DNA of 64,000 nucleotides from positions 2,632,001 to 2,696,000 of the forward strand of contig NZ_CP133265.1 of NCBI RefSeq assembly GCF_030915505.1, in the 5' to 3' direction. Below the pieces are notes generated by a model. The model ran no database searches, was not told where the DNA came from, and saw only the letters and a list, made by a program, of their open reading frames with translations. Shown one piece after another: positions 1 through 64,000 of this stretch (position 1 is its first letter; each line of letters starts with the position of its first letter). Made by a program: the position numbers and the translations under genes. The DNA comes from Neobacillus sp. OS1-2. GTDB lineage: Bacteria > Bacillota > Bacilli > Bacillales > Cytobacillaceae.

Positions 1-1
1 G

Positions 2-1081
2 AATCTAAATGATGACGATCGCCAGACCTTTAGATGGCTGGAGGAAGGGTGGATTTTGAAAGAAGTGCGGTTTGAAAAGGATGAAAAAACGGTCCGTTCT
101 TCCCATTATCGGATGGGATTTCGATTGTACAAATATGAACAAGTAAAGATTAAACAAAAGATGGATCAAACTCGTCATGAATTTCTTCAACTGAAGAACG
201 ACATTCTAGCAACTCTATCAACACAAGTAGTTCATCCAGGTGAATTTTCATATAAAAAAGAGCTTGGATTACAAAATATAGCAAAAATAATGAATCAGCT
301 TAACCAGAATGAATTAAGCTCATCGGACTTTTTTCCACATAAGTGGCATTTGGGCAGCAGGTTAAGGTATTTACACTTTGTCCATGCCTTTAGTCAATTA
401 TGTCTTCACAAGAAGGAATTTGATTGGAAGGAAATCGGTGCAGCTTATTATCGAAAAATTGGAGGGTCAAAGGAATTTGATTCTTATAAGTCAGAGTTTA
501 TTGACCAATTAGAAGAGTGGACCAATGTTCCTGCCATTGAGTTAGGCTTAACAAGCCTTGGTCAAATTACGCCAGTTTTTTTCGCTGGACAGTTGAGCGG
601 GAAATATGCTGCCTATGAGTGGGGACCAGTTCATGCCTTAACAAACTTATCGATAGCAAATGAAATGTACCAAACAAAAGCGAAGACACTTTGGCTCGTC
701 GAAAATCGCGCGATTCTGACGCGAATGTCTGCTACTGAGCATTTCCTGAAAGAAACCAATTCTCTCATCATTTGTGTCGATGGGCATTTACGTTCCGCCC
801 ACAAAAATGCCATTGTACAAATTTTGGACAATAGCGATATTGAACAAGTATTGATATGGTGTGACTACGATTGGGATGGCCTGCAAATCTCAAAGGAAAT
901 CCACGCAACAGTCTTTAAACACAACGATCTTACGATAAAGTTCATTTTGCCAGAACAGCAAGTAATCTGTGATTGGTACCAATTTGAACAATATCTTATG
1001 AATTTTTTAGAAAATAACAAAATGGAGCAGGAACAAATGATGGGAGGTGTAGATCATTGGAAACAGTGGATTCAGGATTAA
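2..1081 (+). CDS. jetD: Wadjet JetD, TOPRIM nuclease subunit (5' end outside window)
   Basis: JetD is the topoisomerase-VI-like nuclease subunit of Wadjet, which cleaves plasmid DNA extruded by the SMC-like JetABC motor. Seen here: a C-terminal TOPRIM fold with a glutamate in WLVENRAIL (about residue 215 counted from the TTG at 56) and the acidic DYDWDG motif (about residue 270). The frame is open from base 2 through a TTG at 56 with no good ribosome site, so the true start is probably upstream of the window. The end overlaps jetA by 25 bp. Assignment rests on the TOPRIM motifs plus the three Mukbef-like genes that follow; confidence is high for the family, while the exact N-terminus is unknown. 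Confidence 0.85.
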   Translation, partial: NLNDDDRQTFRWLEEGWILKEVRFEKDEKTVRSSHYRMGFRLYKYEQVKIKQKMDQTRHEFLQLKNDILATLSTQVVHPGEFSYKKELGLQNIAKIMNQLNQNELSSSDFFPHKWHLGSRLRYLHFVHAFSQLCLHKKEFDWKEIGAAYYRKIGGSKEFDSYKSEFIDQLEEWTNVPAIELGLTSLGQITPVFFAGQLSGKYAAYEWGPVHALTNLSIANEMYQTKAKTLWLVENRAILTRMSATEHFLKETNSLIICVDGHLRSAHKNAIVQILDNSDIEQVLIWCDYDWDGLQISKEIHATVFKHNDLTIKFILPEQQVICDWYQFEQYLMNFLENNKMEQEQMMGGVDHWKQWIQD

Positions 1082-2271
1082 TCTCAATCTTTCAATCAAC
1101 AGGATCGGCACCGGAAATCATGCAGTCGATGAAAGATATTTCATCATTAGCAGGAGTTCTAAGTGATTTAGGAGCGCAAAACTTCTTTCAAACGCCAGGA
1201 GAAATTTTGAGATTTCTAAGGATCATTCAACTTTTAAATGAAGAGGCACTTGGCCTAGATGATCCGATTGAAAATGAAGATACCGTCTATTATCGCTATC
1301 GAAATCGTTACGATGACACAGAACCCCCTTCGAAAAAAAGGGTTGAACAAATCATAAATATCTTAGTAAAAAACAATTGGATTTCAAAACAAACGAGAAA
1401 AATCAAAATGCGGGATGTCGGAAAGCGGATGATGGATGCACTTATCCGCCTTGCTAACGATTCTCTTGCTTATTATATGAATGATGATATCGGGCGATCA
1501 TTATTCCAAGCAAGGCGTGATGCAGAAATTAGTGAAGCTTATGATGACAATGGAATTTCGGGTGGAAATAAAATTGCAAGCATGATTCGGAATGTGGAAA
1601 ATGCGATTGCCCTTTTAAGAGAACGCGAGTTAGAGATGCTTGCGGATCGTAACGCTCTGCCGCAGCTTGAACTAATTCATCAATTAATGAAGGAATTAGA
1701 GGTAAAGTTAGAGGAGAGATTTAGACAATTCCAAACAGTGGAAGACAGTTTAGTACTGACAGATTTAATGAAAAGGGGGACGGCTGTTCTCGCTGAAGGG
1801 ACGAACCTTAGTTTAGGAATGATCAATAAGTATGTTAAGTTCACCAATATGCAAAAAACACCGTTGACCTCGACGATTCAACCTGAGAAAGTCAGAGCCT
1901 TCATTTCAAAAATGTTTGATCCCCCGCTCAATTCCGATATTCCCAATGCCCACCAGTTGTTAAGCTTTATGGAGCAAAATCAATATGAAGAGGAAGCTTT
2001 AGATGGCTTATGGATTCCGGTTAAGTTTGCTGCGCCTTTATCTCCGAATGCAATAGAAGAGGCGACCAGGTATTTAGAGACATATGAACCAGCTGTTGAT
2101 CCAATTATTGATGAAGAGGAAGCGACAGAATATTCAACAGAGGAATTGTCAGAGGATGAGCTGGAGAGTTTAATGGGCGAATCAAACTGGCTTCTGACGA
2201 AGAACATGATTGATACAACAGCTATTGAAGCTTTTTTGAAAAACAGGAGGAAGCACCGCTCGAGCAGGTGA
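1057..2271 (+). CDS. jetA: Wadjet JetA, MukF/kleisin-like subunit
   Basis: A 404-aa, mostly helical acidic protein in the position of JetA, the kleisin (MukF-like) subunit that bridges the two JetC heads. The start is TTG at 1057, behind a strong GGGAGGTG with 7-nt spacing, inside the end of jetD. The N-terminal half looks winged-helix-like (EQIINILVKNNWISKQ) and is followed by long charged helices and an acidic region near residues 340-375. I see no catalytic motif, as expected for a kleisin. The overlap with jetD and the close spacing to the next genes indicate one transcript. The call rests on gene order and general character more than on a signature motif. Confidence 0.75.
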   Translation: METVDSGLISIFQSTGSAPEIMQSMKDISSLAGVLSDLGAQNFFQTPGEILRFLRIIQLLNEEALGLDDPIENEDTVYYRYRNRYDDTEPPSKKRVEQIINILVKNNWISKQTRKIKMRDVGKRMMDALIRLANDSLAYYMNDDIGRSLFQARRDAEISEAYDDNGISGGNKIASMIRNVENAIALLRERELEMLADRNALPQLELIHQLMKELEVKLEERFRQFQTVEDSLVLTDLMKRGTAVLAEGTNLSLGMINKYVKFTNMQKTPLTSTIQPEKVRAFISKMFDPPLNSDIPNAHQLLSFMEQNQYEEEALDGLWIPVKFAAPLSPNAIEEATRYLETYEPAVDPIIDEEEATEYSTEELSEDELESLMGESNWLLTKNMIDTTAIEAFLKNRRKHRSSR

Positions 2272-2486
2272 TCATTGAAGCAACCACCGATCAGTGGAGT
2301 GACGCCATAAATGCGCTGACAGCCATTTCAGCGTTAGTTAGTAATAAAAAAGTAACCATAACAACTGGTGAACAAAACATTGAACGGATGATTTACGATA
2401 AAAAATGGGAGTGGATGAGGGATGGAGATGGATCAGACATTATTAAACGGAGAGACATCGTCAAACGAGATGAAAAATCCGAATGA
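2268..2486 (+). CDS. small ORF between jetA and jetB
   Basis: A 72-aa frame with a GTG start overlapping the jetA stop and a good AGGAGG at about 2246-2251. It ends 65 bp inside jetB in another frame. The predicted protein starts with a hydrophobic helical stretch (DAINALTAISALVSNKK) and ends in a charged tail. I do not recognise it. The ribosome site and its filling of the only 150-bp gap in an otherwise tightly packed operon argue that it is translated. It could be an extra Wadjet component or only a leader that couples translation to jetB. Confidence 0.4.
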   Translation: MIIEATTDQWSDAINALTAISALVSNKKVTITTGEQNIERMIYDKKWEWMRDGDGSDIIKRRDIVKRDEKSE

Positions 2487-3153
2487 TTCGGTAGAAGATA
2501 TGAATGTAAATCCATTAAATGTCATGCAGTCAATTAGAGGGATATTAACGCAAGAAGAGGAGTTAACATTTATGAATATTCTCTTCTCTTCATCGGCTTC
2601 GATTCGATCCGGAAATTTTGGTTTATCCCGTAAAGAGGTTGAAAAGCAGCTTGGCTTATCAGCTGAAGACAACCGGTTTTTCTCTTTTATTACAAGGGTT
2701 AATCAAGCAATCAGCCGATATTTTCAATTAATTTATGATAAAAAACGCGACCAAGTTGTAGCATTAATGAGGGTTCCTGCTCAATCAGCACGCAACACCT
2801 TATCAAAGGAAAGTCTAGCGATTTTACTATATATGTTTTACCAGCAAGAGGTATTGCAGCATGAATTTACACTATTCGACCAATTACTAGAGGCACTTGG
2901 GCACGAAACGAAAAAAGCAAACCAAAGAGTACTCCTTAATATAGATCCATTAAAGAAAATCGGTGCAATTGAAGATTACGAAACGAATTCATCAGAGAGG
3001 GCGTTTCAACTTACGGCTATTGGAGTCCATCTTTTTTCTGATTCATTCTTGCGCCGGACCGCAGAATTCAGTCAGTCAAACCAGTTGAACAAAGAAGAAG
3101 TATTGAAATTCTTTAAACGATATAACTTATATCCGAAAGGAGAAGGCGAATGA
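2422..3153 (+). CDS. jetB: Wadjet JetB, MukE-like subunit
   Basis: A 243-aa protein at the JetB position, a MukE-like tandem winged-helix (KITE) subunit that binds the kleisin. Supporting text: residues near 40-70 (LTQEEELTFMNILFSS) and a later AILLYMFYQQEVLQHEFT stretch typical of KITE-type helices, followed by a short C-terminal domain. An ATG at 2428 is an alternative start with better spacing (7 nt) from GAGG at 2417. The stop codon overlaps the jetC ATG (ATGA at 3150-3153), so the two are translationally coupled. The call relies on the operon context and size. Confidence 0.75.
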   Translation: MEMDQTLLNGETSSNEMKNPNDSVEDMNVNPLNVMQSIRGILTQEEELTFMNILFSSSASIRSGNFGLSRKEVEKQLGLSAEDNRFFSFITRVNQAISRYFQLIYDKKRDQVVALMRVPAQSARNTLSKESLAILLYMFYQQEVLQHEFTLFDQLLEALGHETKKANQRVLLNIDPLKKIGAIEDYETNSSERAFQLTAIGVHLFSDSFLRRTAEFSQSNQLNKEEVLKFFKRYNLYPKGEGE

Positions 3154-6100
3154 TCCCTTGGAGAATGACATTTTCAGGTATACGAGATTATCGGCCAGAG
3201 CAAATAGATTTATCTGGAATAGATCAACATATTATGATCACCGGTCCAAATGGATCAGGTAAGTCAACGATCACGTATTGCATGGGGGCGGTACTTTATT
3301 CTTCAAAAGTAGATGTAGAAGGGTTGAAATCTCGGAATCTATTGCCTGATCAAACCTGGAAAGCGCAAATTTCTATAGTATTTAAAAATAATGGCAAAAT
3401 GAAAATAGATGCTGCCACATTCATTCAATTTACATTAAGAATGGTTCAAGAACCTGGGCAGCCGATCAAAAAAGAGTACTCCATCTCAACAGGTGAGGAA
3501 ATGGATCAATGGGAGCAAACCATTAAATATTCATCAGGGGATCGTCAATTCAATTTTTCTGCCTATAAGAAAGATCTACTTTACAAATACAAAATTGATC
3601 CCGATGCCTACTATCTTATTTGGTATCAGCAAGAGGTGAATCAATTTGCCGTCATGAATCCCGAAGAACGGTTTCGGATTTTTAGCGAGATGCATGGAAT
3701 TGATCAAACTCAGCGCGAATGGGAAGAAAGTATTGAAAAACTTAAGGAAACAACGGAAACTCTTAAAACAGCTAAGTTTAGTGTGGATAACAAAAGATTG
3801 GAACTTCAAATCAAAAAGGCTGATTTAGATCGGTTTACAAGTAATCAAGAACGCCTGCAACGTGGTGCAAGGGAATATACAGAATCTCTTTTATTACTAG
3901 AAACAGCTTTGAAAAAAGAGCTGAATAGTTTAGAAGGAATCATGGTGGAACTTTCCGCTGACATGGAAGAAGCGAAGGAAGCCATCTCCTTGAAGCAAGA
4001 AGAGAAAGAAAAGTTAATCGAACAAATGAACAAGCTGCTAATTGAAAAAGAAGAGTTAGAAGGCAAGCTGGAAAAGGCTGAAGATTTACTTGAAACAGTA
4101 AATGATGAAATTCAGGCAAAAAAGCAGTCCATCGCTCTGCTAGAAAAAGAACTTGAAGACTTAACAAAGCGAAAGAACCAAATTACCCGTACAGAAAAAG
4201 AAGTGCAGGAAGAATTAGATCGATTGGTCAAAGCAATCGGTGACACAAGCAACCAATTAGATGAGGTAAAAGGCGAGCATAAACAGCTTGACCAGTCACG
4301 CAGTCATTTACTGATGGAAATCGCAAAATTAGATCATCAAGTGGAAGAAGACGAAAGATTATTTGGAGAGCATAGTAAAAGATTAGCAGAATATAAAAGT
4401 AGTCATGACGTATCGATGACCATTTCTAAACTAGATGAAGATATTAACGCCTTTAAAAATGAAAAATTGAAGGTATCAAATGAACTTCACGAGTTGAAAA
4501 TAGAACAGGCTTCCTTACTGGAGAATCGAGATCTATCTAAGCGCCAAAGTGATTCATTAGCCTTTCTCCGTATGCGAAATATCAAAGCCTATCCACTTCG
4601 TGAATTGGTAGAATTGGACGAACAGGCACAATTAAAAGACGAAGGATTATTTAATGCGATTAAGTATACGATCTTTTTCCATGGAAAACATATCGATCCC
4701 CCTAATGATCTTTACCACGTCCCGTTAATGGAGACGGTACCTGACCGTTCTGTAGATGCATTACCTGAACTACATCTGAAAATCAAGGATGGTATGAAGG
4801 ATGAAGACATTCCGCATGCACTCAAAGCACTGTGGTGGGTAGGACAATTTTTCAAAAACGGTCCATTTAAGATAGTGAATGGGAGCTTGCATGATCCGAT
4901 GGGGATCCGTGGACCACAGGAAAAAGAGCGATATCTTCTAAGTAAGAAAGCATTGTTGGCCAGAAGAAAAGAAGTGGAGAGGCTCATCGCTAAAAATGAA
5001 TCCAGGCTGTTGCAATTAAATGAACTCATTGGCAGTCACACAAAAAAATCACAAGAATTAAATCGAATTATTCAGTATGTAAGAGAAGCGGAAGCGTTTA
5101 TGGCAACGGATTATGCGCGTCAGAGTCGTATCAAGCGATTAGAAGAGGAGAACAAAAGATTAGTAGATATACAGACATTGTTAGGAGAACTAGATGGTAA
5201 AAGGACGAGTCTCCATGTCCATTTGCTACAACTACAAGATAAACAGGGTATCTTAAAGGAAGAAGAAGCCTTTTACGAAGAACTTGGGAAAATGAAAGGG
5301 AAATATGACCACCTACTAAAACTCCAATCCCAGTTCACCGCGTTAAAGGATCAGTATGATGAGCAGGTTACTATTTTAGAAGGGCTTGAAGATGACCAAA
5401 ACAAGCTGGAAAGTAAGATGAAAAAGCGGAAGCGGATTGAAGAACAACTAGTTGAGGAAATCGAGTCTTCTAATACGGTGTTGAAGAGAGTCTCCAATCA
5501 ACTGAGTGCTAAACAGGAAGAAAAGGATGTAACAGCCCAGCAGCTTGTTGAGTATATAAAAGAAGTAACAGAAATAAAAGAACTAGTTCCGCAAGTGTAT
5601 TCAGATATTGCTAGTGAACCTATTCCTGACGTAATACCATCCGTGACAAACTTAAAAAATCAGCGTGAAAACGGAAAAATAATGTTTGACGCGGCTAGAA
5701 GGGAACCTGGTATTGACCCGGCAGCACCTGAAAACTATGAAGCCGTTAAGTTCGAGTTTGAACGATTAGATAATGAATACAAGCGAACGAATATTTTACT
5801 CGATCAAGATAGACAGCGGGCAGAGGAATTAAAGGACAAGCTAGAAACAACCATTAATATGCGAGTCACGGAAATTCGAAGAAGATTTCAGTCGTATATG
5901 AGTCACTTTCAATTTGAAGGTGAAGTTGATTGGGATTCTTCTGAGGATAAAAGAGGAAGAACACACTTCAAGCTGTTCATAAAAGCAAGAAAAGAAGGTC
6001 ACCGGGGGACAATGGAGGATGTCAGTACAAAGGCACGTGGAGGAAGGGTTGGTAAAGGTGTATCAGGGGGAGAAGAATCACTTAGTTCATTATTATTTGC

Positions 6101-6356
6101 TTTGGCCCTATTACAAAACCTATCCTTTAAACCAGGGTTCATTGTGTTGGATGAATTTGACAGCGCCTTGGATGAAAACCGTAAATTAAAGGTGTTTGAC
6201 TTATATGTACAAGAATTAAATAGAAAGTTGATCATCCTTACGCCAAAATCGCACGAAGAACATTACCTAAAGCGCTTCGGAAAGGCATTGGTTGTTCAAC
6301 ATGACCCGACCATTCCTTCTAGTAAAATAGTAGGGATTGTGAAGAAAGATTCGTAG
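3150..6356 (+). CDS. jetC: Wadjet JetC, SMC/MukB-like ATPase
   Basis: A 1068-aa SMC-family ATPase, the DNA loop-extruding motor of Wadjet. Walker A is GPNGSGKS at residues 32-39, the ABC signature VSGGEESLSSLL is near residue 971, and Walker B FIVLDEFDSALDE is near residues 998-1010. Two long coiled coils (roughly 170-480 and 630-900) flank a hinge-like region. The head halves at each end and the very long heptad-rich arms are diagnostic. It is the last gene of the operon and is followed by a strong hairpin terminator. Known Wadjet systems act against circular plasmids; that function is inferred here, but the complete gene set makes it likely. Confidence 0.88.
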   Translation: MIPWRMTFSGIRDYRPEQIDLSGIDQHIMITGPNGSGKSTITYCMGAVLYSSKVDVEGLKSRNLLPDQTWKAQISIVFKNNGKMKIDAATFIQFTLRMVQEPGQPIKKEYSISTGEEMDQWEQTIKYSSGDRQFNFSAYKKDLLYKYKIDPDAYYLIWYQQEVNQFAVMNPEERFRIFSEMHGIDQTQREWEESIEKLKETTETLKTAKFSVDNKRLELQIKKADLDRFTSNQERLQRGAREYTESLLLLETALKKELNSLEGIMVELSADMEEAKEAISLKQEEKEKLIEQMNKLLIEKEELEGKLEKAEDLLETVNDEIQAKKQSIALLEKELEDLTKRKNQITRTEKEVQEELDRLVKAIGDTSNQLDEVKGEHKQLDQSRSHLLMEIAKLDHQVEEDERLFGEHSKRLAEYKSSHDVSMTISKLDEDINAFKNEKLKVSNELHELKIEQASLLENRDLSKRQSDSLAFLRMRNIKAYPLRELVELDEQAQLKDEGLFNAIKYTIFFHGKHIDPPNDLYHVPLMETVPDRSVDALPELHLKIKDGMKDEDIPHALKALWWVGQFFKNGPFKIVNGSLHDPMGIRGPQEKERYLLSKKALLARRKEVERLIAKNESRLLQLNELIGSHTKKSQELNRIIQYVREAEAFMATDYARQSRIKRLEEENKRLVDIQTLLGELDGKRTSLHVHLLQLQDKQGILKEEEAFYEELGKMKGKYDHLLKLQSQFTALKDQYDEQVTILEGLEDDQNKLESKMKKRKRIEEQLVEEIESSNTVLKRVSNQLSAKQEEKDVTAQQLVEYIKEVTEIKELVPQVYSDIASEPIPDVIPSVTNLKNQRENGKIMFDAARREPGIDPAAPENYEAVKFEFERLDNEYKRTNILLDQDRQRAEELKDKLETTINMRVTEIRRRFQSYMSHFQFEGEVDWDSSEDKRGRTHFKLFIKARKEGHRGTMEDVSTKARGGRVGKGVSGGEESLSSLLFALALLQNLSFKPGFIVLDEFDSALDENRKLKVFDLYVQELNRKLIILTPKSHEEHYLKRFGKALVVQHDPTIPSSKIVGIVKKDS

Positions 6357-6373
6357 TACGGCTCAACTGAGAT

Positions 6374-6423
6374 GCTGCCCCCAGCGTGTGAAAGCTTTTA
6401 CATGCTGGGAGCAGCACCTTTTT
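6374..6423 (+). terminator. terminator of the jet operon
   Basis: Inverted repeat GCTGC..CCAGC / GCTGG..GCAGC followed by a T5 run, just 18 bp after the jetC stop. Confidence 0.8.
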
Positions 6424-6719
6424 ATGGAAAGGAAGTTATCAGCCGGTTGCATCATGATTTTGATGATTTAGAGCTTTGGTAACCAATTTAAAGACTTCCC
6501 GAAGAATGAGCCGTCGTCAATCTAACTTTAGTAGAGGCAGGCAAAGAATATGTAGGAGATTAAGAGGATGTTCTTTTGTGTTTCTTGGTAGTAATTAACA
6601 AAATAATGATTTAAAGACCATAAATGATTTATGGCCTTTTTGTGGTGTATTTTGTAATATATGCATGCCTTTTAATGAACATTAATACATTATATAAGCT
6701 TTTATACTCGTTATCGGGT
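6424..6719. other. gene-free stretch with a second hairpin
   Basis: No gene is supported. A second hairpin (GACCATAAAtgaTTTATGGCC plus T5, 6616-6641) could terminate a lost gene. A short open stretch at 6514-6561 (NLTLVEAGKEYVGD then stop) looks like a coding remnant, but it is too short to identify. Confidence 0.4.
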
Positions 6720-7088
6720 TCACGTTTTTTTTGCCTCATGATCATTCTCATCATATTTTACATGTAGATGAAATGGATCAAATTGTTTAACCTCCTGGGG
6801 TGCTTCATCAGGATGATAATGGGCATGAAATTTCATTAAAGTTGTTGAACTATCCTGCCAGTCATAGTAATATTCAATAATCTCATTAGTTGTATTGTCT
6901 ATAAGTTCTATACATTTTAGGGGAGGGATGGGTAAAAAAAGTTTAAACCTGATTAGTTTAGCCTGAACGGTAATATTGGGCCCACGCGATTCACCATAAA
7001 TATTATTCACTTCTTCAATAATATCTCGAAAGTCTAGCCTTTCATACCGTGGGAAATTTGTCCGTTTAATCCCTAGGGTCTTTACCAC
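6720..7088 (-). CDS. DUF6516/TumE-like protein, possible toxin
   Basis: A 122-aa protein with the pattern of the DUF6516 (TumE) family: an aromatic stretch EIIEYYYDWQD, then FHAHYHPDE and a histidine-rich end DPFHLHVKYD. Members of that family have been described as toxins in two-gene modules. It overlaps the end of the upstream HTH-bearing gene by 23 bp, so the two are translated together. No catalytic residue can be assigned from sequence alone. The toxin role is inference from family resemblance and pairing; confidence in the family is moderate. Confidence 0.5.
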   Translation of the reverse strand: MVKTLGIKRTNFPRYERLDFRDIIEEVNNIYGESRGPNITVQAKLIRFKLFLPIPPLKCIELIDNTTNEIIEYYYDWQDSSTTLMKFHAHYHPDEAPQEVKQFDPFHLHVKYDENDHEAKKT

Positions 7089-7830
7089 GTTTTATCCTTT
7101 TTAAGAAGAAGGACCACATCGCTGCATCTGTTTCTTCTTCATCCGTTAAATTATCCCAATCCTTTTCCCCGAATACCGTTTGGAAATCCTGCCCCATATA
7201 CTTATTTTTAAAATGATTTAGATAGGAGTAAATTTGTTCTTCCTCACTAACAAAACTATTTTGTTTTGGCTTGTTCCATTCCATTGCATCTTCTTCGAAG
7301 GCTGTAACAACGTCTTTTACTTGATATCGAACTCCAGATGGAGCATCAAACCAAGTGTTTGGATGAATTTTTAATTTTTCATTAGTTGTTTTGCGAGATA
7401 TTGTATTAAATTGGCCATCGCTTTCAAATAAAAAGCGACCTTCATTAATCCAATTATTAATGGTTGTTGTGCTGACACTAAAATAATTAGCAAGTTGACC
7501 GGTGCTAAAGCCTTTAACATCTTTAGAAAGTTTATTAGGCCTAAATTTAAATACTTTTCCTTTGTGCTTATCAGTGGCTATCTTCATCATATCCAGCAAG
7601 ATTTCCTCAAGCGCATATTTAGCAAACTTTTGATCATCAAGAAGTAATTCATCTGAAAATTCCATCTTTGGTTTAATAGAATCTTGAACAAGGTTGTACA
7701 TTGTTTTAATTAATATCAGACGAAATTGCTTATCCGAAAAACTAGTAGCAGCCCATTCCCCCACTTCCATTTGATTAAGTAATTGAATTTTCTCTTCATA
7801 GATTCTTTGTTCATTTTTTGTAATAGGCAT
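7066..7830 (-). CDS. HTH protein paired with the DUF6516-like gene
   Basis: A 254-aa protein with a MerR/excisionase-like helix-turn-helix at about residues 110-135 (FSTGQLANYFSVSTTTINNW, then INEGRF). The start is set at the ATG at 7830 because GAGAGGTG lies 8 nt upstream; the frame itself extends to 7872 without a ribosome site. The N-terminal part is helical and the C-terminal part acidic. It lies directly upstream of, and overlaps, the DUF6516-like gene, as expected for an antitoxin or autoregulator. It is much longer than a usual antitoxin, so an alternative is a phage-type regulator. The exact family is not recognised. Confidence 0.5.
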   Translation of the reverse strand: MPITKNEQRIYEEKIQLLNQMEVGEWAATSFSDKQFRLILIKTMYNLVQDSIKPKMEFSDELLLDDQKFAKYALEEILLDMMKIATDKHKGKVFKFRPNKLSKDVKGFSTGQLANYFSVSTTTINNWINEGRFLFESDGQFNTISRKTTNEKLKIHPNTWFDAPSGVRYQVKDVVTAFEEDAMEWNKPKQNSFVSEEEQIYSYLNHFKNKYMGQDFQTVFGEKDWDNLTDEEETDAAMWSFFLKRIKRGKDPRD

Positions 7831-7872
7831 TAACATATCACCTCTCACCCCCAATATATCAGACAACTGCAA

Positions 7873-8393
7873 TTTACTGCAAGTAATAACAAGAAATAAA
7901 AACCTACTACAATTATTACTATGGTATTTAAAAAATATACCCTTTTCTTAAAAAGAAGCTGATACATTACCAGATCCCCGGTGAGGTAACGCTTTAACGC
8001 TTCGGGGGCATGCATCACATTCCGGAAGGTTCCAAGAATCTGATTTAGAGATCATTGGTGCCAGCCCTAGTAAGTGACGGTATCCGTCTTAAATTTGGCT
8101 TTACCATAGGGGAAAGAATAGCAGAAGTGCCTAGTGTTTTGTTTTTTATTTGTAATTACATGGGGAGCTAATTTCAATTACAAAATCATCAATATCCATC
8201 GAATCAAAGATTTATCATCTTAAATTATGTTTGTGGACGGAATTTTTTTGAACCCCCTGTGAATAATTGGTGAAATGAATATAAATTCAACGAAAAATGT
8301 CGAATTAAAGTATAATAGATTCAAGAAAAAATATTATTTCTGTGGGTATAAAATCTCATTTTACTAAATGAGGTTGATTATGGGGGGAAACGT
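7873..8393. other. intergenic region with promoter for the DUF4230 gene
   Basis: No coding frame stands out. A hairpin (CCCCG..CGGGG, about 7976-8007) without a T-run lies in the middle. TATAAT at 8311-8316 is a plausible -10 for the gene at 8394; its -35 is weak. A CTCATTTTACTAAATGAG dyad (8352-8369) sits in the leader. Confidence 0.4.
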
Positions 8394-9125
8394 ATGAACG
8401 AAGAAGACAAACTATCCAAAAGTGATCTAGATTATATGATGAATCAGTTGAAACAAGCTCAAAAGGAAACTGCTTCCACTTTAGCAGTACAACCAGCTAG
8501 ACCTATTCATCTGTTTCAAAAATTCCGATTGGCAAAATCTTGGATTTTAGGGATTGTCATAGGGGTTATCGTTGGTCTAGTCATTTCATTTGCAGGTGAT
8601 TTTTTACAAAGAGGAGAAACATTAAAAAGTGCAACAGTGGTAGAGAGTGTCCAAAAATTAGCCACATTGGCAACAGTACAAGCACATATCGAAACGATTG
8701 TATCTAAAGAAGATAGTAAATTATTTGGCAAAAACATCTCATTTTACTTTCCTGGGACAAAAAGGACATTTTTCTTGGTCGCTTCTGGTGAAGTGACTGC
8801 AGGTGTTGACTTGAAGAATTTGACTAAAAGGGACATCATTTTGGATACCAACACGAAGGCGATTCATCTCACTTTACCGCATGCCACCATTGTCCAAGAA
8901 CCATCTATCGACTCAAAGAACATTCAAATCTTTTCAAATGAGGGCCTGTTTCGCAGCGAACCCAATGGGAAGGAAGGGTTCGAACAAGAAGATCTTGCTA
9001 AACAAAAGATAAAAAAGAAAGCTAGAGAGTCTGGTCTTTTAAAAACGGCTGAAGATAATGCCCGCACGGCCCTGCAAGATTTTTATAAAACTCAAGATTA
9101 TACCGTAACGGTTACTTTCAAATAA
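8394..9125 (+). CDS. DUF4230 membrane-anchored protein
   Basis: A 243-aa protein with a short cytoplasmic N-terminus, one membrane helix at about residues 51-70 (ILGIVIGVIVGLVISFAG) and an extracytoplasmic DUF4230-type domain. That domain carries the usual ELATVQAHIETIV-like start (LATLATVQAHIETIV), the VASGEVTAGVDL strand and the conserved LTLPHATI. A strong GGGGGG ribosome site precedes the ATG. The biochemical role of DUF4230 proteins is unknown. The gene stands alone, with its own promoter and terminator. Confidence 0.75.
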   Translation: MNEEDKLSKSDLDYMMNQLKQAQKETASTLAVQPARPIHLFQKFRLAKSWILGIVIGVIVGLVISFAGDFLQRGETLKSATVVESVQKLATLATVQAHIETIVSKEDSKLFGKNISFYFPGTKRTFFLVASGEVTAGVDLKNLTKRDIILDTNTKAIHLTLPHATIVQEPSIDSKNIQIFSNEGLFRSEPNGKEGFEQEDLAKQKIKKKARESGLLKTAEDNARTALQDFYKTQDYTVTVTFK

Positions 9126-9164
9126 TCGGTTGCAGTGGCACCTGTGTTAATAAGTGGTTCATAG

Positions 9165-9203
9165 AAGGTTCCCTCAAATTACTGGTTTGGGGGAACTTTT
9201 TTT
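9165..9203 (+). terminator. terminator after DUF4230 gene
   Basis: GGTTCCCTCAAA / TTTGGGGGAACT stem followed by T7. Confidence 0.8.
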
Positions 9204-9363
9204 GTGAATCTACCAGCTAAAAATATCAGTTTATCATTCACATCTGTATTTGTTTTACTACCGGTCGTTTGCGGAGGGCTTAACACGAAAATGTAAAAGG
9301 GTAATTTTGGTTATGATAAAATAATTTGTATGGAAGATCAAACAGGAGATCGGAGTTGGAGAA

Positions 9364-9990
9364 ATGAAGAAAAGCAAACGTTTTATTCCGGCAACCCTTT
9401 TAGTTATTTTATTGGTCGGAATGTCAGCTTGTAGCCATACATCTGATAAAACCACAGCAACCAAAAATCAGTCGGAGTCTGATAACATTTCAGAAAGTAC
9501 GGATGATTCCACTGAATCTAATGATTCATCTACTGACAATACAGTGAAATCCGATGATAGTGTTAATACATCTAATAAACTAAATGAAACGATTCAGGAA
9601 GACAAAACATCAAAAATAGAGGGGAGAAGGAACGAGTTTATAGAAAGATTAGACAACATCCAAATAGAACTTGATGCTATGCCGGAAAAGAAGGATTCAG
9701 ATAATGGTATAACAAACGCCATGAAAAACTACTATGGAGTCTCTTTCGAAAGGTATGACAAAATATTAAATGAGATTTATGCGTTACTACAAAAGGAGTT
9801 ATCTCCAGAGACAACGAAGGATTTAAAAAATGAACAAATGAAATGGATAGAGCAGAAAGAAGATAGGGCTAATGAAGAAAGACTTAAGTATAAAGGGGGA
9901 ACCTTTGAAAACGTTGCCTATTATATCTCTTTATACAACTCAACAAAGGAAAGAAGTTACGAATTAGTTAACACATATATGACAGATTAA
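9364..9990 (+). CDS. LprI-like (DUF1311) lipoprotein
   Basis: A 208-aa lipoprotein. The signal peptide ends in the lipobox LVGMSAC with the lipidated Cys at residue 23. A Ser/Thr/Asp-rich linker spans about 24-75. The C-terminal domain (about 85-205) matches the LprI/DUF1311 lysozyme-inhibitor-like family (YDKILNEIYALLQKELSPE, then LKNEQMKWIEQKEDRA and the terminal NSTKERSYELVNTY). It is probably anchored on the outer face of the membrane. Whether it inhibits lysozyme is not known for this family in Bacillota. A ribosome site (CGGAGTTGGAGAA) precedes the ATG. Confidence 0.75.
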   Translation: MKKSKRFIPATLLVILLVGMSACSHTSDKTTATKNQSESDNISESTDDSTESNDSSTDNTVKSDDSVNTSNKLNETIQEDKTSKIEGRRNEFIERLDNIQIELDAMPEKKDSDNGITNAMKNYYGVSFERYDKILNEIYALLQKELSPETTKDLKNEQMKWIEQKEDRANEERLKYKGGTFENVAYYISLYNSTKERSYELVNTYMTD

Positions 9991-10017
9991 TAAATATCTT
10001 TAATGGAGGTAAAAACA

Positions 10018-10239
10018 GTGGCAGAAATTAAATTTGAAATCAAAGAAACAGTGGGGAGCCTATCACAGTCCCCTAAAGGCTGGAGTAAAGAACTTAATCT
10101 CATTAGCTGGAATGGAAAGGAACCCAAATTCGACTTGCGTGACTGGGCACCAGAGCATGAGAAAATGGGAAAAGGGGTTACATTGAGCGTGGAGGAGTTA
10201 AAGGCTTTGCGAGATTTGTTGAATGGGATGAAACTGTAA
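10018..10239 (+). CDS. ydbC: YdbC/PC4-like ssDNA-binding protein
   Basis: A 73-aa protein of the YdbC family, a bacterial PC4/p15 coactivator-like fold that binds single-stranded DNA. Seen: the family's K-F-E-I-K-E start, GWSKELNLISWNG, PKFDLRDWAPEHEKMGKG and the terminal LRDLLN helix. I set the start at GTG 10018 because TGGAGGT lies 7 nt upstream; an upstream ATG at 10003 would place that site inside the gene. It lies 27 bp after the LprI-like gene and may share its transcript. Confidence 0.85.
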   Translation: MAEIKFEIKETVGSLSQSPKGWSKELNLISWNGKEPKFDLRDWAPEHEKMGKGVTLSVEELKALRDLLNGMKL

Positions 10240-10245
10240 GGAGTA

Positions 10246-10274
10246 AAGGAGCTGGTTTCAACAGCTCCTTTTTT
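10246..10274 (+). terminator. terminator after ydbC
   Basis: AAGGAGCTG / CAGCTCCTT stem with a T6 run. Confidence 0.85.
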
Positions 10275-10360
10275 AGACTGTATTCTAAAAGATTGGTGTT
10301 TCGCAAAATGATTGTATATGATATGCAGTGTAATAAAAAAATTTTTGATAGGATGACAAG

Positions 10361-11557
10361 ATGAAAAAAGACGTCATATTAACGATTAAGAGTAAGTTTG
10401 TCAATAAATATAAAAGTGGTTATCCGCTTATATCAAAGGAAGCATTCATTAATTTGAACGAAGCTACTGAAGAAGGAACCATTATCCGTCTCGTTGATGA
10501 AAAGAATAAGTTTATTGCAAAAGGCTATTGTGGAAAACAAAACAAAGGGTACGGCTGGGTCCTTAGTAGAAATGAAAATGAACAGATTGACCAAAGGTTT
10601 TTTGTGAATAAATTGAGAGCTGCGATCCACGTTAGAGAACCGTTTTTTAATAGCCTGGATACGAATGCCTTTAGAATAGTGAATGGTGAAGGCGATGGTT
10701 TAGGCGGATTAACCATAGAGTATTTTGCTGGCTATTATTTAATCAACTGGTACAGCAAAGGAATTTACCACTTTCGGGAGTATATTATAAATGCTCTGAA
10801 AGAATTGGTTGAGTTTAAAGCCATTTACCAAAAGAAAAGATTTGATGTCAGCGGGAAATATATAGATGAAGATGATTTCGTAGCGGGAGAGAGAGGAACA
10901 TTCCCGATTATCGTAAAAGAAAATGGAGTAAACATCGCTGTGTATTTAAATGAAGGTGCGATGGTAGGAGTATTTTTAGATCAAAGAGATGTAAGAAAAA
11001 GAATCCGTGATGCTTATGCGGAAAAAAAGAAGGTACTAAACACCTTTTCCTACACTGGCGCGTTTTCAGTCTTCGCTGCTTTAGGAGGCGCAGTTAAAAC
11101 AACAAGTGTGGATTTAGCAAATAGAAGCTTAAACAAGACCATTGAACAATTTAGTTTGAACGGGCTAGATTATGCCTCACAGGATATCATTGTTGAAGAT
11201 GTATTCAATTACTTTAAGTATGCGGTGAAAAAGCAGCTAACATTTGATATGGTCATACTGGATCCTCCAAGCTTTGCTAGATCAAAAAGAATAGTATTCA
11301 GCGCTGAAAAAGACTACAAAAATCTTATGAAGGAAGCTATTGCCATAACAGAAGATGAGGGGATTATCGTAGCATCCACTAATTCCAGCTCTTTTAATAT
11401 GGCCAAATTTAAAAGTTTTATTGATCAGGCATTTAGGGAAGCGAATAGGAAATATCAGCTAGTTGAAGAATTCTCCTTGCCGAAAGACTTTAAAATAATC
11501 AAAGAATTCCCAGAGGGCAGCTATCTTAAGGTACTATTTATAAAGAAATTATCATAG
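10361..11557 (+). CDS. RlmI/YwbD-family rRNA methyltransferase
   Basis: A 398-aa class I SAM-dependent methyltransferase. It has an N-terminal PUA-like domain (about 1-75), a central EEHAD-like region, a SAM-binding motif I (VLNTFSYTGAFSVFA, about 226-240) and motif IV DPPSFARSK (about 305). It is close to the YwbD/RlmI proteins that methylate 23S rRNA. In m5C enzymes a catalytic Cys is expected in the strand after motif IV; here that segment reads ASTNSSSF and lacks Cys. The product is therefore probably not m5C, and the exact nucleotide is left open. The gene is single, with its own weak promoter. Confidence 0.75.
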   Translation: MKKDVILTIKSKFVNKYKSGYPLISKEAFINLNEATEEGTIIRLVDEKNKFIAKGYCGKQNKGYGWVLSRNENEQIDQRFFVNKLRAAIHVREPFFNSLDTNAFRIVNGEGDGLGGLTIEYFAGYYLINWYSKGIYHFREYIINALKELVEFKAIYQKKRFDVSGKYIDEDDFVAGERGTFPIIVKENGVNIAVYLNEGAMVGVFLDQRDVRKRIRDAYAEKKKVLNTFSYTGAFSVFAALGGAVKTTSVDLANRSLNKTIEQFSLNGLDYASQDIIVEDVFNYFKYAVKKQLTFDMVILDPPSFARSKRIVFSAEKDYKNLMKEAIAITEDEGIIVASTNSSSFNMAKFKSFIDQAFREANRKYQLVEEFSLPKDFKIIKEFPEGSYLKVLFIKKLS

Positions 11558-11658
11558 AAAAAGGCAAATGGCCTGTAACATTCCAAGTTATTTTTTCAAA
11601 AGAAGAAGGGTTCCAATCGGAACGTCATAAAATGGATTCCACTGTGTAAAGAGATTTA

Positions 11659-11706
11659 GTGCCTGACCCCCAGTTCGTAACACAATAACACACTGGGGGT
11701 CAGGTA
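11659..11706. terminator. long-stem bidirectional terminator/repeat
   Basis: GTGCCTGACCCCCAGT and its inverted copy ACTGGGGGTCAGGTAC, with AT-rich flanks on both sides, sit between two convergent genes (10361 and 11709). The sequence belongs to a class of GTGCCTG-type stem repeats that recurs in this window (compare 15799). Confidence 0.75.
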
Positions 11707-11708
11707 CT

Positions 11709-12188
11709 TTATTTTACTTTTACCGGAATCGCTAATTCAACAACCGCGTCCATTGGGTTACCGTTCAATAACATTTCGATGACATAGGTATCCTCATACT
11801 TAAGTTCAGGATGGTTTGGTAAGATTTCTCCAAAAAATTGGCGAATTAATTGATCAAATAATTGTCGGCTTGGTGCTCCTTCAGCAGTAAGCACGACATA
11901 ATCAGCTGCTGGCAAGATTAATTGTTCCGCATCTTCAGCAACCGTCGCTGTATTTGCACCTGCGAAATAGGATAAGCCCTCACTGCCGGTTGTCCCGACT
12001 GCATAACCAATTTTGTCATTGCTGCCAGCCATTAGTGCGGCAAATTTGCCACTTTGTGCGAGTGTCCCAAAGTGGGCTGATTTTTGTTTCGATACATCTT
12101 CTACATTCTCCATTGTCGGCATTGGGACAATTGTACTATAGCCAGTCAATGTTAATTCTTCCATGTGTTTTATTGCTAATGTAGTCAT
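11709..12188 (-). CDS. GyrI-like/effector-binding-domain protein
   Basis: A 159-aa stand-alone effector-binding protein of the GyrI-like/AraC effector-binding class. Seen: an opening IKHMEELTLTGYST strand, IGYAVGTTGSEG, YFAGANT, the ADYVVLTAEG core and a final VIEMLLNGNPMDAVVELAIPV strand. It has no DNA-binding domain. The start is at 12188 (MTTLAIKHM), where AAGAGGAAAT is well spaced; the longer frame from 12206 has no ribosome site. It is divergent from the WYL regulator next door, separated by a palindrome that could serve as a shared operator. It may sense a small hydrophobic ligand. Confidence 0.7.
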   Translation of the reverse strand: MTTLAIKHMEELTLTGYSTIVPMPTMENVEDVSKQKSAHFGTLAQSGKFAALMAGSNDKIGYAVGTTGSEGLSYFAGANTATVAEDAEQLILPAADYVVLTAEGAPSRQLFDQLIRQFFGEILPNHPELKYEDTYVIEMLLNGNPMDAVVELAIPVKVK

Positions 12189-12237
12189 TTTATTTCCTCT
12201 TTTCATATTTTCTATCTATACTATAACCAACAAACCC

Positions 12238-12253
12238 TGACAGCAGTCTGTCA
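12238..12253. promoter_or_regulatory. candidate operator between divergent genes
   Basis: TGACAG-cagt-CTGTCA inverted repeat with 6-bp arms and a 4-bp spacer. It lies midway between the effector-binding gene and the WYL regulator, upstream of both starts. It is the likely site for the WYL regulator; inferred only. Confidence 0.45.
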
Positions 12254-12270
12254 TATATTTGGAGATTCTT

Positions 12271-13227
12271 ATGAAAATTGAACGATTAATTAGTATGATT
12301 ATGATTTTGTTGCAGAGAGAATTAGTCTCGGCAACAGAACTAGCAAAAACTTTTGAGGTAACTACACGAACGATTTATCGTGATATCGAAACACTAAATA
12401 TGGCGAAAATCCCAATTTTTACTGTTCCGGGACGAAATGGCGGAATTGGGCTGATGCCTACCTATAAAGTTGATAAAAAGTTGTTAACCTCTAAAGATTT
12501 GCAAAATATTTTAACTGCCTTACATGGTGTGGAGCAGCTCATTCAAAGTCCAGAAATCAAATCAACTATGACAAAAATCCGTGCCATGCAGACAGAACAA
12601 TGGAACGCTGAGATGGATTTTTCTTTGCATTTTACTGGTTGGCAAGGAACGGAAGAATTAAAGGCCGTAGCTGAGTCCTTACAAGATGCAATCCGTTTAC
12701 ACGTAATTGTCAAATTTGATTATTACGATGCCAATGGTACCCATTCTTCTCGAACAATTGAACCATATCACTTGATGTATAAAGGCGAACGCTGGTATAT
12801 ACAAGGCTATAGCTTTGAACGAGAGGACTTTCGCACCTTTCGCTTGGCTCGGATGACAAATTTGAAATTTACAGACGAAACTTTCAATCCACGCGATTAC
12901 GCCGTAATAGATAAAATACCAAAAGAAAACCTTCCACAGTTTTATCCGGTTCGCTTGAAAGCGAATATGCGGGTTCGTGATATCATTATCGAACGCTTTG
13001 GCACCTCAGTGATTACACCATGTGATGAAACAACCTATTATGCAGACCTACAGCTTCCCAATGTTGAGAATGCCTATCGCTTTATTTTACAGTTAGGAGC
13101 GAATGCCGAAGTGATGGCAGGTGGGATTTTTGAAAAGGATTTTCGCGTGTACCTGGCAAAAATTATTAATATCTATGAACCTGCCACATCCCCTAATCTC
13201 GAGGTAAATAAGAAGAATCCTTATTAG
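12271..13227 (+). CDS. YafY-type WYL-domain transcriptional regulator
   Basis: A 318-aa regulator: an N-terminal HTH_11 domain (SATELAKTFEVTTRTIYRDI, about 20-45), a WYL domain in the middle (RTIEPYHLMYKGERWYIQGY, with the sensing segment DFRTFRLARM) and a C-terminal WCX extension. WYL domains sense nucleic acids or small ligands. The start is ATG 12271, with TTTGGAG just upstream. The divergent arrangement with the effector-binding gene suggests local control of that gene and of itself. Confidence 0.85.
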   Translation: MKIERLISMIMILLQRELVSATELAKTFEVTTRTIYRDIETLNMAKIPIFTVPGRNGGIGLMPTYKVDKKLLTSKDLQNILTALHGVEQLIQSPEIKSTMTKIRAMQTEQWNAEMDFSLHFTGWQGTEELKAVAESLQDAIRLHVIVKFDYYDANGTHSSRTIEPYHLMYKGERWYIQGYSFEREDFRTFRLARMTNLKFTDETFNPRDYAVIDKIPKENLPQFYPVRLKANMRVRDIIIERFGTSVITPCDETTYYADLQLPNVENAYRFILQLGANAEVMAGGIFEKDFRVYLAKIINIYEPATSPNLEVNKKNPY

Positions 13228-13712
13228 GGAAAGTGTGCCAAACCCTAAGTGCGGTGCGGTAATACTTTAGCTGGCACAACTTTATGTGATAGGGTGAACA
13301 ATTGCGGTGCTTACAAAAGTCTTATCGGCTGGGGATCATGGTAAGTACCCGATCAGTTAGATAGATGGAAGAAGTCCGCTTAATTGGTAAATAAAATTAG
13401 GAATAGCTTAAATAGGCGGAGAGATTCCGCCTATTGCTTCGAAAAACGTGAAAATGAGAGATTTTGTGTTGCATAGTCGGAAAAACTCCACTTATTTACC
13501 TCGAAACGAACGCCATTCAACATTTAACCGGAAAAACTCCGCTTATTTTTTTCTTTCACTGTATTTTGGGGTCAGTCCCCAGCTGCTTTAAAGCTTTACC
13601 TGAATGCTGGACTGATCCAATTTTTTTACCTGTCACAAAGCCAGTACTGTCACTACCGGTAATTTGTTGTTTTTTGTCGAAGTTATAAGGGTAGTGAAAG
13701 GCACTCTATTTC
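13228..13712. repeat. intergenic dispersed repeats and terminator
   Basis: No gene. A perfect hairpin AATAGGCGGA-gagat-TCCGCCTATT lies at 13411-13435. Two copies of a CGGAAAAACTCC(A/G)CTTATT unit follow near 13479 and 13529. Related units occur at 43555-43740. A stem GGTCAGTCCCCAGC / GCTGGACTGATCC with a T7 run (13568-13627) ends the region. Short open frames here are repeat artefacts. Confidence 0.65.
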
Positions 13713-15374
13713 TTACTTTTTACCAGCTAAAATTTCCTTCGCTTGTTTTATGTCTATTGTTGCATGATACCCGTGTTTCTGAAGCAAATGTAACAAGTTA
13801 TTCCCATTTAATAAAGTTAGAGGCTTATCTTTTGCAAAATTATATGCATCCGGACCATAGTCAGCTGTGGAAACCAATATCCCTTTTGTAGCACCCTCAT
13901 TTAGGACTGTTCCATATAAGTCACGTACTGCTGAGACGCCAACCACATTAGTATATCTTTTTGCTTGAATAACAATTTTTCCTCCACGAATTGGATCTGG
14001 GTCAAATGCCACTGCATCAACACCGCCATCCCTGCTTGCTCTGGTTATTTTCACTTCACCGCCATTTTGGTTAAATTCTTTTTCAAATAACTCTCTTATT
14101 AAGTGTTCGAAATCTTCCCAGTCCATTGCTGCCAAATTATCTGATTCATCTAACGAGTCAGCAACGTTATAAGAAGATACAAACCTAGAATCTTGACGGT
14201 TAATCTGGATTATTGGAGCTATAGGAGTTAAGCTGTATAATTTACTGCTCCCTATTCCTTTTAGATTTTTAAAGCAAAGCTTTGGATCTACTAGGGCCAG
14301 TTGAATTTCTTCAAATTCCTGCTTGAGCGTTTGAACAGATAAAATACATGCTTTTACTTCCTTTCCTGTAGCCTTATCTATAGACTTAACCCATCCATTA
14401 AACACAATAGAATTTATTTTATTTATAGTGTCGGCCTCAAATAATTCATGAATAGTTCTCAAAGCAATTTGATATAAAAGAGCATCATATATTTTATTTA
14501 AAGCAGAAACTGATAAATGTATTTCTCTTAACTCATCTTTAGTTTGAACGTATTTAACTTCCTTTAATGTCGGTAACTGATTGGGATTAGGTAGTAAATA
14601 TTCAACTATCATGGTGTTATTAACATCATTAAAATCTAAATCGAATTCCTGTGGAAAACAATCTGGATATTTTGAATTTGAAAGTACTACATCACAATAT
14701 TCCTGTATTGCTGAGGGTCTTCCTTTTAAATAACTTTCCTTTAAGTCATCGACAGCTTTATTATTTTCTAATTGGTTTGCTAGAAATCTTGCCTTTTCTT
14801 CATTCCATGTATTCAGTGCTTTTTCAAACTTCTCTTGACTTTCCTTATTGGTTTTTAATATCTCTTCTTTTTCCTTTTCCCATTGTTCATGATGTCGGTT
14901 GAAAAGTTGAGATAATTCATCTATTTTCTTTTGTTTTTTATTAGTCAATAATTTATCCAAAATTCTTAGTTTAGGCTGGTAAAGTGCATCAGTCTGTAAA
15001 GGCTCTTTTGAAACTCTTAACTCTTTAGTCATCTTTGGAGTTGGAATAGTAAACTTCGAATGATCCTTTAAATCATCCCAGTTAACTTTATCATCAATAT
15101 CTAGAGTATATATTAGAGTGTTTTGGATCGTATCGAGTAGTTCAACTGCTTCATTGGTGAGTCTATCTGCTAATTCTTTTTTCTCCTGTTTTTCTTTTGC
15201 AGCATGTTCTCTATCATTTTTTTGCTTAACCTGTCGTTGTTTTTTCTCCCACATTTCTTCCCATGTTTTTATTTGCATTTCAGCTTTTTGTTGTACAACG
15301 TACTTATTATTGCCTCTGATAACCCTGTACTTATTTAGTCCTTTATGACTTACCTCTATTTCATACATTGTCAT
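13713..15374 (-). CDS. Mrr-type restriction endonuclease with coiled-coil N-terminus
   Basis: A 553-aa protein. The last 135 residues form an Mrr_cat (PD-(D/E)XK) nuclease domain: DWEDFEHLIRELFEKEF (about 415), DGGVDAVAF (about 451), IQAKR (about 468), then the family's ILVSTADYGPDA and LLNGNNLL. The N-terminal part begins with a beta strand region and a highly charged coiled coil (about 40-75 and 150-220), followed by a middle domain that I do not recognise. Mrr proteins cut methylated foreign DNA (type IV restriction). The start MTMYEIEV has GAAAGGATT 5 nt upstream. It is monocistronic and its neighbourhood is rich in defence genes. Confidence 0.8.
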   Translation of the reverse strand: MTMYEIEVSHKGLNKYRVIRGNNKYVVQQKAEMQIKTWEEMWEKKQRQVKQKNDREHAAKEKQEKKELADRLTNEAVELLDTIQNTLIYTLDIDDKVNWDDLKDHSKFTIPTPKMTKELRVSKEPLQTDALYQPKLRILDKLLTNKKQKKIDELSQLFNRHHEQWEKEKEEILKTNKESQEKFEKALNTWNEEKARFLANQLENNKAVDDLKESYLKGRPSAIQEYCDVVLSNSKYPDCFPQEFDLDFNDVNNTMIVEYLLPNPNQLPTLKEVKYVQTKDELREIHLSVSALNKIYDALLYQIALRTIHELFEADTINKINSIVFNGWVKSIDKATGKEVKACILSVQTLKQEFEEIQLALVDPKLCFKNLKGIGSSKLYSLTPIAPIIQINRQDSRFVSSYNVADSLDESDNLAAMDWEDFEHLIRELFEKEFNQNGGEVKITRASRDGGVDAVAFDPDPIRGGKIVIQAKRYTNVVGVSAVRDLYGTVLNEGATKGILVSTADYGPDAYNFAKDKPLTLLNGNNLLHLLQKHGYHATIDIKQAKEILAGKK

Positions 15375-15634
15375 CGAATCCTTTCAAAAATAATAATGTA
15401 AAATATAAAATAATAGCTTCGAATTAATACTATTTATTTAAGAGTTTGAATAAATAAATAGGAATTATGTCTTATTTTATCATATTTTGGCAAGGAGAAT
15501 TAAAGTGCATTTGAAAATATAGCCATTTTTGAATGTGTTTTATTACCACAGTTAAGAATGGAGTATTTAGGTCAATTCAGTAATGCTAAAACCTTTACCT
15601 GTTGGGGATTGGATCTAACGGCAGGTGAAGAGGA
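15375..15634. other. AT-rich gap upstream of the Mrr-type gene
   Basis: Very AT-rich, with no supported gene. It probably carries the Mrr promoter on the minus strand. Confidence 0.3.
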
Positions 15635-15953
15635 ATGAGCCTGGCTGAAAAAGCGTTCCTGGGTAGTTTGATGGATGCGGAGTACTTATTAACAGATACA
15701 GTGATTCAGCCTGATTAGAAAGTGCACGGCATAAAGAAATCTTGCGAAAAATGATAGAATTCAAACGTGCTGGTAAGAATATTAATTTGATTAGCAGAAG
15801 TACCTGTCACCACCCACATTTTGTCGAACATTTCGACATTATTCGAGGTGTGACAGGCACTTATCTTATGAAACGCCCATCCTATCTGATTTAAGAGAAA
15901 GTGGACAACTTGAACAAGATGCTTTTATTTGTGAGGGTAAAAAGTCTCATTGA
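15635..15953 (+). pseudogene. decayed dnaB-like replicative helicase, interrupted by a palindromic repeat
   Basis: The frame from ATG 15635 reads like the DnaB N-terminal domain (MSLAEKAFLGSLMDAEYLL). After a stop/frameshift it continues as ESARHKEILRKMIEFKRAG. A 64-bp palindromic repeat follows, and then comes the hallmark DnaB C-terminal segment ILSDLRESGQLEQDAF, ending at TGA 15951. The whole ATPase middle is deleted. The two ends therefore mark a lost extra dnaB-type helicase, perhaps from a phage or plasmid. Confidence 0.75.
15799..15862. repeat. palindromic repeat inside the dnaB remnant
   Basis: AGTACCTGTCACCACC / GGTGTGACAGGCACTT outer arms and TTGTCGA / TTCGACA inner arms form a long hairpin. 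It occupies the deletion point of the dnaB remnant. Confidence 0.7.
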
Positions 15954-15999
15954 CGCAATCAAAATTGGTAAGGTATAGTAATAGCAAAAGAATAGGTTG

Positions 16000-16092
16000 A
16001 CCACTAGGGGAGCCATGACATGGCTGAGACAAGATTGTAATCTTGGACCCTTTGAACCTGATCTAGTTCATACTAGCGGAGGAAAGTGGAGA
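16000..16092 (+). promoter_or_regulatory. TPP (thiamine pyrophosphate) riboswitch
   Basis: The THI-box core is clear: ACTAGGGGAGCC, GGCTGAGA, then GACCCTTTGAACCTGATC, TAGTTCATACTAGCG and GGAAAGTGG. TPP binding to such leaders lowers expression of thiamine uptake and synthesis genes. A terminator follows 35 bp later, so control is probably by attenuation. Confidence 0.95.
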
Positions 16093-16126
16093 CAGTGCTC
16101 AGGTTATGTTAATTTGGATAATTTGC

Positions 16127-16153
16127 GCCGCTCCATTTATGGGGCGGCTTTTT
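16127..16153 (+). terminator. attenuator terminator of the TPP riboswitch
   Basis: GCCGCTCC-atttat-GGGGCGGC followed by T5, between the riboswitch core and tenA. Confidence 0.85.
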
Positions 16154-16210
16154 CGTTTATATAGCCGTTTCCCTTTTCCTCTAGCAATTACGATTAAGGA
16201 GGAAATATTG

Positions 16211-16894
16211 ATGAGTTTTTCAGCAGAACTAAGGAAAGAAGCAGAACCTATTTTTCAAGAAATTTTTGAACATCCTTTTGTACAGGGAATAGCCGATGGG
16301 AATTTAGGAAAGGAACAATTAATCCATTATGTAAAACAGGACTTTGAGTATTTAAACTCCTTTATTCGCATTTATGGCATCGCTGTTTCGAAGTGTGAAA
16401 ATCGGCAGGATATGGAGATATTCAATCGGCAGATTGGCTTTATTTTAAACAGTGAAGTCCATCCGCATCATAACTTTTGCCAAATTGCAGGGGTTTCGTA
16501 TAAGGAATTACAAGGGTACTCATTATCGCCATCCGCCCATCATTATATCCGCCATATGGTAACAGTTGCCCATGAAGGGACATTAGCAGAAATTTTGGCT
16601 GTGTTACTGCCATGTCCGTGGACTTATTGGGAAATTGGCGAAAAATTAATAAAAGAGGTTAATCCGGATGAATCCCATCCCTTTTATGAATGGATTCAAT
16701 TTTATGGGAATCGTCCAGATACTACCACAAGATTTTGCCAGAGATTAGATGAATTGGTTCTACACGCAACTGCGAAGGAAAAAGAAAAGCTGAAGGAGCA
16801 TTTCCTATTAAGCTGCCAACTTGAATATATGTTCTGGGATATGGCATACAAAAGAGAAGAATGGCCTGTTCAACTGGGGCTGGTAAAAAGATGA
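16211..16894 (+). CDS. tenA: aminopyrimidine aminohydrolase TenA
   Basis: A 227-aa TenA: it hydrolyses 4-amino-5-aminomethyl-2-methylpyrimidine to HMP, salvaging degraded thiamine. The catalytic Cys lies in LLPCPWTYW at residue 135 and the acidic QLEYMFWDMAY segment near residue 205, as in characterised TenA proteins. The start is ATG 16211, with AAGGAGGAAAT upstream; the longer frame from 16106 would include the terminator. It is the first gene of a four-gene operon under the TPP riboswitch, and its stop overlaps the ykoE start. Compared with the B. subtilis ykoFEDC operon, tenA takes the first place and ykoF is absent. Confidence 0.95.
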   Translation: MSFSAELRKEAEPIFQEIFEHPFVQGIADGNLGKEQLIHYVKQDFEYLNSFIRIYGIAVSKCENRQDMEIFNRQIGFILNSEVHPHHNFCQIAGVSYKELQGYSLSPSAHHYIRHMVTVAHEGTLAEILAVLLPCPWTYWEIGEKLIKEVNPDESHPFYEWIQFYGNRPDTTTRFCQRLDELVLHATAKEKEKLKEHFLLSCQLEYMFWDMAYKREEWPVQLGLVKR

Positions 16895-17487
16895 AGTGGA
16901 AAATGAAAGAGATTGTTCTTACTGTCATTTTAGCGGTGGCCTGCGGAGTCATTTATTTAGGATGGTCAACACTTTGGATTCCGATTTCCGCACTCGTTGG
17001 TCCAGTGGGTGCTGGATTTATGTTCGGAATTTGGGTGATTGCCAGCCCAATTGTTGCTTTCATCATTCGAAAACCAGGTGCTGCCTTTATAGCAGAGGTT
17101 GCTGCCGCGGCCGTTGAATTAGTAACCGGCAGCCACTTTGGTTTATCTGCTTTGTTAGTAGGTGTATTTCAAGGGCTTGGAGCAGAACTAGCCTTTGCCA
17201 TGTTTAGGTACAAACGCTATAACCTGTTTACATTAATGCTGTCAGGTGCACTCGCAGCGGTAGGCAGCTTGATGTATAACTTACTAGCCAACGGATTTAG
17301 CTATTACACAACTGAAGTATTGCTTACGACATTAGCGATTCAAGTGATCAGCGGAGTCATTCTGGGAGGTTGTTTAGCAAAAATTGTTGTAGAGTCTCTC
17401 GCCAAAACAGGTGTATTAGACCAATATGAAATCATGAAGGAAAGAAGAAAAAAGAGTCATGCGGATGAATATGTTTCTGGGATGTAA
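16891..17487 (+). CDS. ykoE: ECF transporter S component YkoE (thiamine precursor)
   Basis: A 198-aa integral membrane protein with about six hydrophobic segments (for example VILAVACGVIYLGWSTLW and LTTLAIQVISGVILGGCLA). It matches YkoE, the substrate-binding S component of the ECF transporter for hydroxymethylpyrimidine/thiamine-type compounds. The ATG at 16891 overlaps the tenA stop (ATGA), so the shorter start is chosen over 16861. The ATPase and T subunits follow directly. Confidence 0.9.
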   Translation: MKWKMKEIVLTVILAVACGVIYLGWSTLWIPISALVGPVGAGFMFGIWVIASPIVAFIIRKPGAAFIAEVAAAAVELVTGSHFGLSALLVGVFQGLGAELAFAMFRYKRYNLFTLMLSGALAAVGSLMYNLLANGFSYYTTEVLLTTLAIQVISGVILGGCLAKIVVESLAKTGVLDQYEIMKERRKKSHADEYVSGM

Positions 17488-19054
17488 CCATTTATCGGTT
17501 CGCTTTTACCAACATAATAAAAAAATAGTAAATCATATCAATCTATCGATTCAGCAAGGTGAGAAACTATTAATTTTAGGACCTAGCGGGTGCGGAAAAT
17601 CAACGTTGATTTCCACACTCGCCGGGATTATCCCTGAATTTTTAGATGCTGAAGTATCGGGGGAAATCGTACGTCCAGATCGTACCGGTGTGATGTTTCA
17701 AGATCCTGATTCTCAATTTTGCATGCTGCATGTAGATGAAGAAATTGCATTTAGTCTTGAAAACCGGATGATTCCACGTGATCAAATGGATGGGATGATA
17801 GAGGATCTAATGGATAAAGCGGGATTGAGGATTGATAAACGTACGCCGATTGATTCACTTTCCGGCGGAATGAAGCAGCGATTGGCACTAGCCTGTTTAT
17901 TAGCACTGGAACCTGATGTGTTGTTCTTTGATGAACCGACAGCTCAACTGGATCCTGAAGGAAGAAACGAGATTTTTGAATTGTTAAGAGATGTATCCCG
18001 ACAAAACAACCAAACAATGGTATTTGTTGAACATGTACTGGATGGATGTATCGAATGGATGGACCGGGTGATTATTCTTAATAAAGATGGCAGGATGATT
18101 GGCGATGGCAAACCTGAAGAAATCTTGGTGAATTTCCAGAGAGAGATCCAGGAGGCTGGAATTTGGCGTCCAAAGCTATTTCCGATAAAGTGGCCGGATG
18201 TGGTTCGCCATGATACTCATCCATTAGCAATCGAACTCTCTAGGATCATAGAAATGAAGTCGATGGAACAACCGAAAAACGATTCGGTAGAAAACCCTAT
18301 CATCCATACAGAAAGTCTAGAAATCGGCTATGGGAAAACGACGATTGTAAACGACATTAATCTGACCATCCATAAAGGGGACTGGATTTCGATTATCGGG
18401 AAAAATGGGAGCGGCAAAAGTACGTTCCTGAAAAGTTTAGCACGCTTAGAATCCTTAAAAAAAGGAAAAGTTCATTTTCTTGAAAAGGAATTAAAAAAAT
18501 GGTCTGATCAGGAGCTATATGAGAAAGCAGGCTTTGTCTTTCAAAATCCAGAATTGCAATTCATTACAAATACTGTTTTTGATGAAATCGCCTTTGGCGG
18601 CCGGCAAAGAAATTGGCCGGAAGAGCAGATCCGTAAAAAAACCAATCAGTTATTGCAGGAATTTGGATTGGAATCCTATCGTGACGCCCATCCATTTACA
18701 CTGAGCCTTGGCCAGAAACGCCGTTTGAGTGTGGCCACGATGTTATTATTCGACCAAGCGTTATTATTACTGGATGAGCCAACATTCGGCCAGGACGAAA
18801 AGACTGCTAACGAGCTGATTAAACGGCTGAAGGAGCGTCAAGAACAGGGTACAACCATTATCATGGTAACCCATGATATGGATTTAGTGGATCGCTATTC
18901 GGATAAAGTTATCCTTTTTAAAAAGGGAAAAGCTGCTTTCTATGGGACACCATATCAATTATTTATGGACCAAGACCTTTTGAATGAGAGCCCATTGGTG
19001 CCTCCTCTGCATTATCAATTATTTCAAGCTAGAGAGGAGCTATGTCTCGTATGA
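17459..19054 (+). CDS. ykoD: ECF transporter double ATPase YkoD
   Basis: A 531-aa protein with two fused ABC ATPase domains. Domain 1 has Walker A GPSGCGKS, signature LSGGMKQRLALA and Walker B LFFDEPTAQLD. Domain 2 has GKNGSGKS, LSLGQKRRLSVA and LLLDEPTFGQDE. This is the EcfA-type energising subunit of the YkoEDC transporter. The gene overlaps ykoE by 29 bp and ykoC by 13 bp. The start codon among three close ATGs (17459, 17465, 17471) is uncertain, as none has a strong ribosome site. Confidence 0.92.
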   Translation: MRMNMFLGCNHLSVRFYQHNKKIVNHINLSIQQGEKLLILGPSGCGKSTLISTLAGIIPEFLDAEVSGEIVRPDRTGVMFQDPDSQFCMLHVDEEIAFSLENRMIPRDQMDGMIEDLMDKAGLRIDKRTPIDSLSGGMKQRLALACLLALEPDVLFFDEPTAQLDPEGRNEIFELLRDVSRQNNQTMVFVEHVLDGCIEWMDRVIILNKDGRMIGDGKPEEILVNFQREIQEAGIWRPKLFPIKWPDVVRHDTHPLAIELSRIIEMKSMEQPKNDSVENPIIHTESLEIGYGKTTIVNDINLTIHKGDWISIIGKNGSGKSTFLKSLARLESLKKGKVHFLEKELKKWSDQELYEKAGFVFQNPELQFITNTVFDEIAFGGRQRNWPEEQIRKKTNQLLQEFGLESYRDAHPFTLSLGQKRRLSVATMLLFDQALLLLDEPTFGQDEKTANELIKRLKERQEQGTTIIMVTHDMDLVDRYSDKVILFKKGKAAFYGTPYQLFMDQDLLNESPLVPPLHYQLFQAREELCLV

Positions 19055-19794
19055 AGGGGAATCAATCATGGCTTTCGAGCTTAAACCCTGCTTGTAAGCT
19101 GCTTGCTCACTTTTTAGCTATGTTTATCTTGATGGCCATTTCAGATCCGAAAGAAACGTTTGGTATATGGCTTATTGCTGTATTCATAGGCATTTTTTTG
19201 GGCGGATGGAGAATGTCATATTTATTGAAAAGACTTTTACCCTATTTAGGTTTTTTTATTTTAATCTTTTGGATGATGGCGGCGTTTGGTAAAGGGGAAG
19301 AACCGATTTGGAGTTGGGCTTGGTTTCATGTGACAGAAGAGAGTCTGAATCATGGGTTAACGATTTCTTTAAGGATGTTAGGATTCGTAACCTTTGGATT
19401 GTTATTCACCTCAACGACGGATTTAACCTCGTTCATCATGAGTTTGATTCATCAATGTAAACTTTCACCTAAATGGGCGTATGGATTTTTGGCCGGGTTT
19501 CGCTTTATTCCGCTTTTTCAATCTGAACTCAATCAAATGAAGGCAGCCCATAAAATTCGCGGCTATAAGCAAAAAAATAGTTGGAAAGCTTTTATGAGAT
19601 ATTCGCTGCCGTTGTTCACTCAGGGAGTGCGAAAATCAGAGAGAATCGCGATTGCGATGGAGGCCCGAGGATTTACAGGCACAAGAAATCGGACCTATTA
19701 TCAAACGACGAGTTTAGGGGCAAAGGATTTGGTCTATTTAATAGGCCTTTTGCTTATGATCTTTGGTGTGTGTGCAATAAGTAGAATATTTTAA
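19042..19794 (+). CDS. ykoC: ECF transporter T component YkoC
   Basis: A 250-aa CbiQ/EcfT-family membrane protein with about five to six membrane segments and the conserved cytoplasmic coupling helices around KSERIAIAMEARGF (about 195-208). It couples the YkoD ATPases to the YkoE substrate binder. It overlaps ykoD and has GAGAGGAG just upstream. It is the last gene of the riboswitch operon. Confidence 0.9.
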   Translation: MSRMKGNQSWLSSLNPACKLLAHFLAMFILMAISDPKETFGIWLIAVFIGIFLGGWRMSYLLKRLLPYLGFFILIFWMMAAFGKGEEPIWSWAWFHVTEESLNHGLTISLRMLGFVTFGLLFTSTTDLTSFIMSLIHQCKLSPKWAYGFLAGFRFIPLFQSELNQMKAAHKIRGYKQKNSWKAFMRYSLPLFTQGVRKSERIAIAMEARGFTGTRNRTYYQTTSLGAKDLVYLIGLLLMIFGVCAISRIF

Positions 19795-19912
19795 GGTGAA
19801 AATGCCACCTGGTAAATTATTTTGATTGCTTACTTCTTTTGAAGTAGTAGAAGTTTGAATTGGAGGTACTTCATGATTCACTCAAAAATGAGCTGAAAAG
19901 AACGTAGCAATA

Positions 19913-19951
19913 GGATCTTCTATTCTCATAATTCAATAGAAGATCTTTTTT
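19913..19951 (+). terminator. terminator after ykoC region
   Basis: GATCTTCTATT / AATAGAAGATC stem with a T6 run. Confidence 0.85.
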
Positions 19952-20034
19952 ATTACCCCTAGTTATAGTACAATTTTCTCATATCCAATAAATAACATTA
20001 AAAAGTTATTATTAATGTGGGCAGGAGAAATCCA

Positions 20035-22833
20035 ATGGAATCGGTTGAAAAGAAGTTAATCGTAAATTCCGATAAGGGGAATTTATTGAAAGAGTTAGTA
20101 AAATCGATGAATGAGTGTGAGCAGTTTTATTTTAGTGTGGCCTTTATTAATTTCAGCGGACTGCAGTTGCTCCTTGATCCTTTAAAAGAGGCGGAGAAAA
20201 AGGGCATCCGGGGAAAGATCATTACTTCAACCTATCTTAATTTTACTGACGCAAAGGCATTAGAAAAAATTAGAGAATTTAAGAATGTTGATTTAAAGGT
20301 TTTTGTGACGGATAAAGAGATTGGCTTTCATACGAAGGCATACATATTTGAATACCAAGATAGCTACAAAGTGATTATTGGCTCGTCCAATATCACCCAA
20401 AGTGCTCTTAAAAGCAATATTGAATGGAATGTTGAAATTATCGCCAAGGAGAATGGCAGATTCATTAAGGATGTTTTAAAGGAATATGATTATCTATGGA
20501 ACATGAGTGAGGAAGCGGATGAGGATTTTATTAGAAGATATGAGGATTTCCTTAAAAGCTTTAAGAGCACCCAGATATCACATCAATTAATCTATGAGAA
20601 CAAAAAATATATAGTGCAAAACCGGATGCAGAAACGTGCAACTGAAAATTTGGATAGATTGCGGAGTTTTGGGGAGAAAAAGGCGCTTGTCATAGCTGCA
20701 ACTGGTACCGGTAAAACGTATATGTCGGCATTTGATGTGAAGAATGTGAAACCTAAAAAACTCCTTTTTATTGTTCATCGAGAAGAGATTTTGAAGAAAG
20801 CTAAGGATACTTTTGAAATGCTCCTTCCCAATGAAGGATTTACTTTTGGTCTTCTAACAGGTAATCATAAGCAGAAACATGTTGATTATGTGTTTGCCAC
20901 TATCCAAACCATTTCGAAATGCTATCATGAATTTGAAAATGATGAATTTGATTATTTAATCATTGATGAGGCCCATCATGCGATAAGTCCGACGTATCAA
21001 ACGGTATTGGACTATTTCAAGCCAAATTTTACTTTAGGAATGACGGCAACGCCGGAACGAAGCGATGGCTATAATGTGTTTGATTTATTTGATAATAATG
21101 TGGCACTCGAGGTCCGGTTGCATGAGGCTCTAGAGGACGAGCTGGTTATTCCTTTTCACTACTTTGGCATAACCGATATCGAAGGCATTGATTTGAGTGA
21201 TGTAGACATTGATGATATCACCGAGATCACTAAGAGGCTTAAGGTGAATGAACGTGTCGATTTTATTATTGAAAAAATGGACTTCTATGGTCATGACGGA
21301 GAGAAAAGAAAAGGGCTTGGTTTCTGTGTAAGCATTGAGCATGCACAATATATGGCTAGTGAATTTAATAAAAAGGACTATAAAAGCGTCTGTTTATACG
21401 GGGCTGATCCACCAGAAACACGTGAAAGATATATTAATCGCCTAGAAAAGGACAATGACGAATTAGAATTTATTTTTACCGTTGATATTTTTAATGAAGG
21501 GGTTGATATTCCCTCTGTCAACACGGTGCTCATGTTGAGGCCAACCAACTCCCCAATTGTGTTTATTCAACAATTGGGAAGAGGATTGCGGAAGCATGCT
21601 AATAAGGAGTTCTTAACAGTCCTTGATTTTATAGGAAACCATAATAAAACCTTCCTCATTGCATTGGCATTAAATGGCAGCCGTTATTATGATAAGGAAA
21701 GCTTAAAGGTAGCGATTGCAACAGGCTTTGCAAACATCCCTGGCTGTACACATATCCAAATGGATAAGATTTCACAAGAGAGAATTTTGGCACAGATTGA
21801 TAACGAAAACTTCAATTCCATGAAATATTTGAAAGAAGAGTATTTCGAATTTAAGAAACTCAATCAGGGACGAATTCCTTTATTGTTAATGGATTATATG
21901 AAATATGACGGGGCACCGGATCCCGTTAAATTCATAGATCGAGAAAAATCGTACTTGCAATTTGTGGCCAAAGTTGAGAAAGATGATGATTTAAAAGGTC
22001 TTTTACAAAATGATGGATTTGAAGGGACTTTAAAAGAGTTATCCAGTAAGCTACCACTTAAAAGGATTTACGAGTTTGTGATCATTCAATATCTTTTGGA
22101 TCATGAAGAAATAAATTTAATTACTGCAAAAAAGCAGATCGTTAAGATGATTCGTCATGTTGATGATGATAGTGTGTCACATGCCTTTGAAACATTGAAT
22201 CAAAATTACTATGATAGTGGCCAGCTTAAGAATAAGCCTAAATTAGTTCAATACAGTAATGGTAAACTGAGTAAGACTACAATGTTTATGGGGCTATTAG
22301 AAAATGAGGAATACCGAAAGTTTATTGTAGATATTATTCATTACGGAATTTTCCGTTATGAGAAGGAATTCAAAGCAGGATATTATGGTGTTCCACATTT
22401 TAAATTATATGAACAATACTCTATGGTGGATGCTGCTTTGTTATCAAATTATCGAAAAATGCACAGTTCGTTTAGAGGTTCAGGACTCCTTACGAATGGG
22501 AATGAGTATTTCTTGTTTATCGACCTTCATAAAGAAGAGGATATCAAGGAAAGTATTAATTATAATGATAAATTTATTGATGAGCATTATTTTCAATGGC
22601 AAACACCCAATAGTACATCCCAAAATACGGATCGAGGGCAAAATATTATTTTTAATGAACGCCGTGGGATTAACCTTCATCTCTTTGTAAGGAAGTACCG
22701 GGAAATCGACGGTAAAAATGAACCATTTATTTATATTGGAAGAGGAAATACTGTTGAATTTGAAGGTGAGAAGCCAATTACCGTTAAATTAAAATTGGAA
22801 AACGAAATACCTTCGACCCTATTTACGGAGTGA
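20035..22833 (+). CDS. PLD-like nuclease / DEAD helicase / DUF3427 fusion
   Basis: A 932-aa, probably defence-related protein. The N-terminal phospholipase-D-like domain has HTKAYIF (His near residue 99) and GSSNIT. The superfamily 2 helicase core has ATGTGKT (about 223-229), DEAHHA (about 311), GMTATPE (about 337), NEGVDIPSVN and the arginine finger motif QQLGRGLRKH. The C-terminal about 330 residues match DUF3427. The start is ATG 20035 with CAGGAGA upstream; the frame's earlier start at 20017 has none. Proteins of this design occur in defence islands and act on DNA, but the exact function is not established. It is followed by a truncated small gene. Confidence 0.8.
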   Translation: MESVEKKLIVNSDKGNLLKELVKSMNECEQFYFSVAFINFSGLQLLLDPLKEAEKKGIRGKIITSTYLNFTDAKALEKIREFKNVDLKVFVTDKEIGFHTKAYIFEYQDSYKVIIGSSNITQSALKSNIEWNVEIIAKENGRFIKDVLKEYDYLWNMSEEADEDFIRRYEDFLKSFKSTQISHQLIYENKKYIVQNRMQKRATENLDRLRSFGEKKALVIAATGTGKTYMSAFDVKNVKPKKLLFIVHREEILKKAKDTFEMLLPNEGFTFGLLTGNHKQKHVDYVFATIQTISKCYHEFENDEFDYLIIDEAHHAISPTYQTVLDYFKPNFTLGMTATPERSDGYNVFDLFDNNVALEVRLHEALEDELVIPFHYFGITDIEGIDLSDVDIDDITEITKRLKVNERVDFIIEKMDFYGHDGEKRKGLGFCVSIEHAQYMASEFNKKDYKSVCLYGADPPETRERYINRLEKDNDELEFIFTVDIFNEGVDIPSVNTVLMLRPTNSPIVFIQQLGRGLRKHANKEFLTVLDFIGNHNKTFLIALALNGSRYYDKESLKVAIATGFANIPGCTHIQMDKISQERILAQIDNENFNSMKYLKEEYFEFKKLNQGRIPLLLMDYMKYDGAPDPVKFIDREKSYLQFVAKVEKDDDLKGLLQNDGFEGTLKELSSKLPLKRIYEFVIIQYLLDHEEINLITAKKQIVKMIRHVDDDSVSHAFETLNQNYYDSGQLKNKPKLVQYSNGKLSKTTMFMGLLENEEYRKFIVDIIHYGIFRYEKEFKAGYYGVPHFKLYEQYSMVDAALLSNYRKMHSSFRGSGLLTNGNEYFLFIDLHKEEDIKESINYNDKFIDEHYFQWQTPNSTSQNTDRGQNIIFNERRGINLHLFVRKYREIDGKNEPFIYIGRGNTVEFEGEKPITVKLKLENEIPSTLFTE

Positions 22834-22844
22834 AGCCAACCAAA

Positions 22845-23038
22845 ACTTCATTAGTCTTGTCAATCGTTCCCATCAGCTATTACTTACCGCTATAGATATG
22901 GCAAATAAGGATGATATAGACAAAGAATATCTTCGTAATGAATATATGGATATCAAAGTAAAACAAGCAGAAATCTCAAATAAGTGGAAAATTCTTAGAG
23001 AGGATTTAGAAGCTGCCGATCAAGGAGCAACTAAATAA
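22845..23038 (+). pseudogene. 5'-truncated small helical gene
   Basis: The frame ends in DLEAADQGATK-stop at 23036, overlapping the next ATG by one base. It reads upstream as a helical, charged protein (DDIDKEYLRNEYMDIK, preceded by NFISLVNRSHQLLLTAID), but there is no start codon with a ribosome site. It looks like the 3' end of a gene coupled to the downstream membrane gene; the 5' end has been lost. The family is not recognised. Confidence 0.5.
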
Positions 23039-23676
23039 TGTCATCCAAAGTAGTCAAAATCAGCTTAAGTATTATTATTTTTTTTCTATTAATGATGTAC
23101 ATTATATGGGGGCCAGAGGCAGGAAAAAAACAGTTAGAATTGGATTCTACCAAAAATGAGGTTATAAATGAGGTTCAGCAAACAAAAGAGTATGTGAATA
23201 AAACCTCTGATTGGTTAGAATCCGAAGGAAGAAACCCTGAGATTGCTTATTTTAATCCTCCTGAAGACTCGAGTAAAAATAAAGACCCCAAAACAGATGT
23301 ATTAAAGTACTTTATCGCGGGTCTCCTTACGAATGACATAGACATATTTTTATCAAGTTTTTATCCCGAGACTATTTCAAAAGATCTATTCCAAAGCAAT
23401 ATTACTGATAAAGTAAAGGTTGCTGAAGGAATAATGGAACGTATTTCAAGAAACGGACAAATCACAGACGTACAATATGTAGTGAAAAAAGGGGCATTTA
23501 ATACTGAAACCAACAAAATTTCTGTCATATTAATTTTCAAGGATGAAAAAAAGGCAAAGGTAACCTTAGATATAATTCCAGTTAAAGATTCACATGAGAA
23601 AGATGAAAAATCCGTATATGTCATTAATACTTCAGCTTGGAAAATTATCGAACAAATAGAAAACAGCACCAACTAA
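23038..23676 (+). CDS. hypothetical membrane-anchored protein
   Basis: A 212-aa protein with one N-terminal membrane helix (IIIFFLLMMYIIWG, about 13-26) and an extracytoplasmic domain of mixed helices and strands (VLKYFIAGLLTNDIDIFLSSF, then a strand-rich end). Fold and function are not recognised. The ATG overlaps the preceding truncated frame. The stop lies one base before the inverted repeat of an IS3-family remnant, so the C-terminus may have been altered by that insertion. Confidence 0.5.
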   Translation: MSSKVVKISLSIIIFFLLMMYIIWGPEAGKKQLELDSTKNEVINEVQQTKEYVNKTSDWLESEGRNPEIAYFNPPEDSSKNKDPKTDVLKYFIAGLLTNDIDIFLSSFYPETISKDLFQSNITDKVKVAEGIMERISRNGQITDVQYVVKKGAFNTETNKISVILIFKDEKKAKVTLDIIPVKDSHEKDEKSVYVINTSAWKIIEQIENSTN

Positions 23677-23677
23677 A

Positions 23678-23860
23678 TGTCCTGCACCCCGAAAGTTAGA
23701 GTGAAATCTAACTTTCGGGGTGTATTTTTATGACCAAATATAGTGAAAAATTTTAAGTTGATGTTAGTGAAGGAATATCAAAAAGGTAAATTGGGATATA
23801 GGCTTTTAGCTGAGAAGCATGGCATGAAAGACAGTACGCCAATTAATATGAAAAGAATTT
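23678..23860 (+). mobile_element. IS3-family (IS150-group) remnant: left end and orfA fragment
   Basis: Starts with the IS-end-like TGTCCTGCACCCCGAAAG. A perfect 16-bp stem (CACCCCGAAAGTTAGA and its complement, 23685-23722) follows. The start of an OrfA HTH protein comes next: MTKYSEKF at 23730, then after a one-base shift KLMLVKEYQKGKLGYRLLAE and KHGMKDSTPI. The rest of the element is gone. Confidence 0.75.
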
Positions 23861-23941
23861 TTTAAAAATTTTTTAAAAAAAGAAGGTTTTGTAAAAATAA
23901 TGCAGAATTGGTGTTATATACAAAAAGGGGAGTGGTTATTT

Positions 23942-24361
23942 ATGAAAAAGTTACTAATTTCATCACTTTTGTTAATGCTAACATTTAGTTTGGCTCCAAT
24001 TATTTCACATGCTGAAAAAGATACGAATTGTAGTTATGCAGGAATACAATGTCAGGGAACATATATGGAGTGGGGAGACAAAACTGCTGGTACTAATTTT
24101 ATATATTTCACTAAAGGCAGTGTGATTGACTGGGGAGTAAATAATAATTATGCTTCCAAAGGTCAATTTCAAGTTGAAGTTAGTCTTTGGAGATATAACC
24201 CAAGTGGTCCAAGTTCAAAACTAGAAAGTCATATTGTGCCCTTTGGTCGAGCAGCCACTTTCCATTACGGAGTTCAAACAGAAGGTAACTATATGGTTAT
24301 TGTTACGAGTGGAGATTCTTCACAAGGAAGATCTTATGCTTATGGTTGGTTACAACAATAA
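23942..24361 (+). CDS. small secreted protein
   Basis: A 139-aa protein with a clear signal peptide (MKKLLISSLLLMLTFSLAP, cleavage after SHA about residue 25). The mature part is strand-rich, with two cysteines (NCSYAGIQC) and repeated aromatic-glycine motifs (TYMEWGDK, YAYGWLQQ at the end). It is probably exported and folded outside. The start at 23942 follows AAGGGGAGTGG; the longer frame from 23900 is unlikely. The family is not recognised. It has its own terminator. Confidence 0.65.
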   Translation: MKKLLISSLLLMLTFSLAPIISHAEKDTNCSYAGIQCQGTYMEWGDKTAGTNFIYFTKGSVIDWGVNNNYASKGQFQVEVSLWRYNPSGPSSKLESHIVPFGRAATFHYGVQTEGNYMVIVTSGDSSQGRSYAYGWLQQ

Positions 24362-24368
24362 TATGTTA

Positions 24369-24405
24369 AGAAGGACAGCTTAAGAACTGTCCTTCTTATT
24401 TTTTG
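24369..24405 (+). terminator. terminator after secreted protein gene
   Basis: AAGAAGGACAG / CTGTCCTTCTT stem and a T6 run. Confidence 0.85.
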
Positions 24406-24474
24406 ACAAGGATTCACTCTATAGGTCTTGAACCACAAAGACAGTAATGGTCAATCGAATACGACTCCATTAGT

Positions 24475-25020
24475 TTATATATCAAATGAATTAGCTATTT
24501 CGATTATTTTCTCTTTTTCTAAATCTTTGTTTTGATAGAACAAAATTAAATAATATTGAAGATCATCTTTTTTAAAAGATAACATTGTAGATTGGTGTGG
24601 ATTAGGATTATGGCGGATATATACTTCTGTACCATTTTTCGTATAGTAATTATATCCTCCTTTAAACTTACCTAAATCATTTAAACTTGCTACTATTTTA
24701 AGTTGATTTCCTTTAAAATTTTCACCCAGATATTCGAAAGTGACCTTTGAATTTTTTTTATCAATTTTTGCATACTTATATTCAATTTTAAACGGTATTT
24801 TTTGAGGAAGATTTATTTTTGAATTAAACTTTTTTTCAAACTCTTTAGTTGCAACTTTAAAATTGGTATACCCCTCAGCTTCATATACTTCTTCTACAGT
24901 CATAGGTTTCTTTGTTTGAAAATCATTGCTACCACTAGCATTACCTATATGATGAAAGGTAAAAAAAATCACTACTAAAAACATCGAAATTTTAAGTATT
25001 TTTTTCATTTTAAGCTTCAT
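24475..25020 (-). CDS. hypothetical secreted/membrane-anchored protein
   Basis: A 181-aa protein with a hydrophobic N-terminus (ILKISMFLVVIFFTFHHIG), then a domain with alternating strands and a C-terminal segment MLSFKKDDLQYYLILFY and ...IIEIANSF. That ending resembles DUF4367-type extracellular domains, but only loosely. GAGAGG lies just before the ATG at 25020, and an ATG at 25008 is an alternative start. Function is unknown. Confidence 0.5.
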   Translation of the reverse strand: MKLKMKKILKISMFLVVIFFTFHHIGNASGSNDFQTKKPMTVEEVYEAEGYTNFKVATKEFEKKFNSKINLPQKIPFKIEYKYAKIDKKNSKVTFEYLGENFKGNQLKIVASLNDLGKFKGGYNYYTKNGTEVYIRHNPNPHQSTMLSFKKDDLQYYLILFYQNKDLEKEKIIEIANSFDI

Positions 25021-25295
25021 TCCTCTCGCTGTACTCAAGGGTACATTATTTTCCATTCCGCTTTTTGTTTATCCACTTTTTATTAATATATAAATAATTG
25101 GTTTAATTTATACGTAAACAACTGTCTTTGGCCCATATTCTAATACCAAAAACCGTTTGTAAACATTTCGTATATATACTGTCCGCAGCCACCTTCTTTG
25201 GCGGTTATATTGCCAGTGGCGTTGACGGGGCAACTGATTAACAGTCACCCTCAATGCCGATGGCATTTATAGAAGTCAACCTTGTTGTCTGCCAT
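25021..25295. other. gap between hypothetical gene and transposition ATPase
   Basis: AT-rich, with no supported gene. A TTGGCGG / CCAGTGGCG-like region near 25200-25225 is imperfectly repeated but not interpretable. Confidence 0.3.
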
Positions 25296-25484
25296 TTAAA
25301 ATGGCAGATCCTCAATCAGTTCCTTAGACTCCTTCTTTAGAAAGCCATGCAGTTGATTCAATGCATTTCTAATTTCTATTAACTCATTTATTTCCGTTCT
25401 TAGCCGTTCAACGGTTGCCTCCATCTCGGCAATTCCAATCTCCAATTGTTTATAATTATCACTACATACATTTCTACAGTTCAT
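25296..25484 (-). CDS. small coiled-coil protein following the transposition ATPase
   Basis: A 62-aa protein with heptad-like pattern (EMEATVERLRTEINELIEIR). The ATG overlaps the ATPase stop by 11 bp, which argues for coupled translation. It is likely an accessory of the same mobile element; the family is not recognised. Confidence 0.5.
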   Translation of the reverse strand: MNCRNVCSDNYKQLEIGIAEMEATVERLRTEINELIEIRNALNQLHGFLKKESKELIEDLPF

Positions 25485-26265
25485 TGATCACCCGATGGAT
25501 GTGCGATTCTCCCACAATCTTATTTCCTTGTATGAAGGCATCTAATAAGCTTTGACTACACAGTGTATTAATTTTTCTTGGAATCCCTTGGCTAAAGTTA
25601 TAAATCGCTATAACAGCCTCTTCAGAAAAGATTTCATGGGGTGTTTCTACAACTTTTAACTGGTGACGAATATATTCATTCGTGTCTTTTTCTGTTAGAC
25701 CACTCATTTGATATCGCATTTGAATTCGCTGTTCAATGGCTTCCAACTGCTTTACCCTTAATAGATTTCGCAGACTAGGCTGTCCCACAACGATAAGCGA
25801 AAGGGGAGACATGGAATCCTCTTTGAAATTAAGAATGAAGCGCAGCTCCTGCAACATAGAGTCGGAAAAATGATGGGCTTCATCTAAAATAACAACGACA
25901 TGCTTTTTCTCATTCTCATAAATATCAAGCATCAAAGACTGATATTGACGTTTTGCATCTGTTGACCGAAAGGCCGGCTGGATGCCGAAGTTCAGTAGAA
26001 CTTCCCGATAAAAAAGTTTTGGTGTCAAAGAAGAATCACAGATATATAAGTAATGATAATGAATTGGATCCAATTGATGAACTAATGACCGGATGGCCGT
26101 TGATTTCCCCATTCCTGCTTCTCCGGTTAATAGGCAAAACTGACGGTGCTGCACCGCATATTCCAAACGTGCAGAGGCTTCTTTTTGGCTAGAGGAATGG
26201 AACAAATGCTTAGGTGAAATCTCACGGGTAAAAGGAACACCTTTCATTTCAAAGTAAGCCCCCAT
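25474..26265 (-). CDS. ExeA/TnsC-like AAA ATPase of a transposon (orphan)
   Basis: A 263-aa AAA+ ATPase. Walker A is GEAGMGKST (about 49-57), Walker B is VVVILDEAHH (about 125), sensor motif LSLIVVGQPSLR and a C-terminal helical lid (FSQGIPRKINTLC). Such ATPases act as target selectors for a partner DDE transposase encoded just upstream in the same direction. Here no transposase remains; the left end of an IS66 element begins about 20-25 bp upstream. The gene is therefore probably the leftover of an element cut by IS66. Confidence 0.75.
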   Translation of the reverse strand: MGAYFEMKGVPFTREISPKHLFHSSSQKEASARLEYAVQHRQFCLLTGEAGMGKSTAIRSLVHQLDPIHYHYLYICDSSLTPKLFYREVLLNFGIQPAFRSTDAKRQYQSLMLDIYENEKKHVVVILDEAHHFSDSMLQELRFILNFKEDSMSPLSLIVVGQPSLRNLLRVKQLEAIEQRIQMRYQMSGLTEKDTNEYIRHQLKVVETPHEIFSEEAVIAIYNFSQGIPRKINTLCSQSLLDAFIQGNKIVGESHIHRVINEL

Positions 26266-26338
26266 TCAAACAACGCATACAAATTACCATCACCTCTTTG
26301 GTACGATACAAGTATCAAATAAAGGGAGGTGTTTTTCT

Positions 26339-26533
26339 ATGTCGCAACAAAAATTAACTATCGTCCCCGTTACATTACAGACCGAAGATAAAAATACTTC
26401 CCCCATTACACAGGCGACGTTCTCCTCGAACGCAGCTTGTACGATCAAGACGGCAACTACTGAAATCTCCTTCTTTAACGGCATAGATGAGCGCATCATC
26501 CAAACTGTTATGAGGGAGTTGAAACATCTATGA
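26339..26533 (+). CDS. tnpA: IS66 TnpA-like accessory protein
   Basis: A 64-aa protein whose C-terminal half (FFNGIDERIIQTVMRELKHL) has the pattern of the short IS66 accessory protein that precedes tnpB. It has a strong GGGAGGTG ribosome site. Its stop overlaps the tnpB ATG (ATGA at 26530-26533), the usual IS66 arrangement. Biochemical function of these proteins is unknown. Confidence 0.6.
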   Translation: MSQQKLTIVPVTLQTEDKNTSPITQATFSSNAACTIKTATTEISFFNGIDERIIQTVMRELKHL

Positions 26534-26661
26534 GGCACGATTTTACCGGAGTTAAAAACATTTTTATTATTTGTGGTAAAACGGATATGAGAAATTATGG
26601 GAATTGTTTTATTATGGAGAGTGATTTGAGAAAAGCCCTTAAAAACCGCAAAGTATTTGAT
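26530..26661 (+). pseudogene. tnpB: 5' part of IS66 tnpB, cut by the RIT element
   Basis: The N-terminus of the IS66 TnpB (Orf2) family, FTGVKNIFIICGKTDMR, is followed by element-derived codons and a stop near 26661. The rest of the gene continues at 30091. Joining 26594 to 30091 gives GKTDMRKGIDGLATLIQ in frame and a 117-aa product, the normal size. Confidence 0.85.
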
Positions 26662-26718
26662 TAACGCTTCCCATAATGTTCCATACTGAACTTATCTAAT
26701 TGAAAGAGAGGTAATTGT

Positions 26719-27960
26719 ATGGACCAAACAATTAATGGGCTAATACATGAGGTATTAAAGGCTATTAGACAAGAGGGGTATACCGAAAAAGGTGTTAATA
26801 AACATTCTCAGACTTATTCACTCCTAATGTCCTATGCGGATAAAGTTGGCCAACAGAAATACAGTGAAGAACTTGGGCAAGCATTTGTTAAGGAAAGATA
26901 TGGTGCATCTTTCGATACCCGTAGGGGTAATAACACTCAGTATGTAACTGAAAAAATTCGCCATCTTAATAAACTTTGGCATTTTCAACAATATGGTACA
27001 GTCCACTTTGCTGCTAGAAGTGGAAAGAAAAAACCTTTTCAGTGTCCTGGCTGCTTTTCAGATGTGTATGAAAGGTTTCTAACCTACTGTGAGTACAAAG
27101 GATACACGGACCATAGCCGCCGTTCCTTAATATATCCTGTAAAGAAGCTCCTTACATTTCTAGATGCCAACAAAATATCATCTATGGATGATATTTTAGC
27201 AGGGACCATAACCAGTTACATGACCTTGTATATCGACTGTTCAAAAGTTTATCTAAAAACATTAACATCAAAACTAAGTGTATTCTTCCATTTCCTTTTT
27301 GAAAATCACCTAGTATCTCATGAACTTCACACACTCCTTCCCGATATTCGATATGTGAGGGATTCATTCGTCCCTTCCTCTTGGAAAAAAGAAGATGTCA
27401 TTAAACTAATGAAATCCATTGATCGTAGTAATCCAGTTGGTAAGCGTGATTATGCAATGTTACTTCTTGTTGTGAGACTCGGACTTCGCACAAGCGATAT
27501 TCGCAATATTAAAATTACCGACTTTAACTGGCAAAAAAGAACAATTCATATCATACAGTCTAAAACTCGTGAGCCACTTGAACTGCCTTTACTAGAGGAT
27601 GTTGGTTGGGCCGTTATAGACTATCTAAAGAATGGTAGACCAACAACTGATGATATTACATTATTTGTAAGACACTCCCCGGAGGGAGGACCCATTTCCG
27701 AGAGAAATAAACTTCAAAATGTTCTTCACAAACATATGAGAATTGCCGGGCTTGAGATTCCAAAGAACGAACATAGAGGCTTACACTCCTTAAGAAGTAG
27801 CCTTGCTCGAACTATGCTTGAAAATGGTGCTGCACTTCCCGTTATTTCGGAAATTCTTGGGCACAGGAATACCCAGAGTACAAGTCATTATCTAAAGATT
27901 AACATGGAAGCATTAAAGAAATGCCCCATTGATCCCGAGGAGGTGTTCTTTGATGAATAA
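26719..27960 (+). CDS. tyrosine recombinase, first of the RIT trio (RitA-type)
   Basis: A 413-aa tyrosine recombinase. The N-terminal SAM-like/core-binding region reaches about residue 215. The catalytic domain shows VRLGLRTSDI (Arg I), HSLRSSLARTM (His-x-x-Arg) and LGHRNTQSTSHYL (His and the nucleophile Tyr). Such enzymes cut and rejoin DNA through a 3' phosphotyrosine. The AAGAGAGG ribosome site precedes the ATG. The 3' end overlaps the second recombinase by 32 bp, the hallmark of RIT operons. Confidence 0.9.
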   Translation: MDQTINGLIHEVLKAIRQEGYTEKGVNKHSQTYSLLMSYADKVGQQKYSEELGQAFVKERYGASFDTRRGNNTQYVTEKIRHLNKLWHFQQYGTVHFAARSGKKKPFQCPGCFSDVYERFLTYCEYKGYTDHSRRSLIYPVKKLLTFLDANKISSMDDILAGTITSYMTLYIDCSKVYLKTLTSKLSVFFHFLFENHLVSHELHTLLPDIRYVRDSFVPSSWKKEDVIKLMKSIDRSNPVGKRDYAMLLLVVRLGLRTSDIRNIKITDFNWQKRTIHIIQSKTREPLELPLLEDVGWAVIDYLKNGRPTTDDITLFVRHSPEGGPISERNKLQNVLHKHMRIAGLEIPKNEHRGLHSLRSSLARTMLENGAALPVISEILGHRNTQSTSHYLKINMEALKKCPIDPEEVFFDE

Positions 27961-28951
27961 ATCCCATTATGGATGGAAAAGCGCTATATCATCTATCATA
28001 AAAGATTTCATTAATGAGAAACATCTTGCTGGATACCGTTTCCGTTGTCAGGAAAGATGGATGAAACAGTTTGATAAGTATTGTTATGAAAAAAATATTA
28101 GTATAGAACAACTTAATAGGGATCTATTAGAACAATTTTGTTCCAAGAATAAAAACGAATCTAGGATGACATATGAGGGCCGACTCTGTTTAATGCGGCA
28201 GTTTGCTAGATATCTTTTAAAACAAGGATACAAAATTGAAATTCCAACCACACCCAAAAAGCGATTTTCTTATCCAATTCGTATTCCATATATATATACC
28301 TCAAGTGAGTTAAAAGAAATCTTTATACAGATTGATAATTGGAGTTGGACATCACAAAGCCGGGGATATCGAAAACAAATAGATCCACTGCTCTTTCGCA
28401 TGATTTATGGTTGTGGGTTAAGAGTTATGGAAGCACTAAGGTTAAAAGTGACGGATGTCAACCTCGAAGAGGGCTATCTAAGTATCATTGATGCGAAGAA
28501 CGGAAGAGACCGGATTGTTCCTATGGTAGAAAGCTTAATTATCCGATGTAGAGCCTATTCCAAACAAATGCACTTATTAAGTAGACCAAGTGATTTCTAT
28601 TTTCCAGGTCGCACATCAGGAACTCATATATCCTACACTAGCACATACAAACGTTATCGAGAATACTTATGGAAAGCTGGCATTCCCCATACAAGACATG
28701 GACCCAGAATACATGATTTGCGCCATGCATTTTGTGTTCATCGATTTAAAAAGTGGGCTCTTGCTGGGAATGATTTAAATAACCTGATGCCATACCTTTC
28801 GGCATATCTTGGTCATGCAGATTTTAGGGGAACAGAATACTATCTGCGGCTTACTGCAGATTTATATCCAGAAATCATTTCAAAGCTAGATTATGCACAT
28901 GGATATATCATTCCTGAAAGGAGCTGTAGTTTAAGTGAAGAAAGAATCTGA
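27929..28951 (+). CDS. tyrosine recombinase, second of the RIT trio (RitB-type)
   Basis: A 340-aa tyrosine recombinase with IYGCGLRVMEALRL (Arg I), IHDLRHAFCVHRF and YLGHADFRGTEYYLRL (His and Tyr). An internal ATG at 27953, preceded by GGAGGTG, is the likelier true start; the frame begins at 27929. It overlaps both neighbours. The three recombinases are clearly different in sequence and so are not recent duplicates of each other. Confidence 0.9.
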   Translation: MIPRRCSLMNKSHYGWKSAISSIIKDFINEKHLAGYRFRCQERWMKQFDKYCYEKNISIEQLNRDLLEQFCSKNKNESRMTYEGRLCLMRQFARYLLKQGYKIEIPTTPKKRFSYPIRIPYIYTSSELKEIFIQIDNWSWTSQSRGYRKQIDPLLFRMIYGCGLRVMEALRLKVTDVNLEEGYLSIIDAKNGRDRIVPMVESLIIRCRAYSKQMHLLSRPSDFYFPGRTSGTHISYTSTYKRYREYLWKAGIPHTRHGPRIHDLRHAFCVHRFKKWALAGNDLNNLMPYLSAYLGHADFRGTEYYLRLTADLYPEIISKLDYAHGYIIPERSCSLSEERI

Positions 28952-29960
28952 TTTTGCTAAGCACTTGTCCAGTTTTCTCACCAGATATCTTCCAGGAACA
29001 TTGAATGTTAGTAAAAATACTATATCTTCATATAGGGATACGTATAAATTATTTCTTTTGTTTTGGCAAGAGGATAGGAAAATCCGACCGGAACATCTAC
29101 GACTTGATATGATTACGTTTGAATCTGTTTCGTGCTTTCTTGATTGGCTTGAAAAAAGCCGTGGGTGCTGCATTTCGACAAGAAACCAGCGCTTGGCGGC
29201 AATCCACTCTTTTATACGGTATGTACAATTAGAAAGCCCTGAAAATCTGTTTGAATTACAAAAAGTTTTTGCTATCCCGATTAAAAAAAGCCCCCGACCT
29301 GATATTAAGTTCCTAACATTAAAAGAAACAGAAATTTTGTTAGCACAGCCGGACATCTCCTCTAAAGTGGGGAGAAGAAATCTTGTTTTGTTGGCCCTTA
29401 TGTATGATAGTGGCGCAAGAGTCCAAGAAATAATTGATCTGACTTTTCAAGATGTCCGACTGGATGCACCGTCTGTTGTAATACTTCGCGGCAAGGGAAA
29501 TAAAACACGTTCTGTACCATTAATGAAAAATACAACTTCTTTGTTAAAGGAATATATTGCAGAACAAAAATCGGGATACACCCCTTCATTGAACGATACA
29601 CCATTATTTCTTAATCAGCAGAAACAAAAACTAACTAGAAAAGGAGTAGCTTATATTCTAAATAAGCATGCCGAAAGTGCATGCATGAATTCTGAATTTC
29701 AAAGAAAGGAAAAGATAACGTGTCATGTGTTAAGACATTCTAGAGCAGCGCATATGCTACAGGCTGGCATCCCTCTAGTTTATATCCGCGATTTTCTTGG
29801 TCATGCAAGTGTAAAAAGTACTGAAATATATGCTAGGTTGAACGATGAGATAAAAAGAAAGGCCATAGAAGAAGCGTATATTGATCTGAATATACAGGAC
29901 TTTCCTTCTTGGCAGGAAGATTCTAAGTTGATGGATTGGCTTACGGATTTATGCAAGTAA
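28935..29960 (+). CDS. tyrosine recombinase, third of the RIT trio (RitC-type)
   Basis: A 341-aa tyrosine recombinase closest to the XerC/D layout: N-terminal SAM-like domain (SSFLTRYLPGTLNVSKNTIS), then YDSGARVQEIIDL, CHVLRHSRAAHML and DFLGHASVKSTEIYARL with the Tyr nucleophile. It starts with GTG at 28935, 17 bp inside the previous gene, behind GAAAGGAG. In RIT elements all three proteins are thought to be needed for movement. Confidence 0.9.
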   Translation: MKKESDFAKHLSSFLTRYLPGTLNVSKNTISSYRDTYKLFLLFWQEDRKIRPEHLRLDMITFESVSCFLDWLEKSRGCCISTRNQRLAAIHSFIRYVQLESPENLFELQKVFAIPIKKSPRPDIKFLTLKETEILLAQPDISSKVGRRNLVLLALMYDSGARVQEIIDLTFQDVRLDAPSVVILRGKGNKTRSVPLMKNTTSLLKEYIAEQKSGYTPSLNDTPLFLNQQKQKLTRKGVAYILNKHAESACMNSEFQRKEKITCHVLRHSRAAHMLQAGIPLVYIRDFLGHASVKSTEIYARLNDEIKRKAIEEAYIDLNIQDFPSWQEDSKLMDWLTDLCK

Positions 29961-30090
29961 CCTGATAATAAAAAATTATGGGAAGTATGTTTATAACTTT
30001 GATTATGTAATAAGGGTCTTTCGAATCCCTACTTCCCATAATAGTACTCTTCGCATAATTTCTCTTATGAGAACAGTCACATAAGAGAAA

Positions 30091-30379
30091 GGGCATTGAT
30101 GGCCTTGCAACATTGATTCAGGATTCTTTTAATCTGGATCCTTATAGTGATTCTATTTTCTTATTTTCTGGATGGAGCAAGGACCGCTACAAATGTTTAT
30201 ATTTTGATGGGGATGGCTTCGCCATGCTTTATAAACGTTTGGATAACGGAAAACTTCAATGGCCTAAAGATGAAAATGAAGTCCGTAAACTTTCTCAACA
30301 GACCCTTCGCTGGTTGCTAGAAGGGCTTTCAATTCAGCAACCAAAAGCAATTCAGAAATCACCGGAGGGAGTGTTCTAA
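30091..30379 (+). pseudogene. tnpB: 3' part of IS66 tnpB
   Basis: Reads IDGLATLIQDSFNLDPYSDS and later LFLFSGWSKDRYKCLYFDGD and FAMLYKRLDNGKLQWP, the conserved C-terminal two thirds of the TnpB (Orf2) family. It is separated from its N-terminus by the RIT element. An ATG-like start within it has no good ribosome site, so it is probably not translated on its own. Confidence 0.85.
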
Positions 30380-30481
30380 ATTAGTTAAAAACGTTGATTT
30401 AAAGCCGTTTCCACCTTCACTTAGCTCGTTCAAAATGGTATAATATAATTAACTTATATGGGCGAAAAGTGGTGATTTTTT

Positions 30482-32074
30482 ATGGTTAATACTCCTTCCA
30501 ATAACGGGAATCAAAACGAAAAATTAATTCGACTTCTCGAAGAACAATTGGCGTATTCGAATCTTCAAAACAAAGATCTATCCAAAAAGCTAGATCAATC
30601 GGCTAAGCAAATTGAAGCGTTAACCGAACAACTTCGCCATTTAAATAAGCTATTATTTGGTTCTAAAACTGAAATGGCTAAATATAATGAGCCAGAAGGA
30701 CAAGGTTCATTATTTGATGATGGCCCGTCTTTTAGCGAATCTGAGCCCACAGAAGAACAAAGCCAACAGACAATTTCTTATACTGTTGTACGGAAAGTCC
30801 AAAAGAAAAAGCGAAATGATTCATTGCATGATGGTATTGAAGTAGAAGCTGTTCACCATCATCCAAAAAATACGACCTGTGACTGTTGCCAGGGACCGAT
30901 GATTGAAATTGGCAGCACTGTCGTACGCGAAGAAGCAGAATTCATTCCTGCAAGAATGAAGAAAGTTCAACATATTGAACACGCTTATGAATGTAAAAAC
31001 TGCAAAGATGATGCATTTCAGAAAGCGCAAATTAAACGCGGTAAGGCTCCACAGGCTCCTATTCAACGCAGTATCGCGGGTCCAAGCGTCCTTGCCAAAG
31101 TTATCTATGATAAATTTGCACAATATTTACCGCTTTACCGTCAGGTAAAGGAATGGGTTCGCTATGGATTGAATACCAATGATAAGAATCTTTCTAACTG
31201 GGTTATTCGAGCTGCACATGATTGGTTATCCCTTATTTATGAACGGATGAAACAACTAATGATGGCTAAATCCGTTTTACATATCGATGAAACCTATGCG
31301 CAAATTATCAATCGATCCGACGGGAAATCTGGGCAAACTAATGCTTATAATTGGGTGTTTCGAAGTGTGCCGAGCCAAGGGCCCATAATAACACTTTTCC
31401 ATAGTTCATTGTCACGTGCCCGATCTGTCCTTGAAAGTTTCGTTGACGGCTTTTCCGGAACGATTATTTGTGATGGATATTCCGCCTATGATAAATTGAA
31501 AGGCGTTACCTTCGCAAATTGCTTTGCGCATGTTCGGCGTTATTGGCTAAAGGCAGACAGCAAAAATGGGCAAATCGGTGTGAATTACTGTGACGATTTG
31601 TACCGCCTTGAAAGGCAATTTAGACATTTGTCTCCGAGTAAGCAACGAAAAAAGCGCCAGAAATATTCGAAGCCAATTGTAGATAAATTCCTTGAATGGG
31701 TAGAAACTTCACCATTTTACGGCAAAAATGCACTTGCGAAAGCAGCTGAATATACATTGAACAGGGCAAACGGACTGAAAGCATTCCTGAACGACGGGCG
31801 AATTGAATTGGATAATAATCCCGCCGAGAATGCTATTCGCCCGAGTGTGGTGGGTCGAAAAAACTGGATCCACTCTGTTAGCGAAGCCGGTGCAAAAGCC
31901 AATGCAATCTGTTTAAGTATCGCAGAAACTGCAAAAGCAAACAATGTGGATTTCTATCGTTATCTTTTGAAGTTACTGACAGATTTACCGAATCTAGATA
32001 TCTATCAAAACCCGGAAGTTTTAAATCAATACATGCCCTGGTCGAAAATGATACAAACAGAATGTGGCAACTAA
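30482..32074 (+). CDS. tnpC: IS66 transposase TnpC
   Basis: A 530-aa IS66 transposase: N-terminal coiled coil (about 10-55, EEQLAYSNLQNKDLSKKLD), a zinc-binding domain (CDCCQGPM and CKNC, about 135-175), then the DDE core with Asp in LHIDETYA, Asp in IICDGYSAY and Glu in NNPAENAIRP. All three catalytic residues and the full length are present. It is probably still active if the missing TnpB is supplied. Confidence 0.95.
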   Translation: MVNTPSNNGNQNEKLIRLLEEQLAYSNLQNKDLSKKLDQSAKQIEALTEQLRHLNKLLFGSKTEMAKYNEPEGQGSLFDDGPSFSESEPTEEQSQQTISYTVVRKVQKKKRNDSLHDGIEVEAVHHHPKNTTCDCCQGPMIEIGSTVVREEAEFIPARMKKVQHIEHAYECKNCKDDAFQKAQIKRGKAPQAPIQRSIAGPSVLAKVIYDKFAQYLPLYRQVKEWVRYGLNTNDKNLSNWVIRAAHDWLSLIYERMKQLMMAKSVLHIDETYAQIINRSDGKSGQTNAYNWVFRSVPSQGPIITLFHSSLSRARSVLESFVDGFSGTIICDGYSAYDKLKGVTFANCFAHVRRYWLKADSKNGQIGVNYCDDLYRLERQFRHLSPSKQRKKRQKYSKPIVDKFLEWVETSPFYGKNALAKAAEYTLNRANGLKAFLNDGRIELDNNPAENAIRPSVVGRKNWIHSVSEAGAKANAICLSIAETAKANNVDFYRYLLKLLTDLPNLDIYQNPEVLNQYMPWSKMIQTECGN

Positions 32075-32100
32075 AATAACCGTCTATCTGATTAAAGAAA

Positions 32101-32712
32101 TCACGATAAACGGTTATTCGCCATGCGTACCTGAAAGGTGCGCTTCTTTTTATATTTCGGGCTTACTCTCAACTCTCTTTCTCTTACTAAGAGGGCTCTT
32201 TCTTTTTCTACCTCAGCTTGCTCCTGAAGACGCGTTAAATCAAGTTCATATTTTTGACTATTCATTCTAAGAGATTCTTGAAGTTCTTTTACCTGGGCTT
32301 TTAATTCTTCATTATCTTTACTGATAGGCTCTGTTTCTTTTAGTTTATTAATAGAATCAACAATTTGCTGATTTAAACGATCTCTTTCATCCTTATGGGT
32401 GAGTTTTAGTTCATCCATACTTTTCTGAAGTTGTTCCTTTTCAGACAGTCGCTCTTCCCGGATTCTTTGTAAATCATTTTCATTTTTTTCTTTATCGGAT
32501 TCTAGTCTTTCAATATCTTTACGTAATTGAATTTCCAATTTATCAAAACCATTAACCTTTATTTGTAGCTGAAGGATACTTTTTTGAGACTCCTCTAAGG
32601 CATCATCCTTAGACATGATTGTCTCTTCAAGCTCTTTTAATTGTTGTTTTTGAATAATTATCTTTCGCTCATACTCATCAATGGTTTTTTGAAGGTGTTC
32701 GCTCCAGTTTAC
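32101..32712 (-). pseudogene. coiled-coil gene truncated by IS66
   Basis: The frame encodes an almost continuous coiled coil (ERLESDKEKNENDLQRIREE and similar). Coding similarity of the same kind extends upstream of the ATG at 32616 to about 32712 (VNWSEHLQKTIDEYERKI) with no start codon. The last about 14 residues (RTFQVRMANNRLS) come from the IS66 right end. Both ends of the original gene are therefore missing. The original function is not recoverable. Confidence 0.65.
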
Positions 32713-32748
32713 GGAAAAAGTATAGTCTTCTCATCTCGAGAAGACTAT
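32712..32748 (-). terminator. terminator of the Nudix gene
   Basis: On the minus strand, ATAGTCTTCTC-gagat-GAGAAGACTAT followed by a T5 run. The Nudix stop codon lies inside the stem. Confidence 0.8.
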
Positions 32749-33143
32749 TTTTCTTGGATTAATTGTTCTACTGCTGGAACATCAGCCGGCGCCCATTTTA
32801 GGGAATCTAAATTTTTTCTTTTTAGCCAAATTAGCTTGGAATGTTCACTTTTTGTAGGAGTTCCTTTGACAACACGACATTTAATTGAGATTAGGTTAAT
32901 AATAAATGTTTCGTATTCATGGGTAGTGTCGTTAAAAATCTCATTGTATGTTTCGATCTTACAATCTAATTCTTCATCAATTTCTCTCTTTAATGCTGAG
33001 TAGATGTCCTCATTGGCTTCTATTTTACCACCAGGAAATTCCCACCTATTTGGGATAGACATTTCAGGAGATCTTAGCGCACATAAAACTTCCTTTTGCT
33101 CATTTTCGATAATCGCTGCGACGACTTTTACAAGTTTTTTCAT
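32745..33143 (-). CDS. Nudix hydrolase, MutT (8-oxo-dGTP) type
   Basis: A 132-aa Nudix protein with a full Nudix box: GGKIEANEDIYSALK followed by REIDEEL, matching G-x5-E-x7-REUxEE. The WEFPGGKIE context and short length fit MutT/NudG-type enzymes that clean oxidised nucleotides. The start MKKLVKVVAAI at 33143 is preferred over the longer frame from 33182. It stands alone, with its own terminator. Confidence 0.85.
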   Translation of the reverse strand: MKKLVKVVAAIIENEQKEVLCALRSPEMSIPNRWEFPGGKIEANEDIYSALKREIDEELDCKIETYNEIFNDTTHEYETFIINLISIKCRVVKGTPTKSEHSKLIWLKRKNLDSLKWAPADVPAVEQLIQEK

Positions 33144-33423
33144 GATAGCCCCCAAACTTTCTTCTCTTTTTAATAATACCATTTTTTAGCGGATTTCTAA
33201 AATGAGGTTTTGCTATCAGAATCCTAAATTCTTTATTGGAAAAATAACCCTAATGATCTATCATTAGATAAGACCATTATAACTATTAACCAGCTGTGAA
33301 ATCTTGATAGCAACAAGTGGAACGGGAAAAACAAAAAGGAGAATTTTTATAGAATACTTTATAAGAAATAATTTTCATTAGGGTAGACCTTGGACTTAAA
33401 AAAGAAAAGGAGGATGACCCATT

Positions 33424-33966
33424 ATGAATGTGATTGAAAAGGCACTTCAGATTGCAAGCAAAGCTCATGCAAATCAATTTAGAAAACATACGGATATTCC
33501 CTATATTACTCATCCTGTCGCGGTTGGAATGATGTTAATGAAGGCAGGATATGGCGATGATCTTGTTGCTGCAGGAATCTTACATGATACGGTGGAAGAT
33601 ACGTCTCTTACATTAGCAGATATTGAACGGGATTTTGGGAGAATAATAGCTAGGATTGTAGAGGGATGCTCTGAACCAGATAAGTCATTGTCCTGGGAGG
33701 AAAGAAAAAAGCATACAATCGAGTTTTTAAAGACAGCACCAGATGAGGTTCGGGCTGTTGCCTGCGCAGATAAATTACATAATATACAGTCTATCATTGA
33801 AGATTATAAGCAAATGGGTGAAAGTGTTTGGGAAAGGTTTAACCGCGGGAAAGGTGATCAAGAGTGGTATTATCGAAACGTGGTTGAAAGCCTGGGGTAC
33901 CAGACAAATATTAGATTATTAGATGAATTAAAAAATGAGGTTGATCAATTGTTTAAACCTAATTAA
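33424..33966 (+). CDS. HD-domain hydrolase, Mesh1/RelA-SpoT hydrolase-like
   Basis: A 180-aa protein with the HD_4/SpoT-hydrolase pattern: AHANQFRKHTDIPYITHPV, then the metal-binding HD in GILHDTVEDT (about 54-64) and CADKLHNI (about 118). The synthetase domain of Rel is absent, so it could be a small alarmone hydrolase or another nucleotide phosphohydrolase. AAAGGAGG precedes the ATG. The next small gene lies 31 bp downstream and may share its transcript. Confidence 0.8.
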   Translation: MNVIEKALQIASKAHANQFRKHTDIPYITHPVAVGMMLMKAGYGDDLVAAGILHDTVEDTSLTLADIERDFGRIIARIVEGCSEPDKSLSWEERKKHTIEFLKTAPDEVRAVACADKLHNIQSIIEDYKQMGESVWERFNRGKGDQEWYYRNVVESLGYQTNIRLLDELKNEVDQLFKPN

Positions 33967-33997
33967 GTAGGCCCTTTAGGAGAGTGGAGGTATTCAT

Positions 33998-34153
33998 ATG
34001 GATGGCGGATATTACATCGGCTGGGGAACATTATCGTTAATTAATGCTGGATTAGCTCAAGGCAAGAATAGGAGTGGATTTAATTGGTTTCTTTTATCCT
34101 TGCTATTAGGTCCACTAGCTACATTCATTCTATTACTTGTTGAAAAAAGATAG
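33998..34153 (+). CDS. 51-aa membrane microprotein
   Basis: A 51-aa frame (MDGGYYIGWGTLSLINAGL at the start, membrane helix FNWFLLSLLLGPLATFILLLV, end EKR) with a good GAGTGGAGG upstream. The glycine-rich start and single C-terminal helix resemble small integral membrane proteins found widely in bacilli. Function is unknown. Confidence 0.6.
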   Translation: MDGGYYIGWGTLSLINAGLAQGKNRSGFNWFLLSLLLGPLATFILLLVEKR

Positions 34154-34325
34154 AGATAGTAGTGCCTGCCAATGGTGCTATAGAGTAGGAGTAGGGAGTG
34201 GTATAAGGCGCCTGTCCCTTACTACACACGGTTCAGCGAATGCCATTATATCTGGTACCGCTATTCTTTAAATGAAATTCTTGCAATGTTAAAAAAATGA
34301 AGTTTGGTAAAGGAGATGGGCCTAA
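34154..34325. other. short gap with GTGCCTG-type repeat
   Basis: AGTGCCTGCC at 34161 and GCGCCTGTCCC at about 34210 resemble arms of the palindromic repeats at 11659 and 15799, but no clear stem forms. Confidence 0.3.
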
Positions 34326-35501
34326 ATGTTAGTTACAGAACTAAGAGATGATGAATTCTTAGAATCAATAAAACTGTCCATGTATGCATTTCAATATAAG
34401 ATTGCGGCTTCTGACTTACCTGCGTGGAAGGAAAGGGCGAAAAACCATAAAATTTTAGGAATATGGGATGAGGACATTCTAGCTGCCAAACTTCATATTA
34501 TTCCATTGAACGTTCAAATGAAGGATGATGTTTGGAAGATGGGTGGAATCGCAGGTGTTGCTACATACCCGGAATATCGACGAAACGGTTATGTCAAAAC
34601 CCTCATTCTCGATTCTTTAAAGCACATGCGTGAAAATGCTCAAATCGTATCACTTTTACACCCATTTGATATCTCATTTTATCGGAAATTTGGATGGGAA
34701 ATATTTAGTGAGCAGAAAAAAATAACGATTGAAAATAAGGACCTGAAGTTTCTCGACAGCCAGCAAGGTTTTATAAAAAGATATTCAAAAGAGACCCATA
34801 ATGAAGAGATTGAAAAGATTTACAATCAATTTAGCATTCAACATACCGGAATGCTAAAACGGGAGACCAATTGGTGGCAACATCATGTATATGATGAAGA
34901 TTCGCAGCTTGCCGTCTATTACCATTCCGAGCACGAGGCTAAAGGGTATATTCTTTACCATGTGAAGGAAAGAAAAATGAATGTGCAGGAGATGGTTGCC
35001 TTGGACCAGGAAGCGAGAATCGGGCTATGGAATTTTATTTGCCAGCATGATTCCATGGTTGAAACCGTGACGATGACTCTAGCCAGTCAGGATCCTTTTT
35101 CTTATTTTCTGCCGCAACCCAAGGTGAAAACAGAGTTGACCCCTTATTTTATGGCAAGGATCGTTGATGCGGAGGAATGTTTAAAAAGATTTCCTTTTAT
35201 CCCAGGAAATGAGCCGCTTTTCCTACATCTAGAAGATTCACATGCCCCTTGGAATAATGGAAGCTATTTAATTGGAAATGGCGAAATAAAGGTATTTAAA
35301 GAAAAAGCAGGAGGTCAGTGTGTTCATCCGCCTAAAAAAGGGATACGTTTAAACATCAATTCTCTTTCAGCCATTCTCTTTGGATACAAAAAACCGATGG
35401 AGCTTTTTGAAATGGATTACTTGAAGGGATCCGAGATGGAGATTGAGCGATTCGAAAAAATGATCCCATCGTTGAAATCAACATTTTTTGACTTTTTCTA
35501 A
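34326..35501 (+). CDS. Eis-like GNAT N-acetyltransferase
   Basis: A 391-aa protein of the Eis family: an N-terminal GNAT domain (MGGIAGVATYPEYRRNGYVK, the acetyl-CoA loop, about 78-97), a second GNAT-like domain and a C-terminal SCP2-like domain. Eis-type enzymes acetylate amines, including aminoglycosides in some species; the substrate here is unknown. AAAGGAGATGG precedes the ATG at 34326. Monocistronic. Confidence 0.85.
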   Translation: MLVTELRDDEFLESIKLSMYAFQYKIAASDLPAWKERAKNHKILGIWDEDILAAKLHIIPLNVQMKDDVWKMGGIAGVATYPEYRRNGYVKTLILDSLKHMRENAQIVSLLHPFDISFYRKFGWEIFSEQKKITIENKDLKFLDSQQGFIKRYSKETHNEEIEKIYNQFSIQHTGMLKRETNWWQHHVYDEDSQLAVYYHSEHEAKGYILYHVKERKMNVQEMVALDQEARIGLWNFICQHDSMVETVTMTLASQDPFSYFLPQPKVKTELTPYFMARIVDAEECLKRFPFIPGNEPLFLHLEDSHAPWNNGSYLIGNGEIKVFKEKAGGQCVHPPKKGIRLNINSLSAILFGYKKPMELFEMDYLKGSEMEIERFEKMIPSLKSTFFDFF

Positions 35502-35540
35502 TTCACTATTCGGATGCATGCTTTTTTATTACAAGAAAAA

Positions 35541-35572
35541 GAAAGGGGAGAGGTAATCTTTTCCCCTTTCTG
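35541..35572 (-). terminator. terminator of the vanY-vanZ unit
   Basis: GAAAGGGGA / TCCCCTTTC stem; on the minus strand it is followed by T5. It separates convergent genes. Confidence 0.7.
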
Positions 35573-35612
35573 TCGATGTCTTATTTTGATTACACAAAAA
35601 CCATGTACTATA

Positions 35613-36107
35613 TTAAAATCTGAATATAAAAAATTTAAACTTCATATTTGCATAAATAACGATTCCGATAAACAACAGAAAAAGGACTGCCATTCCATTT
35701 ATCGTATTAAAAACGCTATCTTTAAAGATTTTGTGGAGGACAAAGAAAATACCAATTCCGATGACTCCTCCTAAAGTGTTTGTAATAAGATCTGTTATAT
35801 CACTTGCTCCCAGTGCCCACATGTATTGGATATCCTCATAGAATAAGCTGGTAAAGAAGATGGGTGCAAGCATTTTAAGGAATGATTTTCTGCTTCCAAG
35901 CATGCACACAAAAATGCCATAGGGTAGAAAAATCAAGACGTTGATGATAATTTCTAGATCGTTGCCCGATGCTCCGAAAGGAACTAGGTTTAAACTTCTG
36001 TCTGTGTGAAGAAGTGCAAGCGGAAATCGAACTTTTAATAGGATTACCCATGTTAGTGCTACTAAATATAGCAGGAATAGTCCTATTGTATATTTTTTTG
36101 ATTTCAT
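35613..36107 (-). CDS. VanZ-family membrane protein
   Basis: A 164-aa protein with about four to five membrane segments and the VanZ signature: LNLVPFG, then IINVLIFLPYGIFVCML and the acidic helix EDIQYMWALGASDITDLITNTLG. VanZ proteins are linked to teicoplanin resistance and cell-envelope functions. The start at 36107 is set by GGGAGG; an upstream start at 36161 overlaps the preceding gene. It is read with the vanY-like gene. Confidence 0.8.
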   Translation of the reverse strand: MKSKKYTIGLFLLYLVALTWVILLKVRFPLALLHTDRSLNLVPFGASGNDLEIIINVLIFLPYGIFVCMLGSRKSFLKMLAPIFFTSLFYEDIQYMWALGASDITDLITNTLGGVIGIGIFFVLHKIFKDSVFNTINGMAVLFLLFIGIVIYANMKFKFFIFRF

Positions 36108-36147
36108 GTGTTGCGAGCCTCCCTCACAATCATCCCGTTTATGTTTT

Positions 36148-37020
36148 TCATTTTTCCTCATCTAGAAACACCGTAACGATTACACCATCGATATTATTTC
36201 CTGAAATTTTATAAGGGTGATTAGCGGGTATTTCGATTGTAGTTGTTCGGGAAATCTGATAATAAAAAATCATATAGTTTTCTCCATTAACATTAATGGA
36301 GATCCTCTTTTTTTCTTTCAGATAATCCAAGTATTCTTCCAAAACGAAATTCTTTTCTTTCATAATGGCACTATGAGGTACACCAACATAACGGATATGC
36401 CACGGTTCGTATTTAATTCCTGTCACAGCTGTTTTCCCTTCTGGATAACGGAGGATAAACCCATGTTTCCAAGCATTGTTTTCCAGCCATTTTCCTTCAG
36501 GTGCCTGACTCATTTTCATTTGAGAAGACCCGACATCAAGTGATAAACCTAAATTATGTTCGCTATACCCTGCTGGTAAAGCATAGTCAGAACCCATTTG
36601 GTTGTATAGCGCATCTTGTTCATCAAAGTCCCGAAAGCCACTAGAAATTAAAAAATGATGGACTCCGTCTTTTTCAGCTGAAACGGTCATCTTTGAAAAT
36701 TGATGTACAATCTCTTCTGATAATTTCATTTCACTAGTAAGTAAACCAAATCCCGTTATCAATTCATTGTGCCTACTTAGATCAATAATATCTTTTTTTA
36801 TACTATCTTGATCAACAGGGTACTGATTGTTTACCAAAAGTAGAGTGCCTTGATGAATTTGCTCTTTCGTCACCTCTATCTTTTGAACATCCCCAGCCAT
36901 TTCTTTCTTTTCTACTCGTTCATTGTAATTTGGGTTATTAATCTCTTTTTCATCTTGGAGATAGTGAAACAAATAAATACTAGCGAAACCTATTACGAAT
37001 AAAAAAAACCACTTTTTCAT
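36148..37020 (-). CDS. VanY-type D-alanyl-D-alanine carboxypeptidase
   Basis: A 290-aa membrane-anchored peptidase: an N-terminal membrane helix (MKKWFFLFVIGFASIYLF), then the M15B VanY domain with SGFRDFDEQ, the zinc site SEHNLGLSLDVG (His and Asp) and EPWHIRYVG (His). A C-terminal extension of about 60 residues is strand-rich. The enzyme removes the terminal D-Ala from peptidoglycan precursors. The start is at 37020, behind AAGGAGGACG. The last 40 bp of spacing to vanZ suggest one transcript. Confidence 0.85.
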   Translation of the reverse strand: MKKWFFLFVIGFASIYLFHYLQDEKEINNPNYNERVEKKEMAGDVQKIEVTKEQIHQGTLLLVNNQYPVDQDSIKKDIIDLSRHNELITGFGLLTSEMKLSEEIVHQFSKMTVSAEKDGVHHFLISSGFRDFDEQDALYNQMGSDYALPAGYSEHNLGLSLDVGSSQMKMSQAPEGKWLENNAWKHGFILRYPEGKTAVTGIKYEPWHIRYVGVPHSAIMKEKNFVLEEYLDYLKEKKRISINVNGENYMIFYYQISRTTTIEIPANHPYKISGNNIDGVIVTVFLDEEK

Positions 37021-37280
37021 TTTTACGTCCTCCTTGAATGCATGATTCGAGTATAAGCAGGACAATTAAAATAAAAAGTGGGGTAAATCTTAAATTCTTC
37101 TTAAATCTATTAACCGGATCTTACATTTAACTATTTTATTGTGACCGCTTAAAAGAGATGACACAGTTTTTGCCTGTAAATGGGGACACCTTTTTCCAGT
37201 TGAGACGTAGATTCACTAAATGATCTTCTCCATTTAGATGTGGTATGTTTATTTACAGTAAATATTCAAGGGGGTAACCG

Positions 37281-38228
37281 ATGAATAAAACAGACCGTTT
37301 GTTAGCTATCGTACTGGAGCTGCAACGTAAAAAAGTTGTACGGGCCGAAGATTTGGCGACCCTATTTGAAATTAGCGTGCGGACCATCTACCGCGACATC
37401 CAGGCGCTGAGTGAAGCGGGCGTGCCGATCATAGGAGCCCCTGGGACAGGATATTCCCTGATGGAAGGCTATTTCCTACCGCCGATTAGTTTCACGGTAC
37501 CAGAAGCCGTGAGCTTGCTGATTGGAACGGACTTTATCAAACAAAGATTTGATGATGATTATCGTGTCAAGGCTCAAGATGCCGGCGGTAAAATTGAGGC
37601 AATTCTACCGGTGAGTGTACGCAATGAAACATCTCGTGTACGCAAGGTTATGCGGTTGCTCATTTCTGATAAACAGGTTAAGCAGTCAAAAGAAAAAGAA
37701 TATCTAGAAAAAATCCGTCGAGCGATATTAGACGAGAGAAAGATCAGCTTTCATTATGTAAAAAGACTTGCAGATTCCGAGGGGGATCGCCATAGTGTTC
37801 GTACCGTTGCTCCCTACGGATTGGTGCTCGTTCAAGGATCATGGATGCTCGTGGCCCGTTGTGATCTGCGCCAGGAAATTCGCCATTTCCGCTTGTCCCG
37901 AATGACGGAACTCATCGTTCTGGGAGAACGATTTGAACTTCCAACGCACTTTAACTTAAGGGAATATACCCCTCCAGATGATCGACTCTTGCTAGTTCGC
38001 CTCCGATTTAACCATGATATCGCAGATAAGGTGAAAGAATCGAACTTTCATTACATAGAGGAAATGGAAGAGCATCAAGATGGATTGCAGGTGGTCTTAC
38101 GCGTACGTCAACACGACGAATTGGTGCAATGGGTGCTTGGCTGGGGAGCTGCTGCGATTGTATTGGAGCCTGAATCATTCCGAAATCGGATTCGTGAGGA
38201 AGCCCAAAAAATGTTTAAACGCTACTGA
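37281..38228 (+). CDS. YafY-type WYL-domain transcriptional regulator
   Basis: A 315-aa regulator: HTH_11 at the N-terminus (RAEDLATLFEISVRTIYRDI, about 20-40), WYL domain (TVAPYGLVLVQGSWMLVARC, then IRHFRLSRM) and WCX domain. The gene is richer in G+C than most neighbours, like the VOC gene 300 bp downstream, so the two may have been acquired together. GGGGG precedes the ATG. It may regulate the VOC gene. Confidence 0.85.
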   Translation: MNKTDRLLAIVLELQRKKVVRAEDLATLFEISVRTIYRDIQALSEAGVPIIGAPGTGYSLMEGYFLPPISFTVPEAVSLLIGTDFIKQRFDDDYRVKAQDAGGKIEAILPVSVRNETSRVRKVMRLLISDKQVKQSKEKEYLEKIRRAILDERKISFHYVKRLADSEGDRHSVRTVAPYGLVLVQGSWMLVARCDLRQEIRHFRLSRMTELIVLGERFELPTHFNLREYTPPDDRLLLVRLRFNHDIADKVKESNFHYIEEMEEHQDGLQVVLRVRQHDELVQWVLGWGAAAIVLEPESFRNRIREEAQKMFKRY

Positions 38229-38253
38229 CATACTGTTGTCAGTAGCGTCATTT
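38220..38253 (+). terminator. terminator after WYL regulator
   Basis: CGCTACTGAC / GTCAGTAGCG perfect stem overlapping the stop codon, followed by CATTTT. Confidence 0.8.
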
Positions 38254-38521
38254 TATAATCGGAGTAAGTAAACATAAAGGGGGGAGAGATAAAGGCGAAG
38301 TATGTCTTGCTTCAGTTTGGGCACATCGCCTTTCAACTTCCATAGGAATTATTTCATTTCACTATGGATCAATTGAGCAACAGCCAGGCATGGAAGTATG
38401 GAAGTAGAACCAAATGGTTCAGTTTCTGATTAAATTGGGCCTTTACGGAAACTTCACTGATTCTAGCCCAAAATGAAATGATACGAGATTGTATCATTTA
38501 TTATAGGAAGGATGGTATATT

Positions 38522-38926
38522 GTGAATTTTGCTTCTGTACGCATCATTACGGACGACGTGGATCGTCTTGTCAAGTTCTATGAAAGAGTCATGGGTGTTT
38601 CGGCGGAACGCCCCGCGCCAGTCTTTGCCGAATTCATTCTTCCATCGTGCACCCTTGCAATCGGTCATTCGCAGACGGTGCCACTGTTTGGCACTGGTTC
38701 CGCAGTGGCGGCCGATAATCACACCGTCATCATCGAGTTCCGCGTCCACAATGTCGATGCCGAATACGAGCGCTTGAAACCGTTTGTCGACGAGTGGGTA
38801 AAGAAACCGACCACGATGCCGTGGGGGAACCGTGCTATGTTGTTCCGTGATCCCGACGGAAACCTCGTTAACCTCTTCAGTCCTGTGACCGAGGAAGCTA
38901 TCAAACGGTTCAGCAGAAGGGGTTGA
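38522..38926 (+). CDS. VOC-family (glyoxalase-fold) protein
   Basis: A 134-aa protein of the vicinal oxygen chelate family: RIITDDVDRLVKFYERVMG at the start, a mid strand FAEFILP and the terminal FRDPDGNLVNLFSP motif with the metal-binding Glu/Asp context. The start is GTG with AAGGATGG upstream. Two counted 60-base lines are 55-58% G+C, well above the surrounding AT-rich DNA, which suggests transfer from a higher-G+C donor. Substrate unknown; antibiotic or metabolite detoxification are the usual roles. Confidence 0.8.
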   Translation: MNFASVRIITDDVDRLVKFYERVMGVSAERPAPVFAEFILPSCTLAIGHSQTVPLFGTGSAVAADNHTVIIEFRVHNVDAEYERLKPFVDEWVKKPTTMPWGNRAMLFRDPDGNLVNLFSPVTEEAIKRFSRRG

Positions 38927-39043
38927 AGAGAAGTAATTAACTTGTGATCAACAATCAGGCCAGATAATGAAGTAAACCCAAGTTGTTACAATATAAATTT
39001 AAACCAGCGATACACAAGTATATTTGAATTCCACCTAAATGGT

Positions 39044-39071
39044 TTGACAAATTTGAGCAAATTTATATAAT
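39044..39071 (+). promoter_or_regulatory. promoter and operator of the ArsR-type gene
   Basis: TTGACA (39044-39049) and TATAAT (39066-39071) with 16-bp spacing. The spacer holds a perfect palindrome AAATTTG-AG-CAAATTT (39049-39064), an ideal autorepression site. The ATG of the gene lies only 7 bp after the -10. Confidence 0.8.
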
Positions 39072-39077
39072 AGTTTT

Positions 39078-39365
39078 ATGGTATTAAAACAATTGGATGA
39101 TCACCAACGCATTAAGATATTTAATGCTTTGGCGGATGAGAAAAGAATACAGATGATTCGTTTACTATTTCACGAGAGCAATCGCCCTATGTGTTCGGAA
39201 ATTGGGAGGAGTTTAGGGATCAGTAAGTCAAACGGTTCATATCATTTGAAAATTTTATCCGACGCACAATTAGTACTGATTGAACGTGAAGGTGTGACAA
39301 AGTATGTCACGCTAAACAAAGAGATATTTGATTATTATTTACCGGGTTTCTTGGCTACGCTCTGA
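39078..39365 (+). CDS. ArsR-family regulator, apparently leaderless
   Basis: A 95-aa winged-helix protein of the ArsR family (HQRIKIFNALADEKRIQMIR; recognition helix ISKSNGSYHLKILSD). No metal-binding CxC or similar motif is present, so the inducer is probably not a metal. The first ATG is 7 bp from the -10 box and there is no ribosome site, so the mRNA is probably leaderless. It precedes an MFS pump and a palindrome lies in front of that pump, which suggests it represses both. Confidence 0.8.
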   Translation: MVLKQLDDHQRIKIFNALADEKRIQMIRLLFHESNRPMCSEIGRSLGISKSNGSYHLKILSDAQLVLIEREGVTKYVTLNKEIFDYYLPGFLATL

Positions 39366-39380
39366 AGTAGCCACTTTTTT
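39352..39380 (+). terminator. terminator after ArsR-type gene
   Basis: TGGCTAC / GTAGCCA stem and a T7 run. Confidence 0.8.
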
Positions 39381-39384
39381 TATC

Positions 39385-39412
39385 TTATAGTCATAAGGTT
39401 TTATGACTATAA
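39385..39412. promoter_or_regulatory. palindrome upstream of the MFS gene
   Basis: TTATAGTCATAA-ggtt-TTATGACTATAA, a perfect 12-bp inverted repeat with no T-run after it. It is more likely an operator than a terminator. Confidence 0.55.
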
Positions 39413-39437
39413 AACAAAGTGAGAAGGAGATAAAAAT

Positions 39438-40769
39438 ATGAAGATGAAAAGTAAAGAAAATGGTCTTATCCTAACCTTGTGTTTCATCGTTTTATCGGGT
39501 GTGATGAATTCAATTTTGTTTAATGTGGCACTTGTCGATATGAAAGGAGAACTAGGGGTAACAACTTCTATGATTAGTTGGGTAGTGATTTTATATACTT
39601 TGGTCACTGCCTTTGGTTCTATTACTTACAGTAAATTGGCGTCATACTTCCAACTTAAGACCTTATTAATCTTCGGTGTGTGTATCTTCGTGAGTGGTTC
39701 CATTATTGGTTCCATAACCAATCAGTATATCTTTGTGATCATAGCAAGGATTATTCAATCTGCTGGAGGCAGTTCTTTCATTGCCTTGTCCATGATTATC
39801 GCCAATCAAAATATGACAGCATCTAAAAGAGACCTTGCATTAACGTTAATTAGTGGATGTTTATCATTAGGTTCAGGAATAGGATTTTTGATTGGAGGCA
39901 CGTTTACTTTCTTATGGGGCTGGCATTCTTTGTTTTTATTGATGTTGTTGGTGGTTCTAACACTCATCGGGTTATTTTTGGTGATGCCTTCCGGGTATGC
40001 CAACGGGAAAAAGGTGACCGATCCTTTTGACTTCATCGGGTTATTTTATTTATTGATTTTCGTTGTGTCGTTTATTCTGGGGGTTAAAATGAATGGCTAT
40101 CTCCTTATCATAACTGCTCTGTCAGTAGTTGGTTTAATGACTCATGGGAACCGCAGAGATTTGGCTCTATTTGTCGATCTGTCTGTTTTTGGAAATTTTG
40201 CATTTAACAGATTGCTTGTGATAAGCTTTGTTAATAACGCAGCTATGGTGGGCATTGTGTTTTTATTCCCATTATTAACGGAGCAGCGCTTTCATCATTC
40301 AGCCATTGGCACAGGTTTTATTTTGGGTGTGATCTCAATCTTTGCCTTTTTGACAAGCTTCATCGCAAAAAAGAGCCTGCATCTCATAAGCAGTAAGCAA
40401 CTTATTGGATATTCCGTGATCATAGAACTTTTAGGATTCCTGATATTGGCAACTTTCGGTGTAAGACAATCTGTATTCGCAACTCTTGGAGTTTTCTCCA
40501 TTTATATCGCTTTTACAATGATGACTGTGGCAATCAATATTGAAATTCCACAAACGATAGAAAAGGACAAAAATGCGATGGGTTTAGGAATATATAATCT
40601 TATCAACTTTCTGGGCATGTCATTTGGACCTGCCATATCCAGCCGCATTTTAGAATCGTTCTCTCATTTCAGTTATGCTTTCATCTTTTTTGTTATTATT
40701 TTAATTTTGTCGATGATTTTATCATTAATAGGATCCAATCAACTATCATCAAAGCATGCAAAATTATAA
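39438..40769 (+). CDS. MFS multidrug/tetracycline-type exporter
   Basis: A 443-aa membrane protein with about 12-14 helices, DHA2/TetL-like in character. Seen: the N-terminal VALVDMKGELG, then SMISWVVILYTLVTAFGS and RIIQSAGGSSFIALSMI (the antiporter motif-C region GGTFTFLWGWHSLF). Such pumps use the proton gradient to export drugs. AAGGAGAT precedes the ATG. Control by the ArsR-type gene upstream is inferred. The substrate is unknown. Confidence 0.85.
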   Translation: MKMKSKENGLILTLCFIVLSGVMNSILFNVALVDMKGELGVTTSMISWVVILYTLVTAFGSITYSKLASYFQLKTLLIFGVCIFVSGSIIGSITNQYIFVIIARIIQSAGGSSFIALSMIIANQNMTASKRDLALTLISGCLSLGSGIGFLIGGTFTFLWGWHSLFLLMLLVVLTLIGLFLVMPSGYANGKKVTDPFDFIGLFYLLIFVVSFILGVKMNGYLLIITALSVVGLMTHGNRRDLALFVDLSVFGNFAFNRLLVISFVNNAAMVGIVFLFPLLTEQRFHHSAIGTGFILGVISIFAFLTSFIAKKSLHLISSKQLIGYSVIIELLGFLILATFGVRQSVFATLGVFSIYIAFTMMTVAINIEIPQTIEKDKNAMGLGIYNLINFLGMSFGPAISSRILESFSHFSYAFIFFVIILILSMILSLIGSNQLSSKHAKL

Positions 40770-40788
40770 CCTACAGGAGGTGACAGAA

Positions 40789-41007
40789 ATGAAAAATGAT
40801 TATGGTTTCACTTTAAGAATTTGTGCTGTTGTTACCATAATAATTTTGGGTATCACAAGTCCATTGTGGTCAAAAACTGTATTAAATAGTGATATAGAAA
40901 GTAAGTCATTCCCTGAATTAGTAGTCATCTTTACTTCAATAGCTATTGTTATTTTCTTCATTTTAGGAAGACCGATTCATCATATCTCAAATGTGCTAAA
41001 AAAGTAA
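40789..41007 (+). CDS. small two-helix membrane protein
   Basis: A 72-aa protein with two membrane helices (ICAVVTIIILGITSPLW and LVVIFTSIAIVIFFILG). The strong AGGAGGTG gives the start at 40789. It lies 19 bp after the MFS gene and is probably co-transcribed. Its role is unknown. Confidence 0.6.
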   Translation: MKNDYGFTLRICAVVTIIILGITSPLWSKTVLNSDIESKSFPELVVIFTSIAIVIFFILGRPIHHISNVLKK

Positions 41008-41098
41008 TATAAAATAAAGGGTAGAAGGATTCTGATAACTAATTTCACCTTCGTTATTTATGTGTATTTGCTGTTTAACACAAGAAGTAATTAAAATA

Positions 41099-41144
41099 AA
41101 GAGCCTAAGATATGCAATATTTGTCTATTTCGGCTCTTTTTCCT
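41099..41144 (+). terminator. terminator after MFS operon
   Basis: AAGAGCC / GGCTCTT closing stem with a long AT-rich loop and T5. Confidence 0.6.
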
Positions 41145-41304
41145 TAAACAGCATTTATTATTAATTACCAAAACATTTTGGATGGGTTAATAAGTGAATA
41201 ATATTCGTAAATCCTCCATTGTAAATGACATTTGTTATTAACCCTAATTTCCAGTTAAGTGTTTCACTTATATGTGAGCAAAAACTGTGTTACTTTACTT
41301 GACG

Positions 41305-42417
41305 TCACATTTGTTCAATCTCCTGTGGAAAACGGACTTCAAACATGGTTCGTATGACAGTACTTTCAGCATGTATCTTTCCGTTATGCTGCTCTACAAT
41401 GTTCTTCGCAATAAATAGACCTAAACCTGTACTATCCTTTTGATCCGTTCTTGCCTTGTCACCCGTATAAAACATATCGAACAGATGTGGCAAGTCTTCT
41501 TCGGGTATAAAATCTCCATAATTAATGATCTGGACAACCACTTCTTCTGCTTCCATATAGCCATTCATATCGATAAATTGACCATCATATCCATAATAAG
41601 TGGCATTGGTTAGAATATTTTCAAACACACGTGCTAACAAGTCGCCGTCACCTAAAATGGGTAAATCAGGCGAAATATTCATGCGAACGGTCAAATTACT
41701 TTTTTCGAAAATCGGAAATAATTCTTCGTTTAACTGAAAAAGCAGCTCACTTATATTCACTAGTTTTTGCTCAATGGGTAACATCCCATAGTTCATTCGT
41801 GTTATTTCAAATAATTCGTCAATAAGCTTTTCTAAACGCTGAGATTTGGTATAGGCAATCGTTAAAAAATGTCTAACTTGTTCTTCCGTCAAATCCTTTT
41901 CTTTCAGAATTAAATCCAAATATCCTAAAACAGAGGTCAGAGGTGTACGTAAATCATGTGCTAAATTGACGACTAACTGTTCCTTGCTGCTTTCCGAGAA
42001 ATCTCCTCTTGCTATCGCTTCTTGTAACTTTTCACTCGCCTGATTAATATCGTGAGCAATATGTTCAAATTCATCATTCGATTTTAGTTGAACGCGATAG
42101 GTGAAATCCCCCTGAGCAAGATAGCGAATACCAGTGGAAATCTCCTTGAAATACATTGAATAACGCTTTGTAAATAAATAAAAGAACAGGAAGGAAAGGG
42201 GGATAAAGATCAGTAAAAAGAAATTAATATCACCTGTATCTTTCAAAATTTGCCGATAAAAAAACAGTGTTTCACCGAATTGGACGTATGTATGATAATA
42301 AAATTGGAGTCCCCTAAAGATTAAATAGGTGATGGTTCCTGATAGCAGCATACTTAAGCCAAATAATAGAACCATCATGGATCGAAAACTGCGTACAGCC
42401 TTACCCATTGAATGCAT
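41305..42417 (-). CDS. VanS-like sensor histidine kinase
   Basis: A 370-aa membrane kinase: two membrane helices (MMVLLFGLSMLLSGTITYLIF and FFLLIFIPLSFLFFYLF), a HAMP domain, the phosphoacceptor region VNLAHDLRTPLTSVLGYL (H-box) and the ATP-binding N, G1 and G2 boxes (NILTNATYYG, DMFYTGDKA, STGLGLFIAKNIVEQHNG). It overlaps the response-regulator gene. The pair resembles VanR/VanS, but no vanHAX genes are nearby; the vanY/vanZ-like genes lie about 4 kb away. The stimulus is not known. Confidence 0.85.
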   Translation of the reverse strand: MHSMGKAVRSFRSMMVLLFGLSMLLSGTITYLIFRGLQFYYHTYVQFGETLFFYRQILKDTGDINFFLLIFIPLSFLFFYLFTKRYSMYFKEISTGIRYLAQGDFTYRVQLKSNDEFEHIAHDINQASEKLQEAIARGDFSESSKEQLVVNLAHDLRTPLTSVLGYLDLILKEKDLTEEQVRHFLTIAYTKSQRLEKLIDELFEITRMNYGMLPIEQKLVNISELLFQLNEELFPIFEKSNLTVRMNISPDLPILGDGDLLARVFENILTNATYYGYDGQFIDMNGYMEAEEVVVQIINYGDFIPEEDLPHLFDMFYTGDKARTDQKDSTGLGLFIAKNIVEQHNGKIHAESTVIRTMFEVRFPQEIEQM

Positions 42418-43096
42418 ACCCAACGCCCCATACCGTTTTGATCCATGTGTTTTTTCGGGCATCTTCTTTCAATTTTTTACGTAACGTACGTATATGTACC
42501 ATAACGGTATTTCCACTTTCATAATAGGCATCTCCCCAAACTTGCTGGAAGATATTTTCCGCACTGTATACTTTCTTTGGATGGCTGGACAGTAAATATA
42601 AAATATCAAACTCTTTAGGAGTTAACTCAATATTTTCACCATATAACGTAACGGTACGCTGCTCAGGTGAAATAACCAAGCCGCCAAATTCTAGTATAGA
42701 ATGATGATCATTTTGGGGTTGATTTAGCTTCATAAAGCGTCTTAATTGCGCATTTACACGTGCAACCAATTCAATAGGGGTAAATGGTTTCGTCATATAA
42801 TCATCTGCACCTATCACGAGTCCCTGAACCTTATCGAAATCAGAAGTTTTAGCACTTACAAATATGATCGGCATATTATGCTGTTTTCGAATTAGGCTGG
42901 TGAGTTCGTATCCATCCATTCTAGGCATCATAATATCTAAGATAAGCAAATCAATAGGTTGGGACCGGATAACTTGCAGTGCTTCTTGACCATCAGATAC
43001 TTTAACAACATGGTACCCCTCTTTCTCTACATGGATGGCGATCAGATCTGCAATCTCCTGTTCATCATCCGCTATTAAAATAGATATCGGTTTCAT
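42401..43096 (-). CDS. VanR-like OmpR-family response regulator
   Basis: A 231-aa regulator: receiver domain with acidic DDEQE, phosphorylated Asp in LLILDIMMPRMDG (about residue 52) and Lys in MTKPF (about 103), then the OmpR winged helix (ELTPKEFDILYLLSSHP, ending VWGVGYAF). It is the first gene of the pair, with the kinase overlapping its 3' end. Targets are unknown. Confidence 0.9.
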   Translation of the reverse strand: MKPISILIADDEQEIADLIAIHVEKEGYHVVKVSDGQEALQVIRSQPIDLLILDIMMPRMDGYELTSLIRKQHNMPIIFVSAKTSDFDKVQGLVIGADDYMTKPFTPIELVARVNAQLRRFMKLNQPQNDHHSILEFGGLVISPEQRTVTLYGENIELTPKEFDILYLLSSHPKKVYSAENIFQQVWGDAYYESGNTVMVHIRTLRKKLKEDARKNTWIKTVWGVGYAFNG

Positions 43097-44168
43097 CTAT
43101 TCTCCTCCTATTTTATCGATCCATTCAGTGGATGATTATCCAATTGAATATCCTAACGAAATTTCTCCCAAAGACTTAAATGATTTCAGCTAGCTGGAAT
43201 GTCAAATAAATTGGTTCTACTATAGTATATTCTATTATTTCCTTGTCTTTTTCAAGAATATGGACCGAATGCGATATATGATAATAAAAGATTTAATAAG
43301 TGTATTTATGGGACAAAAACGGATGTGTTATTTTGTAAAGGATTCCGTTTTGAGGTGCATTTCTAATAATACGTGCCGAAATGAATGCCGTAATGGCATC
43401 ATGATTGGTATATAAAAAAGTAAAACTCGCCGTAATTGGAGAGAAGACAAAAACCTTTTTTAAATAAAATCTCACTTTACTTGTGATTCGTTTCATCATA
43501 ATCTTTTAAATATGATATCTGCTCCCTTATCTCGGAAATAGCAAAAGTAAATAAGCAGAGAATTTCCGGTTAAATGCAGAATGGAGCATGTTTAGGGGTA
43601 AATAAGGGGAGCTTTTTCGCTTATGCACAGCAAAATCCCCCATTTTTGAATTCTTCGAGTCAATAGGCGGAATCTCTCCATCTATTTCAGCCCTTTTTAA
43701 TAAAAGTTACCATTTAGGCGAAATTCTTCCGTTTATTTATCAGCTAGGGGGTCTTAACCTGATCCCCTAACTGATAAGTGCAGGCCTTCTTGATCCTAGA
43801 TACGGAATCAGCATTGTTTTATCAACCAGCATAAAAAATCATCGGCACTGCTAATGACAGAAATTTTGACCATCTTTATTAATTGTATAATACATATTGT
43901 CCATCATAATAATGATGTTAATTGCAATGTCAATGTTAATGATATTTCGTAGAAGCGTTGATAAATAAAGGAAAAGACGTATGCCGATTCATACGTCCAT
44001 TCTTGTGTCATTTATTAAGAATTCACCCGAAAACGGAACCCTTTAGTTATTTTGGGGAACGTTTAATTCTTTATTGAACAAACGATGCAGGATACTTTAA
44101 GAACGATTATAATTGAATAATGAACTTAACTCAGAGATGTTGCTGTTTCATAATTAGGGAGGTATACG
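43097..44168. repeat. long intergenic region with dispersed repeats
   Basis: No convincing gene; a 68-aa minus frame at 43293-43499 has no ribosome site. The segment 43555-43740 repeats the units seen at 13380-13550 (GGCGGAATCTCTCC at about 43667, AGGGGAGCTTTTTCGCTTA at about 43606). A stem CAGCTAGGGG / CCCCTAACTG lies at 43741-43778. Confidence 0.5.
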
Positions 44169-44591
44169 GTGAAGTTTTTTATAAAGTTAAATACGATTAG
44201 TATCTTAAACGCTTTAGCGTTGTTTATAGCAATAGAACTCATAGTAAATGTATCGCATATTAGTAGGTTAACTGGCTGGGAATGGGATAATGTTTACTTA
44301 ATAATTGCTGTTATTAATGTTATAGGACTCCTACTTTCGACCATTTTCTTCATTTACTTAACAAAAAAATGGACACTAGGTAGAAAATACAGCTATTTGT
44401 CACTCCTTTTGTGGTTACCATATTTTATTCTTTGTTTCTCTTTTTTTCCTGTTGTTTTTCCTATTAATGCAGGAGTAACACTTTTCCCAAGATTTAGCCT
44501 TCTGATTTATGGGTCTGTCATTCTGTATCCTGTTTACCTCTTATTTATTAACCTATATGCTACACCACTGCGTACAGATTATGAGGAATAA
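44169..44591 (+). CDS. hypothetical four-helix membrane protein
   Basis: A 140-aa protein with four membrane segments (ALALFIAIELIVNVSHI, NVIGLLLSTIFFIYL, LLLWLPYFILCFSFF and a last one near SVILYPVYLLF). It starts with GTG behind AGGGAGG. No family recognised. It stands alone. Confidence 0.55.
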   Translation: MKFFIKLNTISILNALALFIAIELIVNVSHISRLTGWEWDNVYLIIAVINVIGLLLSTIFFIYLTKKWTLGRKYSYLSLLLWLPYFILCFSFFPVVFPINAGVTLFPRFSLLIYGSVILYPVYLLFINLYATPLRTDYEE

Positions 44592-45316
44592 GGCGTAAAT
44601 CATGAAGGTCACTTTTAGCACCTACTCATCTTGCTTATTGAACTAACTGGTTAGTTGATCTAAGAAGGATTAACGCTTATTTTAAGAATTAACGCTTATT
44701 TTTGTGGAAATTCCACAACAACAGTTGGTTTAGGGGAGGAGAATCCGACTACAGCCCTTATTAAACAATTGGGTCATTTAATTGAATAAAACTTAAAAGA
44801 AAATTGGGTATGTATGTTAGGGTTTAGAAGAAATTGTGAAGTTTTGTACTTAAAGTAACGGGTCAGGTTAGTTTAACAAGAAACTTTAGTCATTATGTTG
44901 CATTAGAGAAAAAATACGCAACAAAATAGAGAGAGAGAAATCCTCTCCAGATAAGTTCTTTATTGCTGAAATAGAAACTGCTCTCTAAATTTCCGTGGAT
45001 GAATACTTTTATCATTCTTATCCGTCCACGTAACAATCACCTTTAATTGTTTTGCTTTAGTGTATAAAGGAAAGTTTTGGTGCTCATAACAGTTATGGGG
45101 AAGATGAGGTTGTGATTAATACAAGTGGTGAACTAATTAGTTATAAACACTTAAAAACATATCCTTGAACTACAACTACCGTGTACAATAGTAATCAAAG
45201 GGGTTGCCTATGGCCGCTCCTTTCTTTATTGAGGTAACGCGGCAGTTTAGTTCAAAAAGGATTTCGAGATAATTTAGAGAATATTTTAGGATATTCGTTC
45301 GTGTAGGGGGGTTACC
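44592..45316. pseudogene. gap with a gene remnant
   Basis: No intact gene. A frame at 45073-45168 (SFGAHNSYGEDEVVINTSGE, then LISYKHLKTYP and stop) looks like a coding 3' end without its start. The rest is AT-rich. Confidence 0.35.
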
Positions 45317-45829
45317 ATGGAATCCGGCAATATTATTCGTAAAGCATCAGAATCCGATACCATGGCTATTCTAGAAATCTACAATCAGGGGATTGAAGAT
45401 AGAATCGCTACACTTGAGGAAGAAACAAAGGATTATTCCTATATGAAGGAATGGTTTGAAAGGCATCAAGGTCGATATAATATCTTAGTGGCGGAACAGG
45501 ACGGAATCATTGCAGGATGGGCATCTTTAAATCCATACAGTAACCGCTGTGCGTATGACGGGGTCGCGGATCTTTCCATCTACATTTCAAGGAACCATAG
45601 AGGGAAAGGTTTGGGGAAGCAGCTTCTTGCTGAAATTGAATCCCTTGCATCAGCCAACGGTTTCCATAAAATAGTTCTCTTCACATTCCCCTTCAATCGA
45701 TTAGGGCAGGGATTGTACCGGAAAATGGGATACCGCGAAGTAGGCGTATTTCGAAACCAAGGGAAGCTAGACGGTGAATTTGTAGATGTCATGGCAATGG
45801 AAAAATTATTGTTAAGTAACACTTATTAA
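45317..45829 (+). CDS. ArsN1-like GNAT acetyltransferase
   Basis: A 170-aa GNAT enzyme close to arsinothricin/phosphinothricin acetyltransferases: IYNQGIEDRIATLEEE near the N-terminus, WASLNPYSNRCAYDGVADLS and the acetyl-CoA loop NHRGKGLGKQLL. Together with the arsenic genes that follow, this points to ArsN1, which acetylates the antibiotic arsinothricin. GGGGGG precedes the ATG. It has its own terminator, so it is a separate unit of the island. Confidence 0.75.
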   Translation: MESGNIIRKASESDTMAILEIYNQGIEDRIATLEEETKDYSYMKEWFERHQGRYNILVAEQDGIIAGWASLNPYSNRCAYDGVADLSIYISRNHRGKGLGKQLLAEIESLASANGFHKIVLFTFPFNRLGQGLYRKMGYREVGVFRNQGKLDGEFVDVMAMEKLLLSNTY

Positions 45830-45862
45830 TTATATTTAAAACCAGAGTACAATTTTTTTAAG

Positions 45863-45886
45863 AAGCCCTGATTAAGGGCTTTTTTC
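45863..45886 (+). terminator. terminator after arsN1-like gene
   Basis: AAGCCCT / AGGGCTT stem and a T6 run. Confidence 0.85.
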
Positions 45887-45978
45887 GATCTCTTATACTA
45901 AATCTGCATCCAAACTGAACGCATACGGTATACTCTGTTGTAAAGAATATGTAAAGAGGAATTTTTCTCTTGTAATAT

Positions 45979-46002
45979 ATAAGTAATTGGTTATATGCTT
46001 AT
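45979..46002. promoter_or_regulatory. candidate ArsR operator
   Basis: ATAAG-n14-CTTAT inverted repeat in the arsR leader, within an AT-rich promoter region. Confidence 0.45.
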
Positions 46003-46030
46003 GTCTGTAAAAGGAATCGGGGGTACATGT

Positions 46031-46378
46031 ATGGAGAAAACGTTGATAGAAATCGAACAAATATCAGCAGTTCTGAAATTGCTTGGGGACAAAACAAGAA
46101 TGACTATTATCGCCATTTTAAAATTACGTGAGTGCTGCGTGTGTGAAATGCAAGAAGTATTTGACATGAGTCAGCCTTCCATCAGCCAGCACCTACGAAA
46201 ATTAAAAGATGCAGGACTGGTAAAGGAAACCAAAAAGGGACAGTGGGTGTATTACTCCCTTAATCAGCAAAATCCTGTTTTCGCAATGATAGATCAAATT
46301 TTAGAATATGCGCCGGAACAAACAGAAAAAATTAGACAAATAGAAAAAAGTAATCCAACGCTTCGTTGCGGTTGCTAA
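46031..46378 (+). CDS. arsR: arsenite-responsive repressor ArsR
   Basis: A 115-aa ArsR repressor. The As(III)-binding cysteines are in [11 protein letters not shown] (about 36-41), in the recognition region; the HTH continues as [16 protein letters not shown]. The C-terminus ends in LRCGC, adding possible thiolates. As(III) binding releases it from the ars promoter. The start at 46031 is preferred over the frame start at 45995 because conserved sequence begins there. First gene of the arsR-acr3-arsC run. Confidence 0.92.
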
Positions 46379-46391
46379 GGGGAGTAGAAAA

Positions 46392-47450
46392 GTGAGTACA
46401 AAAACAGAAAAGAAACGCCTTTCATTTTTAGACCGGTACTTAACACTATGGATCTTTTTGGCGATGGCAGTAGGAATCGGATTAGGATTCGTCTTTCCCA
46501 GCTTTATAGATAGTATGAACAAATTGCAGGTTGGAACAACATCCATTCCACTTGCCATTGGCTTAATATTAATGATGTATCCCCCATTAGCCAAAGTTAG
46601 ATATGAGGAGATTGGGCGAGTATTTAAAGACGTAAAAGTGTTAGCATTATCACTGGTACAAAACTGGATTATTGGACCAATTCTTATGTTTTTATTAGCA
46701 ATCATTTTTTTACCAGATAAACCAGAGTATATGGTTGGTCTAATCATGATTGGTTTAGCTCGCTGCATTGCGATGGTTATTGTATGGAACGATCTTGCCA
46801 AAGGTGATACGGAATATGCGGCAGGATTAGTAGCCTTCAATGCCATTTTTCAAGTAATATTCTTTTCAGTGTATGCTTACGTGTTTGTAACCATCATACC
46901 AGGATGGTTCGGAATCCATGGGGCAATCGTCAATATTACAATGGTGGAGGTTGCTAAATCTGTTTTCATCTATCTAGGTATACCATTTATTGCTGGAATG
47001 ATAACACGCTTTATAATGGTAAAAGCAAAAGGCAGACAATGGTATGAGAAAGTATTTGTTCCTAAAATAAGCCCGATAACGTTAATTGCCTTACTATTTA
47101 CAATCATCTTCATGTTCTCTTTAAAAGGAAACATGATTGTAAGTTTACCACTGGATGTCGTTCGTGTAGCCATTCCATTATTGGTATACTTTATACTTAT
47201 GTTCTTCGTTTCCTTTTTCATGGGAAGAAAAATTGGAGCAGGCTACGCCGTCACCACAACACTTTCTTTTACAGCTGGAAGTAATAACTTCGAGTTAGCC
47301 ATTGCTGTTGCTGTTGGTGTATTTGGGATTCATTCTGGTGCAGCCTTTGCAGCGGTAATAGGACCACTTGTAGAGGTGCCAGTAATGATTGGATTGGTTA
47401 ATGTAGCATTTTGGTTAAGACGAAAATACTTCAAAGAAAATGCAGCTTAA
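46392..47450 (+). CDS. acr3: arsenite efflux permease Acr3
   Basis: A 352-aa ten-helix membrane protein of the ACR3 family (also annotated ArsB in bacilli). Seen: [20 protein letters not shown] at the start, [16 protein letters not shown] with the conserved Cys, and [16 protein letters not shown] near the end. It exports As(III) using the proton gradient. It lies 14 bp after arsR with GGGGAG upstream. Confidence 0.95.
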
Positions 47451-47471
47451 TAATAAAGGTGGAACTTCAAA

Positions 47472-47895
47472 ATGGAAAACAAAAAGAAAATTTACTTCTT
47501 GTGTACAGGGAACTCTTGCCGTAGCCAAATAGCGGAAGGATGGGCAAAACAATATTTAGGTGATAAATGGGAAGTAAGAAGCGCAGGTATTGAAACACAT
47601 GGTTTGAATCCCAATGCGGTAAAAGCGATGAAAGAAGCTGGAATTGATATTTCAAACCATACATTCTGATCTTATCGAACCTGAATATTTAAACAGCTCT
47701 GATTTAGTGGTAACATTATGCGGGGACGCAGATGACAAATGCCCGGTTACACCGCCAAGTGTAAAACGAGTACATTGGGGATTCGATGATCCTGCAAAAG
47801 CTCAAGGAACAGACGAAGAAAAATGGGCATTTTTCCAACGTGTTCGTGATGATATCGGAAATCGTATTAAGCATTTTGCAAAAACTGGAGTGTAA
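47472..47895 (+). pseudogene. arsC: arsenate reductase arsC with a one-base frameshift
   Basis: A thioredoxin-type ArsC broken by one extra T at about 47664-47665. The first frame carries the active site [15 protein letters not shown] and runs to a stop at 47667-47669. After the shift the second frame has [17 protein letters not shown] and [10 protein letters not shown]. Deleting one T gives SNHTSDLIEPE and a normal protein of about 140 aa with all catalytic cysteines. Either a recent mutation or a sequencing error. Confidence 0.9.
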
Positions 47896-47905
47896 TTATT
47901 AATGA

Positions 47906-47926
47906 ATAGCCGGGAGTATCTCCTGG
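47906..47926 (+). terminator. hairpin after arsC
   Basis: AGCCGGGAG-tat-CTCCTGGCT stem without a clean T-run (ATAAATTT follows). It may be a weak terminator or a processing site between arsC and the HesB-like gene. Confidence 0.45.
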
Positions 47927-47952
47927 CTATAAATTTCAATTATAGAAGGAAA

Positions 47953-48237
47953 TTGAACCTGATAATCACTGACACAGCTCGTGATGAGTTCAAAAAAATG
48001 TTCGAAAAAGAAAATGCTAAGAACATTCGAATCTTCTTTGATGGCTTTGGCTGAGGACAGCCAAGAATTGGACTGGCTCTGGATGAGCCGGAAGCAGATG
48101 ATATAGTTGACACCATCAACGGCATATTAGTAGCAATCGATCCAAAAATTATAGCAAATACCGAAGATTTGATTTTTGACCGCAGTGGCAAGGGATCAGG
48201 AATTTCGATGATCGGGAATACAGGAAGATGTTGTTAA
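47953..48237 (+). CDS. HesB/IscA-like protein with in-frame TGA, probable selenoprotein
   Basis: A 94-residue frame if TGA at 48052-48054 is read through. Upstream: TDTARDEFKKMFEKENAKNI and RIFFDGFG. TGA follows, then GQPRIGLALDEPEADD and a tail ending SMIGNTGRCC. The HesB-like family has Cys (or selenocysteine) exactly here, in GFG-C-GGP. A 7-bp stem (48073-48079 with 48085-48091) with loop TGGAT lies 18 nt downstream of TGA, within bacterial SECIS distance rules. The start is TTG 47953 (AGAAGGA just upstream) or ATG 47902, which is in frame. Selenoprotein status depends on selABCD elsewhere; otherwise it is a pseudogene. Confidence 0.75.
48055..48091 (+). promoter_or_regulatory. candidate SECIS element
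   Basis: Stem CTGGCTC / GAGCCGG (one T-G pair) with apical loop TGGAT, having G as second base, 25 nt between TGA and the loop. This fits the known bacterial pattern of a small stem-loop with a G at the loop start. Confidence 0.65.
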
Positions 48238-48261
48238 AAAAGACCATACTGGTCTTTTTTC
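48236..48261. terminator. bidirectional terminator
   Basis: AAAAAGACCA-tac-TGGTCTTTTTT stem with A and T runs on both sides. It separates the HesB-like gene from the convergent 69-aa gene. Confidence 0.85.
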
Positions 48262-48469
48262 ATTTATTCAATTTATCTCTTAGCTCATGGTATGCTTCTT
48301 TAAATCGTTGATAGGTTTGTGAACCGTATTCCTCGTTGTTCTGATGAAAAAATAGCTCCATCGTAATCTCTTTTGCTTGCTCAATCGTACAATTTCGCGA
48401 AATTTTTATGAGGTTTAAATAGGATAAAAAATATTCCTTCTTCAATACACCTGCATGATTAACGGTCAT
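48260..48469 (-). CDS. small hypothetical protein
   Basis: A 69-aa charged helical protein (VLKKEYFLSYLNLIKISRNC at the start; a later QTYQRFKEAYHELRDKL). It is preceded by an excellent GGAGGTG at 3-5 nt from the ATG, so it is a real gene. It lies 64 bp downstream of the arsI gene on the same strand and probably belongs to its transcript. The family is not recognised. Confidence 0.65.
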   Translation of the reverse strand: MTVNHAGVLKKEYFLSYLNLIKISRNCTIEQAKEITMELFFHQNNEEYGSQTYQRFKEAYHELRDKLNK

Positions 48470-48532
48470 AAACTCACCTCCATACTAAAGGTCTCAAACA
48501 AACATGAGACCCTTAATGATATAATTATTTCA

Positions 48533-49012
48533 TTAACAGCAGCTAGCTGTATTCTTGTCTTGAGCATCCGTAGAACAACACTCCACCTTATCTGTCTTCG
48601 GTTCTGTCCAGCAACAAGCAGAATCATTTGAATTGATCTCTTCCATATTTGCCTTTGTGTAAAAGAACTCCCACTCGTTTCCATCGGGATCGTTAACCCA
48701 AAACTTATCTTGGAGAGCATAACAACATGTTGTATTAATTTCTTCGAGTTGAGGCTCAATCCCGACTTCTAAAAGTCTATTTTTATGAGCCATAACCTCT
48801 GCTGAACTTTCTACTTGAATGCCAAAGTGTCCAACTTGATTTCCGCTTACTTCGTCTTGAAGATTAAGCGTAAAGTTTAATCCCGGTGATTCAAGCAGGT
48901 ACTTTGCATAACCTGGCTTTATTTTTACTGGATCAGCTCCAAATAATTTGCTATAAAACTCGATCGATTTCTCCAGGTTTGTTACGTTAAGACCAACATG
49001 TGCATATTTCAT
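48533..49012 (-). CDS. arsI: ArsI-type C-As lyase (VOC family)
   Basis: A 159-aa VOC dioxygenase of the ArsI/CadI class, which cleaves the carbon-arsenic bond of trivalent organoarsenicals. Seen: HVGLNVTNLEKSIEFYSKLF at the start (first His ligand), GHFGIQVES (second His), the adjacent cysteines TTCCYALQDKFWVNDPDG that bind As(III), and EWEFFYT (Glu ligand). The C-terminal tail adds three more cysteine pairs (SACCW, VECCS, ASCC). AGGAGG lies upstream of the ATG. Controlled, by context, by the MarR gene 190 bp upstream. Confidence 0.9.
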   Translation of the reverse strand: MKYAHVGLNVTNLEKSIEFYSKLFGADPVKIKPGYAKYLLESPGLNFTLNLQDEVSGNQVGHFGIQVESSAEVMAHKNRLLEVGIEPQLEEINTTCCYALQDKFWVNDPDGNEWEFFYTKANMEEINSNDSACCWTEPKTDKVECCSTDAQDKNTASCC

Positions 49013-49153
49013 TTTAATTTCCTCCTAATTTTATAAATAATTTTTTAATATAACCGCTTACGAGCGTATCATGTGGCTGTTTCAGCTTCCAATTGATCAT
49101 TGTTGTCTCTGGGCAACACCTCCTTAATAGCCACATGCGCAACAATGATTTAT

Positions 49154-49166
49154 TTGCAATTTGCAA
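49154..49166. promoter_or_regulatory. candidate MarR operator upstream of arsI
   Basis: TTGCAATTTGCAA, identical to the 13-mer upstream of the MarR gene at 49684. Each half, TTGCAA, is itself a palindrome. Confidence 0.6.
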
Positions 49167-49201
49167 GTATTGGATTTTAATTAGAGAGCAAGAAATCTTG
49201 C

Positions 49202-49648
49202 TCAAAGTAATGATTTACAACAAACAGTTGATTTGGACATGGCGTCATTTAAAAGTTGGATCGATTTAATCACCATATCTCGTTCAAACTCACTCATATT
49301 CGAAAATACTTCGTCGAGATATTGTTTCATATCTGCGTCAATCTTTGCAGCAACATAATTGCCTTGCGTAGTTAGGGATAATTGGTATACACGTCTGTCT
49401 TCAGGAAGTGGCGACTTTTTAACCAGTTCCATCTTTACTAGCGTTTGAACTTGCCGGCTAAAAGTGGTTATATCCATCCCCAGAGTATCGGCAACTTGTT
49501 GCATTGAAGGTCTGTTGTAGCGAAGGATTTCATAAAGAATATGGCTCTGTACAAGGGATATATCCTCTCCTCCAATTCGACAGCAATTTTTATTTAAAAG
49601 TCCGAATCGTCTTGTCATGATTTGAAACAACTCTCGAACATCTTCCAT
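49202..49648 (-). CDS. MarR-family regulator with cysteine pairs
   Basis: A 148-aa MarR-type winged-helix regulator (YEILRYNRPSMQQVADTLGM, then DITTFSRQVQTLVKM and the wing DRRVYQLSL). It carries two vicinal cysteine pairs (LNKNCCRI and TVCCKSLL at the end), unusual for MarR and suitable for As(III) binding. The start at 49648 is set by AGAGGTG. It lies directly upstream of arsI on the same strand, and both promoters share the same 13-bp motif. It is probably an arsenical sensor of the island. Confidence 0.8.
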   Translation of the reverse strand: MEDVRELFQIMTRRFGLLNKNCCRIGGEDISLVQSHILYEILRYNRPSMQQVADTLGMDITTFSRQVQTLVKMELVKKSPLPEDRRVYQLSLTTQGNYVAAKIDADMKQYLDEVFSNMSEFERDMVIKSIQLLNDAMSKSTVCCKSLL

Positions 49649-49683
49649 AATTTTCACCTCTGATTTATTTATATACTAATTAA

Positions 49684-49696
49684 TTGCAATTTGCAA
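49684..49696. promoter_or_regulatory. candidate MarR operator upstream of its own gene
   Basis: TTGCAATTTGCAA, the same 13-mer as at 49154, 36 bp before the MarR start. Confidence 0.6.
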
Positions 49697-50133
49697 CTTC
49701 TTTATCTTTAAAAATTGGAAAAATTTTAGGAAATGCTGATAAGCCACATTAAATGGGGATTCAAATGAAATTTGAAACAAGGCTGGCTTGTGTGACTTAT
49801 CATGAATCGATTTTAAATATCCATAACTAGGAGGGCATTGAGGACCGAATCCCCATATTAGAAGAAAATCAGAAAGGATATAGTTGAAAAGAACTTGCCT
49901 CGTTTAAGAGGTAACGAAAAAATTTCAATGAGAGGGTACTGTTTTATTCAACATTGTGAAAAGTTTCGCTTAAACTAACGGGTGCTTTAGCTGAAGAAGC
50001 CAAAAAGGACTTAAATGATCCTTTTTTTTCGAGGCTGATTGGTTATATGTAGAAGTACTTGGAACTGATTGGGATCCTGAAATTAGCGCATTATTTCCTT
50101 TAGAACATCGAACTGACGGCAATTTAACTCAGT
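49697..50133. other. gap with gene remnants and a terminator
   Basis: AAAAAGGA-cttaaatga-TCCTTTTTTTT (50004-50030) is a good terminator. A frame just after it (LYVEVLGTDWDPEISALFPL, then EHRTDGNLTQFEVT and stop, to 50148) looks like a coding remnant without a start. Confidence 0.4.
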
Positions 50134-50610
50134 TTGAAGTTACTTGAAGAAGCTTTAAATTTAGGGAAGAAGAAAATGATGATGCCAATTTCCCTCCAAG
50201 ACGTTGAGATATTAAATAGCATCGGTATTATTTATAACGAAACAAACCAGTATGAACTTTCAATCAAAACGTATGAGAAGGCAATAAAACACCTAAAGGA
50301 CATTGTTGATGTTCCTGATAGAAAAGTAGAAATCAGAATTTACTATGGATTAGCAAAATCTCTTTTTAAGAATGGTAATTTTATTGAGTCTATGAAATTC
50401 TGCAATAAAGGTATAAACCTATGTCTCAATGAAGATTTGTTATATCTTTTAGGGGAACTTAATTATGAACTAGGACAGAACTATCATGCTTTAAAACAAA
50501 ATGACCATGCACGTAAACATTTTTCAACGTCGCTCCAATTGTTCCAATTATCTGAACGATCAACTTTTATAGAAGTGATTGAAAAGAGAATTTCTTCACT
50601 AGACAATTAG
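50134..50610 (+). pseudogene. TPR regulator, C-terminal fragment
   Basis: A 158-aa frame of tetratricopeptide repeats (ILNSIGIIYNETNQYELSIK, YGLAKSLFKNGNFIESMKFC, YELGQNYHALKQNDHARKHF). This is the C-terminal, peptide-binding half of an RRNPP-type (PlcR/NprR/AimR-like) quorum regulator or a similar TPR protein. The expected N-terminal HTH and first repeats are absent, a stop lies 9 bp before the TTG, and no ribosome site is seen. Probably a decayed gene. No signal peptide gene follows. Confidence 0.6.
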
Positions 50611-51040
50611 GTATAATACTTCTTTATTTTGTTTAAATGTAGGCAATACATATCGAATCAACAAAGGTACTCTTAACACAATGAAAGCTTTTCCTCCACT
50701 AAGGCACCAGTACAAATTGATGTCTTAATGACTCTAAAGAAGTCCAAAAATAACTATGATTATATTTTTGGCGAGATAGTAAGGAACTAGTGCCACTTAC
50801 AGATGCCTTGTGTAAATTTATACGTTTTTTGAGATCATACCGTCATTTTTAAGGCAAAAAGATAATGATAGTATTTGAGTGTAGTAGAACAACGACTACT
50901 AATCCAAATACGATCGTATCAGACATGGTAAATATTTGGAAGAATTGTTGTTACTAAGAGAGGAATTGTCGCTGACTTAACTTGGCTACTTGTGTTCGAC
51001 ATCTACAAACAGTAAAAATTCAGTTTAAAGGATGTTTTTA
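50611..51040. other. gap with a short coding remnant
   Basis: No intact gene. A frame ending at about 50790 (APVQIDVLMTLKKSKNNYDY, then IFGEIVRN and stop) is a likely remnant; not identified. Confidence 0.3.
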
Positions 51041-51997
51041 ATGAAAATTTTAGCTCCAATATTAATCATTGCGTTCATTCTTAGTCTTTTTTTACACAAA
51101 TACTTAGATTTAGGGAAATATCCATTCGTAAAGAAGATTTCAATTGGTTTAATATGTACTTTATTGATTGGTGCTTTGGCTATTGTGTTTACCAATATAA
51201 GTTTTGGTAAAGAAAATGTAGGATGGCATGTTAAATATATGGACTACGACAGAATGCATATGTATTCCACAGGCAAATCTCAAAAAATTGCATTAATAGA
51301 TAGCGGTGTGTCTGATTTTCAAATAAGTAATAAGTATGACAACTCCATTGCTTTAGTAGGGAGTGAGCAAGATAATAACGGGCACGGAACAATGATGTTC
51401 TCCATTCTGAAAGGGTATGATGAGGAGATTATTGGAATTTCCCCGGATGCTGAAGTTATTTCGATTAAAGTAATGGATTCAGAAGAAAAAATAAATCCTG
51501 TGACCATGGTAAAGGCAATTGAAGAAGCAATTAAGCTTAAAAGCACTGTTATTAATATAAGCATCGGCAGTCATAAATTTAATCAAGAAATTTCTGATGT
51601 GATTGATGTTGCCTTAAACCAAGGCATTACAGTTGTTGCGTCTTCAGGCGATTATTCTAATGGCGACATGATGTTTCCGGCCAATAAACCTGGAGTAATC
51701 TCTGTTGGTTCTTTATCGGCTAATGGAAGTGTATCTGATTTTACCAATGCGCCTAATGACACAACAATTAATGCTCCCGGTGATGAAATAAAAATCATTC
51801 TCCCTAACAAAAAAGTAGAATCGAATTCTGGAACGTCTCAATCAACAGTAATCATTTCTGGATATGTTTCATTGTTAAAAGATTATGCGGCGCAGGAAAA
51901 AATTAAGTTACCAAATGAAAAAATCATCGAGTTATTATCAAAAATTAATAACAAAAAAACGAATTATGCGAAGGCTTTTTCTAGCTTACATAATTAA
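51041..51997 (+). CDS. membrane-anchored subtilisin-like serine protease
   Basis: A 318-aa S8-family protease. Two N-terminal membrane helices (MKILAPILIIAFILSLFLH and IGLICTLLIGALAIVF) precede the catalytic domain. The triad is visible: Asp in IALIDSGV, His in DNNGHGTMM and Ser in SNSGTSQST. There is no typical prodomain. The active domain is compact (about 240 aa) and probably faces the outside. AAAGGATG precedes the ATG at 51041. Substrate unknown. Confidence 0.85.
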   Translation: MKILAPILIIAFILSLFLHKYLDLGKYPFVKKISIGLICTLLIGALAIVFTNISFGKENVGWHVKYMDYDRMHMYSTGKSQKIALIDSGVSDFQISNKYDNSIALVGSEQDNNGHGTMMFSILKGYDEEIIGISPDAEVISIKVMDSEEKINPVTMVKAIEEAIKLKSTVINISIGSHKFNQEISDVIDVALNQGITVVASSGDYSNGDMMFPANKPGVISVGSLSANGSVSDFTNAPNDTTINAPGDEIKIILPNKKVESNSGTSQSTVIISGYVSLLKDYAAQEKIKLPNEKIIELLSKINNKKTNYAKAFSSLHN

Positions 51998-52008
51998 TTG
52001 CAGTTCAA

Positions 52009-52034
52009 TGAGGCATCCTACGGGGTGCTTTTTC
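52009..52034 (+). terminator. terminator after protease gene
   Basis: GGCATCC-tac-GGGGTGCT stem and T5. Confidence 0.75.
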
Positions 52035-52298
52035 AATTAATTGGAGTCGAAATAGGAATCCATATTACATGATGAAACTATTACTACTGACAGGATCGAA
52101 GCCCATGGGCAGTTACGTTCTACCCTGGCTGATATAATAAGACCAAAATAAATAAGGTCAACCAGAAATTTAGCATACTGGCCAACCTTATAATATGAAC
52201 GAGCAGGTTAACTAAGGATTAATTGTTGATGTGCTTACACACCTCGCTACTATAGATAAGAATCCGATTGTGAAAGAAGTAATCCTATTACCCACAAA

Positions 52299-54041
52299 CT
52301 ATTTTATAGACTCCAGAAGACTATTGATGGAGCGATTTAGTTCATTTATGTTAGCACCTTCTACAGTCGCATCTTTAAGGTTATATTTCTTTTTTAGTTG
52401 AATAATTCTCTCTATACTTTCATTTACTCTTTGTACTGAAATTTCCCCATTTTGAACGGCAGTTTTTAGAGAGGAAACAATTTTCACAACATTATTATAG
52501 TCATGCCCTACTAAAATAATATCGCTTCCTGCCTTTACTGATTCCACCGCTGCTTTGCCAATATCAAAATGTTCGGTAATGGCCCCCATTGTCATATCGT
52601 CCGTTATGGTAACTCCCGTGAAACCAAGTTGTTTTCTAAGAAGATCCGTCATGACAGCTTTTGACATGGACGCTGGATTAGTTTGATCTAATTGAGGCAA
52701 TAAGATATGGGCAACCATCACAACATCAGCTCCATGATCAATCGCACGTTCAAACGGAATTAACTCTAGTTTCTTAAGCTCTTCAAGACTCTTATTTACA
52801 ATCGGGAGCTCCAGATGGGAATCAACCGATGTATCTCCGTGACCGGGAAAATGCTTAACGGTAGAGATGATGTTTTGCGATTGAATTCCTTTCATCGTTT
52901 GAATCCCAAGTTCACTTACTACTTCCGGATTATCTCCAAAGGATCGATCACCGATTACGGGGTTATTGGGATTGCTGTTAATATCAAGAACAGGAGCAAA
53001 ATCGAGATTTAAACCAAACTCATTTACTTCCTGACCTAAAAGTGTTCCAACTTTATAAGAAAACTGAGGATTATTTACCTTTCCAATCTGTGTATTTGGA
53101 GGAAAGTTTACAAGACCACCTGGCAATCTTGTTACTCTTCCGCCCTCTTGGTCAGTGCCTAAAAAAAGCGGTAGATTCGAACTATTTCCCTTTTTCAGTT
53201 GGTTTATAAGTTGAACGGTTTGTGCAGGGGTTTCTAAATTATTTTTGTAAAAAATAATTCCTCCGACATGGTATTGGCTTAGTAACTTTTTTGTGTTTGT
53301 ATCCATCGTGGTTCCGGAAATTCCAGCAAGAATCATTTGGCCAATTTTATCTTCTAAGCTCATTTTAGAAATGACTTCTGAAATAGTTTGATTTTCTTGT
53401 TGGATGGGTGCCTTTTCAAGCTGCGTTAGAAGTGAGATATGGTCAACTTTAGGATTTGGCGCCTGCTCTGTTTTTATTGGTAAAACCCACAATAAATCAG
53501 TAGAAGTCGTTGCATGATAGACAAGGATCATTTGGTTATGAGTTGAATCTTTATAGTATCGAATGGCATCGGGTTCTCCACCATATTTCTTAATTTCATT
53601 TAAAGAAATATTTTGTAGTTCTGAATCATAAGATCGGATATCAATCACAGTATTATTGGTATAGCCGATTGAAGCGTGATGACTTTCGTATTCCTCATAC
53701 CTGCCTTTTGCAGTCTCCGAAATATGATCTGATTTTCCCCACTCTTGATTTACTTCTTTCCATTCTGTTTTGCCGGAAATGAAGGAAATGTTCGGAACCT
53801 TACCATCCTTAGACAAGGAAAACGTTTCTTTTACCAATCTCTTAAGACTTGAGGTCTGATCCTTGTTCGAATCCACTATATTCTTATCGGGAGGATTAGT
53901 TATAATGGAGCGATCTTTCACTGGCGTCTGTTCGCTATGATTTGCTTTGATTGCATAATAAGCTCCAATGATTATAGCCAACACTAGAAGTAGAATTGTC
54001 AAAACAAGTAACTTATTCCGAGAATTCCTTTGTCTTTTCAT
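52299..54041 (-). CDS. NagZ-like beta-N-acetylhexosaminidase with DUF4309-like domain
   Basis: A 580-aa protein: N-terminal membrane anchor (LLVLTILLLVLAIIIGAYY), a DUF4309-like domain (about 75-195, with WGKSDH.., YEEYESHHASIGYTNN and LNEIKKYGGEPDAI), then a complete GH3 catalytic domain. The latter shows GTDQEGGRVTRLPG, VIGDRSFGDNP, the NagZ signature KHFPGHGDTSVDSH and the nucleophile Asp in TITDDMTMGAI. NagZ removes GlcNAc from muropeptides during wall recycling. The same accessory domain occurs at the end of the neighbouring M56 protein. Monocistronic. Confidence 0.85.
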   Translation of the reverse strand: MKRQRNSRNKLLVLTILLLVLAIIIGAYYAIKANHSEQTPVKDRSIITNPPDKNIVDSNKDQTSSLKRLVKETFSLSKDGKVPNISFISGKTEWKEVNQEWGKSDHISETAKGRYEEYESHHASIGYTNNTVIDIRSYDSELQNISLNEIKKYGGEPDAIRYYKDSTHNQMILVYHATTSTDLLWVLPIKTEQAPNPKVDHISLLTQLEKAPIQQENQTISEVISKMSLEDKIGQMILAGISGTTMDTNTKKLLSQYHVGGIIFYKNNLETPAQTVQLINQLKKGNSSNLPLFLGTDQEGGRVTRLPGGLVNFPPNTQIGKVNNPQFSYKVGTLLGQEVNEFGLNLDFAPVLDINSNPNNPVIGDRSFGDNPEVVSELGIQTMKGIQSQNIISTVKHFPGHGDTSVDSHLELPIVNKSLEELKKLELIPFERAIDHGADVVMVAHILLPQLDQTNPASMSKAVMTDLLRKQLGFTGVTITDDMTMGAITEHFDIGKAAVESVKAGSDIILVGHDYNNVVKIVSSLKTAVQNGEISVQRVNESIERIIQLKKKYNLKDATVEGANINELNRSINSLLESIK

Positions 54042-54074
54042 CTCCAGTTCCCCTTTCTATTCTAGTATTTATCA

Positions 54075-54107
54075 TAAAAAAGGATGAAACCATTATGATT
54101 TCATCCT
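54075..54107 (-). terminator. terminator of the blaI-M56 operon
   Basis: GGATGAAA / TTTCATCC stem; on the minus strand it is followed by T6. Confidence 0.8.
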
Positions 54108-54189
54108 CTATTTAAGCGTCAATTATAAAGTTTGCACCTTATAACGAAACTCGTTTTCAATAGTCGATCCTTTTTTATTTCATATTGTA

Positions 54190-55974
54190 TCACCATTGTC
54201 TTCCCGGATCGTTTGACATATTATTAAAGGTCCCCTTAGGGTAAAGTACGGAATAGTGGTCCATTACCGGGTTCTGATGGCTATTCGAAGGCTGAGGAAA
54301 TACTAACAAGATCTTGTATTCCGAACTTGCAATATATCCTATAATTTCCTCACCATTACTTTTTACATCATATGCCGGAGTTCCATATACTTTCTTCACC
54401 ATAGAAAGTGATAATTCATTTAATTTCTTATCAAAGGATCTCGCCTCAAAAATACGCTCCCCTTTGTTGAAACCAAATACCACATTGTGTTTCGAAAATA
54501 CAGCATAATTCCCTTTAGCACTAGGCACCCAATCAACCTTATCCGGATCTCCTAGCTTTTTCTCTGCGTCTTCTATAACAGTAGTTTTAACAGGAAACTC
54601 TGAATTTATGATTTTCCCTTGCTTTGCCAATTGCATGATAGTAGAGAGAAGCTGTCGCTGAATACCCTCATTAGATGATGAAGCAGCGGAATTGTCATTC
54701 GATGCTGGGGCATGGCTGGTATTGTCTTGTCCTGCATTGCTTTGTGATGCTTGGCCTGTATTATCTTGTTTTCCATTGCTTTGTGATGCTTGGCTTGTAT
54801 TGTCTTGTTCTGTATTGCTTTGTGATGCTTGGTTTGTATTGTCTTGTTCTGCATTGCTTTGTGATGCTTCATCTTGAGTTGTTTTATCTACTGTCGAAGT
54901 AGAACTGTTTGTGCTGCTGTTATTATTTGGGCTAACCTCTGAACTTTCTTGTTTAATGGTGCTTGAGCAACCTACCATAATTGTAAGAAATACAGCTAAA
55001 GCGGCACATAATGCCGAACTTTTTTTAAATCCTGTAATCATAATAATTCGCCTCTTATTGTATTTACTTGCATATCCTAATGTCCCAGTAATGGTCTTTT
55101 TTTCAGAGAATAATCTTAGCATGTTGATCATAGTCTGACCGTATTTTTTGACTTCTTCTGTCTTTAAAGTTTGGAGGACAGCCGCATCACAAGCGATTTC
55201 ACAATCTTGTTTTACCTGGTTAAGTGAAAACCAGATTAAGGGATTGAACCAATGTATGGCTTTAACAAACATAAGCAAGGTGTTTACCGCTAAATCCTGG
55301 TTCTTAATATGAGTTAATTCATGGCTGAACACAAACCTAAACTCTTCCGGGGTTAATTTGTCTATAAGGTCCTTTGGGATTAAAATTTTAGGACGGATCA
55401 TCCCGTAAACTGCAGGTGATTTCGAGAAATTGCTATAAATAATTTTTACCTTCGAATTTATGTTAAGCCTTGATTTTTCTGCTTCAAGAATTTCAATAAC
55501 GTCTTCTCTATGACAGATTGAACACTTTTTCAATTTAGCTATCATCAAAATATTTACGCAAAGCATATACAGTAAGGCTGTTGAAACACCTATTACCCAC
55601 AGCATTGCTGCCGTATCATAATTAAAAATAGCTCCTTTAATACCTGGGTCAGCTAATGCCTTGCTATCTTCTTTAGACGGTGCATTTTCGGTTTTAATCG
55701 TACTGGTTGATAGTATATTAGGAACATATTGCTCTGCTATAAGATGAGTATCAAGTTTCTTCTGCTCATTTGGAATAAAATTCAGCAAGCTTATATGACT
55801 TTGAATGCCTATTGGCAGTATTAGCCTAAGGACAAGCATAATCCATATATAATAATGAAGCCTTGCGCTAAGCCTTTGTCTAAAAATAGCCTTAATAGCA
55901 AGTATTCCTAAAGCTAAAATACTACCCATAAGTGACAGTAATAAGACTTCTTTAAATACTGCAGATAAAACCAT
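54190..55974 (-). CDS. BlaR1/MecR1-like M56 metallopeptidase with DUF4309-like C-terminus
   Basis: A 594-aa protein. The N-terminal M56 peptidase has four membrane helices and the zinc motif FSHELTHIKNQD (about residue 216). A single membrane helix follows (ALAVFLTIMVGCSS). Next comes a low-complexity Ser/Gln/Asn linker with about four copies of a 13-aa repeat (QASQSN.EQDNT.). The end is a DUF4309-like domain (KKLGDPDKVDW, VVFGFNKGERIFEARSFD). The penicillin-binding sensor domain of BlaR1 is absent. It is co-transcribed with blaI; it probably cleaves the BlaI repressor upon an envelope signal. Confidence 0.85.
   Translation of the reverse strand: MVLSAVFKEVLLLSLMGSILALGILAIKAIFRQRLSARLHYYIWIMLVLRLILPIGIQSHISLLNFIPNEQKKLDTHLIAEQYVPNILSTSTIKTENAPSKEDSKALADPGIKGAIFNYDTAAMLWVIGVSTALLYMLCVNILMIAKLKKCSICHREDVIEILEAEKSRLNINSKVKIIYSNFSKSPAVYGMIRPKILIPKDLIDKLTPEEFRFVFSHELTHIKNQDLAVNTLLMFVKAIHWFNPLIWFSLNQVKQDCEIACDAAVLQTLKTEEVKKYGQTMINMLRLFSEKKTITGTLGYASKYNKRRIIMITGFKKSSALCAALAVFLTIMVGCSSTIKQESSEVSPNNNSSTNSSTSTVDKTTQDEASQSNAEQDNTNQASQSNTEQDNTSQASQSNGKQDNTGQASQSNAGQDNTSHAPASNDNSAASSSNEGIQRQLLSTIMQLAKQGKIINSEFPVKTTVIEDAEKKLGDPDKVDWVPSAKGNYAVFSKHNVVFGFNKGERIFEARSFDKKLNELSLSMVKKVYGTPAYDVKSNGEEIIGYIASSEYKILLVFPQPSNSHQNPVMDHYSVLYPKGTFNNMSNDPGRQW
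54710..54875 (-). repeat. 39-bp tandem repeat coding for a 13-aa linker unit
   Basis: About four tandem copies of a 39-bp unit (on the plus strand: CTTTGTGATGCTTGG..GTATTGTCTTGTTCTG..). They encode the repeated QASQSN(T/A/G)EQDNT(S/N/G) linker of the M56 protein. Confidence 0.85.
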
Positions 55975-55991
55975 GCATCAATACCTGCCTT

Positions 55992-56372
55992 TTACTCGTT
56001 AATTTTTTCATCAAGCAATCTTTGAAGTTCTTCTAATTCCTTTTCAGAAATCTCCTCATCCTTAATAAAATTGGCGAGCATAAGGTGGAGAGAACCATCG
56101 TATACCTTTTGGATAAACGACCTTGTTTCTTCCAGTATGCAGTCTCTTTTATCCACCAATGGATAAAACTCATACTGAGGCATCTCCTTATTCACACCTA
56201 ATGCTCCTTTTTTTACCAGTCTGCTTATTAAGGAATGAATGGTTTTCGGGCTCCATGTCTTGATAGAACTTACTGCCTCTATAATCTTCGCAGATGTTAA
56301 TGGAGCTTCCTCCCATAGAACCTTCATGACGATCCACTCTGCATCAGATATTTTGCAATCCGCTTTCTTCAA
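55992..56372 (-). CDS. blaI: BlaI/MecI-family repressor
   Basis: A 126-aa BlaI/MecI-type repressor: winged helix (KISDAEWIVMKVLWEEAPLT, KTWSPKTIHSLISRLVKKGAL) and the C-terminal dimerisation part (LEELQRLLDEKINE). The start is TTG at 56372, behind GGTGAAG. Two TACA-n2-TGTA boxes lie immediately upstream. Its cleavage by the M56 protease encoded next would relieve repression. No beta-lactamase gene is in the window. Confidence 0.9.
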   Translation of the reverse strand: MKKADCKISDAEWIVMKVLWEEAPLTSAKIIEAVSSIKTWSPKTIHSLISRLVKKGALGVNKEMPQYEFYPLVDKRDCILEETRSFIQKVYDGSLHLMLANFIKDEEISEKELEELQRLLDEKINE

Positions 56373-56382
56373 CTTACTTCAC

Positions 56383-56427
56383 CATCCTACAAGTGTAATC
56401 TGAACTTCAGACTACACTTGTAGGATG
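56383..56427. promoter_or_regulatory. BlaI operator palindrome
   Basis: TACAAGTGTA (56388-56397) and TACACTTGTA (56413-56422) are two BlaI boxes inside a nearly perfect 45-bp palindrome, CATCCTACAAGTGTA.. ..TACACTTGTAGGATG, directly before blaI. Confidence 0.85.
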
Positions 56428-56469
56428 ACATTGTCAACATATTTTTCCCGGAAAAAAATACACAAAAAA

Positions 56470-56502
56470 ATGGTGCTTTTCTTTAGGAAGAAAGCACCTT
56501 GG
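56470..56502 (-). terminator. hairpin with minus-strand T-run
   Basis: GGTGCTTT / AAAGCACC stem; the minus strand continues ATTTTTTT. It has no gene to terminate now, so it may be left from a lost neighbour. Confidence 0.5.
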
Positions 56503-56558
56503 ACGAAAAAGTTCACAAATAGTCCCTATGAAGGACAAATTTGCTTTCTACTATAAAA

Positions 56559-56906
56559 ATGTACTCAAGCAAGCTTCAAGAGCGCTTGGATAAAGTCCTT
56601 TCTTTAAAGGATTATGATGTTAATAATGTATCGGCCGGAAGAGAATATATTGAATCTTACGTGAGCTTCTTCCATTTTGCTGAAGGGGAAGAAGAGGGGC
56701 ATTTAAACCGGTCATACTGAACAGAGCAAAGAGGATGCACATGCAGGGATCAACACGCTAGTGCAGATGTAAGTAAACAAATCCACGTGGAAGACAGCCA
56801 AAAGGGAGCTGGTACGTTACCGTTAATCCCATGTAGTGTCGCAGCCATCCTCTTTGTGACAACGCTAATCTTTGCGATTGCCTATCATCGGGAGCATTCA
56901 AAATAA
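56559..56906 (+). pseudogene. DUF6448-like gene remnant
   Basis: A frame starting MYSSKLQERLDKVLSLKDYD resembles the C-terminal part of DUF6448 proteins (helix, SAGREYIESYVSFFHFAEGE). It is stopped by TGA at 56718 but continues in frame to an end with a membrane helix (AAILFVTTLIFAIAYHREH) at 56904. The N-terminal half is absent, so the gene is decayed. Confidence 0.55.
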
Positions 56907-56917
56907 GGAAATACCCC

Positions 56918-56948
56918 TAGTACTTGATACAAATCAAGTACTTTTTTT
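56918..56948 (+). terminator. terminator before the response regulator
   Basis: AGTACTTGAT-acaa-ATCAAGTACT stem and T7. Confidence 0.85.
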
Positions 56949-56989
56949 CTGAACAATGCTAAGTTACATCTAAAATGGAGGGAATTCCA

Positions 56990-57694
56990 ATGGATAAAAA
57001 AAGGATTCTAGTGGTAGATGATGAGGAAAATGTATCCGATTTACTTGAATTGTACTTAAAGGCAGAAGATTTTGAAGTACAGACAGCAGCGGATGGTGTG
57101 AGCGCATTGACACTGGCCCATCATTTTAAGCCGGATTTAATCATCCTTGATATCATGCTTCCCTTTAAAGATGGCTGGCAAGTAGCAAAGGAACTAAGGC
57201 TGACGATGAATACACCGATTATGATGCTTTCTGCAAAGGGAGAAGAGTCCGATAAAATCCTTGGATTAACAATTGGAGGAGATGACTATGTCACGAAACC
57301 GTTCTCTCCGGGAGAAGTTGTCGCTAGAATTAAGGCCATTTTGCGAAGGTCGCAACCAGATGAACAGGCTAACAATCGACTGGAATTTCCCAACCTTGTG
57401 ATTGATATGGAAAAGTATGAAATTGTCGTAGATGGAGCAAAAATCGTAAGCACGCCTAAAGAAGTAGAACTGTTATGGCTCCTTGCTAGCCATCCTGGCA
57501 AAGTATTTATTCGAGAACATTTGTTGGATAAAGTTTGGGGATATGCGTATCTTGGGGATTCTCGCACAGTTGATACCCATATGAAACGGCTGCGGCGAAA
57601 GATTGAGAGTGGACAGCCTTATACGTATCTGCAAACGGTATGGGGAGTGGGCTATAAATTTGAGGTGGTACGTAATGAAGAAAAGCCTCTTTAG
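56990..57694 (+). CDS. OmpR-family response regulator
   Basis: A 234-aa regulator: receiver with acidic VDDEEN, phosphorylated Asp in IILDIMLPFKDG (about 53) and Lys in VTKPF, then an OmpR winged helix (KEVELLWLLASHPGKVF, ending VWGVGYKFEV). Closest in type to PhoP/ResD-like regulators of bacilli. The start at 56990 follows GGAGGGAA. Its end overlaps the kinase start by 20 bp. Confidence 0.9.
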   Translation: MDKKRILVVDDEENVSDLLELYLKAEDFEVQTAADGVSALTLAHHFKPDLIILDIMLPFKDGWQVAKELRLTMNTPIMMLSAKGEESDKILGLTIGGDDYVTKPFSPGEVVARIKAILRRSQPDEQANNRLEFPNLVIDMEKYEIVVDGAKIVSTPKEVELLWLLASHPGKVFIREHLLDKVWGYAYLGDSRTVDTHMKRLRRKIESGQPYTYLQTVWGVGYKFEVVRNEEKPL

Positions 57695-59135
57695 TAAGCT
57701 TCTGAAAACCTATGTGATTGTGACTCTTCTTAGCATTGTCGTCGTTAGCTTTTTTTTCTACCTTTTTTTTAAAAGCTATTATTTTGGTGTAAAAGAACAG
57801 CAAATGATTGCCCAAGGTGAGAAAATGGCCGGTAGTGTAAGTCCATATATCATGAATCAAGACTTTACACGAAGTAATGAAATTATCCATTATTATAATA
57901 AAATAAATAGCTCACAAATGTGGATCGTGAATAAGGACGGAAAACTGATTAACGGCTTGGAGGGACAGAAGAATTTCAATCATTTACACCCGAGAACGAA
58001 TCAATTAGAGCGGGCACTTAAAGGGGAAGTTGTTGCGAATCAAGGGACGGTAAAATATGTTGAGGGTCCTGTCCTTACAGTCGCCGTACCGATCTATGCG
58101 GGGAGTCAGGTGACCGGAGCTGTTTTTGTCTGTAATCCCCTTTCCGAGATTACAGATAGTATAATTCAGACCTTGGAAATCGTGATGTTTGCCGGAATTA
58201 TTTCGATTGTCATCGTGGCGGTTGTAAGTTTTTTTATCTCTCAGTCGATTACCCAACCTATTAAGGAAATAACGAAGAGCTCGTTGGAAATGATCAAAGG
58301 GAATTTTACAAAACAAGCGAAAGTACATTCATCCGATGAAATAGGGGTATTAGCCGGAACCTTCAATGAGATGATGAGGACACTTGATACATCACTAAGG
58401 GATCTGGAACATGAGAAGAATAAAATGGCGGCAATGGAAAGAATGCAAAGAGAATTTGTCGCAAATGCCTCTCATGAACTTCGAACCCCTTTGACATCAG
58501 TCCGCGGATATCTTGAAGCCCTATTGGATGGTATGGTAACCAGCGAAGAACAAGAAAATCGATACCTTAGAATTACGCTAAAAGAGACCCTGAGACTGCA
58601 AAGATTGGTCAATGGTCTCCTAGATTTATCAAAAATGGAATCAGGGCAAATGAAGTTTCATAAAAAGGAATTACATCTTTCCGAAATGATCGACCGCATC
58701 GTCATCAATCTTGAATCGTTAGCCGAGGATCGTGCACTTTCTTTAAGGTCGGCTGTGCCGGAATATGTACCTGCCGTTTTGGGGGACGAGGACTTAATTG
58801 AACAAGTTCTGATTAACTACATCACGAACGCAATCCGTTTTACGCCTGAGGGTGGGGAAATTACCGTAAAGATCGTAATCCACGAAGATGAAGTCCATGT
58901 GCATGTCATCGATACAGGGGTTGGGATTCCACCCGGTGAACTTCCGCAGGTTTGGAAAAGATTTTATAAAATTAATTCCGTTAGTCCGTCTTCGAAAGAA
59001 GGGGCGGGTTTGGGGTTATCCTTAGTCAAAGAAATAATGGATCGTTTAGATGGAAAGGTTTGGGCAGAAAGTACGCCAAATCAAGGCTCTATTTTTAGTT
59101 TCAGTTTAAAAAGAATATCACTGTTGGAATTTTAA
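57675..59135 (+). CDS. sensor histidine kinase
   Basis: A 486-aa kinase: membrane helix (YVIVTLLSIVVVSFFFYLFF), an extracytoplasmic domain of about 130 aa (about 40-170), a second helix (VMFAGIISIVIVAVVSFFI), HAMP domain (about 190-245), the H-box FVANASHELRTPLTSVRGYL (about 262) and the N, G1, F and G2 boxes (NYITNAIRFTPEG, DTGVGIP, GAGLGLSLVKEIMDRLDG). The start at 57675, inside the regulator gene, follows GAGGTGG. The ligand is unknown. Confidence 0.92.
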   Translation: MKKSLFSKLLKTYVIVTLLSIVVVSFFFYLFFKSYYFGVKEQQMIAQGEKMAGSVSPYIMNQDFTRSNEIIHYYNKINSSQMWIVNKDGKLINGLEGQKNFNHLHPRTNQLERALKGEVVANQGTVKYVEGPVLTVAVPIYAGSQVTGAVFVCNPLSEITDSIIQTLEIVMFAGIISIVIVAVVSFFISQSITQPIKEITKSSLEMIKGNFTKQAKVHSSDEIGVLAGTFNEMMRTLDTSLRDLEHEKNKMAAMERMQREFVANASHELRTPLTSVRGYLEALLDGMVTSEEQENRYLRITLKETLRLQRLVNGLLDLSKMESGQMKFHKKELHLSEMIDRIVINLESLAEDRALSLRSAVPEYVPAVLGDEDLIEQVLINYITNAIRFTPEGGEITVKIVIHEDEVHVHVIDTGVGIPPGELPQVWKRFYKINSVSPSSKEGAGLGLSLVKEIMDRLDGKVWAESTPNQGSIFSFSLKRISLLEF

Positions 59136-59199
59136 TTACCATTGCAAGTGACCTTATTAAGATGACGGTGGTTCCAGTGCTAGGCTAAGAACATAATAG

Positions 59200-59232
59200 G
59201 AAGCTTCTTCTTGAGGAAGAGGCTTTTTATTA
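59200..59232 (+). terminator. terminator after two-component system
   Basis: AAGCTTCTTC-ttga-GGAAGAGGCTT stem, T5. Confidence 0.65.
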
Positions 59233-59425
59233 TAATAAGATAAGTTTTCCTTACGGACGTAACAAGATTCTTTTCATAAAACCCTTTACCTTAGTATTCA
59301 TCATTTATTATAAAAATTTATATATCATTTTCCTTAGCAACATAGTAAAATGTTCACATCTATTTTAAAAAAGATTCCTACTATAGAGAAATTTTAAAGA
59401 ATTATAACTAGATGGAGGAAAGTAA

Positions 59426-60721
59426 ATGTTCCAGCAACATATAAAAATTAGCAAAAATCTTAAGTGGTTAGGTACCTCGTCAAAAAAGGGAATAATCAAT
59501 GTGTCAGACCCCAAGATTAATGAAAAACTCAACATGATTCAGCTAAACGAGGAACATCTTAGCCACGTTATATGTGTTCAACCTATTGTAGAATTACATA
59601 TTGAGGAGTTAGTTGAAGAATTTTATAAGACTGTGCTGCAAGTTCAAGAACTAAGGGAAATCATTGAATCCCATAGTACCGTCAATCGATTGCGTCAAAC
59701 ACTACGTGTCCATTTAATCGAGTTGTTTGAAGGAAGACTTAACCATGAATTTTTTGAAAAGCGAATAAGAGTGGCGAAAATCCATTATCATATAGGCCTA
59801 AAACCAGCTTGGTATATGGGGGCATTTCAGAATCTTCAATATGAGCTTTTTCAAGTTATGATGAATGAAGTGACAGATCGTGATGAGTTCCGTTTGATTT
59901 GGGCATCGATAATGAAATTACTTAGCCTTGAACAGCAATTAGTTTTAGAAGCTTATAACCAAGAGACAGAACAAAAGATTCAAGAAATATTTGCGGAGGG
60001 TCAAAAGGATTTACAGAATAAGATCCTGGAAGTTAGTGAAGGGTTGGTAGCTGTATCAGAACAAACCCATGCTTCAGTGGAAAATCTTATCTCAAACAGC
60101 AGAGATGTCAACTTTTTAGTCGAAGGAAGTTACGAACAAGCCAAAGAGATTCAATCTCAAGTTAGAGAAGGGGAGAAAGTCGTTCACACACTCCTAGAAC
60201 AAATGAATACAGTTGAGATGGACACGCAAACTATGAGGCACACGGTTAAGCTGTTAGAAAGTTCATCCCAAAAGATAACCGAAGTGGTTCAGATGGTTCA
60301 TGCAATTGCCAATCAAACAAATCTCTTGGCATTGAATTCGGCAATTGAAGCCGCAAGAGCTGGGGAGCATGGCAGAGGATTTTCAGTAATCGCTAAAGAG
60401 GTTAAGAAACTTGCAGAGAGAGCCAAAGATTCGATTGGAATTATTCAGAAGCTTGTAGACTCTTCGCAAACGTATACAGATGAGGTAACTACTGTACTAA
60501 AACGTGTAGAAGCTGCGGTTAAATCTGGTGCGGATGCATCGAATTCGACGAACACAACTTTCCAAGCGATACGAGCTTCCATTGAAACGAATGAGTCAAA
60601 TCTAAGTTCTATGAATCTACAAATAGAGGGACTGGTCAAGGTTATTGAGGGAATTGGGGATGCCACGACAAATGTAAAAAAATCAGCTGAAAAGTTAACT
60701 CAAGCAACTCAAATATTATAA
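59426..60721 (+). CDS. hemAT: HemAT-type globin-coupled aerotaxis transducer
   Basis: A 431-aa soluble sensor. The N-terminal globin domain (about 25-190) contains the proximal His region RVAKIHYHIGLKPAWYMGAF. It is followed by an MCP signalling domain with a long coiled coil and the highly conserved tip IANQTNLLALNSAIEAARAG. No membrane helix is present. Such proteins bind O2 at haem and signal to CheA. ATGGAGGAAAG precedes the ATG. Monocistronic. Confidence 0.93.
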   Translation: MFQQHIKISKNLKWLGTSSKKGIINVSDPKINEKLNMIQLNEEHLSHVICVQPIVELHIEELVEEFYKTVLQVQELREIIESHSTVNRLRQTLRVHLIELFEGRLNHEFFEKRIRVAKIHYHIGLKPAWYMGAFQNLQYELFQVMMNEVTDRDEFRLIWASIMKLLSLEQQLVLEAYNQETEQKIQEIFAEGQKDLQNKILEVSEGLVAVSEQTHASVENLISNSRDVNFLVEGSYEQAKEIQSQVREGEKVVHTLLEQMNTVEMDTQTMRHTVKLLESSSQKITEVVQMVHAIANQTNLLALNSAIEAARAGEHGRGFSVIAKEVKKLAERAKDSIGIIQKLVDSSQTYTDEVTTVLKRVEAAVKSGADASNSTNTTFQAIRASIETNESNLSSMNLQIEGLVKVIEGIGDATTNVKKSAEKLTQATQIL

Positions 60722-60922
60722 TTATTGCAGAGGTCGGTTGTCAGAAAGATGGAGAAAAAGAAAAAACCAGCGACATTGGCAAATCGAGATACCAGAAACT
60801 AATCAATAGTAGGTATAATAAACGGCAGCCCATATTCACCGAATAAATCCCGTGTTTAACCATTAAAATAGTGGAAATCTCTGTACATGGGATCTACTTC
60901 GATGAATACGGAGATGAAGAGT

Positions 60923-62146
60923 CTAATAATGAAGGGATTGGCTCCTCTTCTGATAGGCTTTTGATGAAATGACTGCTAGTAAGAGAATGGCTATTAGAAT
61001 ATAGGACCCACCGCCAATCATGCCCAAAGAGCGTGGGGCAAGATAGTTTAGAGCAATACCTGATAAAAACATAGATAGGCCTAAAATGGTGTTCCCGATG
61101 GTGGCTAACAGGCCAAACATCATTCCCTGGTGTTCCTCCGGAATCTCTTTCATTAAGATGGTATCAAAACAGGCATTTCCAATCCCGGACATAAATGCCA
61201 CACTGCAAAATAGTAGAAAGGCCAGCCCGACGATATGGATTCTACTTAATAGTAACAGCGAAGCTCCCTCTATCAGTAAGCAGACTAAACCCGTGACCAG
61301 GAAATTTTTCCTCAAGCGATTTGCAATGAAGTAGCTTAGGGTTAAACCGATTCCTAAGGCTCCATAAAATAGACCGACACCGATATCGCCCAGTTGAAAC
61401 TCATTTACGGCATATACGCTAATGAGGACATTATCGATACCGTTCATGGAGGCAATTAAGACTTCGCAAATCAGGAGGATGAGAACAGAAGCGGACATCA
61501 AAATGACTTTTTTGAATACAGTGAACGGGGCTTCCATTTTAGGCACAGCACCTTCCTGCACTCGTTTGTGCTCGGGAAACCTTATTGTTGAGATAATAGC
61601 AGCTGCTCCTAGGAAAGAGGCGGCATTGAACCAAAAGGTTACATGGGCTCCAAAAATAAACGACACAATTCCTCCGGAAAAGGCCCCTCCGATTAAGACA
61701 ATCCCGATTAAAACTTGTTCCAAACTATTTACTTTTATCAGCTTTTCCTTGTTTACAAGGAGAGGAATGGCAGACTTTCTCGCCGGGCTATAAATAGCTT
61801 CACCGGCTGCCAAAAAAAATGAACTGAGATACACGATCCACAGATCCTCTTCGCTATGAACCCATAAAAAGGATAGGGCAAATAGGATGCGAAACAGATC
61901 GGTTGCCACTAATATCGACTTTTTAGGAACCCTGTCAGCCAGCCAGCCTCCTAATGGTCCGAAAAAGACAAATGGGATTAATCGAATAGCTAACGTCATG
62001 CCTACTGCCAAGCCTGATCCGGTTATCTGTAATAGCATCGCTAATATGGCAACGGAACTAAAACGATCGCCAATCCCATTCACAACCCCAGCCAAGAATA
62101 ATTTCCGATATTCTTTTTCAACTTTGATCATGGAATTTCCCATCAT
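60923..62146 (-). CDS. MFS exporter
   Basis: A 407-aa, 12-helix major facilitator (MFS_3/enterobactin-exporter-like) protein. Seen: an opening FLAGVVNGIGDRFSSVAILA, then FGPLGGWLADRVPKKSILVA (motif A) and SPARKSAIPLLV. It is read from the minus strand, downstream of the ArsR-type gene, with a terminator and a half operator between. Probable drug or siderophore efflux under ArsR-type control; the substrate is not known. GAAGGTAATA precedes the start. Confidence 0.85.
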   Translation of the reverse strand: MMGNSMIKVEKEYRKLFLAGVVNGIGDRFSSVAILAMLLQITGSGLAVGMTLAIRLIPFVFFGPLGGWLADRVPKKSILVATDLFRILFALSFLWVHSEEDLWIVYLSSFFLAAGEAIYSPARKSAIPLLVNKEKLIKVNSLEQVLIGIVLIGGAFSGGIVSFIFGAHVTFWFNAASFLGAAAIISTIRFPEHKRVQEGAVPKMEAPFTVFKKVILMSASVLILLICEVLIASMNGIDNVLISVYAVNEFQLGDIGVGLFYGALGIGLTLSYFIANRLRKNFLVTGLVCLLIEGASLLLLSRIHIVGLAFLLFCSVAFMSGIGNACFDTILMKEIPEEHQGMMFGLLATIGNTILGLSMFLSGIALNYLAPRSLGMIGGGSYILIAILLLAVISSKAYQKRSQSLHY

Positions 62147-62179
62147 TATTACCTTCTTTCATCATAGTCTAATTTTATA

Positions 62180-62193
62180 TATATCTAATTGGA
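62180..62193. promoter_or_regulatory. second ArsR-type operator copy before the MFS gene
   Basis: TATCTAATTGGATG matches 12 of 14 bases of the core TATCTAATTAGATA of the palindrome at 62821-62852 and lies 33 bp before the MFS start. Confidence 0.55.
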
Positions 62194-62198
62194 TGGGT

Positions 62199-62225
62199 GT
62201 AAAAAAGAGGCGCCGGGTGACGCCC
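62199..62225 (-). terminator. terminator after the ArsR-type gene
   Basis: GGGCG / CGCC stem on the minus strand followed by T6, just past the ArsR-type stop. Confidence 0.6.
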
Positions 62226-62226
62226 T

Positions 62227-62805
62227 TTAACTTAACCACCATAATTCAACAGGATTTAATTCATATAGATTATTTTCCCGGTACATATACTGACACATGA
62301 TGAGTTCACGCCGTAATGTTGCATAATCTTCATGGAATTGCTTTAAATAGTCATTGATTTCTTTCTCTTGATATACTTTTCCAAATTCTAATCCCTTTGC
62401 CATTTGTTCCAGGACAACAAGCTTTTTCTTTCGTTGAGCAGGGTAATTTTTTAATTTCCCTTCTTTTGTGAAGAAGTTGTGGAGAATGACAGCTCGTTCC
62501 TCGGCAGTTACGGACATTTCCACGCGAGCTTCACCACCTGTTCCAACCGTGAGAATGGCTTTGGCATTACTTTCTAATGCCTTTAGGTTAAGTGAAAAAT
62601 AGATGGTGTTTTTGTCACGTTGTTCCTTGATCAGGCCAACTTCTCGCAACTTTGCCATATGATGGGTAATCGTCGGCGGTTTGAGCCCGAGCTTTCCCGC
62701 AATTGCTTGCCCGTGTAAAGGGCCTTGTTGGAGAAGGCCGATAATCCGAACGCGTGTAAGGTCCCCCAATGCTTTATGAAATTCAACAATTTTATTTAAT
62801 TGCAT
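62227..62805 (-). CDS. ArsR-family regulator with DUF2087 domain
   Basis: A 192-aa regulator: N-terminal ArsR winged helix (FHKALGDLTRVRIIGLLQQG, HGQAIAGKLGLKPPTITHHM) and a C-terminal DUF2087 domain (ILHNFFTKEGKLKNYPAQRK, FGKVYQEKEINDYLKQF, with the final RRELI). DUF2087 is common behind ArsR domains and may bind a ligand. The start at 62805 follows AAGGTGTG. A perfect palindrome sits directly upstream, and a related sequence precedes the MFS gene downstream. So it probably represses both. Confidence 0.85.
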   Translation of the reverse strand: MQLNKIVEFHKALGDLTRVRIIGLLQQGPLHGQAIAGKLGLKPPTITHHMAKLREVGLIKEQRDKNTIYFSLNLKALESNAKAILTVGTGGEARVEMSVTAEERAVILHNFFTKEGKLKNYPAQRKKKLVVLEQMAKGLEFGKVYQEKEINDYLKQFHEDYATLRRELIMCQYMYRENNLYELNPVELWWLS

Positions 62806-62820
62806 AATCAACACACCTTA

Positions 62821-62852
62821 TTCAATTAGTATCTAATTAGATACTAATTGAA
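62821..62852. promoter_or_regulatory. perfect 32-bp operator palindrome
   Basis: TTCAATTAGTATCTAA followed by its exact reverse complement, 16 bp before the ArsR-type start. A clear autoregulatory site. Confidence 0.85.
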
Positions 62853-62884
62853 TTAAGCTGATTTAGCAATAGGTAAATTTAGTG

Positions 62885-63010
62885 GAAAACCATTTTTTTT
62901 CATGAAGCCGATGAAGGACAGATCCCTGTTGAAAACTGCGCGATTAGTCCTTCGTGAAGCCGATGAAGGACAAACCTCCAAAACTCCCCGGCAGAAAAGT
63001 CCTTCATGAA
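62885..63010. repeat. intergenic GAAGGAC repeats
   Basis: Three units of the type (C)GATGAAGGACA .. AGTCCTTCgTGAA at about 62908, 62945 and 62990. A related piece CTATGAAGGACAAAT is at 56526. Convergent AGTCCTTC/GAAGGACT arms can form hairpins; no gene is present. Confidence 0.6.
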
Positions 63011-63025
63011 CCCGAGTACCAGCTC

Positions 63026-64000
63026 TTATATTTCAATAATAATTGGGAGAATCATCGGCTTTCTCTTTGTTTTTGCAAATAATTTTTGGCCAACTACCTT
63101 TTTTATATTTTGCTTGATGACATTCCACTGCCGAATATTCTCTGCTTGAAGATCAGTAACCGTTTTTTTAACGAGGCGGTTAATCTCTTTTAGGAGGTCT
63201 TCGGAATCTTTTACGTAGACGAATCCACGGGAAATGGTGTCAGGTCCTTGAATAATTTTTCTCTCTGTCTTACTTAATGTTAAAACAATGACGATCATTC
63301 CGTCTTCAGACAGTTGTTTTCGGTCTCGTAATACGATTTCCCCAACATCGCCTACGCCCATTCCGTCAACGTAGGTATCTCCCGATGGAATTCTCCGAGT
63401 TTGTCGGGCAATAGAGTTTTCAAAGTCAACCACATCACCGTTTTTAATAATAAAAGTATGTCCGGATTCAACACCAACTGATTCAGCAAGCTGACGGTGA
63501 TGGTGCAGCATTCTGAATTCACCATGAACGGGAATAAAATAGGTTGGCTTCATAAGGGTAAGCATCAACTTTAAATCTTCCTGGTATCCATGTCCGGAAA
63601 CATGCATGCCTGTCGAGCTGCCTGACCCATAAATCACGTTAGCTCCCAATTGAAATAGGTTGTCGATAATGCGAGAAACATCTTTTTCGTTCCCTGGAAT
63701 GGGCGATGCTGCTAAAATAACCGTGTCTCCGGGGTAAATGGAAATATCTCGATAATTTCCGCTGGCAAGACGGGCAAGTGCCGCCATTGGCTCGCCTTGA
63801 CTCCCAGTACACAGGATAGCAACCTTTTCAGGCGCAAGTTGATCGACTTCAGAAGCCTCAATCAACATCCCATCGGGAACGGTTAAATATCCCCGTTCGA
63901 TCGCTACGGAGACGACATTGACCATACTTCGGCCAAGCAAAGCAAGTTTTCGATTTGTCTTCATACAAGCTTCAACGACTTGCTGAACTCTATTTACATT
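63026..64000 (-). CDS. rnj: RNase J, C-terminal part (5' end outside window)
   Basis: The frame is open to the right edge; 325 codons are visible. It shows the beta-CASP and C-terminal domains of RNase J: TGSQGEPMAALARLASG, GDTVILAASPIPGNE, the motif SGHGYQEDLKLMLTL, the beta-CASP His in PVHGEFRM and a C-terminal domain ending in ILPIIIEI. RNase J1/J2 mature and degrade RNA. The metallo-lactamase N-terminal motifs lie outside the window, so J1 and J2 cannot be told apart with certainty. The ATG at 63964 is internal to the gene. Confidence 0.9.
   Translation of the reverse strand, partial: NVNRVQQVVEACMKTNRKLALLGRSMVNVVSVAIERGYLTVPDGMLIEASEVDQLAPEKVAILCTGSQGEPMAALARLASGNYRDISIYPGDTVILAASPIPGNEKDVSRIIDNLFQLGANVIYGSGSSTGMHVSGHGYQEDLKLMLTLMKPTYFIPVHGEFRMLHHHRQLAESVGVESGHTFIIKNGDVVDFENSIARQTRRIPSGDTYVDGMGVGDVGEIVLRDRKQLSEDGMIVIVLTLSKTERKIIQGPDTISRGFVYVKDSEDLLKEINRLVKKTVTDLQAENIRQWNVIKQNIKKVVGQKLFAKTKRKPMILPIIIEI

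Follow-up and report, generated by a model that had tools for sequence, protein, structure and literature searches.

A predicted selenocysteine-containing HesB-like protein encoded beside arsenic resistance genes in Neobacillus sp. OS1-2

The window analyzed here, a stretch of 64,000 nucleotides of the genome of Neobacillus sp. OS1-2 (contig NZ_CP133265.1, positions 2,632,001 to 2,696,000), contains a hesB-like gene (47953..48237, plus strand) with an in-frame TGA codon that is predicted, from its conservation and context, to be read as selenocysteine. In our reading, to which we assign a probability of about 55%, the product is a selenocysteine-containing HesB-like protein that would be made from an arsR-acr3-arsC operon and would carry a selenol/thiol site for trivalent arsenic; judging from the gene neighborhood, such a protein is likely to help the cell handle arsenic. 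If this is the case, selenocysteine joins the ordinary arsenic resistance operons of bacilli.

The hesB-like frame extends from a TTG codon at 47953 to the TAA stop at 48235-48237 and, with the TGA read through, encodes 94 residues. As described in an earlier note made from the letters of this DNA, it is a frame of the HesB/IscA type with one in-frame TGA, the predicted selenocysteine codon (48052-48054, plus strand), which is the only TGA within it; the residues around this codon are GFG-U-GQP, and the C-terminus of the protein is GRCC. The OS1-2 gene has no ATG start, and the candidate starts are CTG 47959, at the place where most relatives have ATG (TTG in loci L042, L057, L058, L060, and L061), and TTG 47953. 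A possible ribosome site, AGAAGG (47944-47949, plus strand), lies 5' of the gene.

Selenocysteine is predicted in the protein because the TGA and the hairpin-forming stretch are retained in dozens of relatives. Matches to the gene were detected in 32 of 60 genomes (that of OS1-2 included), and in 28 of the 60 a match holds exactly one TGA, the genomes with a match but no one-TGA match being G025, G041, G043, and G052; all 28 one-TGA genomes fall among the 50 of the 60 in which SelB scores above the cut-off. A profile search of an order-wide draw of 249 genomes yielded 134 places in 111 genomes, comprising 73 places with one TGA, 60 free of stops, and one with TAA. A full-length SelA match was found in all 62 genomes of the order that have a TGA place, in 6 of the 49 that have only other copies, and in 116 of the 249 overall (Fisher p ~1e-24 for TGA place versus SelA, kinship not being corrected for). 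The non-TGA homologues that were aligned carry Cys at the site, mostly as GCCG. Thus, the alignment proposed in the earlier note produced TGA or Cys at this position, with a stem that covaries where TGA is present, and the gene displays what is expected of a bacterial selenoprotein, a conserved in-frame TGA at a functional position that alternates with Cys among homologues. A pseudogene created by a nonsense TGA was rejected for the family, given the one-TGA matches in 28 of the 60 genomes and the link to SelA across the order.

The OS1-2 genome, a single contig of 4.73 Mb, contains selA, selB, selD, and a tRNA-Sec gene, all the genes by which the selenoprotein reading was to be checked. SelA was detected with 473.6 bits and SelB with 349.5 bits (cut-off 242.25); the tRNA-Sec, with a TCA anticodon, was called by ARAGORN at L074:523-618 and matches RF01852 with 59.9 bits; RF01852 matches again at C1:4192067 (47.1 bits), where ARAGORN made no call. 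The selD gene, named from its motif, lies near selA (L002:4936-5988) and itself contains a TGA in frame (AG-U-GCKIGPEDL). A SelW-like frame (L002, ~6130-6380), also named from its motif (CMQ-U), lies beside it. Judging by these motifs, the two are likely to be further selenoprotein genes. A search of L002 against Rfam yielded no family at the gathering level.

The hairpin 3' of the TGA is a SECIS-like stem-loop (48073..48091, plus strand), assigned from covariation and geometry, that consists of the arm CTGGCTC (48073-48079), the loop TGGAT (48080-48084), and the arm GAGCCGG (48085-48091); its geometry is exactly as first described, with 18 nt separating it from the TGA, a 7-bp stem, and a 5-nt loop with G as the second base. 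The signal that exceeds chance is the conservation of the stem, not the OS1-2 stem by itself: a stem of at least 7 bp appeared in the same zone in 13.8% of 20,000 synonymous recodings, so an argument from the single-sequence stem was rejected as being within chance. Across 43 distinct TGA sequences, the stem is paired in 98.3% of cells, and 6 of the 7 pairs are changed on both sides somewhere. There are 15 cells changed on both sides compared with 1.1 in shuffles, and none of 500 shuffles reached this count; as related sequences are not independent, this control does not amount to a probability. When the stem partners were slid by 1-3 columns, only 17-45% of cells paired, and L059, L093, and L095 retain the pairing even though their stems and the encoded residues differ to a large extent. 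Among TGA relatives, the best stem has this 18/7/5 geometry in 37 of 46 (OS1-2, which also has it, is not counted), compared with none of 12 Cys relatives. We therefore regard the element, a stem-loop located shortly 3' of the TGA and kept by covariation, as a SECIS candidate which, along with the Sec genes and the TGA or Cys at the site, supports the notion of a probable selenoprotein put forward in the earlier note. A second helix, guessed 3' of the stem, failed (15.5% of cells paired).

With the Sec genes present in OS1-2, the TGA copies confined to genomes with SelA (62/62), a stem that covaries in the TGA copies and is absent from the 12 Cys copies, and Cys at the site in homologues, it is very improbable that the TGA is decoded as tryptophan or by leaky readthrough instead of as selenocysteine, although six metagenome entries (P0002-P0007) do show Trp at this position, probably as a product of gene calling with a table in which TGA encodes Trp. 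One protein among these, P0003 from JGI (on a 910-bp contig), was already labeled “HesB-like selenoprotein” by its source, so automatic pipelines sometimes detect the selenoprotein.

The hesB-like gene is preceded, on the same strand, by an arsN1-type N-acetyltransferase gene of family A (45317..45829; NF040503, 218.9 bits, cut-off 170), the arsR regulator gene (45995..46378; NF033788, 99.1 bits, cut-off 55; also PF01022), the acr3 arsenite efflux gene (46392..47450; TIGR00832, 466.4 bits, cut-off 282.8), and arsC of the pI258 type (47472..47895), from which it is separated by 57 bp. Directly 3' of the hesB stop is an intrinsic-terminator-like hairpin of 11 bp followed by a T tract (48236..48260, plus strand); given this hairpin and the short gap after arsC, hesB probably ends the transcription unit, and we infer that it would be co-transcribed with the ars genes and induced by arsenite through ArsR. 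On the minus strand are a small conserved ORF of 69 residues (48260..48469), which matches no NCBIfam or Pfam family, is situated between hesB and arsI, and was found again in a cluster of 7 among 35 loci, then the convergent arsI gene of the ArsI/CadI family (48533..49012; NF041414, 169.5 bits, cut-off 116), and a MarR-type regulator gene beside it (49202..49657; PF01047, 39.3 bits, cut-off 24.6), to which similar genes occupy the matching place in several relatives.

The arsC gene named in the earlier note is present but frameshifted, in two ORF pieces that meet near 47664-47669. Both pieces align with a single intact ArsC, that of the relative L047, at 94% and 88% identity; the second, being only a piece, scores 110.8 bits against TIGR02691, below the cut-off of 174.3. 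The only strong aconitase match in OS1-2 likewise falls into two neighboring open pieces (L002:9459-12180, that is, G000:C1:4443527-4446170; 737 and 730 bits), so that indel errors are plausible in this assembly. A programmed frameshift in arsC found no support; given the intact arsC in relatives and the split aconitase, a recent lesion or, perhaps, an assembly error would account for the frameshift more simply.

The OS1-2 copy of hesB has 10 residues that occur in none of 17 close relatives (each of which has 0-6 private residues), some of these at otherwise invariant sites, and it forms the longest branch of its subclade, having evolved faster than its relatives. Combined with the missing ATG and the frameshifted arsC, these features would fit decay, whereby the family encodes a selenoprotein but the ars operon is losing its function in this strain and the gene possibly is no longer made. 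We consider decay improbable: the dN/dS of OS1-2 hesB versus L039 is ~0.17, far from neutral; the frame, the TGA, the stem, and the terminator are intact; the arsC pieces remain close to their counterpart in L047; and the splitting of aconitase points to assembly indel errors as a plausible source of the arsC lesion. Relaxed selection may nonetheless act on this copy.

The arsenic setting noticed at this locus extends through the host genus, where 20 of the 24 TGA copies (OS1-2 included) are located within 6 kb of ArsC, Acr3, ArsB, ArsA, or ArsD; these 20 are on the same strand as, and ~16-115 bp 3' of, arsC, arsA, or a dual-specificity phosphatase gene. The exceptions, L045, L048, L049, and L061, lack ars genes, but L061 retains the phosphatase gene and part of a gene for thioredoxin reductase. 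L048 and L049, TGA copies of one close subgroup, are found among rhodanese-like genes. Among 15 further loci tested, ArsC, Acr3, or ArsB is nearby in 14, with L079 as the exception. The location on the same strand, close 3' of ars genes, is thus a repeated one, as expected for a component of ars operons.

Plasmids carry the gene as well, with 17 matching records; no match was found among phage records. Of the five Cytobacillus plasmid copies, the one opened is a TGA copy 3' of arsR-arsB-arsC-arsD-arsA-trxB-phosphatase, and seven plasmid Cys copies, from Priestia (two), B. arachidis, Planococcus, Peribacillus, Paenibacillus, and Alicyclobacillus, all lie in rows of ars genes. The PLSDB gene table, which describes itself as incomplete, shows no feature for any of the five Cytobacillus copies, and the plasmid Cys copies opened are annotated as adhesin or iron-sulfur cluster biosynthesis family protein. 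The name adhesin, often given to Cys versions and found in the RefSeq records of L098, L170, L172, L173, and L174, is likely to be a misnomer.

Adjacency to ars genes does not run throughout the TGA family. In the order, HesB is found within 8 kb of ArsD in 50 of 87 ArsD places, and 18 of the 73 TGA places and 31 of the 60 stop-free places are within this distance of ArsD; of the remaining 55 TGA places, 46 were inspected, and ars genes are present at three of these, OS1-2, L179, and L192. A phylum-wide draw produced matches in 51 of 398 genomes, and among the 40 places opened, ars efflux or reductase genes are present at two, L131 (TGA) and L133 (Cys), both from the order of the host, with a lone ArsR-family hit at three, some contigs ending close to the gene. 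Outside the Bacillales-side genomes of this draw, none of 36 TGA copies is near ars genes, lone ArsR-family hits aside. In a tree of 92 rows (built from few columns, with some long branches, from a sampling that favored the host genus and plasmids, and leaving out the order-wide copies without ars genes found later), 59 rows split from 33 rows without ars genes with support of 100/98; the 59-row side includes 36 Sec and 11 Cys copies with ars genes, and 11 Sec copies and 1 Cys copy without them. A general ars link of selenocysteine-containing HesB was rejected, as the clostridial copies seen, and most of those seen in other families of the order, are free of ars genes. Given this limited distribution in the phylum, the order, and the tree, the ars role seems to have been acquired within Bacillales and not to be the original task of the family.

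The same distribution leaves room for an incidental neighborhood, in which a general redox or sulfur protein merely travels with ars genes: the four ars-less copies in the genus (two of which sit among rhodanese-like genes) and most of the copies opened in other families would be accounted for in this way. The repeated adjacency, on chromosomes and plasmids, to operons of the acr3, arsB, and arsDA types, together with the shared strand and short gaps, argues against this explanation, which we consider rather unlikely.

The OS1-2 protein falls short of the thresholds of three family models, scoring 44.8 bits against TIGR01911 with Cys written for Sec (cut-off 66.35), 43.5 bits against NF038090 (cut-off 85), and 15.2 bits against PF01521 (gathering score 26.3). 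A structure model built from 39 aligned sequences, again with Cys in place of Sec, has a mean pLDDT of 89.7, with low confidence in the C-terminal tail (~61 for the final residues). From its match to E. coli IscA (1s98; TM 0.74, E 5.4e-6), an IscA-like fold is predicted; a profile search of solved structures by sequence yielded four chains, HI1723, AQ_1857, and two YfhF/IscA chains. Canonical A-type proteins have a C-terminal Cys motif. The OS1-2 protein shares the predicted fold with IscA/SufA/ErpA (PF01521) but has Sec in place of the first Cys and ends in CC instead of the canonical motif; likewise, it departs at the C-terminal ligands from the separate canonical A-type protein encoded in the OS1-2 genome (L076; TIGR00049, 129.5 bits). 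A site with three ligands is not universal, since some TGA relatives (L055 and L056) have only one Cys at the end of the chain.

The proposed arsenic role builds on what is directly seen, namely the Sec codon at the first ligand position, the terminal CC, the adjacency to ars genes, and the change between Sec and Cys in step with SelA of the host. The TGA would be read as selenocysteine by means of the OS1-2 selA, selB, selD, and tRNA-Sec; the protein would be made from the arsR-acr3-arsC operon upon induction by arsenite through ArsR; Sec34 and the C-terminal Cys93-Cys94, from one subunit or across a dimer, would bind the As(III) produced by ArsC; and the bound As(III) would be either buffered or handed on for efflux. 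In hosts without Sec genes, the vicinal Cys pair (GCCG) would replace Sec. ArsD is a small cysteine-based As(III) carrier that occurs beside ArsA; the role proposed for HesB is similar, and HesB of the order is often encoded in one operon with ArsD, but the two proteins are not homologous by any search made. A broader and distinctly tentative extension is that a Bacillales branch of the IscA/HesB fold was recruited as an arsenite-binding selenochaperone in which Sec and the terminal Cys residues might take ArsC-made As(III) to Acr3 or ArsA-ArsB, the residue switching from Sec to a vicinal Cys pair, or back, when an ars operon passes between a host that has the selenocysteine machinery and one that lacks it. 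The occurrence of Sec and Cys forms at one place in the operon, across hosts that differ in the Sec trait, offers a natural test of the benefit of selenium in metalloid handling.

Given the predicted IscA-like fold and the many ars-less copies, Fe-S or general redox work remain strong rivals to arsenite binding. Specifically, the same selenoprotein could serve as a carrier of the A type, restoring or shielding Fe-S clusters that arsenite damages, and Sec would then be a ligand of the cluster: the predicted fold is that of IscA, the nearest named families are Fe-S carriers, and the TGA copies without ars genes, common in the order, fit a general Fe-S role. The absence of the canonical C-terminal Cys motif, with terminal CC or C in its stead, and the presence in OS1-2 of a separate protein of the canonical type make this alternative, on the whole, somewhat unlikely. 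We prefer an As(III) site over Fe-S repair because the chain departs from L076 in the ligand region and because the Cys forms use a vicinal pair.

HesB-like selenoproteins, the family to which the earlier note assigned the protein, are indeed found as a known family in published lists of selenoproteins (PMC13188914, PMC9312934, PMC5029168), but the OS1-2 protein remains below the cut-offs of both selenocysteine-HesB models. The members of that family (TIGR01911, HesB_rel_seleno; NF038090, IscA_HesB_Se) are likewise small IscA/HesB-type proteins whose genes carry an in-frame TGA where the first ligand is encoded. The motif listed for TIGR01911 is UxGP (PMC13188914), whereas OS1-2 has UGQP; UGGP is found in some relatives, for example, L054-L057. 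The 33 rows from which the OS1-2 side is split in the tree (100/98) are mostly clostridial, and none of them is ars-linked, unlike the OS1-2 protein in its genus.

The association with ars genes, which the earlier note took to be new, is so in part. HesB-like genes in ars operons have been published: orf7 in the ars1 operon of Bacillus sp. CDB3, arsRYCDAT-orf7-orf8 (PMC4562236, PMC5481582), and hesB in Exiguobacterium ars operons (PMC8779447). Compared by description, these resemble the OS1-2 gene as HesB-type members of ars operons; the passages that describe them state no residue at the site and do not mention selenocysteine, whereas the OS1-2 gene has the TGA and the covarying stem. A selenocysteine form in an ars operon was not found in the literature covered, most subscription papers being outside this coverage. 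Arsenic-related selenoproteins that have been listed include the arsenite methyltransferase ArsM and an ArsC-like protein, along with the SAO system (PMC13188914). As in the proposed role, selenocysteine serves there to deal with arsenic or metals, and Sec may act as a metal ligand, but the proteins belong to families other than HesB, and the relevant passages of that source name no ars-operon HesB.

A lax-threshold search of the 44-52 kb region of the window against Rfam produced six matches, all below threshold; one of these, a CsrB match overlapping the hesB-like gene (15.6 bits versus a gathering score of 71), was taken as chance. In L040, L041, L043, L046, and L057, an ORF of ~63-71 residues with a Cys-rich end, which for the one tested had no Pfam match, is located near hesB and arsI, and a similar ORF is present in L054-L056 and L064.
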